64,000 nucleotides of DNA. Source: Planctomycetota bacterium (lineage in GTDB: Bacteria > Planctomycetota > Planctomycetia > Pirellulales > Pirellulaceae). Numbering within the stretch: position 1 is the first letter of the stretch; each line of letters begins with the position of its first letter. Positions 1 to 64,000 of this stretch are shown one piece after another. The stretch spans positions 62,001 to 126,000 of the forward strand of contig VGZC01000001.1 of NCBI GenBank assembly GCA_016872725.1. Direction: 5' to 3'. A program made the translations under genes and the position numbers. Under the pieces are notes generated by a model. That model saw only the letters and a program-made list of their open reading frames with translations. It made no database searches and was not told the origin of the DNA.

Positions 1-169
1 GATCGGCCGCCGCGTGGCTCGCCGCGCGAAGGGCCTCGTCGCAATCCTCCCACCGGCTCACCGGATACTCGCCCGGAAGGGACTCGCCCGTCCGAGGATC
101 GACGGCGTGGAACGTCCCCGCCTCGCGCGCCGGCCTCCATTGGCCCGCAATCAACACCGGATGTGACAT
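1..169 (-). CDS. Aldehyde dehydrogenase, N-terminus only (likely 2-oxoglutarate semialdehyde dehydrogenase)
   Basis: Only the first 56 residues lie in the window; the gene runs off the left edge. The N-terminus reads MSHPVLIAGQWRPA, then a segment containing VDPRTGE and LPGEYPVS, and ends in a run of small residues. This is the opening of the NAD(P)-dependent aldehyde dehydrogenase family, and the GEYPVS-type stretch resembles 2-oxoglutarate semialdehyde (2,5-dioxovalerate) dehydrogenases. The catalytic Cys and Glu lie outside the window. It follows an FAH-family dehydratase on the same strand by about 100 bases. In the known oxidative pentose pathway a 2-keto-3-deoxy-pentonate dehydratase makes the semialdehyde that this enzyme would oxidise to 2-oxoglutarate. 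Family assignment is firm for such a short piece; the substrate is inferred from context. Confidence 0.72.
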   Translation of the reverse strand, partial: MSHPVLIAGQWRPAREAGTFHAVDPRTGESLPGEYPVSRWEDCDEALRAASHAAAD

Positions 170-271
170 GAATCGGACACCTCGTCGGAACACGCCCCCC
201 GGAACCCATCCCCGGTCCGACCGAACGAACCGCGGCCGCAATACCCCGTCGCCGTCGCACCCTCCCGCGCC

Positions 272-1150
272 TCAATCGAGGGCAATCGTCGGACTGTCCT
301 GCACGATCGGATTGCGAAGCTCGCCGATGCCGTCCACGTGGATCACCACGACGTCTCCGGGTTCGAGCGTGAAGGAACTGTCGGGAACGATCCCCGTGCC
401 GGTGAGCAGGAACGCGCCGTGCGGGAACCGGTTGTCGCGGCCGAGCCATCCGACCAGGTCCTCGAAAGTCCTCGCCATCCGCGCGATGGTCGTATGGCCG
501 GAGAAGGCCGTCGCGTTATGCCGGATGATCCGCATGCCGATCCCGATCGCGTCCCGATCGGGCATCCCCTCGGGAAGCGTGACGCACGGGCCGAGCCCGC
601 AGCATTGGTTGTGGACTTTGGCTTGGGGCAGATAGAGCGGGTTCTCGCCCTCGATGTCGCGGGAACTCATGTCGTTCCCGATCGTGTAGCCCGCGATCCG
701 GAGTCGCGAGGTAAGGACGAGCGCGAGTTCGGGCTCGGGGACGCTCCACTTCGCGTCGGCGCGGATCCGAAGCGGCTCGCCGGGCCCCGACACGCGATGC
801 GGCGTCGCTTTGAAGAACAACTCGGGTCGCGGTGATCGGTAGACGCGATCGTAACAGGATGCCGCCGCCTCCGATTCCTCCATCCGCGCCGCCTGGCTGC
901 GCTGGTATGTCACGCCCGCCGCCCAGACCTCCTGTTGGTCGATCGGAGGAAGCAGGTGGACATCCGCGCGCCGAAGCCGGTGCGCATCGAGCCGGTGGGA
1001 GAAGATCGTGTCGACGGGATCGGCCGATTCGAGGATCCGGTCGAGGGCAATTCCGGCGCCGTGCGGGTCGCCGATCGGGACGATATGGTCGTCCTCGAGA
1101 ACTCCGCATCCAGTCGATCCATCGGGCGACCGGTATTTGACAAGTTTCAT
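272..1150 (-). CDS. FAH-family dehydratase, 2-keto-3-deoxy-pentonate (arabinonate/xylonate) dehydratase-like
   Basis: A 292-residue fumarylacetoacetate hydrolase superfamily protein. The metal-ligand motif EPELALV is present near residue 135. A second block, [20 protein letters not shown], is the signature seen in 2-keto-3-deoxy-D-arabinonate dehydratases rather than in true fumarylacetoacetases. The expected reaction is Mg-dependent dehydration of 2-keto-3-deoxy-pentonate to 2-oxoglutarate semialdehyde in the cytoplasm. The ATG is preceded by GGGAG at 8 bases. It sits 67 bases after the PanF-like symporter and about 100 before the aldehyde dehydrogenase, all on one strand, so the three probably form a sugar-acid catabolic unit. 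The exact pentonate cannot be read from sequence. Confidence 0.82.
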
Positions 1151-1217
1151 GCCTCACGCTCCCGCAACGCCGGAAACGGAACGCGGCTCGCGACGGCGCG
1201 CCGCTCCGCGGGCCTCA

Positions 1218-3572
1218 TCATTGCGCATGGAAGTACTTCCGCACAAGGTGTGCCGGCGGCGGCGAGGTCAGCGGCGTGATGACCAGCGCGGCCGCGAACG
1301 AGACGATCAACCCCACGAGGATCGGATCCATGTTCCAGATCTCGTACGGCTTATAAAAACTGCCGTTCCAGTACCAACCCGCCAGGTACATGCCCAGATG
1401 CGATACGAAGCCCGCCAGCATCCCGGCCATGCACCCCGCGCGGTTCGCTCGGGGCCAGTAGATGGTGAAGACGATCGGCGCCAGGAAACAGGCCGCCAAG
1501 CCGCTCCCCGAATAGACGATGATGTCCTGGAGGAATTGGGGCGGGTGGATCGCGCCGAGCAGCGCGGCGAGCCCGATCACCAACGTCACGAGATGGCTCA
1601 TGCGCCGGATCGACGATTCGGACACGTTCGGATTCACGTTCCGCTGGTAGATGTCCCGGACAAACGCCGACGAGACCACGAGGAGATAGCTGTCGACGGT
1701 CGACATCACGGCCGCGAACGGCGCGGCGATCAGCAGGCCCGCGAGCCACGCGTGGCCGATCGACTCGGTCAACAAGACGGCCATCCTCGGCATCACCCGG
1801 TCCGATTCCAGGTCCATTCCGGGCATCAGCAACCGAGCGCAGCAGAAGATCATCACAAGGGGGAGGTAAATCAGCGAGAAATAGACGGTCACCGTGATGA
1901 CCGCTCGGCGAAAGGTCACCGTGTTCTTGAACGCCATCAGGCGGAGCATCAGGCCGGGGTGGCCCGATCCGGCGATCGCCCACATGAAGAAGAACGAGAT
2001 CGCCAGCGAGATCGGCAGGAACCCGGGATTCGAGGCGGCGACGGGGCCCGAGACGCCGGCCTCGCGGCGCGCGGCGCCGTCCGCGCTCCACGCGGCGTCG
2101 ATCCGCGTCACCGTGCCTTCGACGACGCGGACGGGACCTTCGAACGCCGCGCCCGGCTCGGCCGCCGCATGCAACCGATAGTCGCCCGGCTCGAGCGCGA
2201 ACCAACCGATCGGTCCTTCGATCGTCCTCCACTCCACCATCCGACCGTCCGGCCCGTCGATCGTTACGTCGACGGCCCGATCCCCGGAACGGCCGGTTGA
2301 CGGCAGGCGAAGTTCGATCGTCCCCGGGCGGCGCGGGAGGGTCGGCGGAACGGGGCCCGGTCCCGTGACATAGGTTCCCCTGCGTCCGGCGCCGGATACG
2401 AATTCCCGCACGCACATCAGGTCGATGACCGCGTCGGGGAACGCCGTCGTATTCCAACGGCGGTCGAGCCAGAACGTGCGGCGCGGAATTCCCGGCGGCG
2501 CCGAGGCCCCGAGTCGATCCTCGAACGCATCGGCGTCGCGCGAAACGCGCAGCCGCGCGACCTGTTCCTCGATTTCGACCGGATCGGTCAATTCAACCGC
2601 CCGGACGTAGGGAATCGCCTTCGCGCCGATCGGGATCGTGATGTCCCCCGAGATCCGAAACAGGCGGATCGACCGATCCTCCGAACCCGCCAGCGCAACC
2701 CAGGGTGAAGCGACCGCGATCGACCGATCGCTCGCCTCGGCCAATTCGACGCGCAGCAGGACGAATCGCGGCGGCGCCCGCTCGGCCAGTTTCCGCGTTC
2801 CGGCCGCGAGCCCGCCGACCTGATGAAGGGCGAGCGGCAACATGATGACGACCCCGGCCGCCATGACCATTCCCTGCATGACGTCCGTCCACACCACGGC
2901 ATGGAATCCGCCGTATGTCGTGTAGGCGATCACGGTCACCGCGAAGCAGAGGAGGCCGAGCAAGTATCCGGGATCAACGCCCGGCACGAGATGGCCGATC
3001 CCGCGCCAAAGCCCGTTCGCCAGCGTCCCGAACAGGCCGACATCGCCCAGGAGCGTGCGGAGGATCTCGCCGCCCGACTTGAACTGCGCCACCAGATTGA
3101 ACGCGATGAAAAAGACGATCAGCATGACGGACAGGAGGCCCAGTCCGCGGCTCTCGAACCGATCCCGCAGCACATCGGGGATGGTGATGGCGCCCGATCG
3201 GCGAGCGACCTGATTGAGTCGCTTTCCCAGCAGGCCCATCGAACAGATGGGAACCACCATGTAGCTGGCGATCCAGAGCGCGAGAATCCAACCGTGCGTG
3301 TAGATCTTGGAGGGGAAGCCCATGAACGTCCCGCCCGACGCGCTCGTCGCGGCGAACGTCAGAGCGAAGGCCCAGGTTCCCAGACTCCGGCTCCCCAAGA
3401 AGTACTCGCTCACAAAGGACCGCGACCGCAGCACCTTGCCCGCCATCCAGGCGAGGATGAACACGCCGATCATGTAGGCGACAAACGCGGCCAGTGCTCC
3501 GAACGAACGCGACGTCGCCAGCAGGGGCACACACGGTATCGATGCGAACAGCGGGCCGACCGGGTTATCCAT
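1218..3572 (-). CDS. PanF-like sodium:solute symporter with a large internal soluble insertion
   Basis: A 784-residue member of the sodium:solute symporter (SSS) family, far longer than the roughly 480 residues of PanF. Family hallmarks are SEYFLGSRSLGTWAFALT near the start and AAPFAAVMSTVDSYLLVVSS in the second half. Between them, about residues 270 to 514, lies a hydrophilic segment of some 245 residues with no transmembrane helices, placed where PanF has a short loop after VGGL. Its last part reads like a beta-sandwich. The start at 3572 overlaps the end of the YhdT-like gene by 8 bases, so the pair is translationally coupled. An alternative upstream start would fall inside that gene. Substrate is unknown; the downstream dehydratase and dehydrogenase suggest a sugar acid rather than pantothenate. 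Confidence 0.85.
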   Translation of the reverse strand: MDNPVGPLFASIPCVPLLATSRSFGALAAFVAYMIGVFILAWMAGKVLRSRSFVSEYFLGSRSLGTWAFALTFAATSASGGTFMGFPSKIYTHGWILALWIASYMVVPICSMGLLGKRLNQVARRSGAITIPDVLRDRFESRGLGLLSVMLIVFFIAFNLVAQFKSGGEILRTLLGDVGLFGTLANGLWRGIGHLVPGVDPGYLLGLLCFAVTVIAYTTYGGFHAVVWTDVMQGMVMAAGVVIMLPLALHQVGGLAAGTRKLAERAPPRFVLLRVELAEASDRSIAVASPWVALAGSEDRSIRLFRISGDITIPIGAKAIPYVRAVELTDPVEIEEQVARLRVSRDADAFEDRLGASAPPGIPRRTFWLDRRWNTTAFPDAVIDLMCVREFVSGAGRRGTYVTGPGPVPPTLPRRPGTIELRLPSTGRSGDRAVDVTIDGPDGRMVEWRTIEGPIGWFALEPGDYRLHAAAEPGAAFEGPVRVVEGTVTRIDAAWSADGAARREAGVSGPVAASNPGFLPISLAISFFFMWAIAGSGHPGLMLRLMAFKNTVTFRRAVITVTVYFSLIYLPLVMIFCCARLLMPGMDLESDRVMPRMAVLLTESIGHAWLAGLLIAAPFAAVMSTVDSYLLVVSSAFVRDIYQRNVNPNVSESSIRRMSHLVTLVIGLAALLGAIHPPQFLQDIIVYSGSGLAACFLAPIVFTIYWPRANRAGCMAGMLAGFVSHLGMYLAGWYWNGSFYKPYEIWNMDPILVGLIVSFAAALVITPLTSPPPAHLVRKYFHAQ

Positions 3573-3936
3573 CGCCGGCCCTCCGCGGTTCGCGGGCTCC
3601 GGACGACGCGACGGGAGTCGGCGGCTCGGTTCGTTCGTCGTGGGGCTCGTCCTCCGGCGCGATTCCCAGATCGCCGTCGCGCATGATCCAACCGCAGAAC
3701 CAGATCGTGAAGAGATTCGTACCGATCCACGGAGCGACGATTCCCCATACGACCCAGTCGGGCATGCCAAGAATGACCGTGAGATCGCTGGGATCGTCGA
3801 GCGGGCGATAGGCGCGGAGGCAGCAGTAGGGGATCGTCCAGAACAGGCAGAGGCACCAGACGGCGGCGATCACCCATGCCTCGCGCCGCGCCGCGAGGAA
3901 GAACGGATCGAACGCGGCCGGCGATCGCGGCGCCAT
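3565..3936 (-). CDS. YhdT-like (DUF997) small membrane protein, symporter partner
   Basis: A 123-residue protein with two hydrophobic segments: one around residues 17 to 40 (WVIAAVWCLCLFWTIPYCCL) and one around 58 to 86. The layout, and the position directly ahead of a PanF-like symporter, match the YhdT/DUF997 family, which sits next to panF in many bacteria and is thought to be an accessory subunit. The stop codon overlaps the symporter start by 8 bases. The start is 20 bases after the tyrS stop. The C-terminal 30 residues are charged and proline-rich. Function of the family is not established. Confidence 0.8.
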   Translation of the reverse strand: MAPRSPAAFDPFFLAARREAWVIAAVWCLCLFWTIPYCCLRAYRPLDDPSDLTVILGMPDWVVWGIVAPWIGTNLFTIWFCGWIMRDGDLGIAPEDEPHDERTEPPTPVASSGAREPRRAGDG

Positions 3937-3956
3937 GGGCGTATTCCCGAGCGTGG

Positions 3957-5234
3957 CTATTCGAAGCGGAGCAGGCCGTAGTTCTTCTTGCCCCGCCGCA
4001 ACACGATGACCGATTCGCCGGCGAGATCGGACAGGTCGAGCACGCGGTCGATCGATTCGATCCTTCGGTTGTTCACGTACCCGCCTCCCTGTTCGACGGC
4101 GCGCCGCGCCTCGCCCTTGCTCGACGCCAGCCCGGCCTCGACGAGCGCGTCGACGATCGTCAGGACGCCCGAAGCGAGCCGTTCGCGCGGCACGGCGCGG
4201 CTTGGCACGTCCGCGAAAATCGAAAGCAACGCGTCGTCGCGCAGGTCGCTGATCTCCTCGCCGAAGAAGATGCGGGTCGCGGCGAGCGCCAGATCGAGGC
4301 CTTCATCGCCGTGGACGAGCCGCGTGAGGTTCTCGGCGAGCCGGCGCTGGCTTGCGCGCGCGGCGGGGTCGGCTTGGCGGGCCGCGTCGAGCGACTCGAT
4401 TTCGTCGCGGGGCAGGTCGGTGAGACGGCGGAGGCAATGGCCGGCGTCCTCGTCCGCGATGTTGTACCAATACTGAAAAAACCGGTAGGCCGACGTGCGC
4501 CGGGCCGATAACCAAACAGTTCCCGATTCGGTCTTGCCCATCTTGGCGCCGTCGGAGCGGGTGAGCAGGGGCCATGTGGCGCCGAAAAGCTGTGTTTGGC
4601 GCATGCGCCGCGCCAGATCGATGCCCGCCGTGATGTTGCCCCATTGATCGCTGCCTCCGCACTGGATGCGGCAACCGTACCGATCGAAAAGCCGGACGAA
4701 ATCGAACGCCTGGAGCAGCATGTAACTGAATTCCGTGTAGCTGATGCCCGCGTCGTCGCGTTCGAGCCGGCTGCGCACCGACTCCTTGGCGAGCATCACG
4801 TTGACCGGAAAATTCTTGCCGACATCCCGCAGAAAATCGAGGTACGTGACGTCGCGCATCCAGTCGTGGTTGTTGACGAGGACGGCGCCCGAATGGTCGT
4901 CGAAGTCGAGGAACCGGCCCATCTGCGCCTGCATGCCCTCGATGTTCGCGCGCAGCGCGTCCATCGACAGCAGATTCCGCTCGTCGCTCTTCCCGCTCGG
5001 ATCGCCGATCATGCCGGTCGCTCCGCCGACGAGCGCGATCGGCCGGTGGCCGGCCGCCTGGAACCGGCGCAGCATGGTCAGGCCGAGCAAACTGCCGACA
5101 TGCAGGCTGTCCGCCGTCGGGTCGAAACCCACATACATCGATTGGCGCGAGCCGAGCAGCTCGACGAGCCGTCCTTCGTCGGTGGCCTGATGGATCAGCC
5201 CGCGCCAGCGCAGGTCTTCCCAAAAACGTTCCAT
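3957..5234 (-). CDS. tyrS: Tyrosyl-tRNA synthetase
   Basis: A 425-residue class I aminoacyl-tRNA synthetase of normal TyrS length. The HIGH-type motif appears as HVGS inside YVGFDPTADSLHVGS. The KMSKS-type motif appears as KMGKTESG. The last 70 residues form an S4 RNA-binding domain (VDALVEAGLASSKGEARR). The enzyme charges tRNA-Tyr with tyrosine. The start codon follows AAGGA by four bases. It lies between ispD upstream and the symporter genes downstream on the same strand, 74 bases after ispD. Confidence 0.97.
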   Translation of the reverse strand: MERFWEDLRWRGLIHQATDEGRLVELLGSRQSMYVGFDPTADSLHVGSLLGLTMLRRFQAAGHRPIALVGGATGMIGDPSGKSDERNLLSMDALRANIEGMQAQMGRFLDFDDHSGAVLVNNHDWMRDVTYLDFLRDVGKNFPVNVMLAKESVRSRLERDDAGISYTEFSYMLLQAFDFVRLFDRYGCRIQCGGSDQWGNITAGIDLARRMRQTQLFGATWPLLTRSDGAKMGKTESGTVWLSARRTSAYRFFQYWYNIADEDAGHCLRRLTDLPRDEIESLDAARQADPAARASQRRLAENLTRLVHGDEGLDLALAATRIFFGEEISDLRDDALLSIFADVPSRAVPRERLASGVLTIVDALVEAGLASSKGEARRAVEQGGGYVNNRRIESIDRVLDLSDLAGESVIVLRRGKKNYGLLRFE

Positions 5235-5308
5235 GGCGTCCTTACAGCGCGTGTCGTCGAATCGTCAAAGTCGCCGGGAGGGCTCTTTCGGCGCGCGCCG
5301 CACGGCGC

Positions 5309-6046
5309 TCAGCGCCACGTGTCTTCCTGAAACGGATGGAGTCCGCCGAGCGTCTTGGGTTTGGGCAGACCCTTGAGCGCGTGGGCCGCGAAACGCAAAT
5401 CCTCTTTCGTCGCGATCTTGAGGTTGAGCGGCGAACCGGTCACGACGGCGATCGGATGGCCGAGCCGTTCGACGAGCTGCGCGTCGTCGGTCGCGTCGAA
5501 CGAACCGCGTCGAGCGTGGGCGTGGATCAAGAGGTCGCGCCGGAAGACCTGCGGCGTTTGTGCTTCCCACAGGCCCTCGCGCGAGACCGTTTCGCGCGCG
5601 AGCTGATCGCCGCCGACCCGTTTGAGCGTGCCCGCGACGGGGATGGCGAGGATCGCCGCACCCGCCTTTTCCGCGGCCGCGAAGACCTGGTCGATCCAGG
5701 CATCGGCGAGGCAAGGCCGCGCCGCGTCGTGGACGGCGACGAATTCGACGTCCTCGCGGACCTTCGCGAGACCGTTCGCGACCGATTCCGACCGCGTCGC
5801 GCCTCCAAGGACCACATCGATTCCCAGGATCGTCGTGTTCGCCGCGAATTTCTGCTGAAATGATTCGCGATCCTCCCGAGCGATCACGAGGATCACCTGC
5901 GCGACGTCGTCGCGGTTCACGAACCGATCGACGCTGTGCAGCCAGACGGCGCGGTTCTCGAGCGGAGCGAACGGCTTCTTGTAGTGCGGGTCGCGGAACC
6001 GACTGCTCTTTCCCGCCGCCGGAAGTATGACTGCGAATCGCGCCAA
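5309..6046 (-). CDS. ispD: 2-C-methyl-D-erythritol 4-phosphate cytidylyltransferase
   Basis: A 245-residue protein with the IspD signatures: the N-terminal nucleotide-binding loop PAAGKSSRF, the VHDAARP block, a TVSREGLWEAQTPQVF block, DATDDAQLVE and a closing GSPLNLKIATKEDL. It forms CDP-methylerythritol from CTP in the MEP isoprenoid pathway. The start is TTG at 6046, chosen because a very strong purine tract (GGAGGGAGGGG) lies directly upstream and the protein begins MARFAVILPAAGK there. No in-frame ATG fits. It heads the minus-strand run towards the left edge. The window also holds uppS, a downstream user of isoprenoid precursors. Confidence 0.95.
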   Translation of the reverse strand: MARFAVILPAAGKSSRFRDPHYKKPFAPLENRAVWLHSVDRFVNRDDVAQVILVIAREDRESFQQKFAANTTILGIDVVLGGATRSESVANGLAKVREDVEFVAVHDAARPCLADAWIDQVFAAAEKAGAAILAIPVAGTLKRVGGDQLARETVSREGLWEAQTPQVFRRDLLIHAHARRGSFDATDDAQLVERLGHPIAVVTGSPLNLKIATKEDLRFAAHALKGLPKPKTLGGLHPFQEDTWR

Positions 6047-6176
6047 GGCCCCCTCCCTCCTCGCCCGGAATCCTCGCGGCCCATTGTGAACAATTGAATC
6101 GAACCGTCAAGCGACCCGTACCGCGCCGGGACCTCGTCGTCGGGCCCGCGAACAGGCCAAGTTGAACCGTAGGTGG

Positions 6177-6201
6177 GCCGCCGGGCCGGCAACCCGGCGG
6201 C
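6177..6201. repeat. Perfect inverted repeat (hairpin)
   Basis: The arms GCCGCCGGG and CCCGGCGGC are perfectly complementary around a 7-base loop. There is no T-tract on either side, so it is not a typical intrinsic terminator. It lies directly beside the dispersed repeat that begins at 6206 and may belong to the same element. Confidence 0.5.
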
Positions 6202-6205
6202 TCGG

Positions 6206-6273
6206 GAAGAGAGACATCTCACGCGGGGCGCTATGAGACGCGGAGGAAACAAGAGTACGAACGCGATTACCCA
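6206..6273 (+). repeat. Dispersed repeat family A, copy 1
   Basis: It shares the blocks GACATCTCACGCGG, AGACGCGG and GAACGCGAT-ACCC, in the same order and nearly the same spacing, with 61530-61593. Its core also matches the reverse complement of 61481-61510. The TCTCACGCGGAGGCG-type core resembles short non-coding repeats scattered in many environmental bacterial genomes. It does not code for a recognisable peptide. Confidence 0.6.
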
Positions 6274-6436
6274 CCATTGGGTCATTGGGGGACCATTTGT
6301 GTACCACGGGGGTAAGTGGGTTGATGCGCCCGGTTGGCCTTGACGCCGTTCGGAGGAAAGCGTACGTACCCACGCCGCAAAGCGGGAGGGCGATGGGGTG
6401 CGCCGAATCGAGTGCGCGGAATCGTCGGAATTGATC

Positions 6437-6465
6437 TTGACCCGTCCCGCGCGGGCCGGTATTTA
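6437..6465 (+). promoter_or_regulatory. Candidate sigma-70 promoter for the secretin gene
   Basis: A -35 hexamer TTGACC at 6437-6442 and a -10 hexamer TATTTA at 6460-6465 are separated by 17 bases. The -10 lies in a short AT-rich patch (TATTTAACG) within GC-rich DNA. Transcription would start near 6472 and give a leader of about 205 bases before the TTG start at 6677. Confidence 0.5.
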
Positions 6466-6676
6466 ACGCACCCCGTTTCCGAAAAACCAAAAAAGCGGAC
6501 CGATCCTCGACCGCCGTTCGAGGGGCGATTTCGGATGCGATAGACCGTCGACAAATTCGAGGCAATACCCTGGCGCGAACGGCAACGGATTGCCGAGACG
6601 CTCGGGCGCGGACGACCATCCCCGATCAGGGACTCCGAGCCGTGGGTACCAGGCATCTCGAAGAAGGAGAACCGCG

Positions 6677-9600
6677 TTGAGAGCGACTGCCCACAAGATC
6701 ACCGAATGCCTCGTTCTGGGCTTCCTGGCGTTCGCCGCGCCCTGGCTCGCGGCATGCGGGGCCGCGTTGTCCTTGTCCGCGGGAACCCACGTCCTCGCTC
6801 AATCGCCGCCCGCACCCGGGCCGTCGGCGCCGCCTTCCGCGCGCGACCTGCTCTTCCGAGCTCGACTCGCGATGCGCGATGGGCGGTTCGACGAAGCCGA
6901 ATCGCTCATCCAACAGGCCGAACGGGCGGGCGTCTCCAACGACCCGCTCATGGGGCGCTACGAGGATTCGCCCGAGAAAGCCCGCCGCACACTCGCGAGC
7001 CTGCGAACGGCGGCCGGAGGACCCGGCGCCGGGTCGCCTCCGATCGGCCCCAATGGTCCGGGCGGCCAGTTTGGCCCGACCGGTCGGCCATCGACCGGTC
7101 AAGGGTCTCCGACCGGTTCCAATGCTCCTGGCGGTCCGGCGGGGACGGCGGCCGGGGCATCGCGGTATTCGAACCCGGACTCTCCTTCCGCGAACCGTTC
7201 GGCGATGCCGGCCGGTGGTCCGTCCTCGATCGGTTCGACCGGTCGTGGATCCGATGTCCTGTTCGCGGCGCGCCGCGCGCTGGCTCAGGGCGATGCGGCG
7301 GCGGCGGCGCGGTATGTCGCGTCCGCCAAGGCCGGGAACGCGACGTACGATCCGAACGGCGATTCGCCGGCAAGGGTGGAGAGCCTGGTCGAGTCGCACC
7401 AGCGGTTCGCGGCGGGCCCGCGGCCCGGCGCCGATCCGAACGTCTTCCATCGCGAATACGCGGAGTTCCTGATGGACCAGGCGGACGCGTTGATCGCCTA
7501 CAACGATCTGGACTCGGCCACAGGCCTCGCGCAGCGCGCTCGGTCGTTGCCCATCGCCTTCCGGCCGTTTGAACGCAATCCCGACGCGATCCTGCAGAAC
7601 ATCGCGGCCCGACGCCGGATGACCCCGGCCACGGCGAACGGTCCATCGGCGCGTCCCGGCGCCGGGTCGCCGGCCGGCGGCGATCTCACCCGATTGCCGG
7701 CCACCGGAGCGGGTGCCGGACAAGAGGACGCTCGGCGATTGGTCGCTCAGGCCCAAATGGAGTTGGAACGGGGAAACCTGCCCGCCGCCCAGCAGCTCGC
7801 CGACCGGGCTCGCGCGATGGACGTCGCGTGGGAACCGAACGAAACGCAGCCATGGCAGGTCTTGTTGGAGGTCGGCAACCGGATGCGGCGCCGGCCGGCA
7901 AGCGACGGCGTGGCGCAAGCCGGTTATGAAGGAGCGCAGGCCTCGGGGACGGGCCAGGCGGAAGGCGCTTTCCCCGTTCGTCAAGGCGCGTACGATCCGG
8001 CGAGCGACCGGACGCGCGTGTCGGCCGCGAGCAACGCGCAGCCGGCGACGGCCGATCCGGCTCGAGCGGCCAACAGCGAGGGGCTGCGCCTCTATCAGGA
8101 CGGCTTGAAGGCGTTGGAGAGCCAGGATCCCGCCGGCGCGATCGAGTTGTTCCGCAAGGCGTGGCGATTCGAGGCGGAGCTCGATCCGGCCACTCGCCAA
8201 CAGTTGAAGGACAAACTGACGCTGATGGGCGCCGCGAATGGGGGACCGCGCGAGGCGAGCGGACCGATCGAGGAGATCAACGCGCGGCAGCAGATCGCCC
8301 AGCAACAGCTCTTTCGGGAGATCAACAACGAACAGCGCGCCGCCGAACAACAACGGATGACCGATCCCAAAGGCGCGCTCAATCGGCTCCAAACGCTCCA
8401 CGCGCGGGTCACCGGGGCCGACATCGACCCGGCCGCCAAACAACAGTTCCTCGCGTTCGTCGAACGCACCATCCGCGAACTCGAAACGTTCATCGATCAG
8501 AACCGGTCCGCGATCGAGCTCGACGAGCGCAATACGAAGGTGCGCGCGGGCATCGAGTCGGATCAGCGGGAACTGGTCGAGGTCCAGGACAAGCTCGCGG
8601 ATATCGTCCAGCAGTTCAACACGCTGATGGAGGAGAAACGGTTCGCGGAAGCGGAGATCCTCGCGAAGCAGGCGAAGGAAATCGCGCCCGATGATCCGGT
8701 CGCGCAGAACCTCGTGTGGAAGAGCAGCTTCGCGCGGTCCGTGATGGCCGACCTCGATATCAAGGAGCAGAAGGAACACGGGATGTTGGCCGCGCTGCAA
8801 TCGGTCGAGGAATCGTCGACGCCGTTCGACGACCGCAAGCCGATCGTGTTCGGCGACCGCGCCCGATGGGATGAGCTCACCCGAAGCCGGCTCCGCATGA
8901 TGCAGCGCGAGAACAAGCGCATGTCGGCCGACGAAATCGAGATCCAAAAGGCGCTCGATACGAAAGTCTCGGTCAACCTGCGCGACGCGCCGCTCCATGA
9001 GGCGCTCAAGACGCTCTGCGACCTCGCGGGCGTTCCCCTGTTCATCGATCCCCACGGACTGGCCGTGGAGACGGTCACCACCGACCAGCCTGTCTCGATC
9101 GAATTGCCGAAGGAGATTCCGCTGCGCAGCGCGCTGAACCTGATCCTGCAACCGCTGCGGTTGAGCTACGTGATCGAGAACGACGTGCTCAAGATCACGA
9201 GCGAGGGGACGCGGGACGCGAAGGTCTTTCCGGACGTCTACTACATCGCCGACCTGGTGATCCCCATTCCGAATTTCATGCCGGGCCATACGATCGGCCT
9301 TCCCGAGGCGATCCGCGAGGCGCACGCGTCGCTCGCCCAGTTCTCCAACGGCGGCATGCCGTTTCCGCTCACCGTCGCCGCGGACGCCGATCAGGCGGCC
9401 CTTCCCGCGTCGGTCCTGGCGCAAACGAACGCGTTCGGCAAGTTACCCCAGTCGCGGGCCCGTCCCATTCGCTACAGCAACAGCCGCAGCGGATTCGGCG
9501 GCGTGACCGAAGCCGACTTCGATCCGCTCATCCAACTGATCACGAGCACGATCTCGCCCGATTCGTGGGAGGACAACGGCGGAAACGGCGCGATCGAACC

Positions 9601-10660
9601 GTTCGTCGCCAACCTGAGCCTGGTCGTGAGCCAGACGCAGGAAGTGCACGAACAGATCCGCGATCTGCTCGATCAACTCCGCCGCCTGCAGGATCTGCAG
9701 GTGACGATCGAAGTCAAGTTCATCACGCTGAACGACGAGTTCTTCGAACGGATCGGTATCGATATGGACTTCAATATCGACGACAACTCGGGCCTGAGCA
9801 CGCGGACGCCGTTCGTTCCGGATGACGACGGTCCGAGCACGGTCATCGGCCTGAATCCGCTCGGCGAACCGACGGCCGACCTCGACCTGCAGTTCAACCA
9901 GGACAGTTTCGGATCGGCGGTACCCCAATTCGGCGGATTCGACGCGGCGACGGCGGCGAACTTCGGATTCGCCATCCTGAGCGACATCGAGGCCTACTTC
10001 CTGTTGCAGGCGGCCCAGGGCGATCGGCGCAGCAATGTGCTCCAAGCGCCCAAGGTCACCATGTTCAACGGCCAGCTCGCCTCGATCAACGACACGGCCA
10101 ACAAGCCGTTCGTGACGCAGATCATCCCGGTCGTCGCCGACTTCGCCGCGGCGCACATGCCGGTGATCACCGTGCTCTCCGAAGGCACCTCGCTCAGCGT
10201 TCAAGCCGTCGTGTCGCAGGACCGGCGATTCGTCCGACTGACGCTCGTGCCCGTCTTCAGCCAGATCGGCGAAGTGTCGACGTTCACGTTCACCGGCCGC
10301 ACGACCACCGATACGGGCACGAACGTGCTCGATCCCGACGGGAACCCGCTCGACGATAAGGACAACGTGACGAAGACGACCGAGGGCGCTACGGTCCAGT
10401 TGCCGACGTTCCTCAGCACGAGCGTCAGCACGACGGTCAATGTCCCCGACGGCGGCACAATCCTGCTCGGCGGCATCAAGCGACTGAGCGAGGGCCGCAA
10501 CGAGCGGGGCGTCCCGATGCTCAGCAAGATCCCTTACGTCAATCGGCTGTTCAAGAATGTCGGCATCGGCCGTTCGACCAACAGCCTCATGATGATGGTC
10601 ACGCCACGCATCATCATCCAGCAAGAGGAAGAGGAAAGAGCGGGGCTCGGCGTCGAATAG
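6677..10660 (+). CDS. Secretin (GspD/PilQ-type outer-membrane channel) with N-terminal TPR-like repeats
   Basis: A 1327-residue secreted protein. The TTG start at 6677 is chosen because AAGGAG lies 7 bases upstream and a signal peptide follows ([10 protein letters not shown], then a hydrophobic stretch ending in AHVLAQS-like residues). Four TPR-like repeats of about 45 residues follow (for example [20 protein letters not shown]), separated by Gly/Pro/Ser-rich linkers. A coiled, glutamine-rich region comes next (about residues 500-700). An STN/N0-like domain covers about 760-845 and an N1-like module precedes the secretin domain at about 1105-1315. The hallmarks [11 protein letters not shown] and [17 protein letters not shown] are intact. 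It would form the outer-membrane ring of a type II secretion or type IV pilus-like system. No other secretion gene is adjacent. Confidence 0.9.
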
Positions 10661-10691
10661 GCCCTCGCCGTCCCGGCCAGGTCCACGACTG

Positions 10692-10737
10692 GGCCGCCGC
10701 CGCCGCGATTCCGCGACGGCGGCGGCCTCTTGTTTTT
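10692..10737 (+). terminator. Intrinsic terminator of the secretin gene
   Basis: A long GC hairpin (GGCCGCCGCCGCCGCG paired with CGCGACGGCGGCGGCC, one mismatch, 4-base loop) is followed by CTCTTGTTTTT. It lies 31 bases after the secretin stop and before the convergent sigma factor gene. Confidence 0.85.
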
Positions 10738-10821
10738 CCCGATTCGCGGCGTCCCGGTGTTCCGGCGCCCGAGCCTTCGTGTCCGCCGTAGCGCGTCAGG
10801 CCGTACCGGACACGAAACGGT

Positions 10822-11403
10822 TCACACGGCGACGAGGTTCTCGACCCGCTTGGCAAGCCGTTGGCGAGCGACGTGGAGCCGGCGTTTGATCGTCCCGAGC
10901 GGCGCGTCGAACCGGTCGCTCATTTCGGCGAGCGACTGGCCGTCGACGTAGAACGCGACGAGCGTATTGCGGTCGAGGTCGCCGAGTTGATCGAGGCCGC
11001 CGCGGACCTGTTGGCCCCGCTCGGCCGCCATCACCGCGCCGAGCGGCGAGGTGTCGGACGCGTCCACCTGGTCCAGGAAATCCGGCTCGGTGTACACGAC
11101 GCGCCGCCGGCGCACCAGCCGGTTCACCGACATGCGGCGCGTGATGGCGAAGAGCCATGGCCCGAACCGGTTCGCCTCGCGCAGTTGACCGATCTTGCAA
11201 AGGGCGCGGATGAAGACGTCCTGGCGGAGCTCCTGTGCTTCGGCGTGATTCCGCAGTCGGCGCAGCGCGATCCCCAGCACGGCCCCCTCGAACGCCTCGT
11301 ACAGCTCCCCGAACGCAAGCCGATCGCCGGCCTGGGTCGACCGGACGAGGGCTCCGATTTGGTCCGCGGTCAGCGGGCCGGTTCGCATGGTGGCGGTTGT
11401 CAC
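10822..11403 (-). CDS. ECF-type RNA polymerase sigma factor
   Basis: A 193-residue sigma-70 family protein with only regions 2 and 4, as in extracytoplasmic-function sigma factors. Region 2 includes ELRQDVFIRALCKI and FGPWLFAITRRMSVNRL. Region 4 has a helix-turn-helix reading LAEMSDRFDAPLGTIKRRLH. The GTG at 11403 is preferred over the in-frame ATG 15 bases later because GAGAGG lies about 9 bases upstream of the GTG and nothing suitable precedes the ATG. No anti-sigma factor gene is adjacent on either side, so its signal input is unknown. It converges on the secretin gene. Confidence 0.9.
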   Translation of the reverse strand: MTTATMRTGPLTADQIGALVRSTQAGDRLAFGELYEAFEGAVLGIALRRLRNHAEAQELRQDVFIRALCKIGQLREANRFGPWLFAITRRMSVNRLVRRRRVVYTEPDFLDQVDASDTSPLGAVMAAERGQQVRGGLDQLGDLDRNTLVAFYVDGQSLAEMSDRFDAPLGTIKRRLHVARQRLAKRVENLVAV

Positions 11404-11993
11404 GGTGAAGATCCTCTCTCGGAATGAAACACCCGGCGGCCGAGCGGCGCGTCGCAAGGCGGATGACGCGCGCGAACGACGGTTCGCCGGTGGCACGGGG
11501 GGTGGGACGTGGGATCCGTCCATCGCCGGGACACGAACCCGGCAGTGAGCGCGCCGAATCGGCTCGCTTCACCCTCGCGGCGCGGCCGTCGCCGTCCGAC
11601 GCTTCCGCGCCGCCGCGCCGCCGTGCCGCCGCGTATGGGCCGGCATTGACGTCCGCCGATCCGCGCGCCATGGCGAATCGAGATCTTCGCCGAGCGAATA
11701 CGAGCGCGCAAGGAACGACGGCGACGAGGCAACGCCCACGAAACGGCCGCTATCGACGCGGACGATCCGGTTGCTGATACGGCGGGCGTTGGTGCGTGTC
11801 GCGCGCATTGTCGTTCCTCCCTTGCGCTCGCGGCGCAATCGAGAGAGTCCACGAAGTAACCGAGGGACTTTCGCCTCGGGACGCATGTCTAGACGATTCT
11901 CGCCCAAAAAGGTTCGCGGGCAACCGCCTGTTTTCGGTTTTTTTTCGAGTTTTTCGAAAATCGCCGGGGAAACCGGCCCACGAAGCACGCCGG
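11404..11993. other. Intergenic region around the small ORF
   Basis: Apart from the candidate gene at 11569-11808 I see only a hairpin near 11860-11880 (CCGAGG pairing with CCTCGG on the minus strand) and an AT-rich patch at 11900-11960 with runs of T and A. The patch may terminate the minus-strand UxaC-like transcript, since a weak GGTT/AACC stem there is followed by five T on that strand. No further gene is supported. Confidence 0.4.
11569..11808 (-). CDS. Possible small basic protein (79 residues), unknown function
   Basis: The ATG at 11808 is preceded by an excellent Shine-Dalgarno sequence (AAGGGAGG, 7 bases away), which is the main reason to propose a gene. The product begins MRATRTNARRISNRIVRVDSG and ends in an Arg/Ala-rich tail, so it is strongly basic. 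No family is recognised. It precedes the sigma factor gene by 165 bases on the same strand. The Arg-rich tail could also be what any GC-rich frame looks like, so this stays tentative. Confidence 0.42.
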   Translation of the reverse strand: MRATRTNARRISNRIVRVDSGRFVGVASSPSFLARSYSLGEDLDSPWRADRRTSMPAHTRRHGGAAARKRRTATAAPRG

Positions 11994-13292
11994 TCAGGCC
12001 GGTTCCGACCCGAAACCGAAGATCCGGTCCACGTTGCCCCGGAGGACGTGATGGCCCAGGTCCACCGCCTGTTCCTCGGACCATCCGCGGTCGATGACGA
12101 ACCGTTCGGCCAGGATCTTTCCCAGGATCCGTTTGTACATGCGGAACTTGGGCAGGGCGAATTCGAGTTTGTACATGTCGCTGTAGTAGGCGATTTGCTT
12201 CGAGCGGGGAACGCCTTCAAGCCGCGCCGACGCGTCGTGCTCGATGTACGTCGGCGTGTTCGAATACCACCAGTGGCCGTGTGTCACGACGTTCGGGAAT
12301 ATCCAGGCGTAACTCGCCAGCTCCTGATTCGTGACGCTCGCGAGCACCGAAACCGGAAAGGTCACTTGGGGAAACGCGTTGAACAGGCCCGCGTACTGGA
12401 TGAGCGACACGCGGCTGTCGTACAGGTCCTGCCCCTGGAACACGCCCCCCTCGTAGACACGCCGATTGACGCCGATCATCAGATCGAACGGCACGTGGAA
12501 CTCGGCGCAATACTCCGCCAACGTCCAGAACACCCAGTTCGATACCGCGCGGCGCTGCGTGGCCGGCGCCGATTCGTCATGCCGTAAGAGGTCGGCCAGC
12601 GCCGTCTCCGCGCGGCCTTCCGAAACGCGTGCCGGAGCGAAATCGGGGGGAAGCGAGATGGCGCACGCCCGAGCCTGTTTCGCCGTGAAATGCATGAAAA
12701 GCGTCCCGAGCGCCTCCCGCAATCCGGCAAGGTCCGTAATCTCCCGCCGCGTCGCTTCCTCGAGTCGCGTCCGAACTCCCCGACGCGCCAAATGAAAGAC
12801 CAGTTCGTCCGTCCTCAGGCAAGGAACGTAACGCGACGTGTTGAACCCATCGAGCGGATCGTCGAAATCGTTGGTCAGAAATACGCTCCTCAGCCCACTC
12901 CTCGCCAGAACCTCGTTCTCCCAATCGGGCGACGCCATGCGCCGCTCGGACAACTCCCAGATTCCCTCGAAGTCGTCAAGCACCCGGTCGGGTTCGGAAT
13001 AGCCCAGCAATACGCAGACCATCTCGAGGAACCAGGAATATTGGATCGTGTTGGTCAGACGGCCAAGGCAGGCGAAGAGCCGTCGCACTTTCTCGCGGGC
13101 ATCCAGACCCGGCTCTTCGATCCGGTCTTTCGGCACGCCCGCGGAATGAGCGAGTTCCGTGTAGTAATGGTACCCGAGGATGTCGGCCAGATTCCTCGAC
13201 GCGGGCTGATGCGGGTTGATGTGCGAATGGGAATCGATGAGCTCGATGCGATCGAGTTCATCGAAAAGACGCCGCCGCAATTCCATCGACAT
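11994..13292 (-). CDS. UxaC-like (glucuronate isomerase-like) amidohydrolase superfamily protein
   Basis: A 432-residue protein related to uronate isomerases. The N-terminal metal-binding motif reads DSHSHINPHQP, and the C-terminal half contains GHWWYSNTPTYIEHD and SDMYKLEFALPKFRMYK, the arrangement seen in the UxaC branch of the amidohydrolase superfamily. Classical UxaC isomerises glucuronate to fructuronate; the substrate here is not certain. The ATG at 13292 follows GAGAGG by about 9 bases. It starts 16 bases after the unknown 251-residue gene, so the two are an operon. The leader in front of that gene looks like an attenuator and would control both. Confidence 0.75.
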   Translation of the reverse strand: MSMELRRRLFDELDRIELIDSHSHINPHQPASRNLADILGYHYYTELAHSAGVPKDRIEEPGLDAREKVRRLFACLGRLTNTIQYSWFLEMVCVLLGYSEPDRVLDDFEGIWELSERRMASPDWENEVLARSGLRSVFLTNDFDDPLDGFNTSRYVPCLRTDELVFHLARRGVRTRLEEATRREITDLAGLREALGTLFMHFTAKQARACAISLPPDFAPARVSEGRAETALADLLRHDESAPATQRRAVSNWVFWTLAEYCAEFHVPFDLMIGVNRRVYEGGVFQGQDLYDSRVSLIQYAGLFNAFPQVTFPVSVLASVTNQELASYAWIFPNVVTHGHWWYSNTPTYIEHDASARLEGVPRSKQIAYYSDMYKLEFALPKFRMYKRILGKILAERFVIDRGWSEEQAVDLGHHVLRGNVDRIFGFGSEPA

Positions 13293-13308
13293 GCTTATTC
13301 CTCTCGAC

Positions 13309-14064
13309 TCACGTCGCCAGCGGAAGGGGTTGGGCCAGGAACGAATCATAGGCCGACGCCACCTGGTCGGCGGTGAGGAGGGTCGGCGCGAAGACGGCGC
13401 GCATCCACGCGCGACGAAGCACCCCCTTTTCCAGGCGTTCCTCATTCACGATCCAGGTCGACTCCCACGAAGGCCCCGATCGGCGAACGACGGTCCGGTC
13501 AAAGTCCCGCGCCCGGGCCATTTCGATATAGGTCCCGAACCGACCGGTGAACCACACGACCGGCGGCGCCTCGGTCGTCTCGAGCACTTCCCCGCGGAGC
13601 CCACGATCGGACGTCGAACGCGGATCGGACGGATCTCCGTCCCCGAGCCGGTGGGCTCGATCCGCGGCCAACATCGACACGACGCGGACCGCCGGTCTCT
13701 CGATCGCGCCGTCGGTCTGGAGCGACAGAAGGAGTTCGACGCCCGCGATGGGCGGACATTCATCCGCGATCGCCCGCCAGCAGGCCTGAACGCTCAGCCC
13801 GGACGCGTCGCGCGGCGGATAGGTGACGAACAGATCCTGAAACCGAATGTAACCGTCCCAAACATCGGCGGACGCCCCACGCGGAACCCCTGCATCGGGG
13901 AGCACAAGCTGGAGGAGGCGGGCATCGAGGTGTACGCCATCCACGCGCGCGACGGACCATCGGGCATCCGCTCGCGCGAGATGAACGCGTCCTTGCAGCC
14001 GAGGCAATTCCAGGTCGGCCGTTCCACGCTGCGTATCCAGGTGCCACATGCGACGCCCATCCAC
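13309..14064 (-). CDS. Conserved-looking protein of unknown function, co-transcribed with the UxaC-like gene
   Basis: A 251-residue soluble protein with no signal peptide, no membrane segment and no domain that I recognise. The composition is balanced (VWFTGRFGTYIEMARARDF near residue 170), unlike the Arg-rich non-coding frames. The start is uncertain: GTG at 14064 or ATG at 14049, neither with a clear Shine-Dalgarno site. The GTG lies 24 bases after a terminator on the same strand. Operon position suggests a role with the UxaC-like enzyme in sugar-acid metabolism, but this is only inference. Confidence 0.7.
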   Translation of the reverse strand: MDGRRMWHLDTQRGTADLELPRLQGRVHLARADARWSVARVDGVHLDARLLQLVLPDAGVPRGASADVWDGYIRFQDLFVTYPPRDASGLSVQACWRAIADECPPIAGVELLLSLQTDGAIERPAVRVVSMLAADRAHRLGDGDPSDPRSTSDRGLRGEVLETTEAPPVVWFTGRFGTYIEMARARDFDRTVVRRSGPSWESTWIVNEERLEKGVLRRAWMRAVFAPTLLTADQVASAYDSFLAQPLPLAT

Positions 14065-14087
14065 GAAGGAACCGGAAAGACCGGAAC

Positions 14088-14125
14088 AAAAAAACCCCGC
14101 CGGTCGCGGCAGCGAGTCGGCGGGG
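14088..14125 (-). terminator. Intrinsic terminator (probable attenuator) upstream of the 251-residue gene
   Basis: Read on the minus strand, CCCCGCCG and CGGCGGGG form a perfect 8-bp stem with a GC-rich loop, followed by seven T. It lies only 24 bases before a start codon on the same strand and about 180 bases after a promoter-like sequence. No minus-strand gene lies in between for it to terminate. Confidence 0.75.
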
Positions 14126-14274
14126 CCGGAACAGAGAAGAGGCCAAATCGGTCACCGATCGAATGAAAAAAAAGGACGAAATGCCTCGATGGGTCCCGCC
14201 TTCCGACAGATCTCGTGCGATCGAGCGATCGGTCGATCACGTGAATCCCGGGAAGGGTGGATCGGGCACCCACG

Positions 14275-14302
14275 ATGATACCACGATCGATCACGGTGTC
14301 CA
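14275..14302 (-). promoter_or_regulatory. Candidate promoter of the attenuated leader
   Basis: On the minus strand TGGACA (14302-14297) and TATCAT (14280-14275) are 16 bases apart. Transcription would begin near 14268 and reach the terminator after about 180 bases. The leader contains GGCGGG (plus-strand 14195-14200), which could pair with CCCGCC in the terminator stem. Confidence 0.45.
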
Positions 14303-14546
14303 GCGTTTTCCCGAACGGCGAGCCGCTCGCGTTGCCCCGTCGCGCCTTTCCCTCTTTCGAGAACCGATCGGCATAGTTAGGCTTTACGGTTCGGCGCCCA
14401 TGCCGTTCCGAACCCGGAACGAACAACCAAAGACCCCGGAACCCAAAACGCGGAACCCAAAACGCTCGGTGCGGCCCGTTCGGAGTCGGGTCCAGGAACG
14501 GGAGCTCGCCTGGGTGGTTGACCGTACGACCGTCGAGTTCGCTGGC

Positions 14547-15377
14547 ATGAGTGCATCGCGGCTACCCCTGATTCGAGTGACTCGCCGCACGGCGGCCGCT
14601 GGTCGCGAAGCCCTGGCGAGGCACGGTATCGTGGCGAGCTTCGCGGCCCATACGCTTGTGGGCGCGATGGCCATCGTCCGCGGTTGGTTTGGCATCGGTG
14701 TACAGCCCGACCCGGTCCTGCCGTATCCGCCGCGCCACGACCGAGCTTCGATCGCGGTGGCCATGGCGCCCTCCGCGCGGGAAACCGAGTCGGCGCCGGT
14801 CCGGATCGAGTCGCCGCGATCGGCCATGGAATCGGCGACGATCGCGCCTCCGGAGGCGTCGGAGACCGGCTTGACGAGGTCGGCGACGGCTGAACGCTCG
14901 GCGCCGATCGTCGTGCAACCGTTGGATCGCCAGTCGGCGGTCGATCGAGTCTTGATGGAAGGGCGAACCGTCGCTCGATCGGAGGAACCGATCGAGCGCA
15001 TTCCGCGAAGGGCGGATCGGGTCGCGGAGGACGTCGCCGACGTCCCGGTCAATCCGTTTTCATCGGCGGGAGCCATGTCGCGGGCGAGCGCGGGTGTGGA
15101 AACGACCGTTCCACCCCGCGTTTTAGTGAATCCGGCGCCGAGTTATCCGCGTGAGGCGTTGGTGGCGGGAAGGACGGGGACGGTATTGCTGCGCGTCGAG
15201 ATCGCGGCGGACGGACATGTGATGCGGATCGCCGTCCACGAGTCCAGTGGCGATCCGACGCTCGACGCCGCCGCGCTGGACGCCGTTCGCCGATGGGCAT
15301 TCCTTCCGGCCCGTGATCCGGCGGCCTTGCCGCGTCCCGTTCTGGTTCCGATCGAATTCGTGATCCGCCGCCGATGA
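14547..15377 (+). CDS. TonB-like energy-transducing protein
   Basis: A 276-residue protein with the TonB layout. An N-terminal membrane anchor at residues 27-45 carries the SxxxH motif (SFAAH, residues 31-35) that TonB uses to interact with ExbB/ExbD. A Pro/Ser/Glu-rich periplasmic linker follows. A C-terminal TonB domain has the PSYPREAL entry motif, a GTVLLRVEIAADGHV strand and the terminal VPIEFVIRRR strand. It would couple the proton gradient to outer-membrane receptors. The ATG at 14547 is chosen because the anchor follows directly, though the Shine-Dalgarno is weak. No exbB, exbD or receptor gene is adjacent; the next gene is a ketosynthase homologue. Confidence 0.82.
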   Translation: MSASRLPLIRVTRRTAAAGREALARHGIVASFAAHTLVGAMAIVRGWFGIGVQPDPVLPYPPRHDRASIAVAMAPSARETESAPVRIESPRSAMESATIAPPEASETGLTRSATAERSAPIVVQPLDRQSAVDRVLMEGRTVARSEEPIERIPRRADRVAEDVADVPVNPFSSAGAMSRASAGVETTVPPRVLVNPAPSYPREALVAGRTGTVLLRVEIAADGHVMRIAVHESSGDPTLDAAALDAVRRWAFLPARDPAALPRPVLVPIEFVIRRR

Positions 15378-15435
15378 CCGTGGATGCGATGGGCTCCCCG
15401 GGATCCGATGGGCGATCGAGGCAAGTCTGGCAATC

Positions 15436-16719
15436 ATGGCCGATCAGTGTGAAGTGGTGATCACCGGCACGGGCGTCGTCAGTCCGCTCGGAATCGGGCA
15501 TCGCCCTTTCTGGCAGGCTCTGCTCGCCGGACGCAGCGGCGTGCGCGAGCTGACGTCGGTCGATCCGACGGGGTGGACCGTCCCGATCGGCGCGGCGATC
15601 CTCGATTTCCAGGCGAAGGAATTCGTGACGCCCCGGAAGAGCCTGAAGGTGATGTGTCGCGAGATCCAAACGGGATTCGCCGCCGCGCATCTCGCGATGT
15701 GCGACGCGCGGTTGGCACCGGGGGCGTACGATCCCGACCGGACGGGCGTCCTGTTCGGCGCGGATATGCTCTACTGCGAACTTCCCGACATGGGTGACGC
15801 ATTCGGCGCCGCCTGTTCCGACGGAACCGTGACGCTCGACCGATGGGGCCAAACGGGCATGCATCATCTCTATCCCCTCTGGCTCCTGATGTACCTTCCG
15901 AACATGATCGCCAGCCATCTGACCATCGCGCACGACGCGCGGGGGCCGAGCAACACGATCACGTCGGGAGACGCGTCGAGCCTGCTGGCGCTCATCGAGG
16001 CGTGCCGGGTGATCGAGCGGGGGCTTGCCGACGTGATGCTCGTCGGAGGCGCGGGGACCCGCCTGAACCCGAACCAGTTGCTTCGGCGCAACGGCCGGAA
16101 CGTCTCGCGGTCGATCGCCGATCCTCCATCGGCGTGCCGGCCCTTCGACGCTCAACGGGACGGCATGGTCAACGGGGAAGGCGCGGGCGCGCTGGTTCTC
16201 GAGTCACGCGGGCACGCCGAGTCACGCGGAGCTTCGCTTGTCGGCCGGGTACTCGGCGGAGGCCGCGCCTTCGAAGGCGCGCTGAGCTCCGGCGATTTCC
16301 CGCTCCGCGCTTCCCAAAGCGGAACGGGCATCCGTCGCTCGATCGCCGCCGCGCTCGCCGACGCGCGTCTGCGGCCCGATGCCATCGGCCATGTCAGCGC
16401 ATGCGGAGTCGGCACGATCGAGGACGACGCGCGCGAGGCCCGCGCGATCCGGGACGAACTGGGCGATGTGCCCGTGACCGCCTACAAAAGCTATTTCGGA
16501 AACCTCGGCGCGGGGAGCGGCGCCGTCGAACTCGCCGCCACACTCCTCGCCCTCCGCGACGGAATCGTCCCACCCAACCGGAATTTCCGACAGGCCGATC
16601 CCGCATGCCCGATCGCCGTCGTGAAGGGCGAACCGATCCGGACCGAGCGGTCCGCGGCGATGGTGCTCAGCCAGTCGGTTGTCGGTCAGTGTGCCGCGGT
16701 CATCGTCGGACTCCCCTGA
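15436..16719 (+). CDS. Ketosynthase-fold protein (FabF-like) with all three catalytic residues replaced
   Basis: A 427-residue protein that aligns end to end with FabF-type 3-oxoacyl-ACP synthases: VVITGTGVVSPLG at the start, GPSNTITSGDASS at the nucleophile elbow, FDAQRDGMVNGEGAGALVLE, and KSYFGNLGAGSGAVE near the end. The nucleophile Cys is Asp179, the first active-site His is Cys323 and the second is Asn356; Lys351 is kept. It therefore should not condense acyl chains. Related non-condensing folds are known, such as chain-length factors, which keep a Gln at the Cys position. The reading frame is intact. It stands alone after the TonB-like gene, with no ACP or other fatty-acid gene nearby. 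Its function is unknown. Confidence 0.85.
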   Translation: MADQCEVVITGTGVVSPLGIGHRPFWQALLAGRSGVRELTSVDPTGWTVPIGAAILDFQAKEFVTPRKSLKVMCREIQTGFAAAHLAMCDARLAPGAYDPDRTGVLFGADMLYCELPDMGDAFGAACSDGTVTLDRWGQTGMHHLYPLWLLMYLPNMIASHLTIAHDARGPSNTITSGDASSLLALIEACRVIERGLADVMLVGGAGTRLNPNQLLRRNGRNVSRSIADPPSACRPFDAQRDGMVNGEGAGALVLESRGHAESRGASLVGRVLGGGRAFEGALSSGDFPLRASQSGTGIRRSIAAALADARLRPDAIGHVSACGVGTIEDDAREARAIRDELGDVPVTAYKSYFGNLGAGSGAVELAATLLALRDGIVPPNRNFRQADPACPIAVVKGEPIRTERSAAMVLSQSVVGQCAAVIVGLP

Positions 16720-16721
16720 CG

Positions 16722-16764
16722 AGCGGGCCGTGCCCGTCCTTCCAGGTCCGGCACGGCCTCGTTC
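16722..16764. terminator. Strong hairpin between convergent ketosynthase-like and transaldolase genes
   Basis: GGCCGTGCC (16726-16734) and GGCACGGCC (16750-16758) form a perfect 9-bp stem that can be extended by ACGAG/CTCGT. There is no clear T-tract, but the position between two convergent stop codons suggests a bidirectional terminator. Confidence 0.5.
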
Positions 16765-16796
16765 CATAACCAAGCCGATGCCGGCGTTCCGGACGT

Positions 16797-17858
16797 TCAG
16801 GCCGTCGCTCCGGCGAGCCGCGCGCGATGGTCGGCGATCAAACGCAGAAGGCCTTTTTGCGGATCGGCGAATTTCCTGAGCCCCTCGGCCATCAACGTCG
16901 CTTCCATTTCCGCGGGATCCACGAGTCGATCGATTTCCGAGAGCACCTCGTCGGGCGGAAGGTCGTCCACGCGCGGCGAGAAAGACAATCCGGACGCGAG
17001 CACCGCTTCGTTCGTTGCCGGCGGGTTCGTCTGAATGTCGGATCCCGCGAACGCCTCGACGTATTTCCACGCCGCGTCCTCGGCGTATTTCGTGCCCGTG
17101 CTCGCGAAGACGATTTCTTGTTCGAGGGGAACGCGGTGATCGTTCCAGAACGCGCGGTTGCGCCGCCAAATGCGCTTGGCGTTGACGATCCCGACCTGAC
17201 CCTGGGCCCGGTTCGACAGGTCGGGAACGGCGTTCCGCGTGTACACATCGACGCGCGACACGAAGATACTGTAGACGCTCTTGAATCGAGGCGGTGTTCC
17301 TCGCCGCGCGGCGCCGCGCCATACCGCGTCCCTCGCCGCCTCGTATTGGCGTTCGCTGAAGATCAAGGTGACGTTGAGCGGCACGCCGGCCGCGCAAAGG
17401 TCCTCGAGCGAATCCAGGCCCGCAGGTGTCGCGGGGACCTTGATCATCCGGTTGGAATGCCCCGACGCCCAGCGCGCGCCGGATTCGATGTACCGGGCCA
17501 CCCGATCGGCGTGCGGCAGGTTCCGCTCGGTGTCTTCGATCAACGGATCGAGTTCGAAGCTCACGTACCCGTCATTGCCGTCCGTTTGTTCCCAGACCGG
17601 AAGGAACACGGCCTGAGCCCGCGACACGAGCTCATCGGTCAGCGCCCACGCGATCGCCTCGTCGGATCGCCCCAGCTCGGCGAGCCGCGCGATGTCCGCG
17701 TCGAAACGCCCGGTCTTGATGAGATCGGCGATGATGATCGGATTGGACGTCGCGCCGGTCGCGCCCCATGCCCGATTCGCGGCGACGAGATCCGGATCGA
17801 TCGAATCGAGCCACAGTTTGGTTCCGCAGGCCATCAGGCTTTCGAGCGGATTGGACAT
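16797..17858 (-). CDS. tal: Transaldolase
   Basis: A 353-residue transaldolase-family protein. The Schiff-base lysine lies in [18 protein letters not shown]. The substrate-site block [15 protein letters not shown] is near the N-terminus. The C-terminal half has [14 protein letters not shown], which is the long transaldolase form rather than the short fructose-6-phosphate aldolase form. It transfers dihydroxyacetone units between sugar phosphates in the pentose phosphate pathway. GGAGG precedes the ATG by 7 bases. It starts 88 bases after the kinase-SUMF1 gene stop on the same strand and may be co-transcribed with it. Confidence 0.9.
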
Positions 17859-17946
17859 CGCGGGGCCTCCTTGAAATACGCCTGCTTCCCGAAGAAACGG
17901 CGGTCGTCGCGGAACGCCGTTCGGGTATGGCGACGCGGATTCCCGA

Positions 17947-20900
17947 TCACGGCAACGTCCGCGCGACGCGAAAACCGACGGTGGCGTCGCCTTGCTCCTC
18001 ACGCATCGCCGTCCGCGCCGCGGAATGGAACGACGCGGCAAGGTCCTTGAACGATCCTCCCCGCAACTCACGCTGCGCTCCGCGCCGCTCATCCGTTCCG
18101 TCCACCACGATACCCGTGTGCTCGGGAAGGGGAAGGTACCAATCCATGGTCCATTCGCACGCATTTCCCAGCATATCAAACATGCCGATCGGATTGGGCT
18201 TCAAGCCGCCGACCGGGCGCGGTTGTTGGCCCGAATTCTCCATGGTCCACGCGTGGCGCGCGTGGATCGGGTCGTTGTCGAGTCCGAGCGGTCGGAGCGT
18301 CGAGGTGCCCGCGCGGCAGGCGAATTCCCATTCCGCGGCGGTCGGCAGCCGATACCCCGGCCTGTCCAGGGCCTTCGGCGGAATCAGGAGCGGCGCGAAT
18401 GTCGCGTACAGATCGTCGATCGCATCGATCGTCGGAAAACACTGGTCCGTGTCGGGGATTCCGTCCCGATCGCCCAGCCAACGGCAATACGCGACCGCCT
18501 CGTACCACGTGATGTTGGTGACCGGCAACCGCGGGTCGTCGGCGAGGCCTCGATTGAGTCGTCGGTTCTTGAGTTCCGCGACATACTGTTCGAGTTTCCT
18601 CTTGGTGGTCGTATCGAACGCCGCCGCGAGCCGGTCCTCCAGATCTTGGAGCCGGGCCCTTTCATAGCGATCGTATTCGCCGATCGTCACCTCGCGCGTC
18701 GCGACGGCGAATCGCCGAGGTATCCGCCGCGAATGGGGCGGAACGGGTTCGGAGCCGGCGGGGCCCTCGGTTCCCGATCCCATCGGAAACGTCACGGGTC
18801 CGAGGACGACCCAGGTCGTCCCGAATCCGTCCGAAAACCACCGCCGTTTCGGATCCCGCGCCGCCGTCGGATCCGGAACACGGCCAAGGCGATCCTCCAT
18901 GCCCCATTGCCGAACGAGCCACCCAACCGACTCGTGGACGAAGGGGTCCTCGTGCCGCGCGTACAGATCGACGAGCGAAGGGAGCAATTCCTTCCGCTCG
19001 GAGGCGAACAGCCGGCGCTGGTCGTATTGGCCGAGCGCGAGCAGGATGCCGCCGAGCGTAGGCGCGTGCTCGGGTTCGACGAGCGAAGGGATGCGTTGTT
19101 TGAGGAGCTGGGGATCGACGCCGACGCGGCCGAGCCGTTCGATCATCAACGCGCGGGCCGTCGGAAAATCGAGCGATCCAAGGCGGTCGATCGCCGCGTC
19201 GGGCATGCCCAAGGCGAGCATTCCGATTTCCGCGTTCACGACGCGCGACAAGGCGTCGAAGTCCCCGATTTCCGGCTCGCGGCACGGCGGCCGCGCGGCC
19301 GCGCGGCTCGACGCGAGTCCGCCGAGCACGGCCTCTTGGGATCGGACGGCGTGCGGGAGCAGCGCGGCGAGCTGATCGGGACGCGCCCGCCGCATCCAAT
19401 CGACGATCCGCTCCGGATCGTCATCGAACATCGCGCCGAGCACGGCGGCGGCGGAACGCGCCGACGATGCGTCGGACGAATCGAATTCGCGTTCGATCGA
19501 GGGCCGCAACCAACCGCGCACCGGAGCGACCGCCTCGATCCACGATCGCGCCGCGCGCGGATCCTCGCCGATCAACGGACCTCCGACGTCCGCCGCGACC
19601 CGCCGCCATCCCGATTCGTCGGCGTCGAACGCCGCCAGGGCGCACGCGGCCCGGAACCGCCGCGCCTTGATCTCCGCCGGATCCCCGGCCACCTTCCAGA
19701 ACCGGTCGACAAGCGGACGCGCGTGGGGTTCCAGAATCATCCGGCTGACGAGGAACTCGTCCGCGGGCGCGTCGAGCAAGTCGTCGCCGACCCGACGCGC
19801 CCACTCCGACGATGCGTCCGGGCGGGAGGCGTCGCTGAGCGCGAGGAGCGCGAGATGCAGTCGCCGCCGGTGGCTGGGTTCGAGCCGCCCGCGCAGTTGG
19901 TCCTCCAGGACCGGACGGACCTCCGCCGCGTACGGGCTCAGACCTTCCAAGAGCAACGGAAGCGATTCGGGGTTCGCCGTGCGCAGCGTCGTCACGTGCG
20001 CCATCGCCCGAGCGCGCTGTTCGCGCACGACCCGCAGGGCGAGGAGCGATGAGGCCGTGATGCCGACAAGCAGCGATGTGAAGACGGCGAGCAGCAGTCC
20101 GGCGGCGGCCTTGTTCCGCTTCGCCCAGCGCCAGGTCCGCGCCGCGATCCCGATCGGCCGCGACAGGATCGGCTCGCCGCGCTGGTACCGATCGAGTTCC
20201 TCGGCGAGTTCGAGCGCGCTGCCGAATCGTTCGAGCGGGTTGCGGACGAGGCACCTCGCGCAGATCGTCTCGAGGTCCTTCGGAACCGACGCGTCCAGCT
20301 TGCGGATCGACGTCGGCTCGCGCTCGCAGATGCCGACAAGGATCTCGGTGATCGTTCCTTGGTACGGCAGGACTCCGATCAGCATCTCTTGGAGCATGAC
20401 GCCGAGACTCCAGACGTCGGATCCCGCCGTCGCCTCGTTGCTCCGCCCCGCCGCCTGTTCGGGACTCATGTACGCCGGAGTACCCATGATCGAACCTTCC
20501 ATGGTCCGGTGCGCCCCGTCCTCGTCGCGCCGCGCGCAGCCGAAGTCCGTAATGTGCGGCTCGCCCTTGTCGTCGACGAGCACATTGTCGGGCTTCATGT
20601 CGCGATGCACGATTCCCCGCGTGTGCGCGTAGTGGAGACCCCGCGCCAACTTCGCGCAGAACGCAACCGCTTCATCGCGGGACAACTTGCTCCGCGACCG
20701 AAGGACCGACTTGAGCGTCGAACCCTCGACAAACTGGTATGCGATAAAAAGGACGTTGTCGATCTGGCCGCATTCATAGACGGGAACGATATGGGGATGA
20801 CGGAGCTGGGCGGCGGCCCGAGCCTCCTGAAGGAATCGCGTCCGGTCCGAGTCACGGATCAGAACGCCCGCCTTCGCCACCTTGAGCGCGATCCACCGAT

Positions 20901-21237
20901 CCAATTGGGGATCGTGGGCCTGATAGACCGTTCCAAACGAACCCTCGCCCAGCACGCGCCGGATATGGAACCTCCCGACATGCCCGGCCGGTGGACTCGG
21001 AGCGAGCCGTTCGTCCGAGCGGGACGATCGTTCCGTCGCCGGGCGATCGGTGCTCAAGTCCATGGTGGCGGCCGTTCGACCCGACGGCCCGCCCGTCGCG
21101 TCCGGCCTCAGGACATGCTCGAATGGCATCGCGACCGTTTCATTCAAGCGCGACGCCGACCGATCGGAATCGGACCGCAACGCGAGGTCCGATTCATCGG
21201 GACGCGGCGGCGACGGTTTGGATCGGTCCAAGGGCAT
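17947..21237 (-). CDS. Membrane Ser/Thr protein kinase fused to a C-terminal SUMF1 (formylglycine-generating-type) domain
   Basis: A 1096-residue protein. The kinase domain (about 90-350) has the glycine loop GEGSFG (97-102), Lys119, the catalytic loop HRDMKPDN (Asp213), and the metal-binding loop DFG (231-233), followed by CA rather than the usual LA, so it should be active. A transmembrane helix lies at about 377-402. A long alpha-helical region without clear repeats spans about 410-830. The C-terminal 250 residues form an SUMF1-like domain: [56 protein letters not shown], and a closing [17 protein letters not shown] and VGFRVAR. In such fusions the SUMF1 domain usually acts as a binding or sensor domain. 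A promoter lies at 21321-21349. Confidence 0.92.
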
Positions 21238-21320
21238 GGCCGGCTCGATTTCGATGCGCGGCCGCCGGACGAACCTCGCGCATCCTTCGCCCGCATCCTC
21301 CGCGTCAAGCGGCCAGTTGC

Positions 21321-21349
21321 ATTATGAGGACGTCGGCCTGTTCGTTCAA
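21321..21349 (-). promoter_or_regulatory. Candidate promoter of the kinase-SUMF1 gene
   Basis: On the minus strand TTGAAC (21349-21344) and CATAAT (21326-21321) are separated by 17 bases. Transcription would start near 21314, about 77 bases before the start codon. Confidence 0.5.
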
Positions 21350-21427
21350 CGGCGGAGGGGCCCGAGCCGACGGGTCGGCGCCTTGTCATCCCGCGTCGGT
21401 TCCGGCAAGCTGAGGGCCTGCGCCGCG

Positions 21428-21526
21428 CCGTGGGGCAAGCTCCCGGCTTGCCCGGAAACTCCGTGGGGCAAGCTCCCGGCTTGCCCGGAAACTCCGTGGG
21501 GCAAGCTCCCGGCTTGCCGGAACCAC
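21428..21526. repeat. Three tandem 33-bp palindromic repeat units
   Basis: Units begin at 21428, 21461 and 21494. The first two are identical and the third diverges in its last nine bases. Each contains the palindrome GGCAAGCTCCCGGCTTGCC (7-bp arms, 5-base loop). The array ends 14 bases before the next start codon, and a degenerate partial unit appears just upstream (about 21402-21420). Confidence 0.85.
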
Positions 21527-21540
21527 CATGAGGCTCTGAA

Positions 21541-23199
21541 ATGCACACCATCCTCGCTCATCCGATCGCTCGAAACGTCTCGATCGCGATCCTCGTCGCA
21601 ATCCTCGCGCTCGGCGCGCCGTTCGGGTCGCCGGGGCGCGGCGCCGATTCCGAGTTGGCGGTTCGCCTCCGGTCGCGAACGGAAACGGCGCCCGGAAGCG
21701 GCCGGTTTCACGCGGTCCATTCGGACGAAGCGTGGAACGCGGCCGAGACGGCCATCATCGTGTGCGACATGTGGGATCTGCACCATTGCCTGAACGCGAC
21801 GCGGCGCGGTGAGGAACTCGCCGACCGCATGAACCAGGTGCTCGCCCGATTCCGCAATGCCGGAGCGGCCGTCATCCATGCGCCGAGCGGATGCGTCGCG
21901 TTCTACAAGGACCACCCCGCCCGCGCGCGGATGCTCGGCGTGCGTCCCGCCGAGTCATTCCCCGAGGAGATCGGACAATGGTGCCACAAGATCCCCGATG
22001 AGGAGCGAGGCGCCTATCCGATCGACCAATCGGACGGCGGCGAGGACGACGATCCGGCCGAACACCAGGCTTGGGCCGATCAACTCGCCGCGCTCGGCCG
22101 CGACCCCCGCGCGCCGTGGATCCGCCAAACCGAGCTGCTGGATATCGACGAGCACCGCGACTACATCAGCGACGACGGCAAGGAGATCTGGAGCTTGCTC
22201 GAACAACGGGCCATCCGGAACGTCGTTCTGGTCGGCGTCCATACGAACATGTGCGTGCTGGGCCGGCCGTTCGGGCTGCGCAACATGAGCCGTTACGGGA
22301 AGCGCGTGGTGTTGATGCGCGACATGACCGACACGATGTACAATCCGCGAAGCGCCCCGCGCGTCAGCCATTTCGCGGGCACCGATCTCATCATCGAACA
22401 TATCGAAAAGTGGGTCTGCCCCACGATCACCAGCGATCAGGTGCTCGGCGGCGCCCCGTTCCGGTTCTCGAACGACCGCCGCCCGCGCGTCGTCATCGCG
22501 TCGTCCGAGGACGAATACAAGACCGAGATCTGGCTGCCGCGGTTCGCGGCCGAGCACCTGGGACGCCAATTCCATGTCGCGTGCGTCTTCGGTGACGGAG
22601 AGGACGCGAACACCATGCCGGGACTCGTCGAAGCCCTTGCGGACGCCGACCTGTTGCTCGTCAGCGTCCGCCGCCGCGCGTTGCCGACGTCGTCGTTGGA
22701 ATCGGTCCGGCGGTTCGTGAAACGGGGCAAGGCGGTTGTCGGCATTCGCACGGCGAATCATGCGTTCTCGCCGCGCGGCCAGACGCCCCCCGACGGAAGG
22801 CTCGCCTGGGAATCCTGGGACCACGACGTGATCGGCGGCAACTACACGGGCCATCACGGGAACGGTCCGGTCGTCTCCGTCACCGTCCACGCGCCGGCGG
22901 CCGATCACCCCATCCTGCGAGGCATCGACGTCGCGACGCTATCGAGCCGGGGTTCGCTGTACCGAGTCAGCCCGCTCCGTCCCGGCACGACGGCCTTGCT
23001 GGTGGGAACGATCGAAGGCCAGCCCGCCGAACCGGTCGCGTGGACGCACGTCAACCCATGGGGAGGGCGCGTCTTTTACACGTCGCTCGGCCACGAATCC
23101 GATTTCGCGCAGCCGGCGTTCCGCGAACTCCTCGTTCACGCCATCCAATGGGCGTCCCAAACGGCCATCGAACCAGAGCCTGCCTCCGCGGCGTGGTGA
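21541..23199 (+). CDS. Secreted isochorismatase-fold / ThuA-like fusion protein
   Basis: A 552-residue protein with an N-terminal signal sequence. The first half is an isochorismatase (cysteine hydrolase) domain carrying the usual Asp-Lys-Cys triad: IIVCDMWDLHHC, AFYKDHPARA, and VGVHTNMCVLGR. The second half (from about residue 315) is a class I glutamine amidotransferase-like ThuA domain: RPRVVIASSEDEY, LLLVSVRRRALP, GNYTGHHGN and GRVFYTSLGHESDF. Both halves are common separately in planctomycetes; the substrate is unknown. The ATG follows GAGG by 7 bases. The upstream hairpin array could influence translation. It converges with small genes of the symporter operon. Confidence 0.85.
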   Translation: MHTILAHPIARNVSIAILVAILALGAPFGSPGRGADSELAVRLRSRTETAPGSGRFHAVHSDEAWNAAETAIIVCDMWDLHHCLNATRRGEELADRMNQVLARFRNAGAAVIHAPSGCVAFYKDHPARARMLGVRPAESFPEEIGQWCHKIPDEERGAYPIDQSDGGEDDDPAEHQAWADQLAALGRDPRAPWIRQTELLDIDEHRDYISDDGKEIWSLLEQRAIRNVVLVGVHTNMCVLGRPFGLRNMSRYGKRVVLMRDMTDTMYNPRSAPRVSHFAGTDLIIEHIEKWVCPTITSDQVLGGAPFRFSNDRRPRVVIASSEDEYKTEIWLPRFAAEHLGRQFHVACVFGDGEDANTMPGLVEALADADLLLVSVRRRALPTSSLESVRRFVKRGKAVVGIRTANHAFSPRGQTPPDGRLAWESWDHDVIGGNYTGHHGNGPVVSVTVHAPAADHPILRGIDVATLSSRGSLYRVSPLRPGTTALLVGTIEGQPAEPVAWTHVNPWGGRVFYTSLGHESDFAQPAFRELLVHAIQWASQTAIEPEPASAAW

Positions 23200-23221
23200 C
23201 GACGCGAGGTCGACCCGCCGC

Positions 23222-23404
23222 CTACGCCGTGCCCTTCCGCGCGAGCTTGTTGGCGAGATCCTTCGCCTCGCGACGGTACCCGTCGGCTTTCCGCAGCAGG
23301 CGTTCACGCGCCGGCTTGCTCTTGCGCGATCGAGCCAGGCTGACATAACGGTCGGCGAGCTGGTTCTTGCGTTCGGTCAGATTGGCGAGTTCCCTACGAC
23401 TCAT
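23222..23404 (-). CDS. Small charged protein (60 residues), unknown
   Basis: It begins MSRRELANLTERKNQ and is almost wholly helical and highly charged, rich in Lys, Arg and Glu. GGAG lies 11 bases before the ATG at 23404. It starts 33 bases after the small membrane protein of the symporter operon. No family is recognised. An upstream start at 23434 adds ten residues but has no better ribosome site. Confidence 0.5.
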   Translation of the reverse strand: MSRRELANLTERKNQLADRYVSLARSRKSKPARERLLRKADGYRREAKDLANKLARKGTA

Positions 23405-23437
23405 GATGAAAAGCGCTCCGCAATGCGTGTTCAAGGT

Positions 23438-23608
23438 TCACGAGGATCCGTGCGTCGATCCCGGCTCCGTTCGGTGCTGTCCCCGGACCCGACGCAACAT
23501 CGTTCGGATGTCGAGGAACCCGCCGATCGACACGACCACCGTCAAGCCCGTGAACAGGACCAGGGCTCCAAGGAGGACGGCCGTCCAGATCAGCATCCAG
23601 GCGTTCAT
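23438..23608 (-). CDS. Small single-pass membrane protein coupled to the sodium symporter
   Basis: A 56-residue protein starting MNAWMLIWTAVLLGALVLFT, with one long hydrophobic helix (about residues 5-34) and a basic C-terminal tail. Its ATG overlaps the stop of the sodium symporter gene by 4 bases (ATGA), the classical sign of translational coupling. A small membrane partner immediately after a sodium:solute symporter recalls other small symporter accessory subunits, but the family is not named here. Confidence 0.72.
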   Translation of the reverse strand: MNAWMLIWTAVLLGALVLFTGLTVVVSIGGFLDIRTMLRRVRGQHRTEPGSTHGSS

Positions 23609-25188
23609 GATAGCGACTCCCGATGGGACTCCGAAGAGGCCTGCGCCGTCCGGCCTGGGTCGCGACGATCCGAGTCGGGCCACGCAAGCGATCCGACGAT
23701 CATCAAGCCAAGGGCGATCGCCGTGGTTCCGAGGAGAATCTGGGGTTCGGTGAGCCACTCCAGGCCCGCGGCCTTGCGCACGTCGCCGAGTGCGAATACG
23801 GCGAGCAGCCCGGAGGCCAGCGCGAGGTACGCGCCGCACCGGCTCGCGCCGCGCCAATAGAGGCCGCCGGCGAGCAGGGCGATCGCGCCCGTGAAATAGA
23901 TGGCGCCCGTCACGGCGAGATAATCCCACAGATGTTGGCCGAGCGGATACCAGAGGCTCCAGACGAGCAGGAACGCGCCGATGAGCACCATGAAGAAGCG
24001 GGCAAGGCCGATCCGCGCTCGATCCGAGAGATGCTCGCCCACCATCGGATTGACCACGTCCTCGACGAGCACCGACGACCAGCACAGCAGATAACTGCTG
24101 TCGGTCGACATCTGCGCCGCGAGCATTCCGGCGAGCAAGAGGCCGATGAGGCCGGCGGGGAGCAACTGGCTGAGAAAGAGGGGCATGGCCTGCAAAGTCC
24201 GGTTGGCGTGTTCCGCGTCGTCGAACAACCGTCCGTCGGCGTCGAAAAACAGATTGTGCGCGCGGGGATCGTTCCAAAAATAGGCCAGCGCGCAAACGCC
24301 GAGAAACTGGGGGATGATCCACCGCGTCAGGAAACCGATCGACGACCAGATATAAAGGCGCCGCACGACCGTCACGTCCCGCGCCGAACAGGCGCGCATC
24401 AAGGCCGTCGGCCACACCGCCGTGCTGACGAGTCCGACGATCAGCGCGTTCTGAGCGATCTCGCCCCATCCGAACCCGAGCACCGGGTCGAATCCCCGGT
24501 CGCCATGCACCGTCTTCACGGCATCGACGAGCGTCGACCAACCGACGCGCGAAAGGGCGAAGCAGCACGTCGCCACCATGCCCACGGCGAGGACGACGAA
24601 CTGGATGTAGTCGGTCACCACGACCGAGAGCATTCCGCCGAGCACCGTGTAACTCATCACGAGCAGCAACAAGACCGTCATCACGACCTTCACCGTGACG
24701 GGATCGGTGAGCCCCGTGAGGCCCGTCAGGAAGATCGCTCCGGCGCGCAGGAACATGCCCATATTCAGGATGCCGGTGAGCGCGAGGATGATCCCGCCGA
24801 AGATCCGAACGCCCCGTCCAAATCGCCGCTCGTAGAACTCGGGAATCGTCATCACGCCCATGCGGCGCAGGGGAACCACGAACAGGCCGGTCAATCCAAC
24901 GACCAGGCACAGGATGCCTCCGAGCGAGCCGATGTAGAACGCGGCGAATCCACCCGTAAAACCCTTTTGCGCCGCGTAGACGACGGTCACCAGGCCGATC
25001 TCGGATCCGAGCATGGTCGCGATGCTGAGGAACGAATTGAGCGACCGGCCGGCGACCACGTAGTCGCCCATCGTCGCCACGAACCTGCGGACGTACAGGC
25101 CCGCCGCCACGCACACGGCGAGGTACACGCCCACGATCACCCAGTCGATGGCCGTGAAGTTCGTTCCGAGCGAAATCGGGTCGTCCAC
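23605..25188 (-). CDS. Sodium:solute symporter (SSS family)
   Basis: A 527-residue symporter with about 13 hydrophobic segments. It begins before TAIDWVIVGVYLAVCVAAGL and contains GDYVVAGRSLNSFLSIATML and LLAGMLAAQMSTDSSYLLCW, the two best-conserved SSS blocks. The length is normal for the family and there is no insertion, unlike the PanF-like paralogue at 1218-3572. The GTG at 25188 is preferred (GGAG 11 bases upstream) over a TTG at 25209, because that TTG falls in the T-tract of a terminator. A candidate promoter (TAGACC-16-TATCTT, 25274-25247) overlaps the end of ybeY. Substrate unknown. Confidence 0.88.
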   Translation of the reverse strand: MDDPISLGTNFTAIDWVIVGVYLAVCVAAGLYVRRFVATMGDYVVAGRSLNSFLSIATMLGSEIGLVTVVYAAQKGFTGGFAAFYIGSLGGILCLVVGLTGLFVVPLRRMGVMTIPEFYERRFGRGVRIFGGIILALTGILNMGMFLRAGAIFLTGLTGLTDPVTVKVVMTVLLLLVMSYTVLGGMLSVVVTDYIQFVVLAVGMVATCCFALSRVGWSTLVDAVKTVHGDRGFDPVLGFGWGEIAQNALIVGLVSTAVWPTALMRACSARDVTVVRRLYIWSSIGFLTRWIIPQFLGVCALAYFWNDPRAHNLFFDADGRLFDDAEHANRTLQAMPLFLSQLLPAGLIGLLLAGMLAAQMSTDSSYLLCWSSVLVEDVVNPMVGEHLSDRARIGLARFFMVLIGAFLLVWSLWYPLGQHLWDYLAVTGAIYFTGAIALLAGGLYWRGASRCGAYLALASGLLAVFALGDVRKAAGLEWLTEPQILLGTTAIALGLMIVGSLAWPDSDRRDPGRTAQASSESHRESLS

Positions 25189-25206
25189 GGAATACGGGCT
25201 CCAGTT

Positions 25207-25232
25207 CAAAAAACTCGCCTCGGAGAGGCGAG
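25207..25232 (-). terminator. Intrinsic terminator after ybeY, directly before the symporter start
   Basis: On the minus strand CTCGCCTC and GAGGCGAG form a perfect 8-bp stem around a 3-base loop, followed by six T. It lies 40 bases after the ybeY stop and 19 bases before the GTG start of the symporter. The promoter candidate at 25247-25274 is upstream of it, so the symporter would depend on read-through. Confidence 0.85.
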
Positions 25233-25271
25233 CGACTGTCTCAGAAAAGATAGCAGATTGGGCGACTCGGT

Positions 25272-25790
25272 CTACGGATCGTCGATCGCGACGCGGCGCC
25301 ATGTCGCCTCGTGGACCTCGCCAAGGCGGGCGTCGATCCGACCCAGGTATTCGGTCTCGGCGCGGCGCATCGCGAGCCGTCCCGAATCGGTGGCGTCGTC
25401 GTGACCGATCAGATGCAGCGTTCCATGCGCGATGTACAGCAGCAATTCGTCGGCCGCGTCCCATCCGCAGGCCGCCGCCCCGCGGCGCGCCGTGTCGCGG
25501 CAGACGATGAGTTCCCCCTCCAAACGCGCGCCGGCGTTAGCCGCCCGACCGCCGGCCTCCGAGTCCAGCCGGAAGCTGAGCACATCGGTCGAGTAATCGT
25601 GGCCGAGATACTCGGCGTTGAGCGCCCGCATCCGCGCGTCGTCCACGATCGCGATGCTGATCTCGGCGTCGCGATAACCCGCGTCGGTCACGATGCGTTC
25701 CACGAGCCGTCGAATGCGGTCGGGGCGATAGGCGTCCCCCGCCTCGGACGGGCCTTCGGGCCGGTCGTCCAGGATGTCGATCTCGATCAT
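25272..25790 (-). CDS. ybeY: YbeY-type endoribonuclease / rRNA maturation factor
   Basis: A 172-residue UPF0054/YbeY protein. The zinc-site motif reads HGTLHLIGHDD, so the first two His are in place while the position of the usual third His (GYDH in most homologues) is Asp, with a His two residues earlier. The preceding block ALNAEYLGHDYSTDVLSF is diagnostic. YbeY processes the 16S rRNA 3' end and takes part in ribosome quality control. It follows the 7TM-HD gene by 3 bases, and phoH lies just ahead of that, the usual phoH-(7TM-HD)-ybeY order. Confidence 0.92.
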   Translation of the reverse strand: MIEIDILDDRPEGPSEAGDAYRPDRIRRLVERIVTDAGYRDAEISIAIVDDARMRALNAEYLGHDYSTDVLSFRLDSEAGGRAANAGARLEGELIVCRDTARRGAAACGWDAADELLLYIAHGTLHLIGHDDATDSGRLAMRRAETEYLGRIDARLGEVHEATWRRVAIDDP

Positions 25791-25793
25791 CGC

Positions 25794-28139
25794 TCACGCC
25801 ATCTGCTGATCGGGGTATTTGACCCGGCTATGGTAGACGGCGGTGAGCGACTTGACGAGACTTTCCTCGATGGCGGAGAGCTCCTTCAGTGTGAGCCCAC
25901 ACTCGTCGAATTGGCCGTCGAGCAGCCGCTTGCGGGCGATGTCGTGCACGAGCCCCTCGATCCGCGCGGGTGTCGGATCGACGAGCGTGCGGCTCGCGCT
26001 CTCGACCGCGTCCGCGATCATCATGGCGGCCGCCTCGCGCGACTGGGGCCGGGGCCCCGGATATCGGAAACTCGTTTCGTCCACCCCACCCCGATCGGGG
26101 TCGTTCGCCGACAGTTTCGACGCTTGGCCGAAAAAGTACTCGACCAGCGTCGTTCCATGGTGTTGCTCGATGAAGTCGACGATCGACTGCGGGAGGTGGT
26201 GCCGCCGAGCCAGTTCGACGCCGTCCTTGACATGGGCGATGATCACCAGCGTGCTCATCGCGGGCAAGAGCGATTCGTGGCGGCTGGGCGACTGCCCCTG
26301 GTTCTCGACGAAATACTGCGGCTTGACCATCTTGCCGATGTCGTGGAAATACGCGCCGACCCGCGCGAGCAGGCCGTTCGCTCCGATCGATTCGGCCGCG
26401 GACTCGGCGAGCGACGCGACGTTGATCGAATGGTTGTAGGTGCCCGGCGCTCGGCGGGCGAGCTCCTGGAGGAGCGGGTGCGCGGGGTCGCCGAGTTCGA
26501 GCAGGCTGAGATCGGTTTGGACGTCGAAGATCTTCTCGACGAACGGCAACAGGCCCGTCATGAGCAATCCGCCGATCAGCGAACTGAAACCGAACCAGGT
26601 CGCTCCGGTGAGCAACGCGACGGCGAACGGCGGTCGCGATCCGGGTACGAGCCCGGCGAGCGCGGGAATCGATGAGCTGGGCGTCCCGAACGACTGGCCG
26701 GTGAGCACGCCGACGCCGAGCGTGGTGCAGCCGAGCATGATCCCGGCGAGCGCGCCGACGTAGATCAACCGCGTGCGATTCCGCACACGGCCCACGAGGA
26801 GCGCGGGGCAGGCGGCCGACGCCACCAGGAGGATGAACTCGGCCAAATCGAACTCCATCGTGAGGACCACGATGAGCGCGAGGCAGGTGCCCGCGATGAG
26901 CGCTAATTCCCTGTGGTACGCGATGGCGACGGTGAATGAGAAGAGAACGAGCGGAATCGTTTCCGCCCGCCACGCGTCGCGCGACGCCGCGACGCACAGT
27001 CCCACCGTGGCGACCGACAAAGTCAGCAGCACGACGAGTCGTTTCGAGTCGTCGAGCAAACGCCGCTCGTGGAACCGGACATACGTTCCGCACAGGACGA
27101 ACACGGCGAGGCACATGCCGAGTCCGGCGAACGAGCGGGCGATCCGGTCGCGGATCGGCTGAGCCCGGATCACCGCCTCGTGCTCCTTGCGCAGCAGACT
27201 GACATCGGCGGGAGTCAGCGAAAGACCGCGGCCGGCGAGCCGGTCGCCGCGATGGTAGGTGAACATCACGTCCGGAATGGCCGACTCCGCCGCGCTCCGC
27301 GCCCGCTCCGACGCCGATCGGTTGACCGTCAACGTCGTCGGGATCTTCTTGGCGAACAGCCACGCGGCGACCCGCGCGGTCAAGACGGGGTTCGGTTCGG
27401 CCGAAATTCCGGCCGACGCGAACGATACGTTCAAGCGCTGTTCGAGATCCGCGGTCGCCTCGGCGATGCGCACGTCCTTGACCTCGACGCGATGCACCAA
27501 GGACTCATTGCCGACCGGATGCACGAGTACGGCCGTCTGGCTTCCCTCCTCGAGGGAGTGCGTGAGATTCTCGAGCAGCCCGTCCCGCTCGTAGTCCGCC
27601 AGCGCCCGTTCGAGCGCGCCTTCGAACCGGCTCAAGTCCATGTCCGACGCGAGCGAGGCCCGCAGCGACTCGAACGACGCGCGGGATTCGGCGGAGTCCG
27701 GATCGGGAGGCGGGTCGAGGAAATTCGACCATACGTCGTTGTCGAGCGACGCGTACGATTCGGCTCGGATCACCTGAAAAAGCTCGTTCTTGAGCGCCTT
27801 GCGAAGTTCCTCGAGGACTCGTTGGTCGTGCTGGTAGATGGCGAGTGATTCGCTGCGGGCCGCGCGACGGCGCGCCTCGGTCTCGCGCTCGTTCGGAGTC
27901 TCGAACTCGACGCGCGACGCGATGTCCCGCGCGGGGACGTAGCCCGAGCGATACGGGAATCCGGGAGCCCACGCGCCGGTGACCAGCCAGATGGCGATCG
28001 CCGCGACCAGGCACAAGGCGGCCCGCTTGAGCAGGTTCGGATCGCGCGCCGGCGCGAACCACCGCGCGAGGCCGTCGCGCGGCGCCACCTCGCGGCTGAC
28101 ACGTGCGGAACGCGGACGTCGGGATGTTCCAGAGGCCAT
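25794..28139 (-). CDS. 7TM-HD family phosphohydrolase (PgpH/YqfF-like, c-di-AMP phosphodiesterase-type)
   Basis: A 781-residue membrane protein. An N-terminal helix is followed by an extracytoplasmic helical domain (about 80-330), seven transmembrane segments (about 345-560) and a C-terminal HD domain. The HD domain shows NHSINVASLAESAAESIGAN, the metal motif YFHDIGKM and a later QHHGTTLVEYFF. Homologues hydrolyse cyclic di-AMP. It is nearly contiguous with phoH (5 bases) and ybeY (3 bases). No diadenylate cyclase gene is in the window. Confidence 0.92.
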   Translation of the reverse strand: MASGTSRRPRSARVSREVAPRDGLARWFAPARDPNLLKRAALCLVAAIAIWLVTGAWAPGFPYRSGYVPARDIASRVEFETPNERETEARRRAARSESLAIYQHDQRVLEELRKALKNELFQVIRAESYASLDNDVWSNFLDPPPDPDSAESRASFESLRASLASDMDLSRFEGALERALADYERDGLLENLTHSLEEGSQTAVLVHPVGNESLVHRVEVKDVRIAEATADLEQRLNVSFASAGISAEPNPVLTARVAAWLFAKKIPTTLTVNRSASERARSAAESAIPDVMFTYHRGDRLAGRGLSLTPADVSLLRKEHEAVIRAQPIRDRIARSFAGLGMCLAVFVLCGTYVRFHERRLLDDSKRLVVLLTLSVATVGLCVAASRDAWRAETIPLVLFSFTVAIAYHRELALIAGTCLALIVVLTMEFDLAEFILLVASAACPALLVGRVRNRTRLIYVGALAGIMLGCTTLGVGVLTGQSFGTPSSSIPALAGLVPGSRPPFAVALLTGATWFGFSSLIGGLLMTGLLPFVEKIFDVQTDLSLLELGDPAHPLLQELARRAPGTYNHSINVASLAESAAESIGANGLLARVGAYFHDIGKMVKPQYFVENQGQSPSRHESLLPAMSTLVIIAHVKDGVELARRHHLPQSIVDFIEQHHGTTLVEYFFGQASKLSANDPDRGGVDETSFRYPGPRPQSREAAAMMIADAVESASRTLVDPTPARIEGLVHDIARKRLLDGQFDECGLTLKELSAIEESLVKSLTAVYHSRVKYPDQQMA

Positions 28140-28144
28140 GCGAT

Positions 28145-29107
28145 TTACCGGCGTGCCTTCTTCGCGCGACCGGACGACGAATCGTCGTAGGCGCGGACAA
28201 TATCCTGAACCAGGCGATGCCGCACGATGTCGCCCCGACCCAATTGGACTTCGCAGATCCCGTCGATCCCCTTCAACCGTCCGATCGCGTCGATCAGGCC
28301 GCTCCGCGTCTCCGCGCGCAAATCGATCTGCGTCACGTCCCCCGACACCACGATCTTGGCGTCCGCGCCCATCCGAGTGAGGAACATCTTCATTTGCGCC
28401 ACGGTGGCGTTCTGCGCTTCGTCCAATATGATGAACGCCTCATTCAGCGTGCGCCCGCGCATGTAGGCGAGCGGAACGACCTCGATCGCGTCCTGCTCCA
28501 TCAACCGCTTGACCAGGTCGTAGTCGATCATTTCGTGGAGCGCGTCGAGCAGCGGGCGGAGGTACGGGTTGATCTTGGCCTGAAGGTCGCCGGGCAGGAA
28601 GCCGAGGCTCTCCCCCGCCTCGACCGCCGGCCGCACGAGCACGATCTTCCGCACGGAACGGCCCTTGAGCGCTTCGACGGCGAGCGCCACCGCGAGATAC
28701 GTCTTTCCCGTCCCCGCGGGCCCGATCGCGAACGTCAACGGATGGCGGCGGACCGCGTCGACGTACCGCGCTTGTCCGGGCGTCCGAGGAACGATCCGGC
28801 GGTGCGAGTTGAACACGTCGATCGGCGTCACGGACGGACCCGAATCGGTGCCCCGCAGACGGCCGACCACCTGCTGGACGTCGTCGGCGGTCAGCACCCC
28901 GCGTCGAGCGAGCACGTCCTTGAGTTCCTCGAGCGCGCCGGTCGCCCGTTCGACGCCCGACGGTTCCCCCTGGATGCGGATCTCCCCGTCGCGATGCGTG
29001 ATGGCGACCGAAAACGCCTCCCGCAATATCCGAAGATGTTCGTCGCGAGCGCCGAACAAGGGGAGCGCGAACTGCGGCTCACCCAACGGCAAGGTCGATT
29101 GGATCAT
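28145..29107 (-). CDS. phoH: PhoH-like ATPase
   Basis: A 320-residue protein with a short N-terminal KH-like/PhoH leader and a P-loop ATPase domain. Walker A is GPAGTGKTYLAVALA, Walker B is in AFIILDEAQNAT, and the C-terminal block VSGDVTQIDLRAETRSGL is characteristic. PhoH is linked to RNA metabolism by its constant pairing with ybeY. It heads the phoH/7TM-HD/ybeY operon. A -10-like TATAGT (minus strand, 29155-29150) lies 43 bases upstream but has no good -35 partner. Confidence 0.93.
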   Translation of the reverse strand: MIQSTLPLGEPQFALPLFGARDEHLRILREAFSVAITHRDGEIRIQGEPSGVERATGALEELKDVLARRGVLTADDVQQVVGRLRGTDSGPSVTPIDVFNSHRRIVPRTPGQARYVDAVRRHPLTFAIGPAGTGKTYLAVALAVEALKGRSVRKIVLVRPAVEAGESLGFLPGDLQAKINPYLRPLLDALHEMIDYDLVKRLMEQDAIEVVPLAYMRGRTLNEAFIILDEAQNATVAQMKMFLTRMGADAKIVVSGDVTQIDLRAETRSGLIDAIGRLKGIDGICEVQLGRGDIVRHRLVQDIVRAYDDSSSGRAKKARR

Positions 29108-29240
29108 GGAGTCACGCCGCCTCGAAGGCCGGCGCCTGGTACCTGCCCCACTATAGCTGATCGCGGCGGGCAGGGCGCCTCCGGCTCACCCACGCCCCCC
29201 GGCTCCCCCCCAACATTCGACACGATCGCTCCCGCCGGGC

Positions 29241-30167
29241 CTACCCCAACGGCCCGATCCAGCCGGCCAGCCAGAAGACGTAGGCGACCGGCGCCGCGAA
29301 CAGGACCGAATCGAGCAGATCCAGGGCTCCGCCCAGTCCGGGAAGCCATTGGCTGGAGTCCTTGACCCCCGCGTCCCGTTTCAGAAGGGACTCCGCCAGA
29401 TCTCCCACGAGTCCCGCGAGGGCGACGGCGATTCCCATGCCGATCCATGCGGGGATTTGCGGGCCGGCCCCCCGTTCCTCGACGGGGACCAGCGCCGGGA
29501 CAAGGACCGTCGCGCATCCAAGGCCGCCCGCCGCGGCCGCCAGAGCCCCGCCGATCGCCCCTTCGACCGTTTTTTGGGGACTCAGCCGCGGCGCGAGGCG
29601 CGTTCGACCGATCGATTTGCCGACCGCGTACGCGCCCGCGTCGGCGAGTTTCACCGTGATGATCGGCGACAGCAGGGCGATCAATCCCCACCCGTTGCCC
29701 GGGATGCGTCGCAGGGCGAACAGAAAGACGATCGGCAATGCCAGATAGACGAGCGATAGGGAGAGGTACGCGAGCCGGGCGAGCGCTTGGCCGTTCGGCT
29801 CCCGGTATCGCGCCATCTCCCATGCGAAACCGACCGCCATGGCGGCGAGCAAACCGGCGACGGCCAGTCCGAACGGGCCGAGCGGGCAAGCGGGCGGGTA
29901 CGGTCGGTTCCACAGAGGGCCATAGATGGGGATCGCGCCGGCAAGATGGACCAGGCCGATACCGGCGAGGCAGACGGCGAGCGGCGGGCGGGGCCCGACC
30001 CGTTCCGCCATCGCGCGCAATTCCGTCGCGGCCGCGGCGTTGATCGCGAGCCCGACGGGAAACAGCCAGATTCCCGGCGCTCCGAAATTCCACAGGAAGT
30101 CGGCGGCGACCAGGCCGAGCAAGGGAACCAGGATGCATGCGGCGAGCAGCAGTCGGGTCCGCAACAC
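29241..30167 (-). CDS. cdsA: Phosphatidate cytidylyltransferase with an altered signature
   Basis: A 308-residue polytopic membrane protein. The CdsA signature begins as expected (SLLKRDAGVKDSSQW) and continues LPGLGGALDLLDS. The family pattern has PxHGGxxDRxD, so the conserved His and Arg are both Leu here while the Asp residues are kept. It makes CDP-diacylglycerol from phosphatidate and CTP. The GTG start follows AGGAG by 6 bases and lies 9 bases after the uppS stop, giving the common uppS-cdsA order. Confidence 0.9.
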   Translation of the reverse strand: MLRTRLLLAACILVPLLGLVAADFLWNFGAPGIWLFPVGLAINAAAATELRAMAERVGPRPPLAVCLAGIGLVHLAGAIPIYGPLWNRPYPPACPLGPFGLAVAGLLAAMAVGFAWEMARYREPNGQALARLAYLSLSLVYLALPIVFLFALRRIPGNGWGLIALLSPIITVKLADAGAYAVGKSIGRTRLAPRLSPQKTVEGAIGGALAAAAGGLGCATVLVPALVPVEERGAGPQIPAWIGMGIAVALAGLVGDLAESLLKRDAGVKDSSQWLPGLGGALDLLDSVLFAAPVAYVFWLAGWIGPLG

Positions 30168-30176
30168 GTCACGCTC

Positions 30177-30941
30177 CTACGCTTCGGGCACGGCCGGATT
30201 CAGCCCGCCGAAACGGCGGTCGCGCGCCGCGAACGCGCGGATCGCCTCGTGCAATCGCCGTTCGTCGAACTCCGGCCAACAGACGTCGGTCACGAACAGC
30301 TCCGAGTAACTGATCTGCCACAACAGGAAGTTGCTCACCCGCATTTCCCCGGCCGTGCGGATCAGCAGGTCGGGATCGGGCATTCCCGCCGTGTCGAGAT
30401 GCTGGGCGATCGTCCGTTCGTCGATCGCGTCGGGCGTGAGGTCGCCGTCGGCGGCGCGCCGAGCGATCTTCCGAACGGCATCGACCAATTCGGCGCGGCC
30501 TCCGTAATTGATCGCGAGGCAAAGCCGCATCCCGCCGTTCGAGGCGCTCATCGCGACCGTCTTGTCCATTTCATCGAGAACGGCGTCCGGAATGCCCGAT
30601 CGACGGCCGATCACGCGCACCGCGATGTTCTGAGCCATGATCGTGTTCCGCTCCTCGATCATGTATTGTTCGAGGAGGTGCATGAGGAAATCGAGTTCGA
30701 GTTGGGGCCGCTTCCAGTTCTCGCTCGACAGGCAATACAGGGTAAGCTGTTCGAGGCCGAGCCGAGCGCATTCCTCGACCGTCCTGCGCACGCTCGCCAC
30801 GCCTCGCCGATGGCCTTCCATCCGCGGCAGTTTCCGCCGCTGAGCCCACCGCCCGTTGCCGTCCATGATGACGGCGACGTGCCTTGGACGCCGTTCGGCG
30901 GGGACATCGAGCTCCAACGGGCATTCCTCGGGGCTCGCCAT
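30177..30941 (-). CDS. uppS: Isoprenyl transferase (undecaprenyl diphosphate synthase)
   Basis: A 254-residue cis-prenyltransferase. The signature HVAVIMDGNGRWAQRR holds the catalytic Asp. LYCLSSENWKRP follows and the C-terminal block has DLLIRTAGEMRVSNFLLWQ, then WPEFDE. It condenses isopentenyl diphosphate units to make the lipid carrier for cell-envelope polymers. The start is 27 bases after the purA stop, and cdsA follows after 9 bases. Confidence 0.95.
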   Translation of the reverse strand: MASPEECPLELDVPAERRPRHVAVIMDGNGRWAQRRKLPRMEGHRRGVASVRRTVEECARLGLEQLTLYCLSSENWKRPQLELDFLMHLLEQYMIEERNTIMAQNIAVRVIGRRSGIPDAVLDEMDKTVAMSASNGGMRLCLAINYGGRAELVDAVRKIARRAADGDLTPDAIDERTIAQHLDTAGMPDPDLLIRTAGEMRVSNFLLWQISYSELFVTDVCWPEFDERRLHEAIRAFAARDRRFGGLNPAVPEA

Positions 30942-30968
30942 AAACCTTGGATCTTCCTCGAACGACCG

Positions 30969-32270
30969 TTACCGCCCATCCGCGGGAGCGAGGATCGTCT
31001 GCGCTCGATCCGGACCGACCGACACGAACGCGATCGGCCGACCGACCAACTCGCTCACGCGGCGCAAATACGCGTCCGCGCCGTCGGGCAATTCGTCGTA
31101 TCGTCGGGCGCCCGCGATATCGGATTGCCAGCCGGGAAGCGTTTCGTACACGGGCTCGACGCGCCGCAGATCGTCCACGTGGCTCGGAAACCGCGAGATG
31201 CGTTTTCCGTCGAGCTCGTAGGCGACGCAGATCTTCAGCTCGGGCAAGCCGCCCAGCACGTCGACCATCATGACGGCAAGCGAGTCGACGCCGCTGAGCC
31301 GAGCCGTGTATCGGACGGCGACGGCGTCGAGCCATCCGCAGCGACGGGGCCTTCCGGTCGTCGTTCCGTATTCGCGGCCCACCTCGCGGATGCGCTGACC
31401 GGTCGCATTGTCCTGTTCGGTCGGAAACGGCCCGCCGCCGACGCGCGTGCTGTACGCCTTCACGACGCCGATCGTCCGATGGATCCATCGGCCGGGAACG
31501 CCCGCTCCCGCCGCGACCCCGACTCCCGAACTGTTGCTGCTCGTCACGAACGGGAACGTGCCGTGATCGACATCGAGCAGCGCGCCTTGGGCGCCTTCGT
31601 ACAGGATGCGCCGATCCGATTCGGCGGCGTCGAGCAGGAAGGCGGTCGTGTCGCCCACGTGGGGCTCGAGACGATCCGCGTATCCGCGATACTCGGCATG
31701 GATCCGCTCCGCGTCGATCCCGCGCGCGTTGCCTCCCGCGCTCGCGATCCACCGGACCTTCGCCGCCGCGATCCGGGCGACCTGATCCCGGAACCCGGGC
31801 CGATAGAGATCGCCGAGCCGAATCGCGAACGTGCGCCCGACCTTATCCTTGTAACACGGCCCGATGCCGCGCAGCGTCGTCCCGATCTGTTCCGTCCCGC
31901 CCGACACCGGACTGTCGTTCATCAGACGGTCCTCGGCGATATGCCACGGAAGGACGACGTGGGCCCGGTCGCTGATCATCAGGTTCTTGCCCACGGCGAT
32001 CCCTCGAGCCGACAACGCGTCGATCTCCTGGAGAATCGTCGGAGGATTCAGGACGACGCCCGCCGTGATCACGTTCCGCACGTTCGGGTTCAGGATGCCG
32101 CTCGGGATCAGATGCAGCTTATACGTCTCGCCACCCACCACGACCGTGTGGCCCGCATTCGCGCCGCCGAGATAGCGCACCACGATGTCGTGCTCGGCGG
32201 TGAGCAAATCGACGAGTTTTCCTTTGGCTTCGTCGCCCCATTGCAGGCCGATGACACACGTTCCAGGCAC
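30969..32270 (-). CDS. purA: Adenylosuccinate synthase
   Basis: A 433-residue protein with the PurA signatures: the N-terminal P-loop-like [16 protein letters not shown] (Ala replaces the usual second Gly), [32 protein letters not shown] and [14 protein letters not shown]. It makes adenylosuccinate from IMP, aspartate and GTP. The GTG at 32270 is chosen because GGAG lies 10 bases upstream and conserved sequence begins there. The frame stays open further upstream only through a short tandem repeat in the leader. A promoter (32386-32414) gives a leader of about 110 bases. Confidence 0.95.
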
Positions 32271-32309
32271 GTAGCCGAATCTCCGTCGATGCGAGTGGTT
32301 GAATCCGGA

Positions 32310-32348
32310 CCCGGTCGCGTTGAACCCGGTCGCGTTGAACCCGGTCGG
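32310..32348. repeat. 15-bp tandem repeat in the purA leader
   Basis: The unit CCCGGTCGCGTTGAA occurs twice in full (32310 and 32325), then as a 9-base remnant. It lies between the purA promoter and start codon. Confidence 0.8.
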
Positions 32349-32385
32349 GCCGGGCCGGTCGATTTCCGGCCGGCGCAATCGAGCT

Positions 32386-32414
32386 AGTCTACGGAAGGGC
32401 CGCGCCGGCGGCAA
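32386..32414 (-). promoter_or_regulatory. Candidate purA promoter
   Basis: On the minus strand TTGCCG (32414-32409) and TAGACT (32391-32386) are 17 bases apart, just after the glgC stop at 32445. Confidence 0.42.
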
Positions 32415-32444
32415 GGAAGGAGACGCCCCGCGGCGGGCCGCGCG

Positions 32445-33716
32445 CTAGGCCGCGTGATCGGATTCGAGCATCTGCTCGACGCCGTCCGTCTTCGCGATGA
32501 CGACGACGCCCGAGTCGCTCAGGACGAACCCCCGGCGCCGATCCAGGTCGAGGTCGAACCCGATCCGCGCGTGGGGCGGGATCCGGACGCCCTTGTCGAT
32601 GATCGATCGACGCACCATCGCGTACCGACCCACATCCACGCCCTCGAACAAGATCGAGTCCTCGACGCGCGAATAACTGTTCACGCGCACCCGAGGACTC
32701 AAGATCGAACGGATCACCTCGCCTCCCGACACAATGCAACCGTGGCAGACGATACTGTCGAGCGCATGGCCGCGACGGTCGCCGCCGAGCGGCGGGTCGG
32801 GAATCGGCCGGCTTCCGAAAACGAACTTGGGCGGAGGCAGATTCGCTTGATACGTTCGAATCGGCCAGTCCTCGTCGTACAGGTTCAACAGCGGATCGAT
32901 GCCGATTAGATCCATGTTCGCTTCGAAGTACGCGTCGAGCGTTCCCACGTCCCGCCAATAGGCGTTCGACTTGCGGTTCTCGTCGTGGAACGGAAACGCG
33001 TACACCCGATGCGTGTCGATGATCGATGGAATGATGTCCCGTCCGAAATCGTGCATGCTGTGCGGGTCGGTCGCGTCGCGGCAGAGCTGCTCGAAAAGGA
33101 ACCGCGCCGTGAAAACGTAGATTCCCATCGAGGCGTAGCAATGTTCCGAGTCGCCGGGCATCGTCCGCGGATGGGCCGGCTTTTCCTCAAATCCGACCAC
33201 GCGGTCGTTCGAATCGACCTCCATCACGCCGAACCGCGTCGCATCCGCCTTGGGAACGCGCAGCGCGCTGATCGTCAAGTCCGCGCGGGTCGCCTTGTGG
33301 AACTCCACCATCGCCCGGTAGTTCATCTTGTAGATATGATCCCCGGCGAGGACCACGACATAGGTCGGCCGTTCCTTTTCGAGCGTATAGATGTTCTGGT
33401 AGACGGCGTCGGCCGTTCCCTGGTACCAGTGCTCGTCAATGCGTTGCTGCGGGGGCACCACATCGATGAACTCGCCCAGCTCGCGGCAAAAGAAATGCCT
33501 CCAACCCAAATTGATGTGGCGGTCGAGGCTCATTGCCTTGTACTGCGTCAGCACGAGCATTTTCCGGATGCCGCTGTTCAGGCAATTCGACAACGAGAAA
33601 TCGACGATCCGGTAAATGCCGCCAAAAGGGACGGCCGGCTTGGCCCGATCCCGGGTCATCGGATCGAGACGCGATCCTTTTCCGCCCGCCAGGACGACGG
33701 CCAGCGTGTCGTTCAT
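32445..33716 (-). CDS. glgC: Glucose-1-phosphate adenylyltransferase
   Basis: A 423-residue ADP-glucose pyrophosphorylase. The nucleotide loop reads LAGGKGSRLDPMTRDRAKPAVPFGG, split here by its known motifs GGKGSRL and RAKPAVPFGG; GDHIYKMNY and GFEEKP follow, then a C-terminal left-handed beta-helix with IDKGVRIP. It makes ADP-glucose for glycogen synthesis. The ATG at 33716 is chosen because GGAG lies 7 bases upstream; the frame extends 13 codons further without a ribosome site. A candidate promoter is at 33797-33825. It stands next to asnB and purA, each apparently with its own promoter. Confidence 0.94.
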   Translation of the reverse strand: MNDTLAVVLAGGKGSRLDPMTRDRAKPAVPFGGIYRIVDFSLSNCLNSGIRKMLVLTQYKAMSLDRHINLGWRHFFCRELGEFIDVVPPQQRIDEHWYQGTADAVYQNIYTLEKERPTYVVVLAGDHIYKMNYRAMVEFHKATRADLTISALRVPKADATRFGVMEVDSNDRVVGFEEKPAHPRTMPGDSEHCYASMGIYVFTARFLFEQLCRDATDPHSMHDFGRDIIPSIIDTHRVYAFPFHDENRKSNAYWRDVGTLDAYFEANMDLIGIDPLLNLYDEDWPIRTYQANLPPPKFVFGSRPIPDPPLGGDRRGHALDSIVCHGCIVSGGEVIRSILSPRVRVNSYSRVEDSILFEGVDVGRYAMVRRSIIDKGVRIPPHARIGFDLDLDRRRGFVLSDSGVVVIAKTDGVEQMLESDHAA

Positions 33717-33796
33717 GTTGTCACTCCATTGGTGGCGCTCAGGTCGTTCCGGCACCCTCCGATCGAGTCCCGCGGCCCGGACTCCCGTACCGCCGG

Positions 33797-33825
33797 ATTG
33801 TATCAGGTTCGCACCGACGCCTAAA
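33797..33825 (-). promoter_or_regulatory. Candidate glgC promoter (extended -10)
   Basis: On the minus strand TGATACAAT is an extended -10 (TACAAT, 33802-33797), with a weak -35 TTTAGG 17 bases upstream. It lies about 80 bases before the glgC start. Confidence 0.4.
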
Positions 33826-33870
33826 GTGCAGTCCCTTCACGATCGTCGCGAGCGTCGCGCGTGCCCGCCG

Positions 33871-35778
33871 TCACACCGGGACATTCCACCGGCTTCGCCA
33901 CGATTCGAAGACCAGCAGGGCCCAAAGGCGGGAGGCATGGTCGAATCGGCCCGATTCATGTTCCGCCAGGAGCCGCTCGACCGCGCTCCGGCGCCACAGG
34001 GTTCCGCACGATGCCGATCGATCGAAAACGATCTCGCGGAACGGGCGTCCCAATTCGCCTCGGAACCAATGGTCGAGCGGCACGCCAAAGCCCATTTTGG
34101 GCCGAGTCCAGACCGACTCCGGCACGAGCTTTCCGAAGGCGCGCCGCAAGAGGCGTTTGGTCATTCCGCCCACGCGCCACTTGAGCCTCCTCGGCAGACC
34201 CGAAGCGAATTCGACGAGCCGATAATCGAGGAACGGCTGTCGGCACTCGAGCCCATGGGCCATCGACGCGATATCGACCTTCGTCATGAGGTCGCACGCC
34301 AGATAGGTTTGCAGGTCCACGAGTGCGACGGCCGATACCGGATCGCGATGCGAAACGGCGTTCCAGTAGGGTTCGAGGAACGCGACCGGATCGCTCCCGG
34401 CGACGGTCTCCCGCATCGCATCGGTGTAGAGATCCGCGCGGAGGGACTCGCGGAAGATCGAGATCCAGTTCGCGTACCGCCTGAGCGGCGCGAGTCCAAG
34501 CGACTCGCTGAACCGTTTCCACTGCCGGATCCGCGATTTCTGGCGGCCGGGCGCGGGCATGCGGCTCCAGATGCCGTTGGCCATGCAGGCCTTGATCGGA
34601 CCCGCGCGATCGATCACCGACGCAAGATACATCGCCTTGTAGCGCGGATACCCCAGGAACAACTCGTCGCCGCCGTCGCCGCTGAGCGCGACTTTCACAT
34701 GCTCGCTCGTCATCCTCGAGAGATACCAGGTCGGGATGGCTGAGCTGTCCGCGAACGGTTCGTCGAAGTTCCATACCAATTCGGGCAGGATCCCGACCGC
34801 ATCCGGCCGAACCTCGAACTCCTCGTGCCGCGTGCCGACGTGACGCGCCACCTCGCGCGCGAACGGAGTCTCGTCGTACTCGGCGACCGGAAAACCGATC
34901 GAAAACGTCCGGATCGGTCCGCTCGCCGCCCGTCCCATCAGGGCGACGACGAGCGACGAATCGATGCCGCCGGAGAGGAACGCGCCGAGCGGCACATCGG
35001 CGCGCATCCGCAGGGCGATCGACGATTCCAACAGGTCGACCAGCCTCGCGCACGCCTCGCGCTCCTCCATCGGCTCCTCGTGATCGAAATCGGGCGACCA
35101 ATAACGGCTGATTTCGACACGGTCCTCGGAATAGACCGCGTAATGCGCGGGAGGCAGTTTGCGGATCCCCGAGTAGATCGTGAGCGGGTGGGGGACGTAC
35201 TGGTAGGTGAGATACGCATCGAGCGCGTGGCGGTCGAGCGGCGGTCGCGGTCCGGGAATCTCCAACAGGCTCTTCAGTTCACTCGCGAATGCCAGCCTGC
35301 CGGGTTCGTGCCGATAGACGAGCGGTTTCTTCCCGAGCCGATCCCGAGCGAGGACGAGCCGTGATCGGCGCGCGTCCCAGATCGCCAGCGCGAACATGCC
35401 GTTCAGACGCGACAGGCACCCGACGCCCTCGTCCTCGTACAAGTGGACGATCGTCTCGGTATCCGAACGCGTGCGGAATCGGTGCCCCGCGCTTTCAAGG
35501 CCCCGACGCAGCTCGGCGTAGTTGTAGACCTCCCCGTTGAGCACGACCCGAATCGACTCGTCCTCGTTCGCGAGCGGCTGGCGGCCGCCTTCCAAGTCGA
35601 TGATCGAAAGGCGTCGGAAGCCAAGCGCCACGCCGAGCGCATCGCCGAGGTGCGTTCCGAAATACGCGCCCCGGTCGTCCGGCCCGCGGTGCCGCAAGAC
35701 GTCGGTCATGCGGCGCAGCGTTTCCGCATCGACGGCGAGCCGGCTATCGGACCAGACGGCGCCGGTGATCCCGCACAT
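33871..35778 (-). CDS. asnB: Asparagine synthase (glutamine-hydrolysing), AsnB type
   Basis: A 635-residue protein. The class II glutamine amidotransferase domain begins with the nucleophile Cys directly after Met (MCGITGAVW) and has FRRLSIIDLEGGRQP and LNGEVYNYAELR. The synthetase domain has the PP-loop LSGGIDSSLVVALM and later LSGDGGDELFLGYPRY. Members of this long form act in asparagine synthesis or in modification of envelope or exopolysaccharide molecules. GGAG precedes the ATG by 6 bases and a promoter lies at 35875-35903. No polysaccharide cluster is adjacent, so asparagine synthesis is the simplest reading. Confidence 0.92.
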   Translation of the reverse strand: MCGITGAVWSDSRLAVDAETLRRMTDVLRHRGPDDRGAYFGTHLGDALGVALGFRRLSIIDLEGGRQPLANEDESIRVVLNGEVYNYAELRRGLESAGHRFRTRSDTETIVHLYEDEGVGCLSRLNGMFALAIWDARRSRLVLARDRLGKKPLVYRHEPGRLAFASELKSLLEIPGPRPPLDRHALDAYLTYQYVPHPLTIYSGIRKLPPAHYAVYSEDRVEISRYWSPDFDHEEPMEEREACARLVDLLESSIALRMRADVPLGAFLSGGIDSSLVVALMGRAASGPIRTFSIGFPVAEYDETPFAREVARHVGTRHEEFEVRPDAVGILPELVWNFDEPFADSSAIPTWYLSRMTSEHVKVALSGDGGDELFLGYPRYKAMYLASVIDRAGPIKACMANGIWSRMPAPGRQKSRIRQWKRFSESLGLAPLRRYANWISIFRESLRADLYTDAMRETVAGSDPVAFLEPYWNAVSHRDPVSAVALVDLQTYLACDLMTKVDIASMAHGLECRQPFLDYRLVEFASGLPRRLKWRVGGMTKRLLRRAFGKLVPESVWTRPKMGFGVPLDHWFRGELGRPFREIVFDRSASCGTLWRRSAVERLLAEHESGRFDHASRLWALLVFESWRSRWNVPV

Positions 35779-35874
35779 GACGGACTCCCCTGGGATCGGC
35801 TCGCGGAAGGATCGCGCCGCTCGGCCGACCGTCCCGTGCGGAAATCGGGCCCCGCTTTCCGAGCACGCGTCGCC

Positions 35875-35903
35875 ATTCTATCGGGCGGCCTCCGCCGCGA
35901 CAA
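35875..35903 (-). promoter_or_regulatory. Candidate asnB promoter
   Basis: On the minus strand TTGTCG (35903-35898) and TAGAAT (35880-35875) are separated by 17 bases. Transcription would start about 90 bases before the asnB ATG. Confidence 0.45.
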
Positions 35904-36047
35904 AGGCGGCCGGCATCGGTTCCACGGGGGTGGTCCACTCCGTCGCGACGCGTTAGCATGACTGCGTACGCCCGGTCCCGCACGGGATCACCGCGCCGCG
36001 CGGCGTTCGCTCGCGACGCCACTTTTCGCGAAGGATATAGGATCATC

Positions 36048-38096
36048 ATGAATCGGTGCGTCGTTCGTGGTTTGCCCTGCCTGACGGGAGTCTTCGTCGC
36101 GACCGGTTGGATCGCGAGCGCGTCGGGCCAGCCCGACGCGGCCAGGAAGAGCGGCATTGATCGATCGGGATTCTCCGCGATCGCGTCGCCCGGCGAGGAT
36201 TTCTATCAGCATGTGAATGGGACATGGCTCGAAAAGACCGAGATCCCCGCCGACAAGTCGGACTACGGCATCTTCACCTACCTGACCGATGAGAGCCAAA
36301 AGGCGCTTCGCGAAATCGTCGAACGGGCCTCGGCTCGATCCGGCAGGCAACCCGGGTCCGATGAACAGAAGGTGGGAGACGCCTACCAGTCGTTCGTGGA
36401 CGTCGACCGTCTCGAGAAACTCGGCATCGATCCGCTGCGTCCCCACCTCGACCGCATCGCCGGACTCGCGTCGAAAGCGGACCTCGCGCGGCACATGGCC
36501 GAGAATCAACGGCGCGGAGTCACAAATCCGTTCGCCGCCTACGTGTCTCCCGACGCGAAAAAATCCGACGAATACGCGATCTACCTCACGCAAAGCGGAC
36601 TCAGCCTCCCCGATCGCGACTACTATTCGAGCGATGAGGAACGGTTCCGCCGCATCCGCGAAGCCCTCGCCAAATACGTGCGCGATCTGATGGCCGAAGC
36701 GGGATTCACGCAAGCCGACCGGATCGCCAAGAATGTCGTCGATTTGGAAACGCGGATCGCCGAATCCCATTGGGACCGCGTTCAGAACCGGGATCCGATC
36801 AAGACCTACAACAAGGCGACCGCCGAGGAACTCGGCGCGCTGATGCCCCATTTCCCGTGGTCCGATTTCGCCGCCGCCTCGGGAATCGCCAAACCGGTGA
36901 CGATCGTCGTCCGACAACCGACCTACCTGAAAGCGTTCGATCAGCTCTTCGACACCACCCCGCTCGATGCCTGGAAAGACTATTGCGCCTACCAGCTCGT
37001 GAGCTCCTACGCGGGCGCATTGTCCTCGAAGTTCGATACGCTGCATTTCGATTTCTTCGACAAGACGCTTCGCGGTGTCTCCGAACCGAGCCCGCGATGG
37101 AAGCGCGGCATCCAGACCCTCGACGGCGTGCTCGGCGAGCTCATCGGCAAGATCTATGTCCGCGAGTATTTCAAGCCCGAAGCCAAGGAACGCATGACGG
37201 CCCTCGTCGAGAACCTGCGGAAGGCGTTCGGCGAACGGATCCAGGGATTGGACTGGATGAGCGAGGTGACGAAGCGCGAGGCGCTCGCCAAGCTGGCCAA
37301 GGTCCGAGTCAAGATCGGATATCCCGACCGGTGGATCGACTACACGAAGCTGGAAATCCGCTCCGATGATCTCGTCGGGAACCTCATGCGGGCGGGCGAG
37401 TTCGAATACGATCGAATGATCGGGAAACTGGGCGGGCCGATCGACCGCGACGAATGGCACATGACGCCCCAGACGGTCAATGCCTACTACAATCCGGTCA
37501 TGAACGAGATCGTGTTCCCGGCAGCCATCCTGCAGCCGCCGTTCTTCAGTCTCGACGCCGATGACGGGGTCAATTACGGATCGATCGGAGCGGTGATCGG
37601 CCACGAGTTGTCGCACGGGTTCGACGACAAGGGGAGCCGGTTCGACGGCGAAGGCAATCTCCGCAACTGGTGGACCGAGGAGGACCGGAAGTCGTTCGAT
37701 CAGCGCGGCAAACGGCTCGCCGAACAATACGGCGCCTACGCGCCGATCGACAACATTCGGATCAACGGCGAATTGACGCTCGGCGAGAACATCGGCGATC
37801 TCGGCGGCGTCAACGTCGCCTTCCGCGCCTACCAACTCGCGCTCGGCGACGCGCCCGCGCCCGAGATCGACGGCTTCACGGGTTCGCAACGGTTTTTCCT
37901 CGGCTACGCCCAGATCTGGCGACGAAAATACCGCGACGAGGAACTGCGGCGGCGGTTGTTGACCGACCCGCACTCGCCCGCCCGTTTCCGAGTGATCGGC
38001 ATCGTCTCGAATATCGACGCGTTCTACGACGCGTTCGACGTCAAGCCGGGCCAGCCGATGTATGTCGCGCCCGAGAACCGAGTGCGCATCTGGTAG
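36048..38096 (+). CDS. Secreted M13-family (neprilysin/PepO-like) zinc metallopeptidase
   Basis: A 682-residue protein starting MNRCVVRGLPCLTGVF, with a signal peptide cleaved near SASGQPDA. The N-terminal M13 domain has PGEDFYQHVNGTWLE. The catalytic domain has NAYYNPVMNEIVFPAAIL, the zinc site GHELSHGFDD (His at about residue 519) and the third-ligand motif GENIGDLGG. It ends APENRVRIW, the usual family C-terminus (normally CxVW). It should degrade peptides outside the cytoplasm. The ATG at 36048 follows AGGATCATC. It is monocistronic and divergent from asnB. Confidence 0.94.
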   Translation: MNRCVVRGLPCLTGVFVATGWIASASGQPDAARKSGIDRSGFSAIASPGEDFYQHVNGTWLEKTEIPADKSDYGIFTYLTDESQKALREIVERASARSGRQPGSDEQKVGDAYQSFVDVDRLEKLGIDPLRPHLDRIAGLASKADLARHMAENQRRGVTNPFAAYVSPDAKKSDEYAIYLTQSGLSLPDRDYYSSDEERFRRIREALAKYVRDLMAEAGFTQADRIAKNVVDLETRIAESHWDRVQNRDPIKTYNKATAEELGALMPHFPWSDFAAASGIAKPVTIVVRQPTYLKAFDQLFDTTPLDAWKDYCAYQLVSSYAGALSSKFDTLHFDFFDKTLRGVSEPSPRWKRGIQTLDGVLGELIGKIYVREYFKPEAKERMTALVENLRKAFGERIQGLDWMSEVTKREALAKLAKVRVKIGYPDRWIDYTKLEIRSDDLVGNLMRAGEFEYDRMIGKLGGPIDRDEWHMTPQTVNAYYNPVMNEIVFPAAILQPPFFSLDADDGVNYGSIGAVIGHELSHGFDDKGSRFDGEGNLRNWWTEEDRKSFDQRGKRLAEQYGAYAPIDNIRINGELTLGENIGDLGGVNVAFRAYQLALGDAPAPEIDGFTGSQRFFLGYAQIWRRKYRDEELRRRLLTDPHSPARFRVIGIVSNIDAFYDAFDVKPGQPMYVAPENRVRIW

Positions 38097-38170
38097 GATG
38101 ATTTGGTTTGGAAAGCGGATGAGCCAACACTCCGTTGGTTCGGGACGCCGAACGGCGAGGGCCTACTCCG

Positions 38171-39430
38171 GTGATCGCGGCATGGTGCGTCTTGAGCCTG
38201 CTCGCGGCTCAGCCCGGCCTGGGGGCCGAGCGGGACGTTGCCGCCATCGTGCGCCGGTGGGTCCGGCAACTCGACGCGTCCGAACTCTCGCGCCGTGACG
38301 AGGCCGAACGGGCCCTCATCGCGCTCGGACCTCCCGCGCTCGACGTGCTCCCTCCCCCCGACGATCGAACGCCGCCCGAAATCCGCCGACGGCTCGCCCG
38401 CGTCCGCTCGGCGCTCGAGGACGCCGCCGCGCGCGGCGCGATCCGCGCCGCCACCGTGACGCTCGACGGCGAAATGCCGATCGCCCAAGCGCTGCGGGCC
38501 GTGGAACAACAAACGGGAAATCGGCTCGCCGGTTTCGAGGACCGCGACGCGGTCGTTCAAACCGATCTGCGGGCGACGCCCTTTTGGCAAGCCCTCGACC
38601 GACTGCTCGATGCATCCGCGCTCACGACCGATCCGTACGGCGGCGAACCGCGCACGCTCGTGCTCGTCGCGCGCCCCGAGGGAGACACGAACCGAGGCGA
38701 ACGGGCGGCATACGACGGCGCGTTTCGAATCGAGCCCCTGCGGATCATCGCCGCCAAGGACCTCCTACGGCCCGCCGGAAACGGGCTGCGCGTCGCGCTC
38801 GGCGTCGGCTGGGAACCCCGATTGGATCTGATTCTGCTGGAACACGATCCGGCAACCCTGCGCTGCGCCGACAATCAAGGTCGCACCGTCCCCGTCGCCG
38901 GCGCGATGGGCAAAGTCGAATTCAGTCCAAGGTCGGGAACGACGGGCCTGGAATTCGAAGTGCTTTTCGAACGGCCCTCCAGGGAAAGCCGCGCCCTCGC
39001 GTCGCTCGACGGGGAATTGTCGGCGCTGGTGGCGGGCCGAGTCGAGTCCTTTGTGTTCGGCGGCGATCTCGCGAAGGCCCGCGACGTGTCGGTCCGCAAG
39101 GGAGCGGTGACCGTCGTTCTCGAAGAATCGAGTTCGAGGCTCGGCGCGTATCGAATCCACGCGCGCGTGCGGTTTGACGACGCGTCCCGAGCGCTTGAAT
39201 CGCATCGAGGTTGGATCTTCTCGAACGAAGCATGGCTCGTCGACGCGAAAGGAACGAGGATCGAACCGGCGAGCCTCGATGTCACAAGGCAGACGCCGCA
39301 CGAGGTCGGTCTCGACTATTGGTTCAACCTCCCCGACGGACTCGAGGGCCATGCATTCACGTACCGCGGTCCGACGGCCCTCGTGCGCCACCCCGTTCGA
39401 TTCTCCTTCGCCGACCTGGAGCTCCCGTAA
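38171..39430 (+). CDS. Secreted protein of unknown function, first gene of a PpiC-mutY operon
   Basis: A 419-residue protein. The GTG at 38171 is chosen because GAGG lies 10 bases upstream and a signal peptide follows (MIAAWCVLSLLAAQPGLGAE). The first 90 residues after the signal are helical, with Arg/Glu-rich HEAT-like character. Residues 90 to 190 look like a STN/N0-like fold (PIAQALRAVEQQTGNRL). The rest is beta-rich. I do not recognise the family. Its stop overlaps the start of the PpiC gene (TAATG), so the two products are probably made together in the periplasm. Confidence 0.75.
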   Translation: MIAAWCVLSLLAAQPGLGAERDVAAIVRRWVRQLDASELSRRDEAERALIALGPPALDVLPPPDDRTPPEIRRRLARVRSALEDAAARGAIRAATVTLDGEMPIAQALRAVEQQTGNRLAGFEDRDAVVQTDLRATPFWQALDRLLDASALTTDPYGGEPRTLVLVARPEGDTNRGERAAYDGAFRIEPLRIIAAKDLLRPAGNGLRVALGVGWEPRLDLILLEHDPATLRCADNQGRTVPVAGAMGKVEFSPRSGTTGLEFEVLFERPSRESRALASLDGELSALVAGRVESFVFGGDLAKARDVSVRKGAVTVVLEESSSRLGAYRIHARVRFDDASRALESHRGWIFSNEAWLVDAKGTRIEPASLDVTRQTPHEVGLDYWFNLPDGLEGHAFTYRGPTALVRHPVRFSFADLELP

Positions 39431-40431
39431 TGCGGCGCGCCGTTCGGATGCGAGCCGGTTGGAACGCGGCCGCGCGGGCCTTGATACCCGCGATCGGCCG
39501 ATCGGCCGCCGCGATCGCGTGCGTCGTTTTCGCGGTGCCCCGAGGGATTGCCGAACCGCCTCAAGCGGGCGACGACCCCGTCGCGGCGCGCGTGGACGGC
39601 CATGCGATCGGCGCGCGGGAAGTGGAGCGCGAACTGCGAACGGCCATGCGCGGACTCGACATCGCGCCGGACGCGCTCGACCGCTTGCGTTCGGAAACGC
39701 TGGAGAAACTGATCGACCGGCGGCTCACCCTGCGCTACCTCGAACAGAAGCGGTTGGCCGCCTCCGCCGACGATGTGGAACTCGCTTGGAAGCGGCTCGA
39801 AGGCGAACTGAAAGGACGCGGCCGAGCGATCGACGACTACGCGCGTCAGCTCGGGAAAACGCCCGAGGAACTGCGCGAGTCGATGCGATGGTCGTTGAGC
39901 TGGAAGGCGCACCTCGATCGGTTCTTGACCGACGCGAATGTCGAAAGATACTATCTCGCCCATCAACGCGATTTCGACGGCACGGAACGGCGAGTCGCCC
40001 ATCTGCTGCTCCGCGCGGAGTCCGACGAACGCCTGCCCGCCATTCTCGAAAAGGCGAGGTCGATCCGGCGGTCGGTCGTCGAGGGTGGCGTCGCATTCGC
40101 CGCCGCGGTCAGGGAATCCTCCGAAAGTCCAACGCGTGAATCGGGCGGAGACCTCGGATGGATCCGTCGGCGCGAACCGATGCCCGAATCGTTCAGCCGC
40201 TCGGCGTTCGAGCTCGAAGTGGGCCAGGTCAGCGAGCCCGTCGTGACGTCGTTCGGCGTCCATTTGATCACCTGTCTCGACGAACGCCGCGGCGCGATCG
40301 GATGGAAAGCGGCGCGCGGCGAACTGGAGAAGGCGATGGCCGCCTACCTCCTGACCTGGTCCGCCGACCAACAGCGACCTTCGGCGACTGTCGAGCGAAC
40401 CGGCGTGATCGGCGGAGCCGCTCCGCGATGA
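39430..40431 (+). CDS. Periplasmic parvulin-type peptidyl-prolyl isomerase (PpiC/SurA-like)
   Basis: A 333-residue protein with a signal-anchor (IPAIGRSAAAIACVVFAVPRG), an N-terminal SurA_N-like helical domain (ERELRTAMRGLDIAPDALDR) and a parvulin domain at about residues 180-290. The domain shows RRVAHLLLRAESDE, ESSESPTRESGGDLGWIRR, FSRSAFELEVGQVSEPVVT and GVHLITCLDERRG. It probably assists folding of exported proteins. The ATG overlaps the previous stop by one base, and its own stop overlaps the mutY start by four. Confidence 0.9.
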   Translation: MRRAVRMRAGWNAAARALIPAIGRSAAAIACVVFAVPRGIAEPPQAGDDPVAARVDGHAIGAREVERELRTAMRGLDIAPDALDRLRSETLEKLIDRRLTLRYLEQKRLAASADDVELAWKRLEGELKGRGRAIDDYARQLGKTPEELRESMRWSLSWKAHLDRFLTDANVERYYLAHQRDFDGTERRVAHLLLRAESDERLPAILEKARSIRRSVVEGGVAFAAAVRESSESPTRESGGDLGWIRRREPMPESFSRSAFELEVGQVSEPVVTSFGVHLITCLDERRGAIGWKAARGELEKAMAAYLLTWSADQQRPSATVERTGVIGGAAPR

Positions 40432-41615
40432 CGGCTCGCCCCGGTTCGAATACGCGGTTGTCCGAACCGGAGGGGCTCGCCGACGCTCGGGAGTGCCCGA
40501 CGTGGACGCCCCGCCGACTCGGCCTTCTCCGCAAAAGGTCGCTCGATTGGTTCCGCGGCGCGGCGCGCGATCTTCCGTGGCGCCGCACGCGCGATCCGTA
40601 CGCGATCTGGATCAGCGAGATCATGCTCCAGCAGACCCAGGTCGCGACGGTCGTGCCGTATTACGAACGGTTCGTCGCGCGGTTTCCGACGGTCCAATCC
40701 CTCGCGGACGCCGAGGAACACGATGTCCTGCGCTACTGGGAAGGCCTTGGCTACTATCGCCGCGCTCGGCAACTCCACGCCGCCGCGCGGCGCATTCGTG
40801 ACGAACATCGGGGTCGGTTCCCCGAGGATTTCGATGCGGTCCTCGGACTACCCGGTATCGGCCGCTACACGGCGGGAGCCATCTGCTCGATCGCCTTCGA
40901 TCAGCGGACGCCGATCCTCGAAGCCAACACGGTGCGTCTCTTCAGCCGCCTGTTGCCGCTGCTCGATGATCCCCGCGGCGCCCTCGGTCGCGACGCGCTC
41001 TGGGATTTCGCCGCCCGAATCCTCCCCAGGTCGCGCGTCGGCGCGTTCAACCAAAGCCTTATGGAACTCGGGAGCGAGGTCTGCCGCCCCAAAGACCCCC
41101 GCTGCGCCGCCTGCCCCCTGCGCGCGCTCTGCCCGACCGCCGAGCGCGGCTGGCAGGACCGGATTCCCGTTCCCCCTCCGAGGACTCGGATCGAACGGGT
41201 GACCGAGGCCGCCGTGATCGTCGCCCATCACTCCGATCCCCATCGAGTCCTCGTCGTGCGCCGCGGATCCGGAGAACGGTGGGAGGGACTTTGGGACTTC
41301 CCCCGGTTCCCCATCCCGCGCCCCGATGGGCCCTGGTTGGACGAGCTCGTCGACCGGCTGCGGACGGCGACCGGCGTCACCGTGCGCGGCCTGGAATCCA
41401 AGAGGACCTTGACGCACGGCGTGACGCGATACCGCATCACATTGCACTGCTGCGCCGCGCGGGCGGTTGCCGTTCGGCGCCGAGCGGACCCCGATGCGCG
41501 CTGGGTTCGAGTCGACGATCTCGAAAGGCTCGCGATGAGCTCGACCGGACGGACCATCAGCCGCTGGCTTCGGGACGGCGAGCCGGCGGCCGGCGGCACG
41601 TCACGCAAGAAATGA
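40428..41615 (+). CDS. mutY: A/G-specific adenine DNA glycosylase
   Basis: A 395-residue MutY. The catalytic Glu lies in WISEIMLQQTQVATVVPYY, the helix-hairpin-helix is LPGIGRYTAGAI, and the iron-sulfur cluster is a perfect C-x6-C-x2-C-x5-C (CRPKDPRCAACPLRALC). The C-terminal NUDIX-like domain begins near residue 265 with VTEAAVIVAHH and GLWDFPRFPIP. It removes adenine mispaired with 8-oxoguanine. The ATG overlaps the PpiC stop (ATGA). A terminator follows directly. Confidence 0.95.
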   Translation: MTARPGSNTRLSEPEGLADARECPTWTPRRLGLLRKRSLDWFRGAARDLPWRRTRDPYAIWISEIMLQQTQVATVVPYYERFVARFPTVQSLADAEEHDVLRYWEGLGYYRRARQLHAAARRIRDEHRGRFPEDFDAVLGLPGIGRYTAGAICSIAFDQRTPILEANTVRLFSRLLPLLDDPRGALGRDALWDFAARILPRSRVGAFNQSLMELGSEVCRPKDPRCAACPLRALCPTAERGWQDRIPVPPPRTRIERVTEAAVIVAHHSDPHRVLVVRRGSGERWEGLWDFPRFPIPRPDGPWLDELVDRLRTATGVTVRGLESKRTLTHGVTRYRITLHCCAARAVAVRRRADPDARWVRVDDLERLAMSSTGRTISRWLRDGEPAAGGTSRKK

Positions 41616-41618
41616 AAG

Positions 41619-41658
41619 AAGCGTTCGGGCTGTTCCCACGCCAGCCGAACGCTTTTTT
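41619..41658 (+). terminator. Intrinsic terminator after mutY
   Basis: AAGCGTTCGG and CCGAACGCTT form a perfect 10-bp stem, followed by a six-T tract. It starts 4 bases after the mutY stop. The facing lipoprotein gene ends 27 bases beyond it, and the hairpin has a looser T-rich flank on the other strand, so it may serve both. Confidence 0.88.
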
Positions 41659-41685
41659 CAGAGTCGTTCCGACGATCGCCTTGGA

Positions 41686-41922
41686 TCAGCGGCGGCCCTG
41701 CAATTGCTGATTGGCTTGATATTCCTTCATCGCGGCGGCCTCTCTCGACAGCTTGAATTCAGGGCCCGCCGGGAAGTACTGAACGTCGTCGCTCAAATAG
41801 TACGCGCTCGGCAGCGTCTGACCGCCCTCCGTGATCTGGCATCCGGTCGATCCCGCCAGAACCAAGAGTCCCAGTCCGCACCACGCGGCGTGCATCCAAA
41901 GTTGTGGGTTCGGCTTCTTCAT
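41686..41922 (-). CDS. Small putative lipoprotein of planctomycete type
   Basis: A 78-residue protein with a positively charged start (MKKPNPQ), a hydrophobic segment and a lipobox-like end (LAGSTGC, Cys28), though the -3 residue is Ser rather than the usual Leu. The mature part contains SAYYLSDDVQYFPAGPEF and a KLSREAAAMKEYQ helix. Similar YYLxDDVQYFPxGPEFKL proteins occur, to my knowledge, in other planctomycetes, but I know of no assigned function. The ATG at 41922 follows GGAG by 11 bases. Confidence 0.75.
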   Translation of the reverse strand: MKKPNPQLWMHAAWCGLGLLVLAGSTGCQITEGGQTLPSAYYLSDDVQYFPAGPEFKLSREAAAMKEYQANQQLQGRR

Positions 41923-42289
41923 GGCTCGCAATACTCCGTTTCCCCGTGGGTGGGATTACCGGCTTCCGTTCGCACGGCGGCCCGGCCTGTCTCGGGCTCC
42001 TTCCGGATCCGCGGGTCTTCCGCCGTCGCGCGAATTGTTGCAGTCATTATCGTCGGCACAATCGTCAGACTTTCACAAATCCGCGAGAAATCGCCGAGTT
42101 CGGCGGCGGCATCCCGAGCCGACACGGCCCAATTTCCCCATTTCGCCGCATCGCTCGGAGGATGGGCAGGACGTGACGCGGCCGGTTTCATTCGCCCGTC
42201 CGTCGGCGGTCCGCTATGATGAAGTACACGACGGGTGACTCGCCCAGTGGGGACTGACCCGTGGGGACTCGAGGAAGCGAGGTACTTCC
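41923..42289. other. Divergent intergenic region
   Basis: About 370 bases between the lipoprotein gene and the TPR-CHAT gene. A -10-like TATGAT (42214-42219) lies 71 bases before the TPR-CHAT start, without a clear -35. On the other strand TTGTGC-16-AACAAT (near 42063-42036) could serve the lipoprotein gene. No gene is supported. Confidence 0.4.
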
Positions 42290-45200
42290 ATGCGCCAAAG
42301 TCATCGATGGGACGCCGCCGGAGGGAGTCGGGTTCGGTGCGAAGGCGCGGCGACCGATCGCCGCGCGGGGAACTGGAGGATCACGGCGGCCGTTCTTGCG
42401 GCGGTGTGGTGCGGGGGCATCCGATCGGCGCCCGCCCAGTCGGGGTCGTACCCGTCGACCGACTATTTTGTCGCCATGCAGGTCTTTACCGAGGGCGAGT
42501 ACCGATCGGCGGCGAAGGCGTTCCAGACGGCGAGTCGATCGGGCCTTCGCGGCCCGAACTGGCGCTGGATCGACTCGGTTTGCTACTACACGATGCTCGG
42601 CGAGTGCTTCTATCACATGGGGGACCATGCGAACGCGCTCGAACAATACAACTTGGCGCTGAGGCTGTTCCTGAGCCAGCGCGAGTGGCTTCAAGGTGTG
42701 CGGTTCCAGGAAACGAACGCGCCGCCGTACACGGGCCCCGTGCCGACCTGGGGCACGAAGGGGCGCGCGGCGCCGATCGGCCCGTTCCCGGAAAAAGGGA
42801 TCAGCTCACCCCGCGCGCTCAATTCGCTCGCCGTGTCGGAACAGGGCACGGCCGTTCTGCAGACGCAATATGTCTCGTTGTACGCGGGTGAAGTCGCGCG
42901 GTGCATCGCCGTCTCGTTGCGCCGGCGCGCGGAGATCCTCGGACCGGTCGGACCGCACGACCCGATGACCCGGGAGATTATCGCCGGATTGTCGCCCTCC
43001 CCGGCGCCTCCCAACCATTGGACGCAAGCGTGGGTCGATTGCTGGCTCGGACTCGCCTACCTTTCGGCGAATCGCGCCGCGGAGGCGAGCGCGTCGTTGC
43101 AGAGCTCGCTTACGGCGGGAGGCAACTTCGATCATGCGTTGACTTCGATCGGCCTGCTCGAACTCGGCAAGCTCGCCGTCGCCGCCGGACAATTCGAACA
43201 GGCTGAAAAATATCTCTTCGAGTCGACGTTTCCGGCGACGTACTACGGGCAATACGACGTGCTCGAGGAAGCGTTCCGCTGGGGTTCGTGGAACCACCTG
43301 GTCGCGGGCCGACCGGAACCGTACGCGATGCTGGGCCTCGCGCTCCCCTGGGCCCAGCGCCAGTCGCTCATCCAGCTCGAAGCGTCGCTCCTATTGGAAT
43401 CGGCCGAACAGGTGGGCCGTGCGGACGCGAAGGCCGGACTCGCCGCGCTCGAACTCGGCCGCCGCGCCATGCTGCGCCATGAAATGATGGCGGGCGCCAT
43501 CGGAGCCCGCTACCAGTTCCTGTTCGCGAAACTCCAATACCAGGCGGGAAACATCGCGGCCGGAGATACGGCCCTCGCGACGGCCATGAAGTTCTACGCG
43601 GGCGCTCCGAACCTCGTACAGATCGGGTTCGCCGATCGGCTCGCCGGCTCGCTCACCGAACTTGCCGCCGATACGCTCTACGCGTCCGTTCTTCGCGAAC
43701 CGACGCCCATGGATTGGGCCCTGCGCCCCGCCGAATCGCTCGCCATGTGCCTCAATGCGAATACGGCGCCGTTCGAGCACTGGTTCGAATTGGCCGTGAA
43801 GCGGAGCGATCTCGAGAAGGCGATCGAGGTCGTCGATCGGATCCGGCGGAAACAGTTCATGGCGACCACGACGATGGGCGGCCGATTGCTCGCGCTCCGA
43901 TGGGTCCTGGACGGCCCCGAGGAGGTCTTGAGTGAAACGGGGAAACTCCAGCGCCTGGACCTGTTCGCGCGGTATCCGGCGTTCCAGGCGCTGAGCCGCC
44001 GGTCGGACGAACTGCGCGCCGAGCTGGCTTCGATGCCGATCGTGCCGACCGAGCCGGCGGACGTCGAGCGGCAAAGGAAGGCCTATGCCGAGCTGGGGCG
44101 GGTGAGCGCGTCGCGCGAGGTCGGCCTGCGCGAGATCGCCGTCGGGCGGAACGGATGCGAATTCGCGTTTCCCCCACCACCCGATCTCAAGGCGATCCGA
44201 GCCAAGCTCGACGAAAAACAGGCGATCTGGCTCTTCTTCGCGGCGCGGCGCGACGTCTATTCATTCCTCATCCGCAAGGAGGGATCGGTTCAAGGCCGTC
44301 GCATTTCGGAAGCGGCGAAGATCCGAGCCGGGCTCGTCAATCTGCTCCGCGAGACGGGCAATCACGACGGAAACTACGAACTCGCCCTCAAGGACACGAA
44401 GTCGCCCTGGGCGACGACCTCGAAGGAACTGCTCCGCATCCTGACCGGCGCCTCCGCCGTCGGCGAGGAACCTCCCTGGAAGGACGCCGAGGAACTCGTC
44501 ATCGTGCCGCACGGCGTCCTATGGTATCTGCCGTTCGAGATGCTCGGCGTCGATTCCGGCGGCACGATCGAACCGCTCATCGCGAAGGTCCGCATCCGGT
44601 ACGCGCCGTTCGTGTCGCTCGCCGTGCCGGACGGGCGTCGAGCCCTTCCGATCGCCGACACGCTGCTGATCGCGGGGAAGCTGCATCCCAAGGATACCGA
44701 TTCGACGGCCGATGATGTGGCGAAGGAGATGGCCGAGGCCGTTCCCCGATTGATGCGGTTGACCGATGCGAAGCCGCCCGCGCCGCTGCTCGCGTCGGTC
44801 TGTTCGCGGGCCGTCGTATTCGCGGAGATCGACATCGGGAAGGGCGGACCCTTCGGCGTCGCGCCGCTTCCGATCGAAGGCGCGAAAGGCGAATCGAAAG
44901 TCGACCCGAGCCTCGCGTCGTGGCTCGAATTGCCCTGGGGCGCGCCGCAGGAACTCATCCTGCCGGGATTCCACACAAGCGCCGAAAGCGCCCTCAAGAA
45001 GGGAGGCACGGGCGACGAGGTCTTCCTCGCGGTGAGCGGGTTGATGGCGTCGGGATGCCGTTCGGTGCTCATCAGCCGGTGGCGAGTCGGCGGAATGTCC
45101 GCTCGGAAACTCGTCCGCGAATACCTCCAGGAACTTCCCCACTCGGCGCCCGCGAACGCGTGGCAGCGGAGCGTCGAGCTGTTTCGATCGCAGGAACTGG

Positions 45201-45349
45201 ACCTGACGAACGAGCCGCGCGTGAACCGGGGCACGTTTACCGAAGCCGTCCCAGGCGATTTCCCACTGTTCTGGGGCGGCTACATGCTGATCGACTCGGG
45301 CGATCCCGGCGTCCCACGCGCTCCCGCGGCCCCGCCCAAAGACTCGTGA
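42290..45349 (+). CDS. Secreted TPR-CHAT protein with a degenerate caspase-like active site
   Basis: A 1019-residue protein. The signal peptide ends near GIRSAPAQSGS. TPR-like helices cover about residues 60-560, beginning with AMQVFTEGEYRSAAKAFQTA. The C-terminal CHAT domain (about 625-1010) has LVIVPHGVLWYLPFEMLG and GDEVFLAVSGLMASGCRS. By eye the active-site positions are replaced: the region equal to HFATHG reads FAEID (Ile847 for His) and the region equal to LSACET reads LPGFHT (Phe894 for Cys). Peptidase activity is therefore unlikely. GAGG lies 7 bases before the ATG. It converges on the GNAT-like gene, 22 bases away. Confidence 0.85.
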   Translation: MRQSHRWDAAGGSRVRCEGAATDRRAGNWRITAAVLAAVWCGGIRSAPAQSGSYPSTDYFVAMQVFTEGEYRSAAKAFQTASRSGLRGPNWRWIDSVCYYTMLGECFYHMGDHANALEQYNLALRLFLSQREWLQGVRFQETNAPPYTGPVPTWGTKGRAAPIGPFPEKGISSPRALNSLAVSEQGTAVLQTQYVSLYAGEVARCIAVSLRRRAEILGPVGPHDPMTREIIAGLSPSPAPPNHWTQAWVDCWLGLAYLSANRAAEASASLQSSLTAGGNFDHALTSIGLLELGKLAVAAGQFEQAEKYLFESTFPATYYGQYDVLEEAFRWGSWNHLVAGRPEPYAMLGLALPWAQRQSLIQLEASLLLESAEQVGRADAKAGLAALELGRRAMLRHEMMAGAIGARYQFLFAKLQYQAGNIAAGDTALATAMKFYAGAPNLVQIGFADRLAGSLTELAADTLYASVLREPTPMDWALRPAESLAMCLNANTAPFEHWFELAVKRSDLEKAIEVVDRIRRKQFMATTTMGGRLLALRWVLDGPEEVLSETGKLQRLDLFARYPAFQALSRRSDELRAELASMPIVPTEPADVERQRKAYAELGRVSASREVGLREIAVGRNGCEFAFPPPPDLKAIRAKLDEKQAIWLFFAARRDVYSFLIRKEGSVQGRRISEAAKIRAGLVNLLRETGNHDGNYELALKDTKSPWATTSKELLRILTGASAVGEEPPWKDAEELVIVPHGVLWYLPFEMLGVDSGGTIEPLIAKVRIRYAPFVSLAVPDGRRALPIADTLLIAGKLHPKDTDSTADDVAKEMAEAVPRLMRLTDAKPPAPLLASVCSRAVVFAEIDIGKGGPFGVAPLPIEGAKGESKVDPSLASWLELPWGAPQELILPGFHTSAESALKKGGTGDEVFLAVSGLMASGCRSVLISRWRVGGMSARKLVREYLQELPHSAPANAWQRSVELFRSQELDLTNEPRVNRGTFTEAVPGDFPLFWGGYMLIDSGDPGVPRAPAAPPKDS

Positions 45350-45371
45350 GACCCGAAGCCGAGCGGGCCCG

Positions 45372-46511
45372 TTATCCTCCGGACTTCGGTCTTCCGATAT
45401 CGTAGATCCGGTATTTCTTCGCGATCCGGGCGCCGCCGCGCTTGAGCGTGTTGAACGAAAGGTGGTTGCTCTCGAGAACCCAGGAAAACTCCGCCTCCTT
45501 GATCCCCCACTTGACCACGTCCGGAACCAATCGGGACATGGCGACCAGCCCCACGCCCCATCGCTGATACTCGGGCAACACGTTCGTGCTCAAGAGGCGA
45601 ACGCGGCGGATCCCCTTCCGGTTCCAAAGCAGCTTCAGGAAACCGAACGGAAACAGCCGTCCGTCGATCTCCTTGATCCGGGGGTTGTAGTCCAAGAGCC
45701 CGAACACGGCGGCGATCGGCTTCCCGTCGACCTCGGCCACCGCCGTCAGCTCGGGCACGATCAAGTAGCGAAGGGACTTCGCCATGTTCCGGGCCTCGCC
45801 CTGCGACAGGGGAGTGAACCCCCACGTCCCGCCGAGCGACTGGTTGTAGATGTCAAGGAACATCAGCACTTCCTCGTGGAATCGCCGCTTGTCGATCTGC
45901 CTCAAGTGGATCTTGAACCTCCGTGTCGCTTCGCCGATCACGAAATGCAGTTTCTGATCGAGGTTGTCGAGCATGTCGACATGGCCTTCAAACGAATAGA
46001 GGTTCTGCGCCACCTCGACGCCGTAGTCGACCAACAGCCGTTCGTAGTACGGCTTGTTGTACGTCATCATGAACGTCGGAGGCGAATCGAACCCCTCGAC
46101 CAGCAGACCGCATTCGTAGTTCAGCGACGGATTCACGGGCCCGCGCATGATCGGAAGGCCCTCGGACGACAGCCAGGCGCGCGCCGCGTCCAGCAGGCGC
46201 CCGGCGACCTCGGCGTCGTCGATCGTCTCGAGGAACCCGAAGAAGCCGACCGGTTCCTGGTAGCGCGTGACATGATCCGGGTTGATGATCGCGCCGATCC
46301 GTCCGCACGGCCGCCCGTCCCGCGTGGCGAGGAACGCGCGCACGCGGTTGCGCTCGTGGAAAGGATGCCGCACGAAGCCGACCATCTCCTTCTGGTTCCG
46401 GCGAAGGGGCGGAACCCAATGGGCGTCGCCCTGGTACAGCGTCCAGGGAAACTCCAGAAACCGGCGCCGCTCATCGCGCGTTTCCACCGGCTTGACGATA
46501 AGTTGGCTCAT
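45372..46511 (-). CDS. GNAT-fold N-acetyltransferase-like protein
   Basis: A 379-residue cytoplasmic protein of the type often annotated as a YghO-like or GNAT protein. The N-terminal part has WTLYQGDAHWVPPLRRNQ and the long middle has FMMTYNKPYYERLLVDYG. The acetyl-CoA-binding region near residues 315-350 reads LLSTNVLPEYQRWGVGLVAM, which fits the GNAT motif A, and is followed by EAEFSWVLESN. The substrate is unknown. A possible -35 TTGACG (46567-46562, minus strand) lies upstream of the start, with only a poor -10. Confidence 0.78.
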   Translation of the reverse strand: MSQLIVKPVETRDERRRFLEFPWTLYQGDAHWVPPLRRNQKEMVGFVRHPFHERNRVRAFLATRDGRPCGRIGAIINPDHVTRYQEPVGFFGFLETIDDAEVAGRLLDAARAWLSSEGLPIMRGPVNPSLNYECGLLVEGFDSPPTFMMTYNKPYYERLLVDYGVEVAQNLYSFEGHVDMLDNLDQKLHFVIGEATRRFKIHLRQIDKRRFHEEVLMFLDIYNQSLGGTWGFTPLSQGEARNMAKSLRYLIVPELTAVAEVDGKPIAAVFGLLDYNPRIKEIDGRLFPFGFLKLLWNRKGIRRVRLLSTNVLPEYQRWGVGLVAMSRLVPDVVKWGIKEAEFSWVLESNHLSFNTLKRGGARIAKKYRIYDIGRPKSGG

Positions 46512-46602
46512 GAATCCGATTTCCCAAGTCCGACAAAGCGATTACTCTAGCACCAGGCATCCGTCAAGCAAACCACCGGCGCTCGGCGAGGACCCGCGAT
46601 CG

Positions 46603-47622
46603 ATGGGCAAGATTCTGGTCACAGGAGCGAGCGGCTTCATCGGCGGACATCTCGCTCGACAATTGGCCTCGGAAGGCCACGACGTGCGGTGCCTCGTCCG
46701 CTCATCGTCGCGGATCGAACGGCTCCGATCGCCGGGCATCGAACGGGTCGAGGGGGATGTGACCTCCGAATCGGGGCTCGCCGCCGCGCTCGAACGCGTC
46801 GATACGGTCTTTCATCTCGCCGGATTGACCTGCGCGCTGAACGATCGCGACTTGTTCCGCGTCAACGGCGAGGGGATGGACAAGCTGTTGCGGGCGTGTT
46901 CGGCGATCGAGTCGCCGCCCCGCGTCGTGGCCGCGTCGTCGATCGCCGCGGCGGGGCCGGTCGAGCCGAACGCGATGCGGTCCGAATCCGACCCGCCCGG
47001 CCCGGTCTCCCGGTACGGCGCCAGCAAGCTTGAAGGGGAACGCGCGGCCGCGCGCTGGGCCGACCGGCTTCCGATCACGATCGTGCGGCCGGGGATCGTC
47101 TTTGGCCCGTACGACGTCGGGATGCACCCGATCGCGCAAAGCCTCTATCGATGGCGGCTGCATGTGAATCCGGGATTCCGATCCCCGCGGCTTTCCTTCA
47201 TCCACGTCGACGACCTCATCCGCGTGATGCGACTCGCCGCCGAACGCGGTGAACGGCTCGCCCCGCCCGGCGCGAACGCCGAACCCGGTCGCGGGATCTA
47301 CTTCGGCGTCGTGCGCGAATACCTGACCTACGAGGAACTCGGGCATAAGCTCGCCGAAGGTATCGTCCCCGACCGCGCGATCCGCGTGGTTCGATTGCCC
47401 CGCGCCGTGCTTTGGTCCGCGGCCGCGGCGAATGAACTCGTCAGCCGCGCGCGGGGCCGCGCCCATCTCTTCAACCGGGACAAGATCCGCGAGGGAACGG
47501 CCCCCGGCTGGGTCTGCTCGGGCGAGAAGGCGCGGACCGGGCTCGGATTCGAGCCCGCCCATCCGCTCAGGGAACGACTCCGCGCGACGGGCGCGTGGTA
47601 TCGCGAGGAACGGTGGGTCTGA
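46603..47622 (+). CDS. NAD-dependent epimerase/dehydratase (extended SDR)
   Basis: A 339-residue extended short-chain dehydrogenase/reductase. The NAD-binding loop is VTGASGFIGGHLA, the FHLAG motif follows in VDTVFHLAGLTC, and the active site has SSIAAAG and the YxxxK pair in RYGASKLEGE. Substrates of such enzymes are usually nucleotide sugars or sterol-like compounds; nothing here decides which. The ATG at 46603 is placed at the start of conserved sequence, with GAGG 11 bases upstream. It is divergent from the GNAT-like gene and convergent with the SDR gene. Confidence 0.88.
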   Translation: MGKILVTGASGFIGGHLARQLASEGHDVRCLVRSSSRIERLRSPGIERVEGDVTSESGLAAALERVDTVFHLAGLTCALNDRDLFRVNGEGMDKLLRACSAIESPPRVVAASSIAAAGPVEPNAMRSESDPPGPVSRYGASKLEGERAAARWADRLPITIVRPGIVFGPYDVGMHPIAQSLYRWRLHVNPGFRSPRLSFIHVDDLIRVMRLAAERGERLAPPGANAEPGRGIYFGVVREYLTYEELGHKLAEGIVPDRAIRVVRLPRAVLWSAAAANELVSRARGRAHLFNRDKIREGTAPGWVCSGEKARTGLGFEPAHPLRERLRATGAWYREERWV

Positions 47623-47653
47623 CCCCCCCGTTCTTTCCCCATCGTTTTTCCGG

Positions 47654-48403
47654 CTATGCGCCGGGCATCCGCAAACCGCCGTCGAGCCTCAGGACGGTGC
47701 CGTTGAGCATCGGGTTTTGAAAGACGTGCAGCACGAGTTCGGCGAATTCATCGGGGTGTCCGAACCGAGGCGGAAACGGGATCTGTTCGGCGAGCGATCG
47801 GCGCAGCGCATCGGAAGTCGCCCGCATCATGGGCGTCTCGAAGACGCCGGGCGCGATGGCGACGACACGGATTCCGAGCGGCCCGAGTTCGCGGGCGAGC
47901 GGCAAGGTCATGGCGGCGACGCCGCCTTTCGACGCGCTGTACGCGGCCTGACCGACCTGGCCCTCGAACGCCGCGATCGACGACGTGTGGATCAACACGC
48001 CCCGCTCGCCGTCCTCGTTCGGCGCATTCGCCTGAATCCGTTCGCACGCGAGCCGGGCGACGTTGAACGTGCCGATCAGGTTCACGCGAACGGTTTCGAT
48101 GAATGCATCGAGCGGATGGGGGCCGCGGCGGGAGACCAACCTTCCGCCCCGAAGGATCCCCGCGCACTGGACGACGCCGTGCAGTCCACCCCACCGTACG
48201 GCCGCGTCGACGGCGCGCCGCGCGTCCGATTCATCGGCCACGTCGCCGGCGATCGGGATCAATCCGTCGCCTTCGATTGGGCCCTGTTCGGCGCGGTCGA
48301 ACGCGACGACGCGGGCGCCGGCTTCGCGCAGTTTGCGGACGCACGCGGCGCCGAGCCCCGAAGCGGCGCCGGTCACAAGCACGCACCTGTCGCGCACGTT
48401 CAT
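47654..48403 (-). CDS. Short-chain dehydrogenase/reductase, 3-hydroxyacyl-CoA dehydrogenase (HSD10)-like
   Basis: A 249-residue classical SDR. The cofactor loop reads VTGAASGLGAACV, the active site has IHTSSIAAFEGQVGQ and the catalytic YSASKGG, and the end reads LNGTVLRLDGGLRM. The APGVFETPMM stretch resembles type 10 3-hydroxyacyl-CoA dehydrogenases. The ATG overlaps the stop of the HlyD-like gene by four bases, so its synthesis is coupled to the exporter operon. A role with the exporter is suggested only by this coupling. Confidence 0.87.
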   Translation of the reverse strand: MNVRDRCVLVTGAASGLGAACVRKLREAGARVVAFDRAEQGPIEGDGLIPIAGDVADESDARRAVDAAVRWGGLHGVVQCAGILRGGRLVSRRGPHPLDAFIETVRVNLIGTFNVARLACERIQANAPNEDGERGVLIHTSSIAAFEGQVGQAAYSASKGGVAAMTLPLARELGPLGIRVVAIAPGVFETPMMRATSDALRRSLAEQIPFPPRFGHPDEFAELVLHVFQNPMLNGTVLRLDGGLRMPGA

Positions 48404-49800
48404 TCCTCGACTCCCGCTCGCGGACTTGCCGACTCCCGCACGCGGACCCGCGCGCCGTCCACGAGCGCGCTTTCGGGCGCGACGACGACGAGCTCTCCCG
48501 CATCGATGCCCCGCGTGATCTCCACCGATTCGTCGTTCATGATACCGATTTCGACCGAACACCGCCGGGCTCGACCCTCGCGCGCGACGAACAGGGCCCA
48601 ACCTCCGGCATCGTCGCGGAACAGGGCCGAACGGGGAACGGCGAGGGCGGCGTCGCGCGACGCCGTGAAGACCCGCAACCGGACTCGGAACCCCGCGCCC
48701 AACCGACCTCGATCCGCCGGCCGTTCGGCGAGTCCGTCGCACACGGCGATCACGCGCGTGCGCTGTTCCTCGACGCCAAGCGAGCTGACCTTCGTGAATC
48801 CCTCGGGTTCGACGCGGAGCACACGGCCGTCGAACCCCTTGCCCGCGTCGCGTCCGACGGCCGGTCCGTAGATTTCGGCGGGATCGCCCGCGCGAACGCG
48901 CGCGGCTTCCTGCGTCAGCATTTCCGATTCGACCTCCAATTCGCCCAGGTCGCCGAGCACGAGCAGTTCCGCGCCGGACGCCAGATACCGCTCACCGTCG
49001 ACGGCCCGCCGGAGCACGACTCCGTCGATCGGACTCCTCACCGCGGCCCGTTCGACGCGGACCCGCGCCTGATCGCACTTGACCTCGGCCTCGGCCAACT
49101 CCTGCCGGATGACGTCGCCTCGCAGCCGTTTCCTCCCCAGATAGTCGCGAATCATGCGCGGAGCCAGCTCGATCGCCTGGACCATGAAATTCTGGTATTC
49201 GACATTCTTGGTTTGCCGATCGAGATCGGATCGGCTTGCCTCGCGGTTGGTCTCGGCCAATTCGAGCGCGTCGCGCGATTCGGCCTCGGTCTGCGCGAGC
49301 GCCGCCGTTCGTTCGGCATTCGCCTGATAGTAGCGCATCCACGCGTCCATCGACCGTTTCTGCTCGGCGGCGGCCGCCGCCATCGCCTTCATCGCGGAGA
49401 TCATCACATCGGTCTGGGTCAAGGCGGTCGATTCGAGCGAGACGTCGGCGTTTTCGGCGAGCGAGGCGCGGAGTCGGGCGACGACGGCCTCGGCCGCCGC
49501 CAGCTCAAGCTCGCCGTCGCGCGGAACGAGCCTCGCGAGTTCCTGCCCTTCGCGAACCTCGTCGCCGACCTCGAGCTCGATCCGTTCCGCTCGGCCATCA
49601 TACGGCATGGCGATGACGATCCGGCGCGGCACGCGCGTCGTGCCTCGTTCATCCAGGTACGCGCGGATCGGCGCGGCCGAGACCCGTTCGACGAACACGT
49701 CGATCGGCGCCGCGCGGAACGACCGCCAGACCACGAACGCGCCCACCGCCGCGAGCCCGAGCGGAACGACCGCGATGCGCCATCCACGTTGCCTTGCCAT
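48400..49800 (-). CDS. HlyD/RND-type periplasmic adaptor (membrane fusion) protein
   Basis: A 466-residue protein. An N-terminal anchor (WRIAVVPLGLAAVGAFVVW) is followed by a lipoyl/barrel half-motif (IELEVGDEVREGQELARL), a long coiled-coil hairpin (about 110-240, rich in Ala/Glu/Arg) and the second lipoyl half (VRSPIDGVVLRRAVDGERY). It would bridge the inner-membrane ABC transporter to an outer-membrane exit. It follows the permease after 54 bases and overlaps the SDR start. No TolC-like gene is in the window. Confidence 0.9.
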   Translation of the reverse strand: MARQRGWRIAVVPLGLAAVGAFVVWRSFRAAPIDVFVERVSAAPIRAYLDERGTTRVPRRIVIAMPYDGRAERIELEVGDEVREGQELARLVPRDGELELAAAEAVVARLRASLAENADVSLESTALTQTDVMISAMKAMAAAAAEQKRSMDAWMRYYQANAERTAALAQTEAESRDALELAETNREASRSDLDRQTKNVEYQNFMVQAIELAPRMIRDYLGRKRLRGDVIRQELAEAEVKCDQARVRVERAAVRSPIDGVVLRRAVDGERYLASGAELLVLGDLGELEVESEMLTQEAARVRAGDPAEIYGPAVGRDAGKGFDGRVLRVEPEGFTKVSSLGVEEQRTRVIAVCDGLAERPADRGRLGAGFRVRLRVFTASRDAALAVPRSALFRDDAGGWALFVAREGRARRCSVEIGIMNDESVEITRGIDAGELVVVAPESALVDGARVRVRESASPRAGVEE

Positions 49801-49854
49801 GAGTGGTTCCCGTCGAGCCGATTGGAGGTGACGATCGAGCGAACGCGGCGACGC

Positions 49855-52233
49855 CTACTCCCGGACGTTCAGCGCCTCGCGGATCGGTAGGTCGGAAATG
49901 GAACGATGGATCAGCCCGTGCGCCAGCAGAGTGAATACGATGCCGACCGCGACCGTGGTCACGGGGATCCACGGCGCCGTGACGATCGGAAGCCGGAGGA
50001 ACTCGTTGTCGTACGTTTGTGCGGTGAGCCACACGAGTCCGTGGGCGACCGGGATTCCGAGGAGCGAGCCGGTGACGTTCACGAGAAACGCCTCGCGAAG
50101 GAAGACGCCGCCGAGTTCCCGCGGAGTGTATCCGAGCGCGCGCAGGCTCGCGACCTCGCGGCGCCGCTCGTGGAAGCTCACGTACGACGCGTTGAGGATC
50201 CCGCCGAAGAACATCGAACCGGCGAAGACGACGAGCAGCGTGATGAAGACGCGTTGGTGCCGCAGGAGCGTGGCTCGGAGTGTCCGAGTCATGTCACGCC
50301 TGGACCGCACCGACTGGATGCCCGGCATCCGCTTGAGCTCGGCGTGGATCGATCGCAGCGTTCCGGGGTCGTCGGGTACGCGGAGCTGAGCTCCCGTCAT
50401 GACGAACGACTCGCCGAGCACGCGGCTGAGGTAGTCGATGTTCGCGTAGGCGGCCATTCCCATGAAGCTGTCGGCGAGCCCGCCGACCACGGCGAGGCGC
50501 GGCTCGCGGTCGCCGCGCACCGGATGGATGGCGATCGGCTGGCCCGGCTCGACGCGCAGACGCCGCGCCAGCTCGCGGTTGACGATCAGACCCGATTCGG
50601 GGATCGCCAGGGGATTGCCGTCGGCATCGCGCGGCGTAAGGAGTTCGGAGCCGGGCACCAGGCCGGTCACCGCCATCAGCCGGCGCGCGTTGCCGTGGAC
50701 GAGCGAGCAGGGGAGATCGAGTTGGGGTTCGACGCGCAGCACGCCGGGCACGCGCCGAAGCTCGTCGAGCGCCCCGACGCCTCGTTCGCTCGTGAACGTG
50801 ACGTCCAGATCGCCGCGCAGCACCTTTTCGAATTGGAAATCGAGCAGGAAGTGGTGCGCCTCGAGGAACATGAATCCGTTGGCGAGCAGCGCGGCGCCGG
50901 CGAGCGAGGAGAACACGGTCACCGCCGTCCTCCATCGGCCGCGCAGGACATTGCGAACGGCCATGCGGGACGACGTGCCGAGCCGGCGCCATAGCCAGGG
51001 GATCCGTTCGAGCGCGACGGTGCCGCCTCGACCGGGCGGCTCGGGCCGCATCGCCTCGGCCGGGCGAAGGCCGACCATCGCCCGCGCCGCGCGGAGACTC
51101 CCCAGAAGGGCGCACGCGATACTCACCGTGATCCCGATCGCGTGCGTGCCCGGATAGTACCGCGCGCCCAGACTCGGGAATTCAAAGAACTGCCGGTACA
51201 CCTGGGTCATGCCGAGCGCGGCGAGGTATCCGAGCGCGCTGCCCGCGACTCCGCCCGCGATTCCGACCGCCGCGCCGTACGCGAGGAAATGGCGCAAGAC
51301 GATCCGATTCGGGCAGCCGAGGGCCTTGAGTGTTCCGACGACCGTCCGCTGCTGCCGCGCGATCCGGCCCAGGAGCACGTTGAGGACGAGCGCGGCCGTG
51401 ACGAGAAATACGCCGGGCACGACCGTCGCGAACGCGCGGAGCCCCACGATTTCATTGCTCAGGAATTGATGCGACGCCTGCAACCGGCGCGGAATGGCGG
51501 CAAGCACGCCGAACGCGTCGAGGTTCGCTTCAAGCCGTCTCAGCACGCTCTCGGCCCGCGCGTGGCCCTCCGGCGTCAACGTCCCGATGATCTGGTTCGC
51601 CGCGCCCGACATGTCGTCGACGTCCTCGGCGAATCGCCGCTTCACATACACGACGCCGAACCGTTCCGGGTCGGGAAGCAGCGCCCCGGCGTCGAGCATA
51701 TAGGTGAACTCGGCGGCGATCGCCGTTCCCACGACGCGCAGCGCGTGGCGGCGCCGGTTGATGATGAGCGGCACGGAGTCGCCCGGCTCGAGTTCGTGCT
51801 TCGCCGCGAACGCTGCGCTCAGAATGATCTCCTCGTCGCGATCGTCCGTGAAATACGTGCCCCTCCGGATCACGATGTCGTTGATCGCGGGCCGGGACCG
51901 GTCGGGAAGCGCGATGACGCGCGCGTTGATCGGAGCGTCCCGGCCCGGAAGGTCGATCATCGCCGGAAACACGATCCGGTCCCTCCAATCGGCGACGCCC
52001 GCCACGCGCATCGCGTCGTTCAGTTCGGCCACGGGAGCCTTGCGCAGATCGATCCAGAAGTCGGCCATTCGGCACTGCCGGTAGTAGTCCGACATGGCCG
52101 ACCGCAAGTTGAAGTACGCCGATTGCATGGCGATGAAACAGACCACGCCGATCGTGATCATCGCGGCGACCGCGAGCAGCAAGAGGCCGGACGACCACAA
52201 ATCGCGCCGCAGCTTTCGATGGAGAACGCTCAC
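49855..52233 (-). CDS. ABC transporter permease, two FtsX domains (MacB/DevC-like)
   Basis: A 792-residue membrane protein with the duplicated layout of LolC/FtsX-type permeases. A first helix (LLLLAVAAMITIGVVCFIA) is followed by a large periplasmic domain, three helices (about 275-400) carrying the first FtsX domain, a second start helix near 435, another periplasmic domain, and three C-terminal helices (about 665-785) with the second FtsX domain. The block RREVASLRALGYTPRELGG is typical. The ATG overlaps the ATPase stop by four bases. The class exports lipids, lipoproteins or small molecules. Confidence 0.9.
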   Translation of the reverse strand: MSVLHRKLRRDLWSSGLLLLAVAAMITIGVVCFIAMQSAYFNLRSAMSDYYRQCRMADFWIDLRKAPVAELNDAMRVAGVADWRDRIVFPAMIDLPGRDAPINARVIALPDRSRPAINDIVIRRGTYFTDDRDEEIILSAAFAAKHELEPGDSVPLIINRRRHALRVVGTAIAAEFTYMLDAGALLPDPERFGVVYVKRRFAEDVDDMSGAANQIIGTLTPEGHARAESVLRRLEANLDAFGVLAAIPRRLQASHQFLSNEIVGLRAFATVVPGVFLVTAALVLNVLLGRIARQQRTVVGTLKALGCPNRIVLRHFLAYGAAVGIAGGVAGSALGYLAALGMTQVYRQFFEFPSLGARYYPGTHAIGITVSIACALLGSLRAARAMVGLRPAEAMRPEPPGRGGTVALERIPWLWRRLGTSSRMAVRNVLRGRWRTAVTVFSSLAGAALLANGFMFLEAHHFLLDFQFEKVLRGDLDVTFTSERGVGALDELRRVPGVLRVEPQLDLPCSLVHGNARRLMAVTGLVPGSELLTPRDADGNPLAIPESGLIVNRELARRLRVEPGQPIAIHPVRGDREPRLAVVGGLADSFMGMAAYANIDYLSRVLGESFVMTGAQLRVPDDPGTLRSIHAELKRMPGIQSVRSRRDMTRTLRATLLRHQRVFITLLVVFAGSMFFGGILNASYVSFHERRREVASLRALGYTPRELGGVFLREAFLVNVTGSLLGIPVAHGLVWLTAQTYDNEFLRLPIVTAPWIPVTTVAVGIVFTLLAHGLIHRSISDLPIREALNVRE

Positions 52234-52952
52234 CAGACGATCTCCTCGGGCGGTTGCGGCACCGCGTTCGCTTCGATCGCGCGCACGGTTCCCGAGCCGA
52301 GCCGCACGACGCGATCGGCGACGCGCGACAAGGCCGCGTTGTGCGTGATGATGATGACCGTCTTGCCAAGCTCGCGGTTGAGATCGGCCAGGATCCGCAA
52401 TACGGTGCGGCCCGTCGGCAGATCGAGCGCGCCGGTCGGTTCGTCGCAGAGCAGGAGTGTCGGGTTCTTCACGACGGCACGCGCGATGGCGACACGCTGC
52501 TGTTCACCGCCCGAAAGTTGCGACGGGAAATGGGCACCGCGATCCGACAGCCCGACCCGCCCCAAAACGCCGTCGACCTCAAGCGGGGTGTCGCTGAGTT
52601 CGGCGGCGACCATGACGTTCTCCCGAGCCGTCAGATTGGGAACAAGGTTGTAGAACTGGAAGACAAACCCGACGTGCGCGCGACGGTATTGCGTCAATCC
52701 CGACTCGGTCTCCGCCCCAAGATCCCGGCCGCGAAACCAGACGTGGCCCGAGCTCGGTTGATCGAGGCCGCCGATCAGGTTCAGGATGGTCGTCTTCCCC
52801 GATCCGCTCGGCCCCACGATCGACAGCAATTCACCGTCGCGGATGCGCAGGTCGACGCCGGTGAGCACCCGGACCGGCACCTCGCCCATCCAAAACGTAC
52901 GGTCGACGTGATCGAGGTGGAGCAGCGTGTCCATCCCGTCGGGTTGGTCCAT
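52230..52952 (-). CDS. ABC transporter ATP-binding protein (LolD/MacB/DevA-like)
   Basis: A 240-residue ATPase. Walker A is VGPSGSGKTTILNLIGG, the signature is QLSGGEQQRVAIARA, and Walker B is LLLCDEPTGALD, followed by the LolD-type ending VIIITHNAAL. The ATG at 52952 is chosen because GGAG lies 10 bases upstream; ATG codons at 52982 and 52934 in the same frame have none. It begins an operon of ATPase, permease, HlyD-like adaptor and SDR. Confidence 0.92.
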   Translation of the reverse strand: MDQPDGMDTLLHLDHVDRTFWMGEVPVRVLTGVDLRIRDGELLSIVGPSGSGKTTILNLIGGLDQPSSGHVWFRGRDLGAETESGLTQYRRAHVGFVFQFYNLVPNLTARENVMVAAELSDTPLEVDGVLGRVGLSDRGAHFPSQLSGGEQQRVAIARAVVKNPTLLLCDEPTGALDLPTGRTVLRILADLNRELGKTVIIITHNAALSRVADRVVRLGSGTVRAIEANAVPQPPEEIVW

Positions 52953-53339
52953 CCAAGCGAAACTCCGATGGCCGAGGTTCATTCCGATCGGCGCGCCGCA
53001 CGCATCACGTACGCGGCCTCGACCGGCCTCCCATCCATTCTAATTGCCGACCGACGTCGCCGTTGCGGCCAAACGCGGCCGAACCGACCCACGGCCCAGC
53101 TCCGCCGCATGCGTCGAACCGGAGCGACGCGGCGTGCGGGAAGAGCCGTTGTCGCGTCGGACGCATGCGATTCGTGGTATGCTGGTGCCGGACCAGCGCC
53201 GTTTGGGGAACGGGAACGCCGGGCGAGCGTTTCCCACCGGAAGCGGCCAACGTCATCATCGTCCATGACGGAGGCGCGTGGTCGGCGGAGAAGGGATCGA
53301 GGGACGACGGCTCTGTTTGACGAGGGGTGCCGGTACGCG
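52953..53339. other. Divergent intergenic region
   Basis: About 390 bases between the ABC operon and the nucleotidyltransferase-like gene. An extended -10-like TGGTATGCT (TATGCT 53178-53183, plus strand) is the only regulatory signal that I can point to. No gene is supported. Confidence 0.35.
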
Positions 53340-53930
53340 ATGACTGCCGGACTGGGGGACTTTTCCTGGGAAAGAACGATCGCCGCCGTGGATGCCGTGC
53401 GGGAACGAACGCGTCGTTTGGCCGCCGCCCTCGATCGAGCCGGTATCCCGTATGCGGTGGTTGGCGGAAACGCCGTCGCGGCATGGGTCGCTCGAGTCGA
53501 CGTCGAGGCGGTACGAAATACCAAGGATGTCGATATTCTGATCCGACGCGAGGATTTCGAACGCGTCATCCAGGCCGTGCGGTCGGCCGGTTTCGTCCAT
53601 CGGAGTGTCGCGGGCGTCGAGATGTTCCTCGACGGACCTGAGGGATCGGTCCGGAGCGCGGTTTACGTCGTTTTCGCGCGCGAAAAGGCGCGGACCGATT
53701 ACCTCTTGCCCGCTCCGGATGTTACCGAGTCGCAAGCGGGACCCGAATTCACCGTTGCCGCGCTCGACGCCCTGGTTCGCATGAAGCTGACCTCGTTTCG
53801 ATTGCGAGACCGAGTCCATTTGCTGGATCTGCTCGGGGTGGGACTGATCGATGCAACCTGGTTCGACCGTTTCCCGCCCGAACTTGGCGCACGACTGATG
53901 GAGTTGATCGACTCGCGCGATCTGGAATAG
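53340..53930 (+). CDS. Nucleotidyltransferase-fold protein, unknown role
   Basis: A 196-residue protein with the minimal nucleotidyltransferase pattern: YAVVGGNAVAAW followed by the acidic pair in TKDVDILI. A helical C-terminal part with ALDALVRMKLTSFRLRDRVH follows. This resembles AbiEii-type or stand-alone nucleotidyltransferase proteins, some of which are toxins, but no partner gene is present. The start is uncertain: the ATG at 53340 has no good Shine-Dalgarno, and an ATG 74 bases upstream adds an Arg-rich tail. The stop codon lies inside an 11-bp tandem repeat. Confidence 0.72.
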   Translation: MTAGLGDFSWERTIAAVDAVRERTRRLAAALDRAGIPYAVVGGNAVAAWVARVDVEAVRNTKDVDILIRREDFERVIQAVRSAGFVHRSVAGVEMFLDGPEGSVRSAVYVVFAREKARTDYLLPAPDVTESQAGPEFTVAALDALVRMKLTSFRLRDRVHLLDLLGVGLIDATWFDRFPPELGARLMELIDSRDLE

Positions 53931-53954
53931 GACTGGAATAGGACTGGAATAGGA
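53922..53954. repeat. 11-bp tandem repeat across a stop codon
   Basis: Three units of CTGGAATAGGA run from 53922 to 53954. The stop TAG of the nucleotidyltransferase-like gene is inside the first unit. Because each unit carries TAG, gain or loss of units would not extend the protein by much. Confidence 0.8.
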
Positions 53955-54098
53955 ACGGGAACGGGTGACCGGCGCGACCCACGTTTACGCGCGGGGTTGG
54001 CGTGCCGTAAGCTAGGCGGTGTGGGGGAGACGGCTTTGCGTCCGATGGCGCGGGCCGGTCGCCTGGATCATCGCGTTCGCGCCCGCCGGAGCCATCCC

Positions 54099-55007
54099 AT
54101 GAATACGACTCGCCGCATCGTCCTACCGATCCTCGTTTCCGCCGGCATCCTGGCCTGCGCGGGTCCGAACGGCTATTCGGAACTTCGAGCCGAACCGCGA
54201 TGGAAGGCTCTGATCGTCGACGGCCAAAACAACCACGGCAACTGGCCGCAAACGACGGACATGATGAAAGGGTACCTCAAAGCGACGGGCCTCTTCTCGG
54301 TCGACATCGCTCGGACGGCGCCGCAGGGCGAGGACCCGGCGTTTCGGCCCGAGTTCGCGAAGTACCAGGTCGTCGTCTCGAACTACAACGGCGCTCCGTG
54401 GCCCGCCGAAACGCGCAAGGCGTTTGTCGACTATGTCTCGGCGGGCGGCGGATTCGTCGTCGTCCACGCCGCGAACAACGCGTTCGGCGATTGGAGCGAA
54501 TACAACACCATGATCGGGCTCGGCGGCTGGGGAGGCCGGAACGAGAAATCGGGGCCCTACGTGTTTGTCGACGAGCGAGGTCAGGTCGTCCGCGATGCCA
54601 AACCGGGTCCCGGCGGTCACCATGGTCCCCAGCATCCGTTCCTGATCGTCACGCGCGACGGCGACCACCCGATCACGCGCGGCATGCCGGCCGCATGGAT
54701 GCACGTACAGGACGAGCTGTACGACTTTCTGCGCGGGCCGGGGGAAAATCTCAAGATCCTCGCGACCGCGTTCGCCGATCCCGCGAAGGGCGGAAGCGGA
54801 CGCCACGAACCGATGTTGATGGTGCTCGAATACGGCAAGGGCCGCGTCTTCCACACACCGATGGGCCACGGCAACAACTCGCAGTCGTGCTCCGGCTTCA
54901 TCGCGTGCCTCCAGCGCGGCGCCGAATGGGCGGCCTCCGGCGCCGTCACCCAAGAACTGCCCGAGGACTTCCCCACCGCCGACGGCGTCTCCGAACGGAA
55001 ACCGTAA
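54099..55007 (+). CDS. Secreted ThuA-domain protein
   Basis: A 302-residue protein with a signal peptide and a possible lipobox-like ILACAG. The ThuA domain (class I glutamine amidotransferase-like fold) has KALIVDGQNNHGNWPQ, YQVVVSNYNGAPWP, GGGFVVVHAANNAF, GPQHPFLIVTRDGDHPI and RVFHTPMGHGNNS. ThuA proteins are very abundant in planctomycetes and often accompany sugar oxidoreductases; their activity is not settled. GGAG lies 7 bases before the ATG at 54099. It is followed by the convergent TPR gene. Confidence 0.9.
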   Translation: MNTTRRIVLPILVSAGILACAGPNGYSELRAEPRWKALIVDGQNNHGNWPQTTDMMKGYLKATGLFSVDIARTAPQGEDPAFRPEFAKYQVVVSNYNGAPWPAETRKAFVDYVSAGGGFVVVHAANNAFGDWSEYNTMIGLGGWGGRNEKSGPYVFVDERGQVVRDAKPGPGGHHGPQHPFLIVTRDGDHPITRGMPAAWMHVQDELYDFLRGPGENLKILATAFADPAKGGSGRHEPMLMVLEYGKGRVFHTPMGHGNNSQSCSGFIACLQRGAEWAASGAVTQELPEDFPTADGVSERKP

Positions 55008-55056
55008 CGGCCAAAGGCCGCCCGAGTTTCAGCGCGGGGCCTCACGAACCGGCCCT

Positions 55057-55072
55057 ATTCGTGCCATTCGTG
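55057..55072 (+). repeat. Dispersed repeat family B, copy 1
   Basis: ATTCGTGCCATTCGTG, matching perfectly and in inverted orientation the 16 bases at 57234-57249 on the other side of the TPR gene. The surrounding CATTCGTGTGATTCGCGG text is characteristic of the repeat. Confidence 0.6.
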
Positions 55073-55129
55073 TGATTCGCGGTCGAATTCCCCGCGAGTT
55101 GGGCCGGAACTCCCGCCTGTGACAAAGTC

Positions 55130-57052
55130 CTAGCGCGGCGCGGCCGGTTTCTCGAATCGCCGAGCGAACTCGGCCATTTCGCGCGCCTTGTCGGATCGGC
55201 CCAGTTCGCCGTACATCAGAGCCAGGTTGTTGCACGCGACGCCTTGGGCGTCTTCGGGACATTCGCCCGCTTGGATCGACTCGCGGATGAGCGTCAATCC
55301 GCGTTCGGTGCACCGCGCGCCTTCCTCGCGGTCGCCGCTCTCCCACTGCGAAATGCCGATGCTCACCATCTGATCGCCCAGTTCGCGGCCCGGAATATCG
55401 GCGATCGACTCGCGCCGCGCGTCGAGCAGGGGGATGGCCTTGTCGTACCAGCGCGAGGCGGCCGTATGATCGCGCCGGCCCACGGCGTTGATCGAGCCGA
55501 GCAGGAAACAGGCTTGGCCGAGCCACGCTTCGCTCGGCGCGTGCGGCGGAACCTGCCGCGCCGTCGCCGCGAGGATGTCGGCCGCTCGATCGGCGAGCGT
55601 TTCCGCGATCGTCGCGTCGCCCGTCATGAGCAGCGATCGCGCGGCGAGGTGCAGGCCCTGTCCGTGCGACGCGCGCACGTAGCGTTCACCCAGGTCGTCT
55701 CGGACCGCTCCCAACCATCGATCGGCCGCGCGGGACAACCATGCTTCGACATCCCGCGACGAAGCTCGGCCGCCGAGCTCGACGTCGCATTCGAGTCGTA
55801 CGAGCATGTGGTCCCAGTGGGATAACGAAAGACCATCGAGCGCGGGGTCGGCGGGTAGGAGCCGTTCGGCATTCGCCAGCCATTTCGCCACGGTCTCTTC
55901 CTTGTTGCGGAACGCGCTGCGCGCGATCACCCGCGCCGAATCCCAGTGGGCTTCGAGCAGAACGTCGTGCGCGTCGTGCGCTTCGAGCGGCGTGCCGCCC
56001 TTGAAGCACCGCTCGGCCGCGTCGATCGCCGCGAGGTAACGGTCGAGGACCCGCTTCGAGTCGACCGGAGGGCGTTGTCGAGCGAGAATGTCCGCGTCGA
56101 CCAGCAAGGCGCGGCACTTCAGCGCCGGTTGGTCATCGAGACCTTGGGCGAGTTCGCCGAGCTCCGCGCGGGACTCGTCGGCGCGTCCGAGCATGCATGC
56201 CAAGCGGGCTCGTTCGATGCGGATCGCGGCCGGACGATCCCCGGCGGCCTCGGACGCCGATTCTCCGTTCGTCGCCGGCGCCGGCGTGGGGTTCGCCTTC
56301 GCCGCCGATGGGGTGGACGCGGCCAAGCGCCGTCGAGCGGGCTCGGCGTATCCCGCCCGAGACCAGATCCGCGCGATGGCGACGAGCGCGTCGGTCGAAT
56401 CGGGTTCCATGACGAGAGCTTGTTCCAGATCGGCGAGCTGCTCGCGGAAGAGGATGCCGCCGTCAAAACGCGCGCGGCGGATGAAATCGCGGGCGGCGGG
56501 CGGCTCCAGCCGGATTTCAGTCACTAGGAGTTCCGGACCGTCGGCCAGACCGATGCGCAGTCCGCGGTCGGGGACCAACATGCCGCGCGGCGAGCCGGCG
56601 GGAACCGCGTCGGCGACCATCGCGAACCGACCGAGGTCGAGTTCCCGGACGAGCGCGTCGAGTTCCTTGGGGGATTCGAACACGGCGCGGATCGACGCGA
56701 CGACAGCATCGCGCAGCGTGACGTCCACGCTCGAAAACGGCCCGACCTGGTAGGTGAGCCGCACGGTGCCTTGGTCGTCGGACCGCGATTTGGGCTCGCC
56801 CATCGCCTCATCGACCGCGGCGCGGGTCGTTTCGCCGGGGGTGATCCGCAGGAATGCGGCGGCGGCCGCATGGCGTTTCGGTACGGACATCAACCAGATC
56901 GTCGGATCCGCCTCGTTCGCGACCGTTTTTGGTGCTGGTGCGGGTGCGGGCGCTGGAACTGGCGTCGGCTGTGCGGCGGCGGAAAGTGTGGCGAGCACGA
57001 TCGGAGCGAAAAGGCCGACGAACGAGGGTATTCGGAGCATGAACGGCGCCAT
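55130..57052 (-). CDS. Secreted TPR-rich protein of unknown function
   Basis: A 640-residue protein. The start MAPFMLRIPSFVGLF leads a signal peptide ending near SAAAQ, then a Pro/Ala linker. The N-terminal domain (about 40-190) has a repeat-like block GETTRAAVDEAMGEPK. The rest is mostly helical: ADLEQALVMEPDSTDALVAI, SRAELGELAQGLDDQPAL, and at the C-terminus CNNLALMYGELGRSDKAREM, a typical TPR. Function unknown, probably periplasmic protein interaction. A promoter (TGGACG-16-TATACT) lies about 120 bases upstream. The gene is flanked by inverted 16-bp repeats. Confidence 0.8.
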   Translation of the reverse strand: MAPFMLRIPSFVGLFAPIVLATLSAAAQPTPVPAPAPAPAPKTVANEADPTIWLMSVPKRHAAAAAFLRITPGETTRAAVDEAMGEPKSRSDDQGTVRLTYQVGPFSSVDVTLRDAVVASIRAVFESPKELDALVRELDLGRFAMVADAVPAGSPRGMLVPDRGLRIGLADGPELLVTEIRLEPPAARDFIRRARFDGGILFREQLADLEQALVMEPDSTDALVAIARIWSRAGYAEPARRRLAASTPSAAKANPTPAPATNGESASEAAGDRPAAIRIERARLACMLGRADESRAELGELAQGLDDQPALKCRALLVDADILARQRPPVDSKRVLDRYLAAIDAAERCFKGGTPLEAHDAHDVLLEAHWDSARVIARSAFRNKEETVAKWLANAERLLPADPALDGLSLSHWDHMLVRLECDVELGGRASSRDVEAWLSRAADRWLGAVRDDLGERYVRASHGQGLHLAARSLLMTGDATIAETLADRAADILAATARQVPPHAPSEAWLGQACFLLGSINAVGRRDHTAASRWYDKAIPLLDARRESIADIPGRELGDQMVSIGISQWESGDREEGARCTERGLTLIRESIQAGECPEDAQGVACNNLALMYGELGRSDKAREMAEFARRFEKPAAPR

Positions 57053-57171
57053 GCGACGTCTCCTGGCTGGCCGAGGTCGGACCCGCGCCGCGCGGCCGCC
57101 TTCCCGCGCCGACCTCGCGCCACGCGCAATGTCCCCGGTTACTCACCGCGCGAACTTCAGAAGGGATGCGG

Positions 57172-57199
57172 AGTATAGGGAATCCGCGGGGCGCGTCCA
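57172..57199 (-). promoter_or_regulatory. Candidate promoter of the TPR gene
   Basis: On the minus strand TGGACG (57199-57194) and TATACT (57177-57172) are 16 bases apart. It has the same -35 style and spacing as the candidate at 14275-14302. Confidence 0.45.
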
Positions 57200-57233
57200 G
57201 ACCGAAATCCGCGCGGGAAGTGAGGGAAGTGAC

Positions 57234-57249
57234 CACGAATGGCACGAAT
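57234..57249 (-). repeat. Dispersed repeat family B, copy 2
   Basis: Reverse complement of the repeat at 55057-55072 (CACGAATGGCACGAAT on the plus strand). It lies between the TPR promoter and the toxin-antitoxin promoter. Confidence 0.6.
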
Positions 57250-57362
57250 GGCCGGGAATGGAACAGAACGAAAGCGGAACACACCGATCTTGGCGCCGCG
57301 TCCCAGACAACTCGTAATGGGCGAGTGCATGGGCTCTTCAACCGAGACCAAACACGGCCTCC

Positions 57363-57400
57363 TTGCTCACACCTCTCGGGGAGTTATATTTAAGCATAAC
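57363..57400 (+). promoter_or_regulatory. Toxin-antitoxin promoter with overlapping palindromic operator
   Basis: TTGCTC (57363-57368) and TATATT (57385-57390) are 16 bases apart. The inverted repeat GTTAT-8-ATAAC (57383-57400) lies over and just after the -10. The patch GTTATATTTAAGCATAAC is the most AT-rich stretch nearby. The downstream gene encodes an Xre-type helix-turn-helix protein that could bind it. Confidence 0.6.
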
Positions 57401-57416
57401 AACGGAGCCGCGGCGG

Positions 57417-57659
57417 ATGCCTTTCTACCGCTATCAGTGGACGAGAGAGAGCGAAGTACATCTCGCGGAAAACGGGGTGACACCGGAAGATTTCGAAGAA
57501 GTGGTTGGAGATCCGGATTGGGTGCAATCAAGCCGAACGACGGGTCGCCCCATCGCGTTTGGTGCTACGACTACGGGCAAGTACTTGGCCTGTGTCTACG
57601 AACTGCTGGACGAAGTTACGGTACTGCCGATCACGGCCTACGAACCCGATGAGGGATAG
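57417..57659 (+). CDS. Putative toxin of a type II toxin-antitoxin pair (BrnT-like)
   Basis: An 80-residue protein starting MPFYRYQWTRESEVHLAENG. The pattern of a short helix with GVTPEDFEEVVGDP, then strands with GRPIAFGATTTGKYLACVY and a closing PITAYEPDEG, resembles small BrnT/RelE-like ribonuclease toxins. I cannot point to defined catalytic residues. GGAG precedes the ATG by 9 bases. The stop is 3 bases from the antitoxin start, and the antitoxin Shine-Dalgarno (GAGG) lies inside its last codons, so the two are coupled. Confidence 0.68.
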   Translation: MPFYRYQWTRESEVHLAENGVTPEDFEEVVGDPDWVQSSRTTGRPIAFGATTTGKYLACVYELLDEVTVLPITAYEPDEG

Positions 57660-57662
57660 CCC

Positions 57663-58025
57663 ATGACCACGCGGAAATCGCAGCGACGCTACTTGGAATT
57701 GACGCCGGAACAGCAAGCCACGATCAACGAAGTGCGCCGCACGATCGAAACGGAGGAACGGGATGAGATCCTCTCTCTCGCCAAGCGACTCCGAAGCGCG
57801 AAGCGACGCGGCATGGCAACGCTGGAAAAGACGCTCCAGGTATTGAAACGCGAACGCGAGTCCCAGGGAGTCAGCTTGGCGACTATGGAAGAACGGACCG
57901 GAATGGCCAAGTCAAACCTTTCCAAACTGGAAAACGCCGCCGATTCCAATCCGACTGTCGCGACGCTGGTCACGTACGCGGACGCCTTGGGCAAGAAATT
58001 GGTCATTTCCTTGGTTGACAAATAG
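57663..58025 (+). CDS. Xre-family antitoxin with helix-turn-helix domain
   Basis: A 120-residue protein. A helical N-terminal part (TPEQQATINEVRRTIETEER) probably contacts the toxin. The C-terminal helix-turn-helix spans about residues 60-115: TLQVLKRERESQGVSLATM, then EERTGMAKSNLSKLENAADS and NPTVATLVTYADALGK, a clear Cro/C1-type HTH. It should neutralise the toxin and repress the operon through the palindrome at 57383-57400. The order is toxin first, antitoxin second, as in higBA-type systems. Confidence 0.8.
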   Translation: MTTRKSQRRYLELTPEQQATINEVRRTIETEERDEILSLAKRLRSAKRRGMATLEKTLQVLKRERESQGVSLATMEERTGMAKSNLSKLENAADSNPTVATLVTYADALGKKLVISLVDK

Positions 58026-58051
58026 GCTCGCCGCCTCGGGCTCGGAGCCGG

Positions 58052-58132
58052 TTCAGAACGACAGAGGACTGTCGTCCTACAGAACGACCGTCCTCGGTCG
58101 TTCGCGCCGCAATCCGATTCAGGACGACAGAG
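58052..58132. repeat. Cluster of overlapping hairpins with a 15-bp direct repeat
   Basis: It includes CGACAG-AGGA-CTGTCG (58059-58074), the overlapping and mutually exclusive AGGAC-TGTC-GTCCT (58065-58078), and the perfect GAACGACC-6-GGTCGTTC (58082-58103). TTCAGAACGACAGAG (58052) recurs as TTCAGGACGACAGAG (58118) with one mismatch. It begins 27 bases after the antitoxin stop and could act as a terminator or a REP-like element; there is no T-tract. Confidence 0.6.
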
Positions 58133-58225
58133 TGTTCGCTTCGCCTTCAATTATCGACGATGGCTTGGCCACGTTTTGGCAGGTTCATGAACCAATCTTC
58201 CGTGGATGGATGTGCCTCCGCTCGC

Positions 58226-58666
58226 CTATTCCTTGTCGTCCTCGACCACCCCGTCGATGACGCGGTCGTCGTCGAGCGGTCGGCGGAAGCGGGTCGTGGT
58301 CGCGAATTTCCAGCGCGACCATTTTCCAAAAACGTACTTGCCGACCACTCGGCGCACCGGAGGGACCAGGAGCAGCGAGCCGGCTACGTCGGTGATCAGG
58401 CCCGGAGTGATCATGAGCAGGCCGGCCGCGAGCAGACCGATCATGTCCACCAGCGCATCGACGGTAAGCGGGCCCTCGTTCAGCTCGCGCGCCAACCGAT
58501 GGGCGAGCCGCATCAATTGCCGCCGCACGACGAGGTAGCCGACGCCGCCCGACACAATGGTCAACAGGAGCGCGGAAAGGAAGCCGATGTGCTGCGACAC
58601 ATAGAGCAAGAGGGCCACTTCGGCGTAGAGCCAGACGAGCAACAGCGTCAATGCGACGACAATCAC
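58226..58666 (-). CDS. fxsA: FxsA family membrane protein
   Basis: A 146-residue protein with the FxsA pattern: an N-terminal helix (VALTLLLVWLYAEVALLLYV), a central helix starting LSALLLTIVSGGVGYLVVRR, and a C-terminal helix with IGLLAAGLLMITPGLITDVA, followed by a charged tail. FxsA proteins are small inner-membrane proteins; in E. coli, overproduction relieves phage T7 exclusion. The GTG at 58666 follows GGGAG by 7 bases. It starts 25 bases after the gap gene stop on the same strand. Confidence 0.9.
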   Translation of the reverse strand: MIVVALTLLLVWLYAEVALLLYVSQHIGFLSALLLTIVSGGVGYLVVRRQLMRLAHRLARELNEGPLTVDALVDMIGLLAAGLLMITPGLITDVAGSLLLVPPVRRVVGKYVFGKWSRWKFATTTRFRRPLDDDRVIDGVVEDDKE

Positions 58667-58691
58667 ATGCCGACTCCCACCGCGCCCGGGC

Positions 58692-59765
<1,074 letters not shown>

Positions 59766-59910
59766 TTATAATGGTCCTTTCGTCGACCGACAACCGAACG
59801 AACGCTTGGCGTTTTTCCCGGCGATCGGCTATGCTGGAGGGCGGACGCGCCGGGTGACCAGCCCCGGTCGCCGGATTTCGCCCGTTTCGCCAACTCCGGA
59901 AACGCCCGCC

Positions 59911-60762
59911 ATGCCCGCATCACGCCCGTCCGCCGCGTCGTTCGCCGTCGCCTTCCTGCTGTGCGTTCCGCCTACCACCTCAGTCCGTGGACAGCAGGGC
60001 GAACGCGAAAACGTGAATCTCACCGGCACCGTCGCCGATCTGGGGCCCGGCCTCATGCAGATGACCGAGAAGTCGGGCACGTCCTGGCTGATCAAGGTCG
60101 AACCCGAGCGGACCGAAGTCCAATACCTGGGGACGGCGCTGGCCGATTGGGTCCGCCCGGGCACGTGGGTCCAGATCCGCGCCAACCTCAACCAAAAACT
60201 CCAGGCCGACGCCATCGTCACCGAAATGACCGTGTTCACGCCGAAAAAAGATATGCAGCTCGGCGTCGTCCAAGAGTTCTCGTTCAGCCAAGGCGGGTTT
60301 GGTGGGTTCGCCGCCGGGGAGTCCGATCCCAAAGCCGACAAGGACAAGGCCGACAAGGACAAGGCCGACAAGGACAAGGCCGACAAGGACAAGGCCGTCG
60401 CGTGCCTTGTGCGAGGCCGATTCCTCGGCATCAAGAAAAACAAAATGACCATCCAGGCCGGCCAACCGATCACGGTCGAGGTCGGCGACGATCTGAAAGT
60501 GCTCGTCGAAGTCTCCGACTACACGTTGGCTCGGCCAGGTGACAAGGTCGACGTGCGAGGCTGGAAATACGAATCGATCTCGGGCCGCGCGATCGCGACC
60601 GAACTCGTCATCACGTCCGAAACGCCGCTCGAATCGCCCAAACCCAAGGGCCGCGGCACATCCCGCCGCTCGTCGGCCAAAGACGCCGACAAAGAACCCC
60701 CCTCCGAAAAACCGGCGGATGAGGACAAGGACAAGGCGAAGGACAAGGCGAAGGACAAATAG
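59911..60762 (+). CDS. Secreted protein with KADKD tandem repeats, unknown function
   Basis: A 283-residue protein. A signal peptide (AASFAVAFLLCVPPTTSV) precedes two beta-rich modules separated by a linker of four exact KADKD repeats, each encoded by a 15-bp unit (60331-60390). A second lysine- and aspartate-rich stretch ends the protein (EDKDKAKDKAKDK). Block GTVADLGPGLMQMTEKSGT and the later VEVGDDLKVLVEVSDYTLAR suggest small OB-like or DUF folds, but I recognise no family. The Shine-Dalgarno before the ATG is weak. Its stop codon lies inside the terminator stem. Confidence 0.7.
   Translation: MPASRPSAASFAVAFLLCVPPTTSVRGQQGERENVNLTGTVADLGPGLMQMTEKSGTSWLIKVEPERTEVQYLGTALADWVRPGTWVQIRANLNQKLQADAIVTEMTVFTPKKDMQLGVVQEFSFSQGGFGGFAAGESDPKADKDKADKDKADKDKADKDKAVACLVRGRFLGIKKNKMTIQAGQPITVEVGDDLKVLVEVSDYTLARPGDKVDVRGWKYESISGRAIATELVITSETPLESPKPKGRGTSRRSSAKDADKEPPSEKPADEDKDKAKDKAKDK
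60331..60390 (+). repeat. Four exact 15-bp units encoding KADKD
   Basis: The unit AAGGCCGACAAGGAC repeats four times in frame; the first has AAA for the first Lys. Copy number changes would lengthen the linker without a frameshift. Confidence 0.9.
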
Positions 60763-60782
60763 GCTGTTCGCCGTCTTTTTTT
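60747..60782 (+). terminator. Intrinsic terminator overlapping the stop codon
   Basis: GGCGAA (60747-60752) and TTCGCC (60767-60772) form a 6-bp stem followed by GTC and a seven-T tract. The loop contains the stop TAG at 60760-60762. The T-tract ends within the next promoter. Confidence 0.7.
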
Positions 60783-60808
60783 GACAATCGCGTCCCATGA
60801 CCTAGATT
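60781..60808 (+). promoter_or_regulatory. Strong candidate promoter for the His/Gln/Phe-repeat gene
   Basis: A perfect -35 TTGACA (60781-60786) and a -10 TAGATT (60803-60808) are 16 bases apart. It follows the terminator of the previous gene without a gap. Transcription would start about 90 bases before the ATG. Confidence 0.6.
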
Positions 60809-60905
60809 TTCGATGGCGAATCCCGCGGGCCTTGCTCCCCCCCGATTCGCCCCTCGCCGGGCCTTTCCCGACGGCCGGTTCCCTCATCTTGTCCAGGTGA
60901 TGGTC

Positions 60906-61343
60906 ATGGTGCGCGCATTCGTTGTCCTCGGTCTTGCCGTTTGCTGCCTGTTCCCTTCGCTCGCCGAGGCCCAGCAGCAGGGACGTTCGCTCCAACACCA
61001 GTACCGGAGCCACGCATACCAAGCTCATCAATTCGGATCCCATAAGTTCACGGCCCATCGGTTCGCGCCGCACCAATTCGGTCAACATCAGTTCGGACAA
61101 CACCAGTTCGGACAACATGCGTTTGGCGTTCATGGGGCGAACCCGGGAGGCGGTAATCCGAGCGCCGACGGGTCCGGCGCGCCTGGAATGGGCGACGCGA
61201 GCGGCTTGGCTGACCTCGCCAATATGCTCGGCAATCCGGACGGTTCCATACCCGGCATGAGCGGTGGCGTACCCGGCATGAGCGGTGACGTACCCGGCAT
61301 GAGCGGTGGATTGCCGGGCGGCGGTGGATTGCCAAAGCCTTGA
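60906..61343 (+). CDS. Secreted low-complexity protein with HQFGQ-type repeats
   Basis: A 145-residue protein. The ATG at 60906 is preferred over 60900 because AGGTGA lies 8 bases upstream. A signal peptide (VRAFVVLGLAVCCLFPSLAEAQ) is followed by a His/Gln/Phe-rich part that settles into exact repeats (HQFGQHQFGQHQFGQH), then a Gly/Pro tail with GMSGGVPGMSGDVPGMSGG. I know of no family. The His-rich pattern could bind metal ions, which is speculation. It has its own strong promoter and no clear operon partners. Confidence 0.62.
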   Translation: MVRAFVVLGLAVCCLFPSLAEAQQQGRSLQHQYRSHAYQAHQFGSHKFTAHRFAPHQFGQHQFGQHQFGQHAFGVHGANPGGGNPSADGSGAPGMGDASGLADLANMLGNPDGSIPGMSGGVPGMSGDVPGMSGGLPGGGGLPKP

Positions 61344-61480
61344 CCGTTGATCGATCCAAATCTCGGATCGCGCGAAGGACGTCGGCCTCTGTGACGCGAG
61401 GGATTCCAAGCGAGTCCCCGACGGGGGTGTATCAGGGCCGTTGCTTTTCCGGCTTGTTTCCCTGCGTCCCTGTTTCCCTG

Positions 61481-61510
61481 CTTCTCCGCGTCTCAGCGGC
61501 TCCGCGCGAG
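61481..61510 (-). repeat. Dispersed repeat family A, inverted copy
   Basis: Its reverse complement (CTCGCGCGGAGCC then GAGACGCGGAGAAG) matches the core of the copy at 6206-6273 with the same spacing. With 61530-61593 it makes an imperfect palindrome around an AT-richer spacer. Confidence 0.6.
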
Positions 61511-61529
61511 CCGTTTTTCTTTCGCGTAG

Positions 61530-61593
61530 GAGAAGACATCTCACGCGGAGGCGCGAAGACGCGGCGGGAACACTGGAACGAACGCGATCACCC
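61530..61593 (+). repeat. Dispersed repeat family A, copy 2
   Basis: It shares GACATCTCACGCGG, AGACGCGG and the GAACGCGAT-ACCC end with the copy at 6206-6273. Confidence 0.62.
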
Positions 61594-61688
61594 GGGTCGC
61601 GGATATCGTTGGACACGCGGGAGGCCCTTCGTGTACAGTGACGGGGCATTACCCAATCCACGTCACTCCGATTCCCCAGCGGAAGGCA

Positions 61689-62795
61689 ATGATCCGAAGA
61701 GCGAGATACCGCGTCGCGGTGATCGGCCACACGGGGCGCGGCAACTACGGCCACGATGTCGACACCGTATGGCTTGAATTGCCCGAGTGCGAGATCGTCG
61801 GAGTCGCCGACGCGGACGAAGGTGGTCTGTCGCAAGCCGTCGGTCGGCTGCGCGCGCCGCGCGGATTCCGCGACTACCGCGAAATGCTCGACAAGCTCCG
61901 ACCCGATATCGCGGCGATCGGACCCCGGTGGCTCGACCAACATCGCGACATGATCGTCGCGGCCGCCGAACACGGTTGCCATGTGTTCATGGAGAAACCG
62001 TTCTGCCGAACGCTTGACGAGGCCGACCAGATCGTCGCGGCCTGCGAACGGAACCGAGTCAAGCTCGCGATCGCCCATCAAACGCGTTACAGCCCGAAAT
62101 TGAAGGCCGTTCGCGACATGATCGGCGAAGGCGCGATCGGCGACGTCTTGGAATTGCGGGCGCGAGGCAAGGAAGACGCGCGGGGCGGAGGCGAGGACCT
62201 TTGGGTGCTCGGCAGCCATCTCTTCAACCTCATCCACGTCATCGGCGGCGAACCGAAATGGTGCTTCGCGGACGTGCGGGTCGACGGACGTACGGCCGGA
62301 CCCGGCGATGTCCGCGAGGGGAACGAAGGTATCGGTCCGCTCGTCGGCGATTCCGTCCAGGCCATGTACGGACTCGCGCGGGGAGCCGTCGCCTATTTCG
62401 GATCGCGCAAGAACGCGAACGGCGGCCGGTTCGGCCTGCAAGTCTATGGCTCGAAGGGGGTCATCGAGATCCTCACGGGCCATCTTCCGGCCGCCCATTT
62501 CCTTGCCGATCCCGCATGGTCGCCGGGCCGTACCGGAGCGAATTGGATCCCCATCAGTTCGATGGGACCGGGGCGCGAGGAGCCGTTGGCCGACGGCGGC
62601 TTGCGAGCGGGTAATGTCATCGCATGCCGCGATCTCCTCGCCGCCATCGAAGGGGACCGGTTGCCCGAATGCAATGTGTACGAAGCCCGCGCGACGATCG
62701 AGATGATCCTGGCCGTATTCGCCTCCCACCGCGCCCGCGCGCCCGTTCCGATCCCACTCGCGCCGCGCGGCAATCCGCTCGCCGACTGGCGTTAA
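61689..62795 (+). CDS. Gfo/Idh/MocA-family oxidoreductase
   Basis: A 368-residue protein with a Rossmann start (YRVAVIGHTGRGNYGH), a VFMEKPFCRTLDEAD block (the EKP motif) and AIAHQTRYSPKLK. The C-terminal domain is the usual alpha/beta sugar-binding one. Such proteins oxidise or reduce sugars with NAD(P) and are greatly expanded in planctomycetes. It lacks an obvious twin-arginine or signal sequence, so it is cytoplasmic. The ATG at 61689 is placed at the start of the conserved fold. A GTG 51 bases upstream is possible. Confidence 0.9.
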   Translation: MIRRARYRVAVIGHTGRGNYGHDVDTVWLELPECEIVGVADADEGGLSQAVGRLRAPRGFRDYREMLDKLRPDIAAIGPRWLDQHRDMIVAAAEHGCHVFMEKPFCRTLDEADQIVAACERNRVKLAIAHQTRYSPKLKAVRDMIGEGAIGDVLELRARGKEDARGGGEDLWVLGSHLFNLIHVIGGEPKWCFADVRVDGRTAGPGDVREGNEGIGPLVGDSVQAMYGLARGAVAYFGSRKNANGGRFGLQVYGSKGVIEILTGHLPAAHFLADPAWSPGRTGANWIPISSMGPGREEPLADGGLRAGNVIACRDLLAAIEGDRLPECNVYEARATIEMILAVFASHRARAPVPIPLAPRGNPLADWR

Positions 62796-62871
62796 CCGGA
62801 CAGCGACGCCTTGCCCACCGTCGCGTTGAATGCGTAACCCGACGCGTACGCGAGGGAAGCTGGCATCCAGT

Positions 62872-62921
62872 CCACAACCAAGACCAAAACCACAACCAAG
62901 ACCAAAACCACAACCAAAACC
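62872..62921. repeat. Tandem hexamer-based repeat before the PA14 gene
   Basis: The 18-bp unit CCACAACCAAGACCAAAA occurs twice (62872 and 62890), then a 14-base partial unit. It is built from CCAANN-type hexamers and lies 16 bases before the start of the next gene. Confidence 0.85.
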
Positions 62922-62937
62922 TTCCCATCACGTACGC

Positions 62938-64000
62938 ATGAGTTATTTTGGGATACCGATCCGGGATGGCGCGGCGATGGTCCGAGCGGCAACCGTCGTC
63001 TGTTTGCTCACGGGGCTTGCGCGGGGCGACGAATTCGGCGAGCCGGTCCGCGCGCCCGGACTGCGGGCCGTGTTTCAATCGGCGACGGCCGTCTCGCCCG
63101 AACGGATCGACCCCGTGCTCTCGTTCGCATGGCGTGGCGGGCGGCCCGATGCGACGCTCGACACCGGCCCGTTTTCCGCGCGATGGAGCGGGTATCTCAT
63201 GTCCGAATCGGACGGGGATTATCAACTCCATGTATTTGCGAGCGGCAAAGTCCGAGTCCGACTCAACGGAACCGCCGTGCTCGACGTCGATCACGGAGCG
63301 CCGGCCTGGTCGAGTTCCCAACCGATCACCTTGGCGTTCGCATGGCATCCGCTCGAAGTCGAATACGAGCGTGGCGGAACCGAGCCGAGACTCGGCCTCT
63401 ACTGGAGCGGGCCTCAGTTCGGGTTGGAACGGATTGATGAACGGCACTTGGCGCACGACGGCGGATCGGATGTGTCGTCTTCCGCGGAACGTGGCCGCCG
63501 CTTGGCCCGCGCGCTGCGCTGCGACGCGTGCCACGGCGAATCCGAGCGACCCGGCGTCGGGATGCTCGCCGCGCCCGATCTCTCGATGGCGGGCCGATAC
63601 GTGAAGCCCGGTTGGATCGCCGAGTCGCTGTCGCGTCGATCCCGCGCGGCGGGCGATGGGAATCCCTCATCGAGCACGGACGAAGCGAGATCCAGATCCA
63701 AGTCCAAATCCAATACCAATACCAACACCAATACCGAAACGGAGGCTGGCGAACCGAGCGGTTCGGAGCCGATCGAAAGCCCGCTCGACCGCGAAATGCC
63801 CTACTACGCGCTCAGCGCCGATGATACGGCCGCTCTGGTCGCCTTCCTATCCGGGACCGTGTCGAATGCATCCGGGAGAACGGGCGATGCGGCTCGGCAA
63901 CGGCCCGAATCGCGCGAGGATCGTGATGAGGGCCGCCGCCTGTTCCTCACGACGGGGTGCCTCGCATGCCATTCGTTCGAACGGATGCGTAGTCCCGGAC
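62938..64000 (+). CDS. Secreted PA14-domain / cytochrome c protein, 5' part (runs off the right edge)
   Basis: The first 354 residues are in the window, with no stop before the edge. The signal peptide (VRAATVVCLLTGLARGDEF) is followed by a PA14 domain (about 40-165, with SDGDYQLHVFASGKVRVRLN) and two c-type heme sites: RCDACH and, near the end, GCLACH. Between them lies a run of eight in-frame hexamers encoding RSRSKSKSNTNTNTNT (63688-63735). Planctomycete PA14-cytochrome proteins are often large and may carry further dehydrogenase domains, so the rest lies outside. An ATG at 62977 is an alternative start and gives a tidier signal peptide. Confidence 0.85.
   Translation, partial: MSYFGIPIRDGAAMVRAATVVCLLTGLARGDEFGEPVRAPGLRAVFQSATAVSPERIDPVLSFAWRGGRPDATLDTGPFSARWSGYLMSESDGDYQLHVFASGKVRVRLNGTAVLDVDHGAPAWSSSQPITLAFAWHPLEVEYERGGTEPRLGLYWSGPQFGLERIDERHLAHDGGSDVSSSAERGRRLARALRCDACHGESERPGVGMLAAPDLSMAGRYVKPGWIAESLSRRSRAAGDGNPSSSTDEARSRSKSKSNTNTNTNTETEAGEPSGSEPIESPLDREMPYYALSADDTAALVAFLSGTVSNASGRTGDAARQRPESREDRDEGRRLFLTTGCLACHSFERMRSPG
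63688..63735 (+). repeat. In-frame hexamer microsatellite inside the PA14-cytochrome gene
   Basis: Eight hexamers of the form NNNTCC then NNNACC encode alternating R/K/N with S or T. The same CC-ending hexamer style is seen at 62872-62921 just before the gene. Confidence 0.85.

Follow-up and report, generated by a model that had tools for sequence, protein, structure and literature searches.

A Cys-less ketosynthase-fold protein of Planctomycetota as a candidate non-catalytic KSbeta subunit of a heterodimeric beta-ketoacyl-ACP synthase

Introduction

Chain length factors (CLFs) are known from secondary-metabolite pathways. The described systems closest to the protein analysed here are the ketosynthase-CLF (KS-CLF) pairs of actinorhodin (1tqy), ishigamide (6kxd/6kxf) and aryl polyenes (ApeO-ApeC). 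Among enzymes with other catalytic sets, KSQ-type malonyl decarboxylases carry Gln at the Cys position and keep both His residues, FabH uses Cys-His-Asn, and Cys-to-Gln mutants decarboxylate.

Within the Planctomycetota, FabB/FabF paralogues of Rhodopirellula baltica have been reported with Asp163 (RB3714) or with Glu163-His298-Lys328-Asn333 (RB4527), and those of Kuenenia carry other substitutions (Rattray et al. 2009, PMC2649909). In its accessible text, the same report shows the substitutions together with a tree, proposes a different substrate and function for these paralogues, and discusses the Kuenenia proteins as possible entry points for ladderane building blocks. A 2023 catalogue, in the portion available, counts Planctomycetes among the phyla with KS-CLF matches (PMC10132072). 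No description of a planctomycete beta-ketoacyl synthase heterodimer with an acyl carrier protein (ACP) appeared in the open-licence PMC literature, among the matches listed.

Here we analyse P0001, a gene in a 64,000-nt stretch of planctomycete DNA (the window). We propose, with a probability of roughly 60%, that its product acts as a KSbeta. In this role it would be the non-catalytic member of a beta-ketoacyl-ACP synthase heterodimer and would act as chain length factors do in type II polyketide synthases.

Results

P0001 occupies 15436..16719 on the + strand and encodes 427 residues with no internal stop. Both ketoacyl-synthase Pfam domains match the product (4e-38 and 3e-18), which spans the NCBIfam FabF models end to end but scores under the family cut-off (TIGR03150, 249 versus 493.75 bits). 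Phmmer alignments to solved FabFs and a MAFFT alignment with E. coli K-12 FabF place the same residues at the catalytic positions: D179 (codon 15970..15972, +) at the nucleophile C163, C323 (16402..16404, +) at the first active-site His, H303 (His1), K351 (16486..16488, +) at the retained active-site Lys, K335, and N356 (16501..16503, +) at the second His, H340 (His2). The set reads D-C-K-N, in place of the Cys-His-His triad and Lys of FabF (C-H-K-H in the same order). A sequence-only reading of the window had already described the end-to-end likeness to FabF-type synthases, the three replacements with only the Lys kept, and an intact frame in a gene that does not look decayed, and each of these points is borne out here. 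That reading had also held that the motifs around the changes are well preserved, which does not apply to all of them: at the gating loop, GFGG of FabF has become VVGQ. A realignment that restores an intact catalytic Cys elsewhere, named by the same reading as one result that would overturn it, is ruled out; D179 stays at the Cys position in every alignment made.

With three of the four catalytic positions altered and the His1-to-Cys change found in P0001 only, one might suspect a decaying pseudogene. We regard this as extremely improbable. The frame is open, and relatives of 42-58% identity are present in many genomes. Compared with five relatives of 53-59% identity, P0001 differs at 0.31-0.37, 0.26-0.31 and 0.54-0.66 of first, second and third codon positions, respectively; the differences fall mainly in third positions, and the gene is therefore under purifying selection. 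An AlphaFold2 monomer model built from a 36-row alignment has a mean pLDDT of 90. FabFs are its top matches in structure searches, with the C163Q and C164Q mutants among the best, and these matches indicate the fold only. A CLF chain is absent among the structure matches listed, where one chain per entry is shown, so this absence excludes nothing.

We then placed P0001 among its relatives. From fetched loci and reference records, 142 distinct KS sequences were collected, 98 of which form a set without C-H-K-H (three Streptomyces rows excluded, and one sequence from a contig labelled as another phylum, L007, included). At the Cys position these 98 proteins carry Glu (65), Asp (29), Asn (2), Ser (1) or Gln (1). 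Asp or Glu is present in 94/98, and an acid is therefore a constant feature of the subfamily. His1 is His in 75/98, and Cys occurs there in the window copy alone; the active-site Lys is kept in 87/98; His2 is Asn in 63/98 and His in 20/98; and the gating-loop Phe survives in only 8/98. The non-condensing ketosynthase fold suggested earlier is supported, and it is conserved as a subfamily. As to whether D179, C323 and N356 are subfamily traits, the acid is general and the Asn common, but C323 is peculiar to this copy.

A match to P0001 at E<=1e-20, a level that ordinary FabFs also pass, occurs in 40/40 genomes of the relatives search, its own included. Under the strict cut-off of E<=1e-58, which also admits four C-H-K-H relatives, 50/244 genomes drawn across the phylum have one. 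The window's own genome encodes two Cys-less members, P0001 (D-C-K-N, clade A) and a protein at C4:101444 (E-H-K-N, clade B), together with four C-H-K-H synthases. Judged by their published residues, the Rhodopirellula and Kuenenia paralogues of Rattray et al. very probably belong to the same subfamily.

The residue pattern invites a further explanation, that P0001 is a KSQ-like malonyl-ACP decarboxylase making an acetyl-ACP primer, with an acid for Cys and a FabH-like His-Asn pair. The Lys is indeed retained, as are His1 and the Asn at His2 in most members, and a basic stretch that would dock ACP (below) is nearly invariant. However, His1 is gone in 23/98 members, P0001 with its C323 included, the combination D/E-H-K-N is found in just 2/15 betas from the phylum's other classes, and so few members keep the gating-loop Phe. 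FabH scores over its family cut-off in 37/40 genomes, and priming therefore has another enzyme. We consider this activity improbable for P0001, and the related idea that FabH is missing and has been replaced by P0001 is ruled out by the same 37/40 genomes.

Two ORFs flank P0001, as neighbours only. Upstream lies an ORF with a TonB_C domain (14163..15377, +; PF03544, 7e-18; true start uncertain) and downstream, on the opposite strand, a transaldolase-family ORF (16797..18179, -; PF00923, 3e-53). The TonB-like gene is adjacent, as the sequence-only reading had noted, but it does not recur: in single-sequence phmmer searches with the C-terminal part of the protein, no ORF of 48 clade-A-type loci, some of them short, gave a match at E<=0.01. 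The neighbour looks like a local accident, and TonB as a functional partner of P0001 finds no support. Recurrent neighbours of clade A genes are a fatty-acid desaturase (10/34 loci), a GNAT protein (10/34) and an SDR-type epimerase (8/34), each family being named from one member. These are suggestive of lipid work; none of the three families is found beside P0001 itself. The desaturase genes (PF00487, named from L081) are mostly oriented divergently from the clade A gene, and occur at L080, L081, L083, L092, L094, L096-L098, L100 and L101. On the L007 contig, which is labelled Candidatus Nealsonbacteria and is probably misbinned, a clade A gene that shares 53% identity with P0001 has members of these recurrent GNAT and epimerase families next to it.

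We examined gene order at 20 loci from other classes of the phylum (L143-L162). In 18/20, a C-H-K-H ketosynthase, KSalpha, directly follows the P0001 relative (beta) on the same strand. At L153 the contig ends within the second KS, and at L145 a second KS was sought beside a C-H-K-H beta and none was found; in three of the pairs (L143, L144 and L146) the beta too reads C-H-K-H. Gaps were compared over 18 loci, L145 and L159 being excluded: 15 of the gene pairs overlap or are separated by at most 22 bp, the size of the overlap varying with the start codons chosen, and the remaining gaps are 373, 486 and 555 bp. A FabZ-like dehydratase, an ACP and a second dehydratase all lie upstream of the pair in 10/20 loci, one dehydratase only is present at L156, and in 9/20 neither kind of gene from these families turned up next to the pair. 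At two loci an ORF for a PF05635 protein (23S rRNA intervening-sequence protein) is inserted between the beta and alpha genes (L148:6766-7146 and L162:8076-8495). The earlier judgement that a protein like P0001 has no obvious known role was therefore overstated; its relatives precede a catalytic ketosynthase in these 18/20 loci, which points to a role as KSbeta or chain length factor.

A comparable operon exists in the window's own genome. At C1:209014-212069, on the same contig as P0001 and 133 kb from it, the order is dehydratase-ACP-dehydratase-KSalpha, and the beta gene is absent. The earlier statement that ACP and other fatty-acid genes are lacking thus holds for the immediate neighbourhood of P0001 but not for the contig. 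The KSalpha, G000:C1:210786-212066, is the last gene of the operon and reads C-H-K-H. Orthologues at >=63% identity occur in 38/40 genomes; G022 and G035, each in more than 400 contigs, have no KSalpha match at this threshold, yet beta relatives are present in them. The full order of dehydratase, ACP, dehydratase and KSalpha recurs in 18/20 further loci (the exceptions being L222, and L230, which is without the first dehydratase). L231 and L233 carry a gene of the SDR family (named from L231) inside the operon; in L230 such a gene lies 5.9 kb upstream of KSalpha. None of the operon neighbours examined pointed to a product.

The second FabZ-like dehydratase of this operon is itself altered. We compared L073:7093-7731 (= G000:C1:210092-210730) with the corresponding genes in L216-L235, and Tyr replaces the catalytic His in 14/15 loci from the window's family, against 0/5 from other families of the order. 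By its sequence, this dehydratase would make a second active/inactive pair in the KSalpha operon.

Trees were built with FastTree from all 142 KS sequences and with IQ-TREE from 90 sequences after removal of the four catalytic columns. The Cys-less proteins and four C-H-K-H proteins (L137, L138, L139 and L141, all of one family of another class) form one clade (FastTree 0.998, IQ-TREE 100). In IQ-TREE the four branch first and the Cys-less beta clade has a support of 100. The corresponding inner clade has only 0.339 in FastTree because of L160, without which it rises to 1.0. The catalytic neighbours of the beta genes form a separate KSalpha clade (IQ-TREE 97), with the own-genome synthase L003 inside it. 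A joint clade of KSalpha and beta has moderate support (IQ-TREE 88), and FabF forms a clade of its own. The Streptomyces CLFs L109 and L110 fall just outside KSalpha plus beta in FastTree (0.977) and with Streptomyces KS in IQ-TREE (61). The simplest history is a single loss of the Cys within the lineage of this phylum, at a time when an active pair of alpha and beta genes already existed. In the family of L137, L138, L139 and L141 (larger stretches L143-L146), the gene at the beta position keeps C-H-K-H, and the second dehydratase is without the His motif in 4/4.

We next asked where conservation lies in the beta proteins. In the AcpP-FabF complex, as given in the available part of its description, region 1 of the interface comprises K65, R68 and K69, and region 3 includes I129-F132; most ACP contacts are attributed to the monomer that carries no crosslinked ACP, in text that does not state this residue by residue (PMC7138838). 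Residues 67-75 of P0001 (RKSLKVMCR; 15634..15660, +) are basic and align with region 1. The positions of K65 and R68 are Lys in 97/98 (K68) and 95/98 (K71) of the beta proteins. Among 30 KSalpha orthologues, position 68 is Lys or Arg in 3 and Asp or Glu in 19, position 71 is Lys or Arg in 16/30, and R75 is present in 30/30. Mean net charge over columns 64-76 is +3.59 in beta (98 proteins), +1.64 in FabF (11), +0.03 in the KSalpha orthologues (30) and -0.45 in alpha-clade proteins (20), with the own KSalpha counted in both of the latter sets.

All 12-residue segments were also ranked by entropy, group by group. The best-conserved segment begins at residue 146 or 147 in 4/4 beta groups (consensus PLWMLKYLPNM). 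In P0001 residues 146-157 (15871..15906, +) read YPLWLLMYLPNM, one of the most conserved such segments of the beta proteins, and its start aligns with part of FabF region 3 (S130-F132); residues 148-154 have a pLDDT below 50 in the monomer model. The segment at 146 ranks 340/404 in KSalpha, whose top segments are those at the catalytic Cys, position 387 and the gating loop. In FabF it ranks 123/384, and the top segments are those at the gating loop, at His1 and at position 233. Conservation in beta has moved to two segments aligned with ACP-docking regions of FabF, the first of which KSalpha has largely lost. Beta shows no conservation of FabF docking region 2 (R127, K128 and R206) or of K69, and this speaks against the view that beta simply took over the way FabF docks ACP.

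Near-invariant docking lysines would also suit a homodimeric acyl-ACP-binding sensor or regulator that has no ketosynthase partner, all the more as P0001 stands alone in the window and catalytic residues drift in clade A. Against such a sensor, the arrangement of the genes in other classes fits a paired subunit, and KSalpha is largely without the first docking stretch that beta retains. We find this explanation rather implausible.

Clade B raises the matter of which synthase is the partner. In the own genome its gene lies in the order fabD-fabG-fabF-(unknown)-B-nusA-infB-rbfA, and FabF is encoded at G000:C4:97738-98964. The gene between fabF and clade B (L072:8981-10147) is conserved and without a Pfam match, and its family is found in 10/20 loci of the clade B list. 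P0001, the clade B protein or both might accordingly be non-catalytic partners of the housekeeping FabF and not of the operon KSalpha: clade B sits in the fabD-fabG-fabF operon, and a second KS adjoins the gene in 6/20 loci of a list in which four rows are clade A or cut short. FabF, however, retains a basic docking stretch of its own, with Lys or Arg at both docking positions in 11/11 proteins (8 from this phylum and 3 proteobacterial), and looks able to function by itself. In other classes the adjacent synthase belongs moreover to the KSalpha clade, and L182, a clade B member reading D-H-K-N, is followed after 661 bp by a KS of the alpha clade. We therefore judge a FabF partnership unlikely and retain KSalpha as the favoured partner of P0001.

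Discussion

Under the KSbeta model, KSalpha with its intact Cys-His-Lys-His set would perform the condensation, and P0001, whose own active site is dead, would contribute to the ACP-docking surface that serves the active site of its partner. P0001 may further line the acyl pocket on one part of its wall, and in this way influence which substrate is used and how long the chain becomes. As a guess, the acid that replaces the Cys may lock or fill the dead pocket. The likely partner in the own genome is the KSalpha at G000:C1:210786-212066. Beta would have left its operon in the window's lineage, and the two genes are now 133 kb apart, so their pairing rests on homology. P0001 is best classed as KSbeta-like in its probable mode of action, short of membership in the classical CLF family.

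A wider scenario can be put forward tentatively, and as a whole we would sooner bet against it. The phylum would have evolved its own chain-length-factor-type subunit in a lipid-synthesis operon, independently of polyketide systems; the beta gene would then have left and duplicated, and one KSalpha would combine with partners A and B to route different acyl chains. Condensing and dehydrating steps would both run on active/inactive pairs.

If the KSbeta assignment is correct, a chain-length-factor-like subunit exists in several classes of one phylum and, in one class, has been detached from its partner and doubled. The family of L137-L139 and L141, which still has the catalytic Cys, would allow a step-by-step test of how an active ketosynthase may have turned into a non-catalytic partner. 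The assignment likewise offers a testable role for the Cys-less FabF paralogues reported from Rhodopirellula and Kuenenia in 2009. RB4527 reads E-H-K-N, as clade B does, in a comparison made through its published residues; the KSalpha partner, the single Cys loss and the docking-surface pattern go beyond the accessible text of that report (PMC2649909).

With FabF/KAS II, P0001 shares the fold, the full-length alignment, the active-site Lys and the basic docking stretch at the K65 and R68 positions. It differs in the missing Cys, the altered His pair, the changed gating loop and a score below the NCBIfam cut-off. From KSQ decarboxylases it differs in having Asp, Cys and Asn at the positions of their Gln and two His. 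The hot-dog malonyl-ACP decarboxylase, considered as a parallel, has another fold according to the available part of its description and no bearing on P0001 (PMC8666670).

The KS-CLF systems of actinorhodin, ishigamide and aryl polyenes resemble the planctomycete one most closely. In both, a FabF-fold subunit lacks the catalytic Cys; the other-class betas stand beside a C-H-K-H ketosynthase, and half of these loci also have the ACP and dehydratase genes. P0001 is full length, unlike the half-size ApeC described in the accessible text of PMC8358021. The planctomycete betas have an acid where the two Streptomyces CLFs examined (Q-D-K-R) have Gln, a residue seen in 1/98, and their genes run beta-alpha, whereas in Streptomyces the alpha gene comes first and the CLF follows. 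The planctomycete Cys loss, finally, lies inside a clade of the phylum's own, and in the window's class the beta gene is detached and present as two paralogues.
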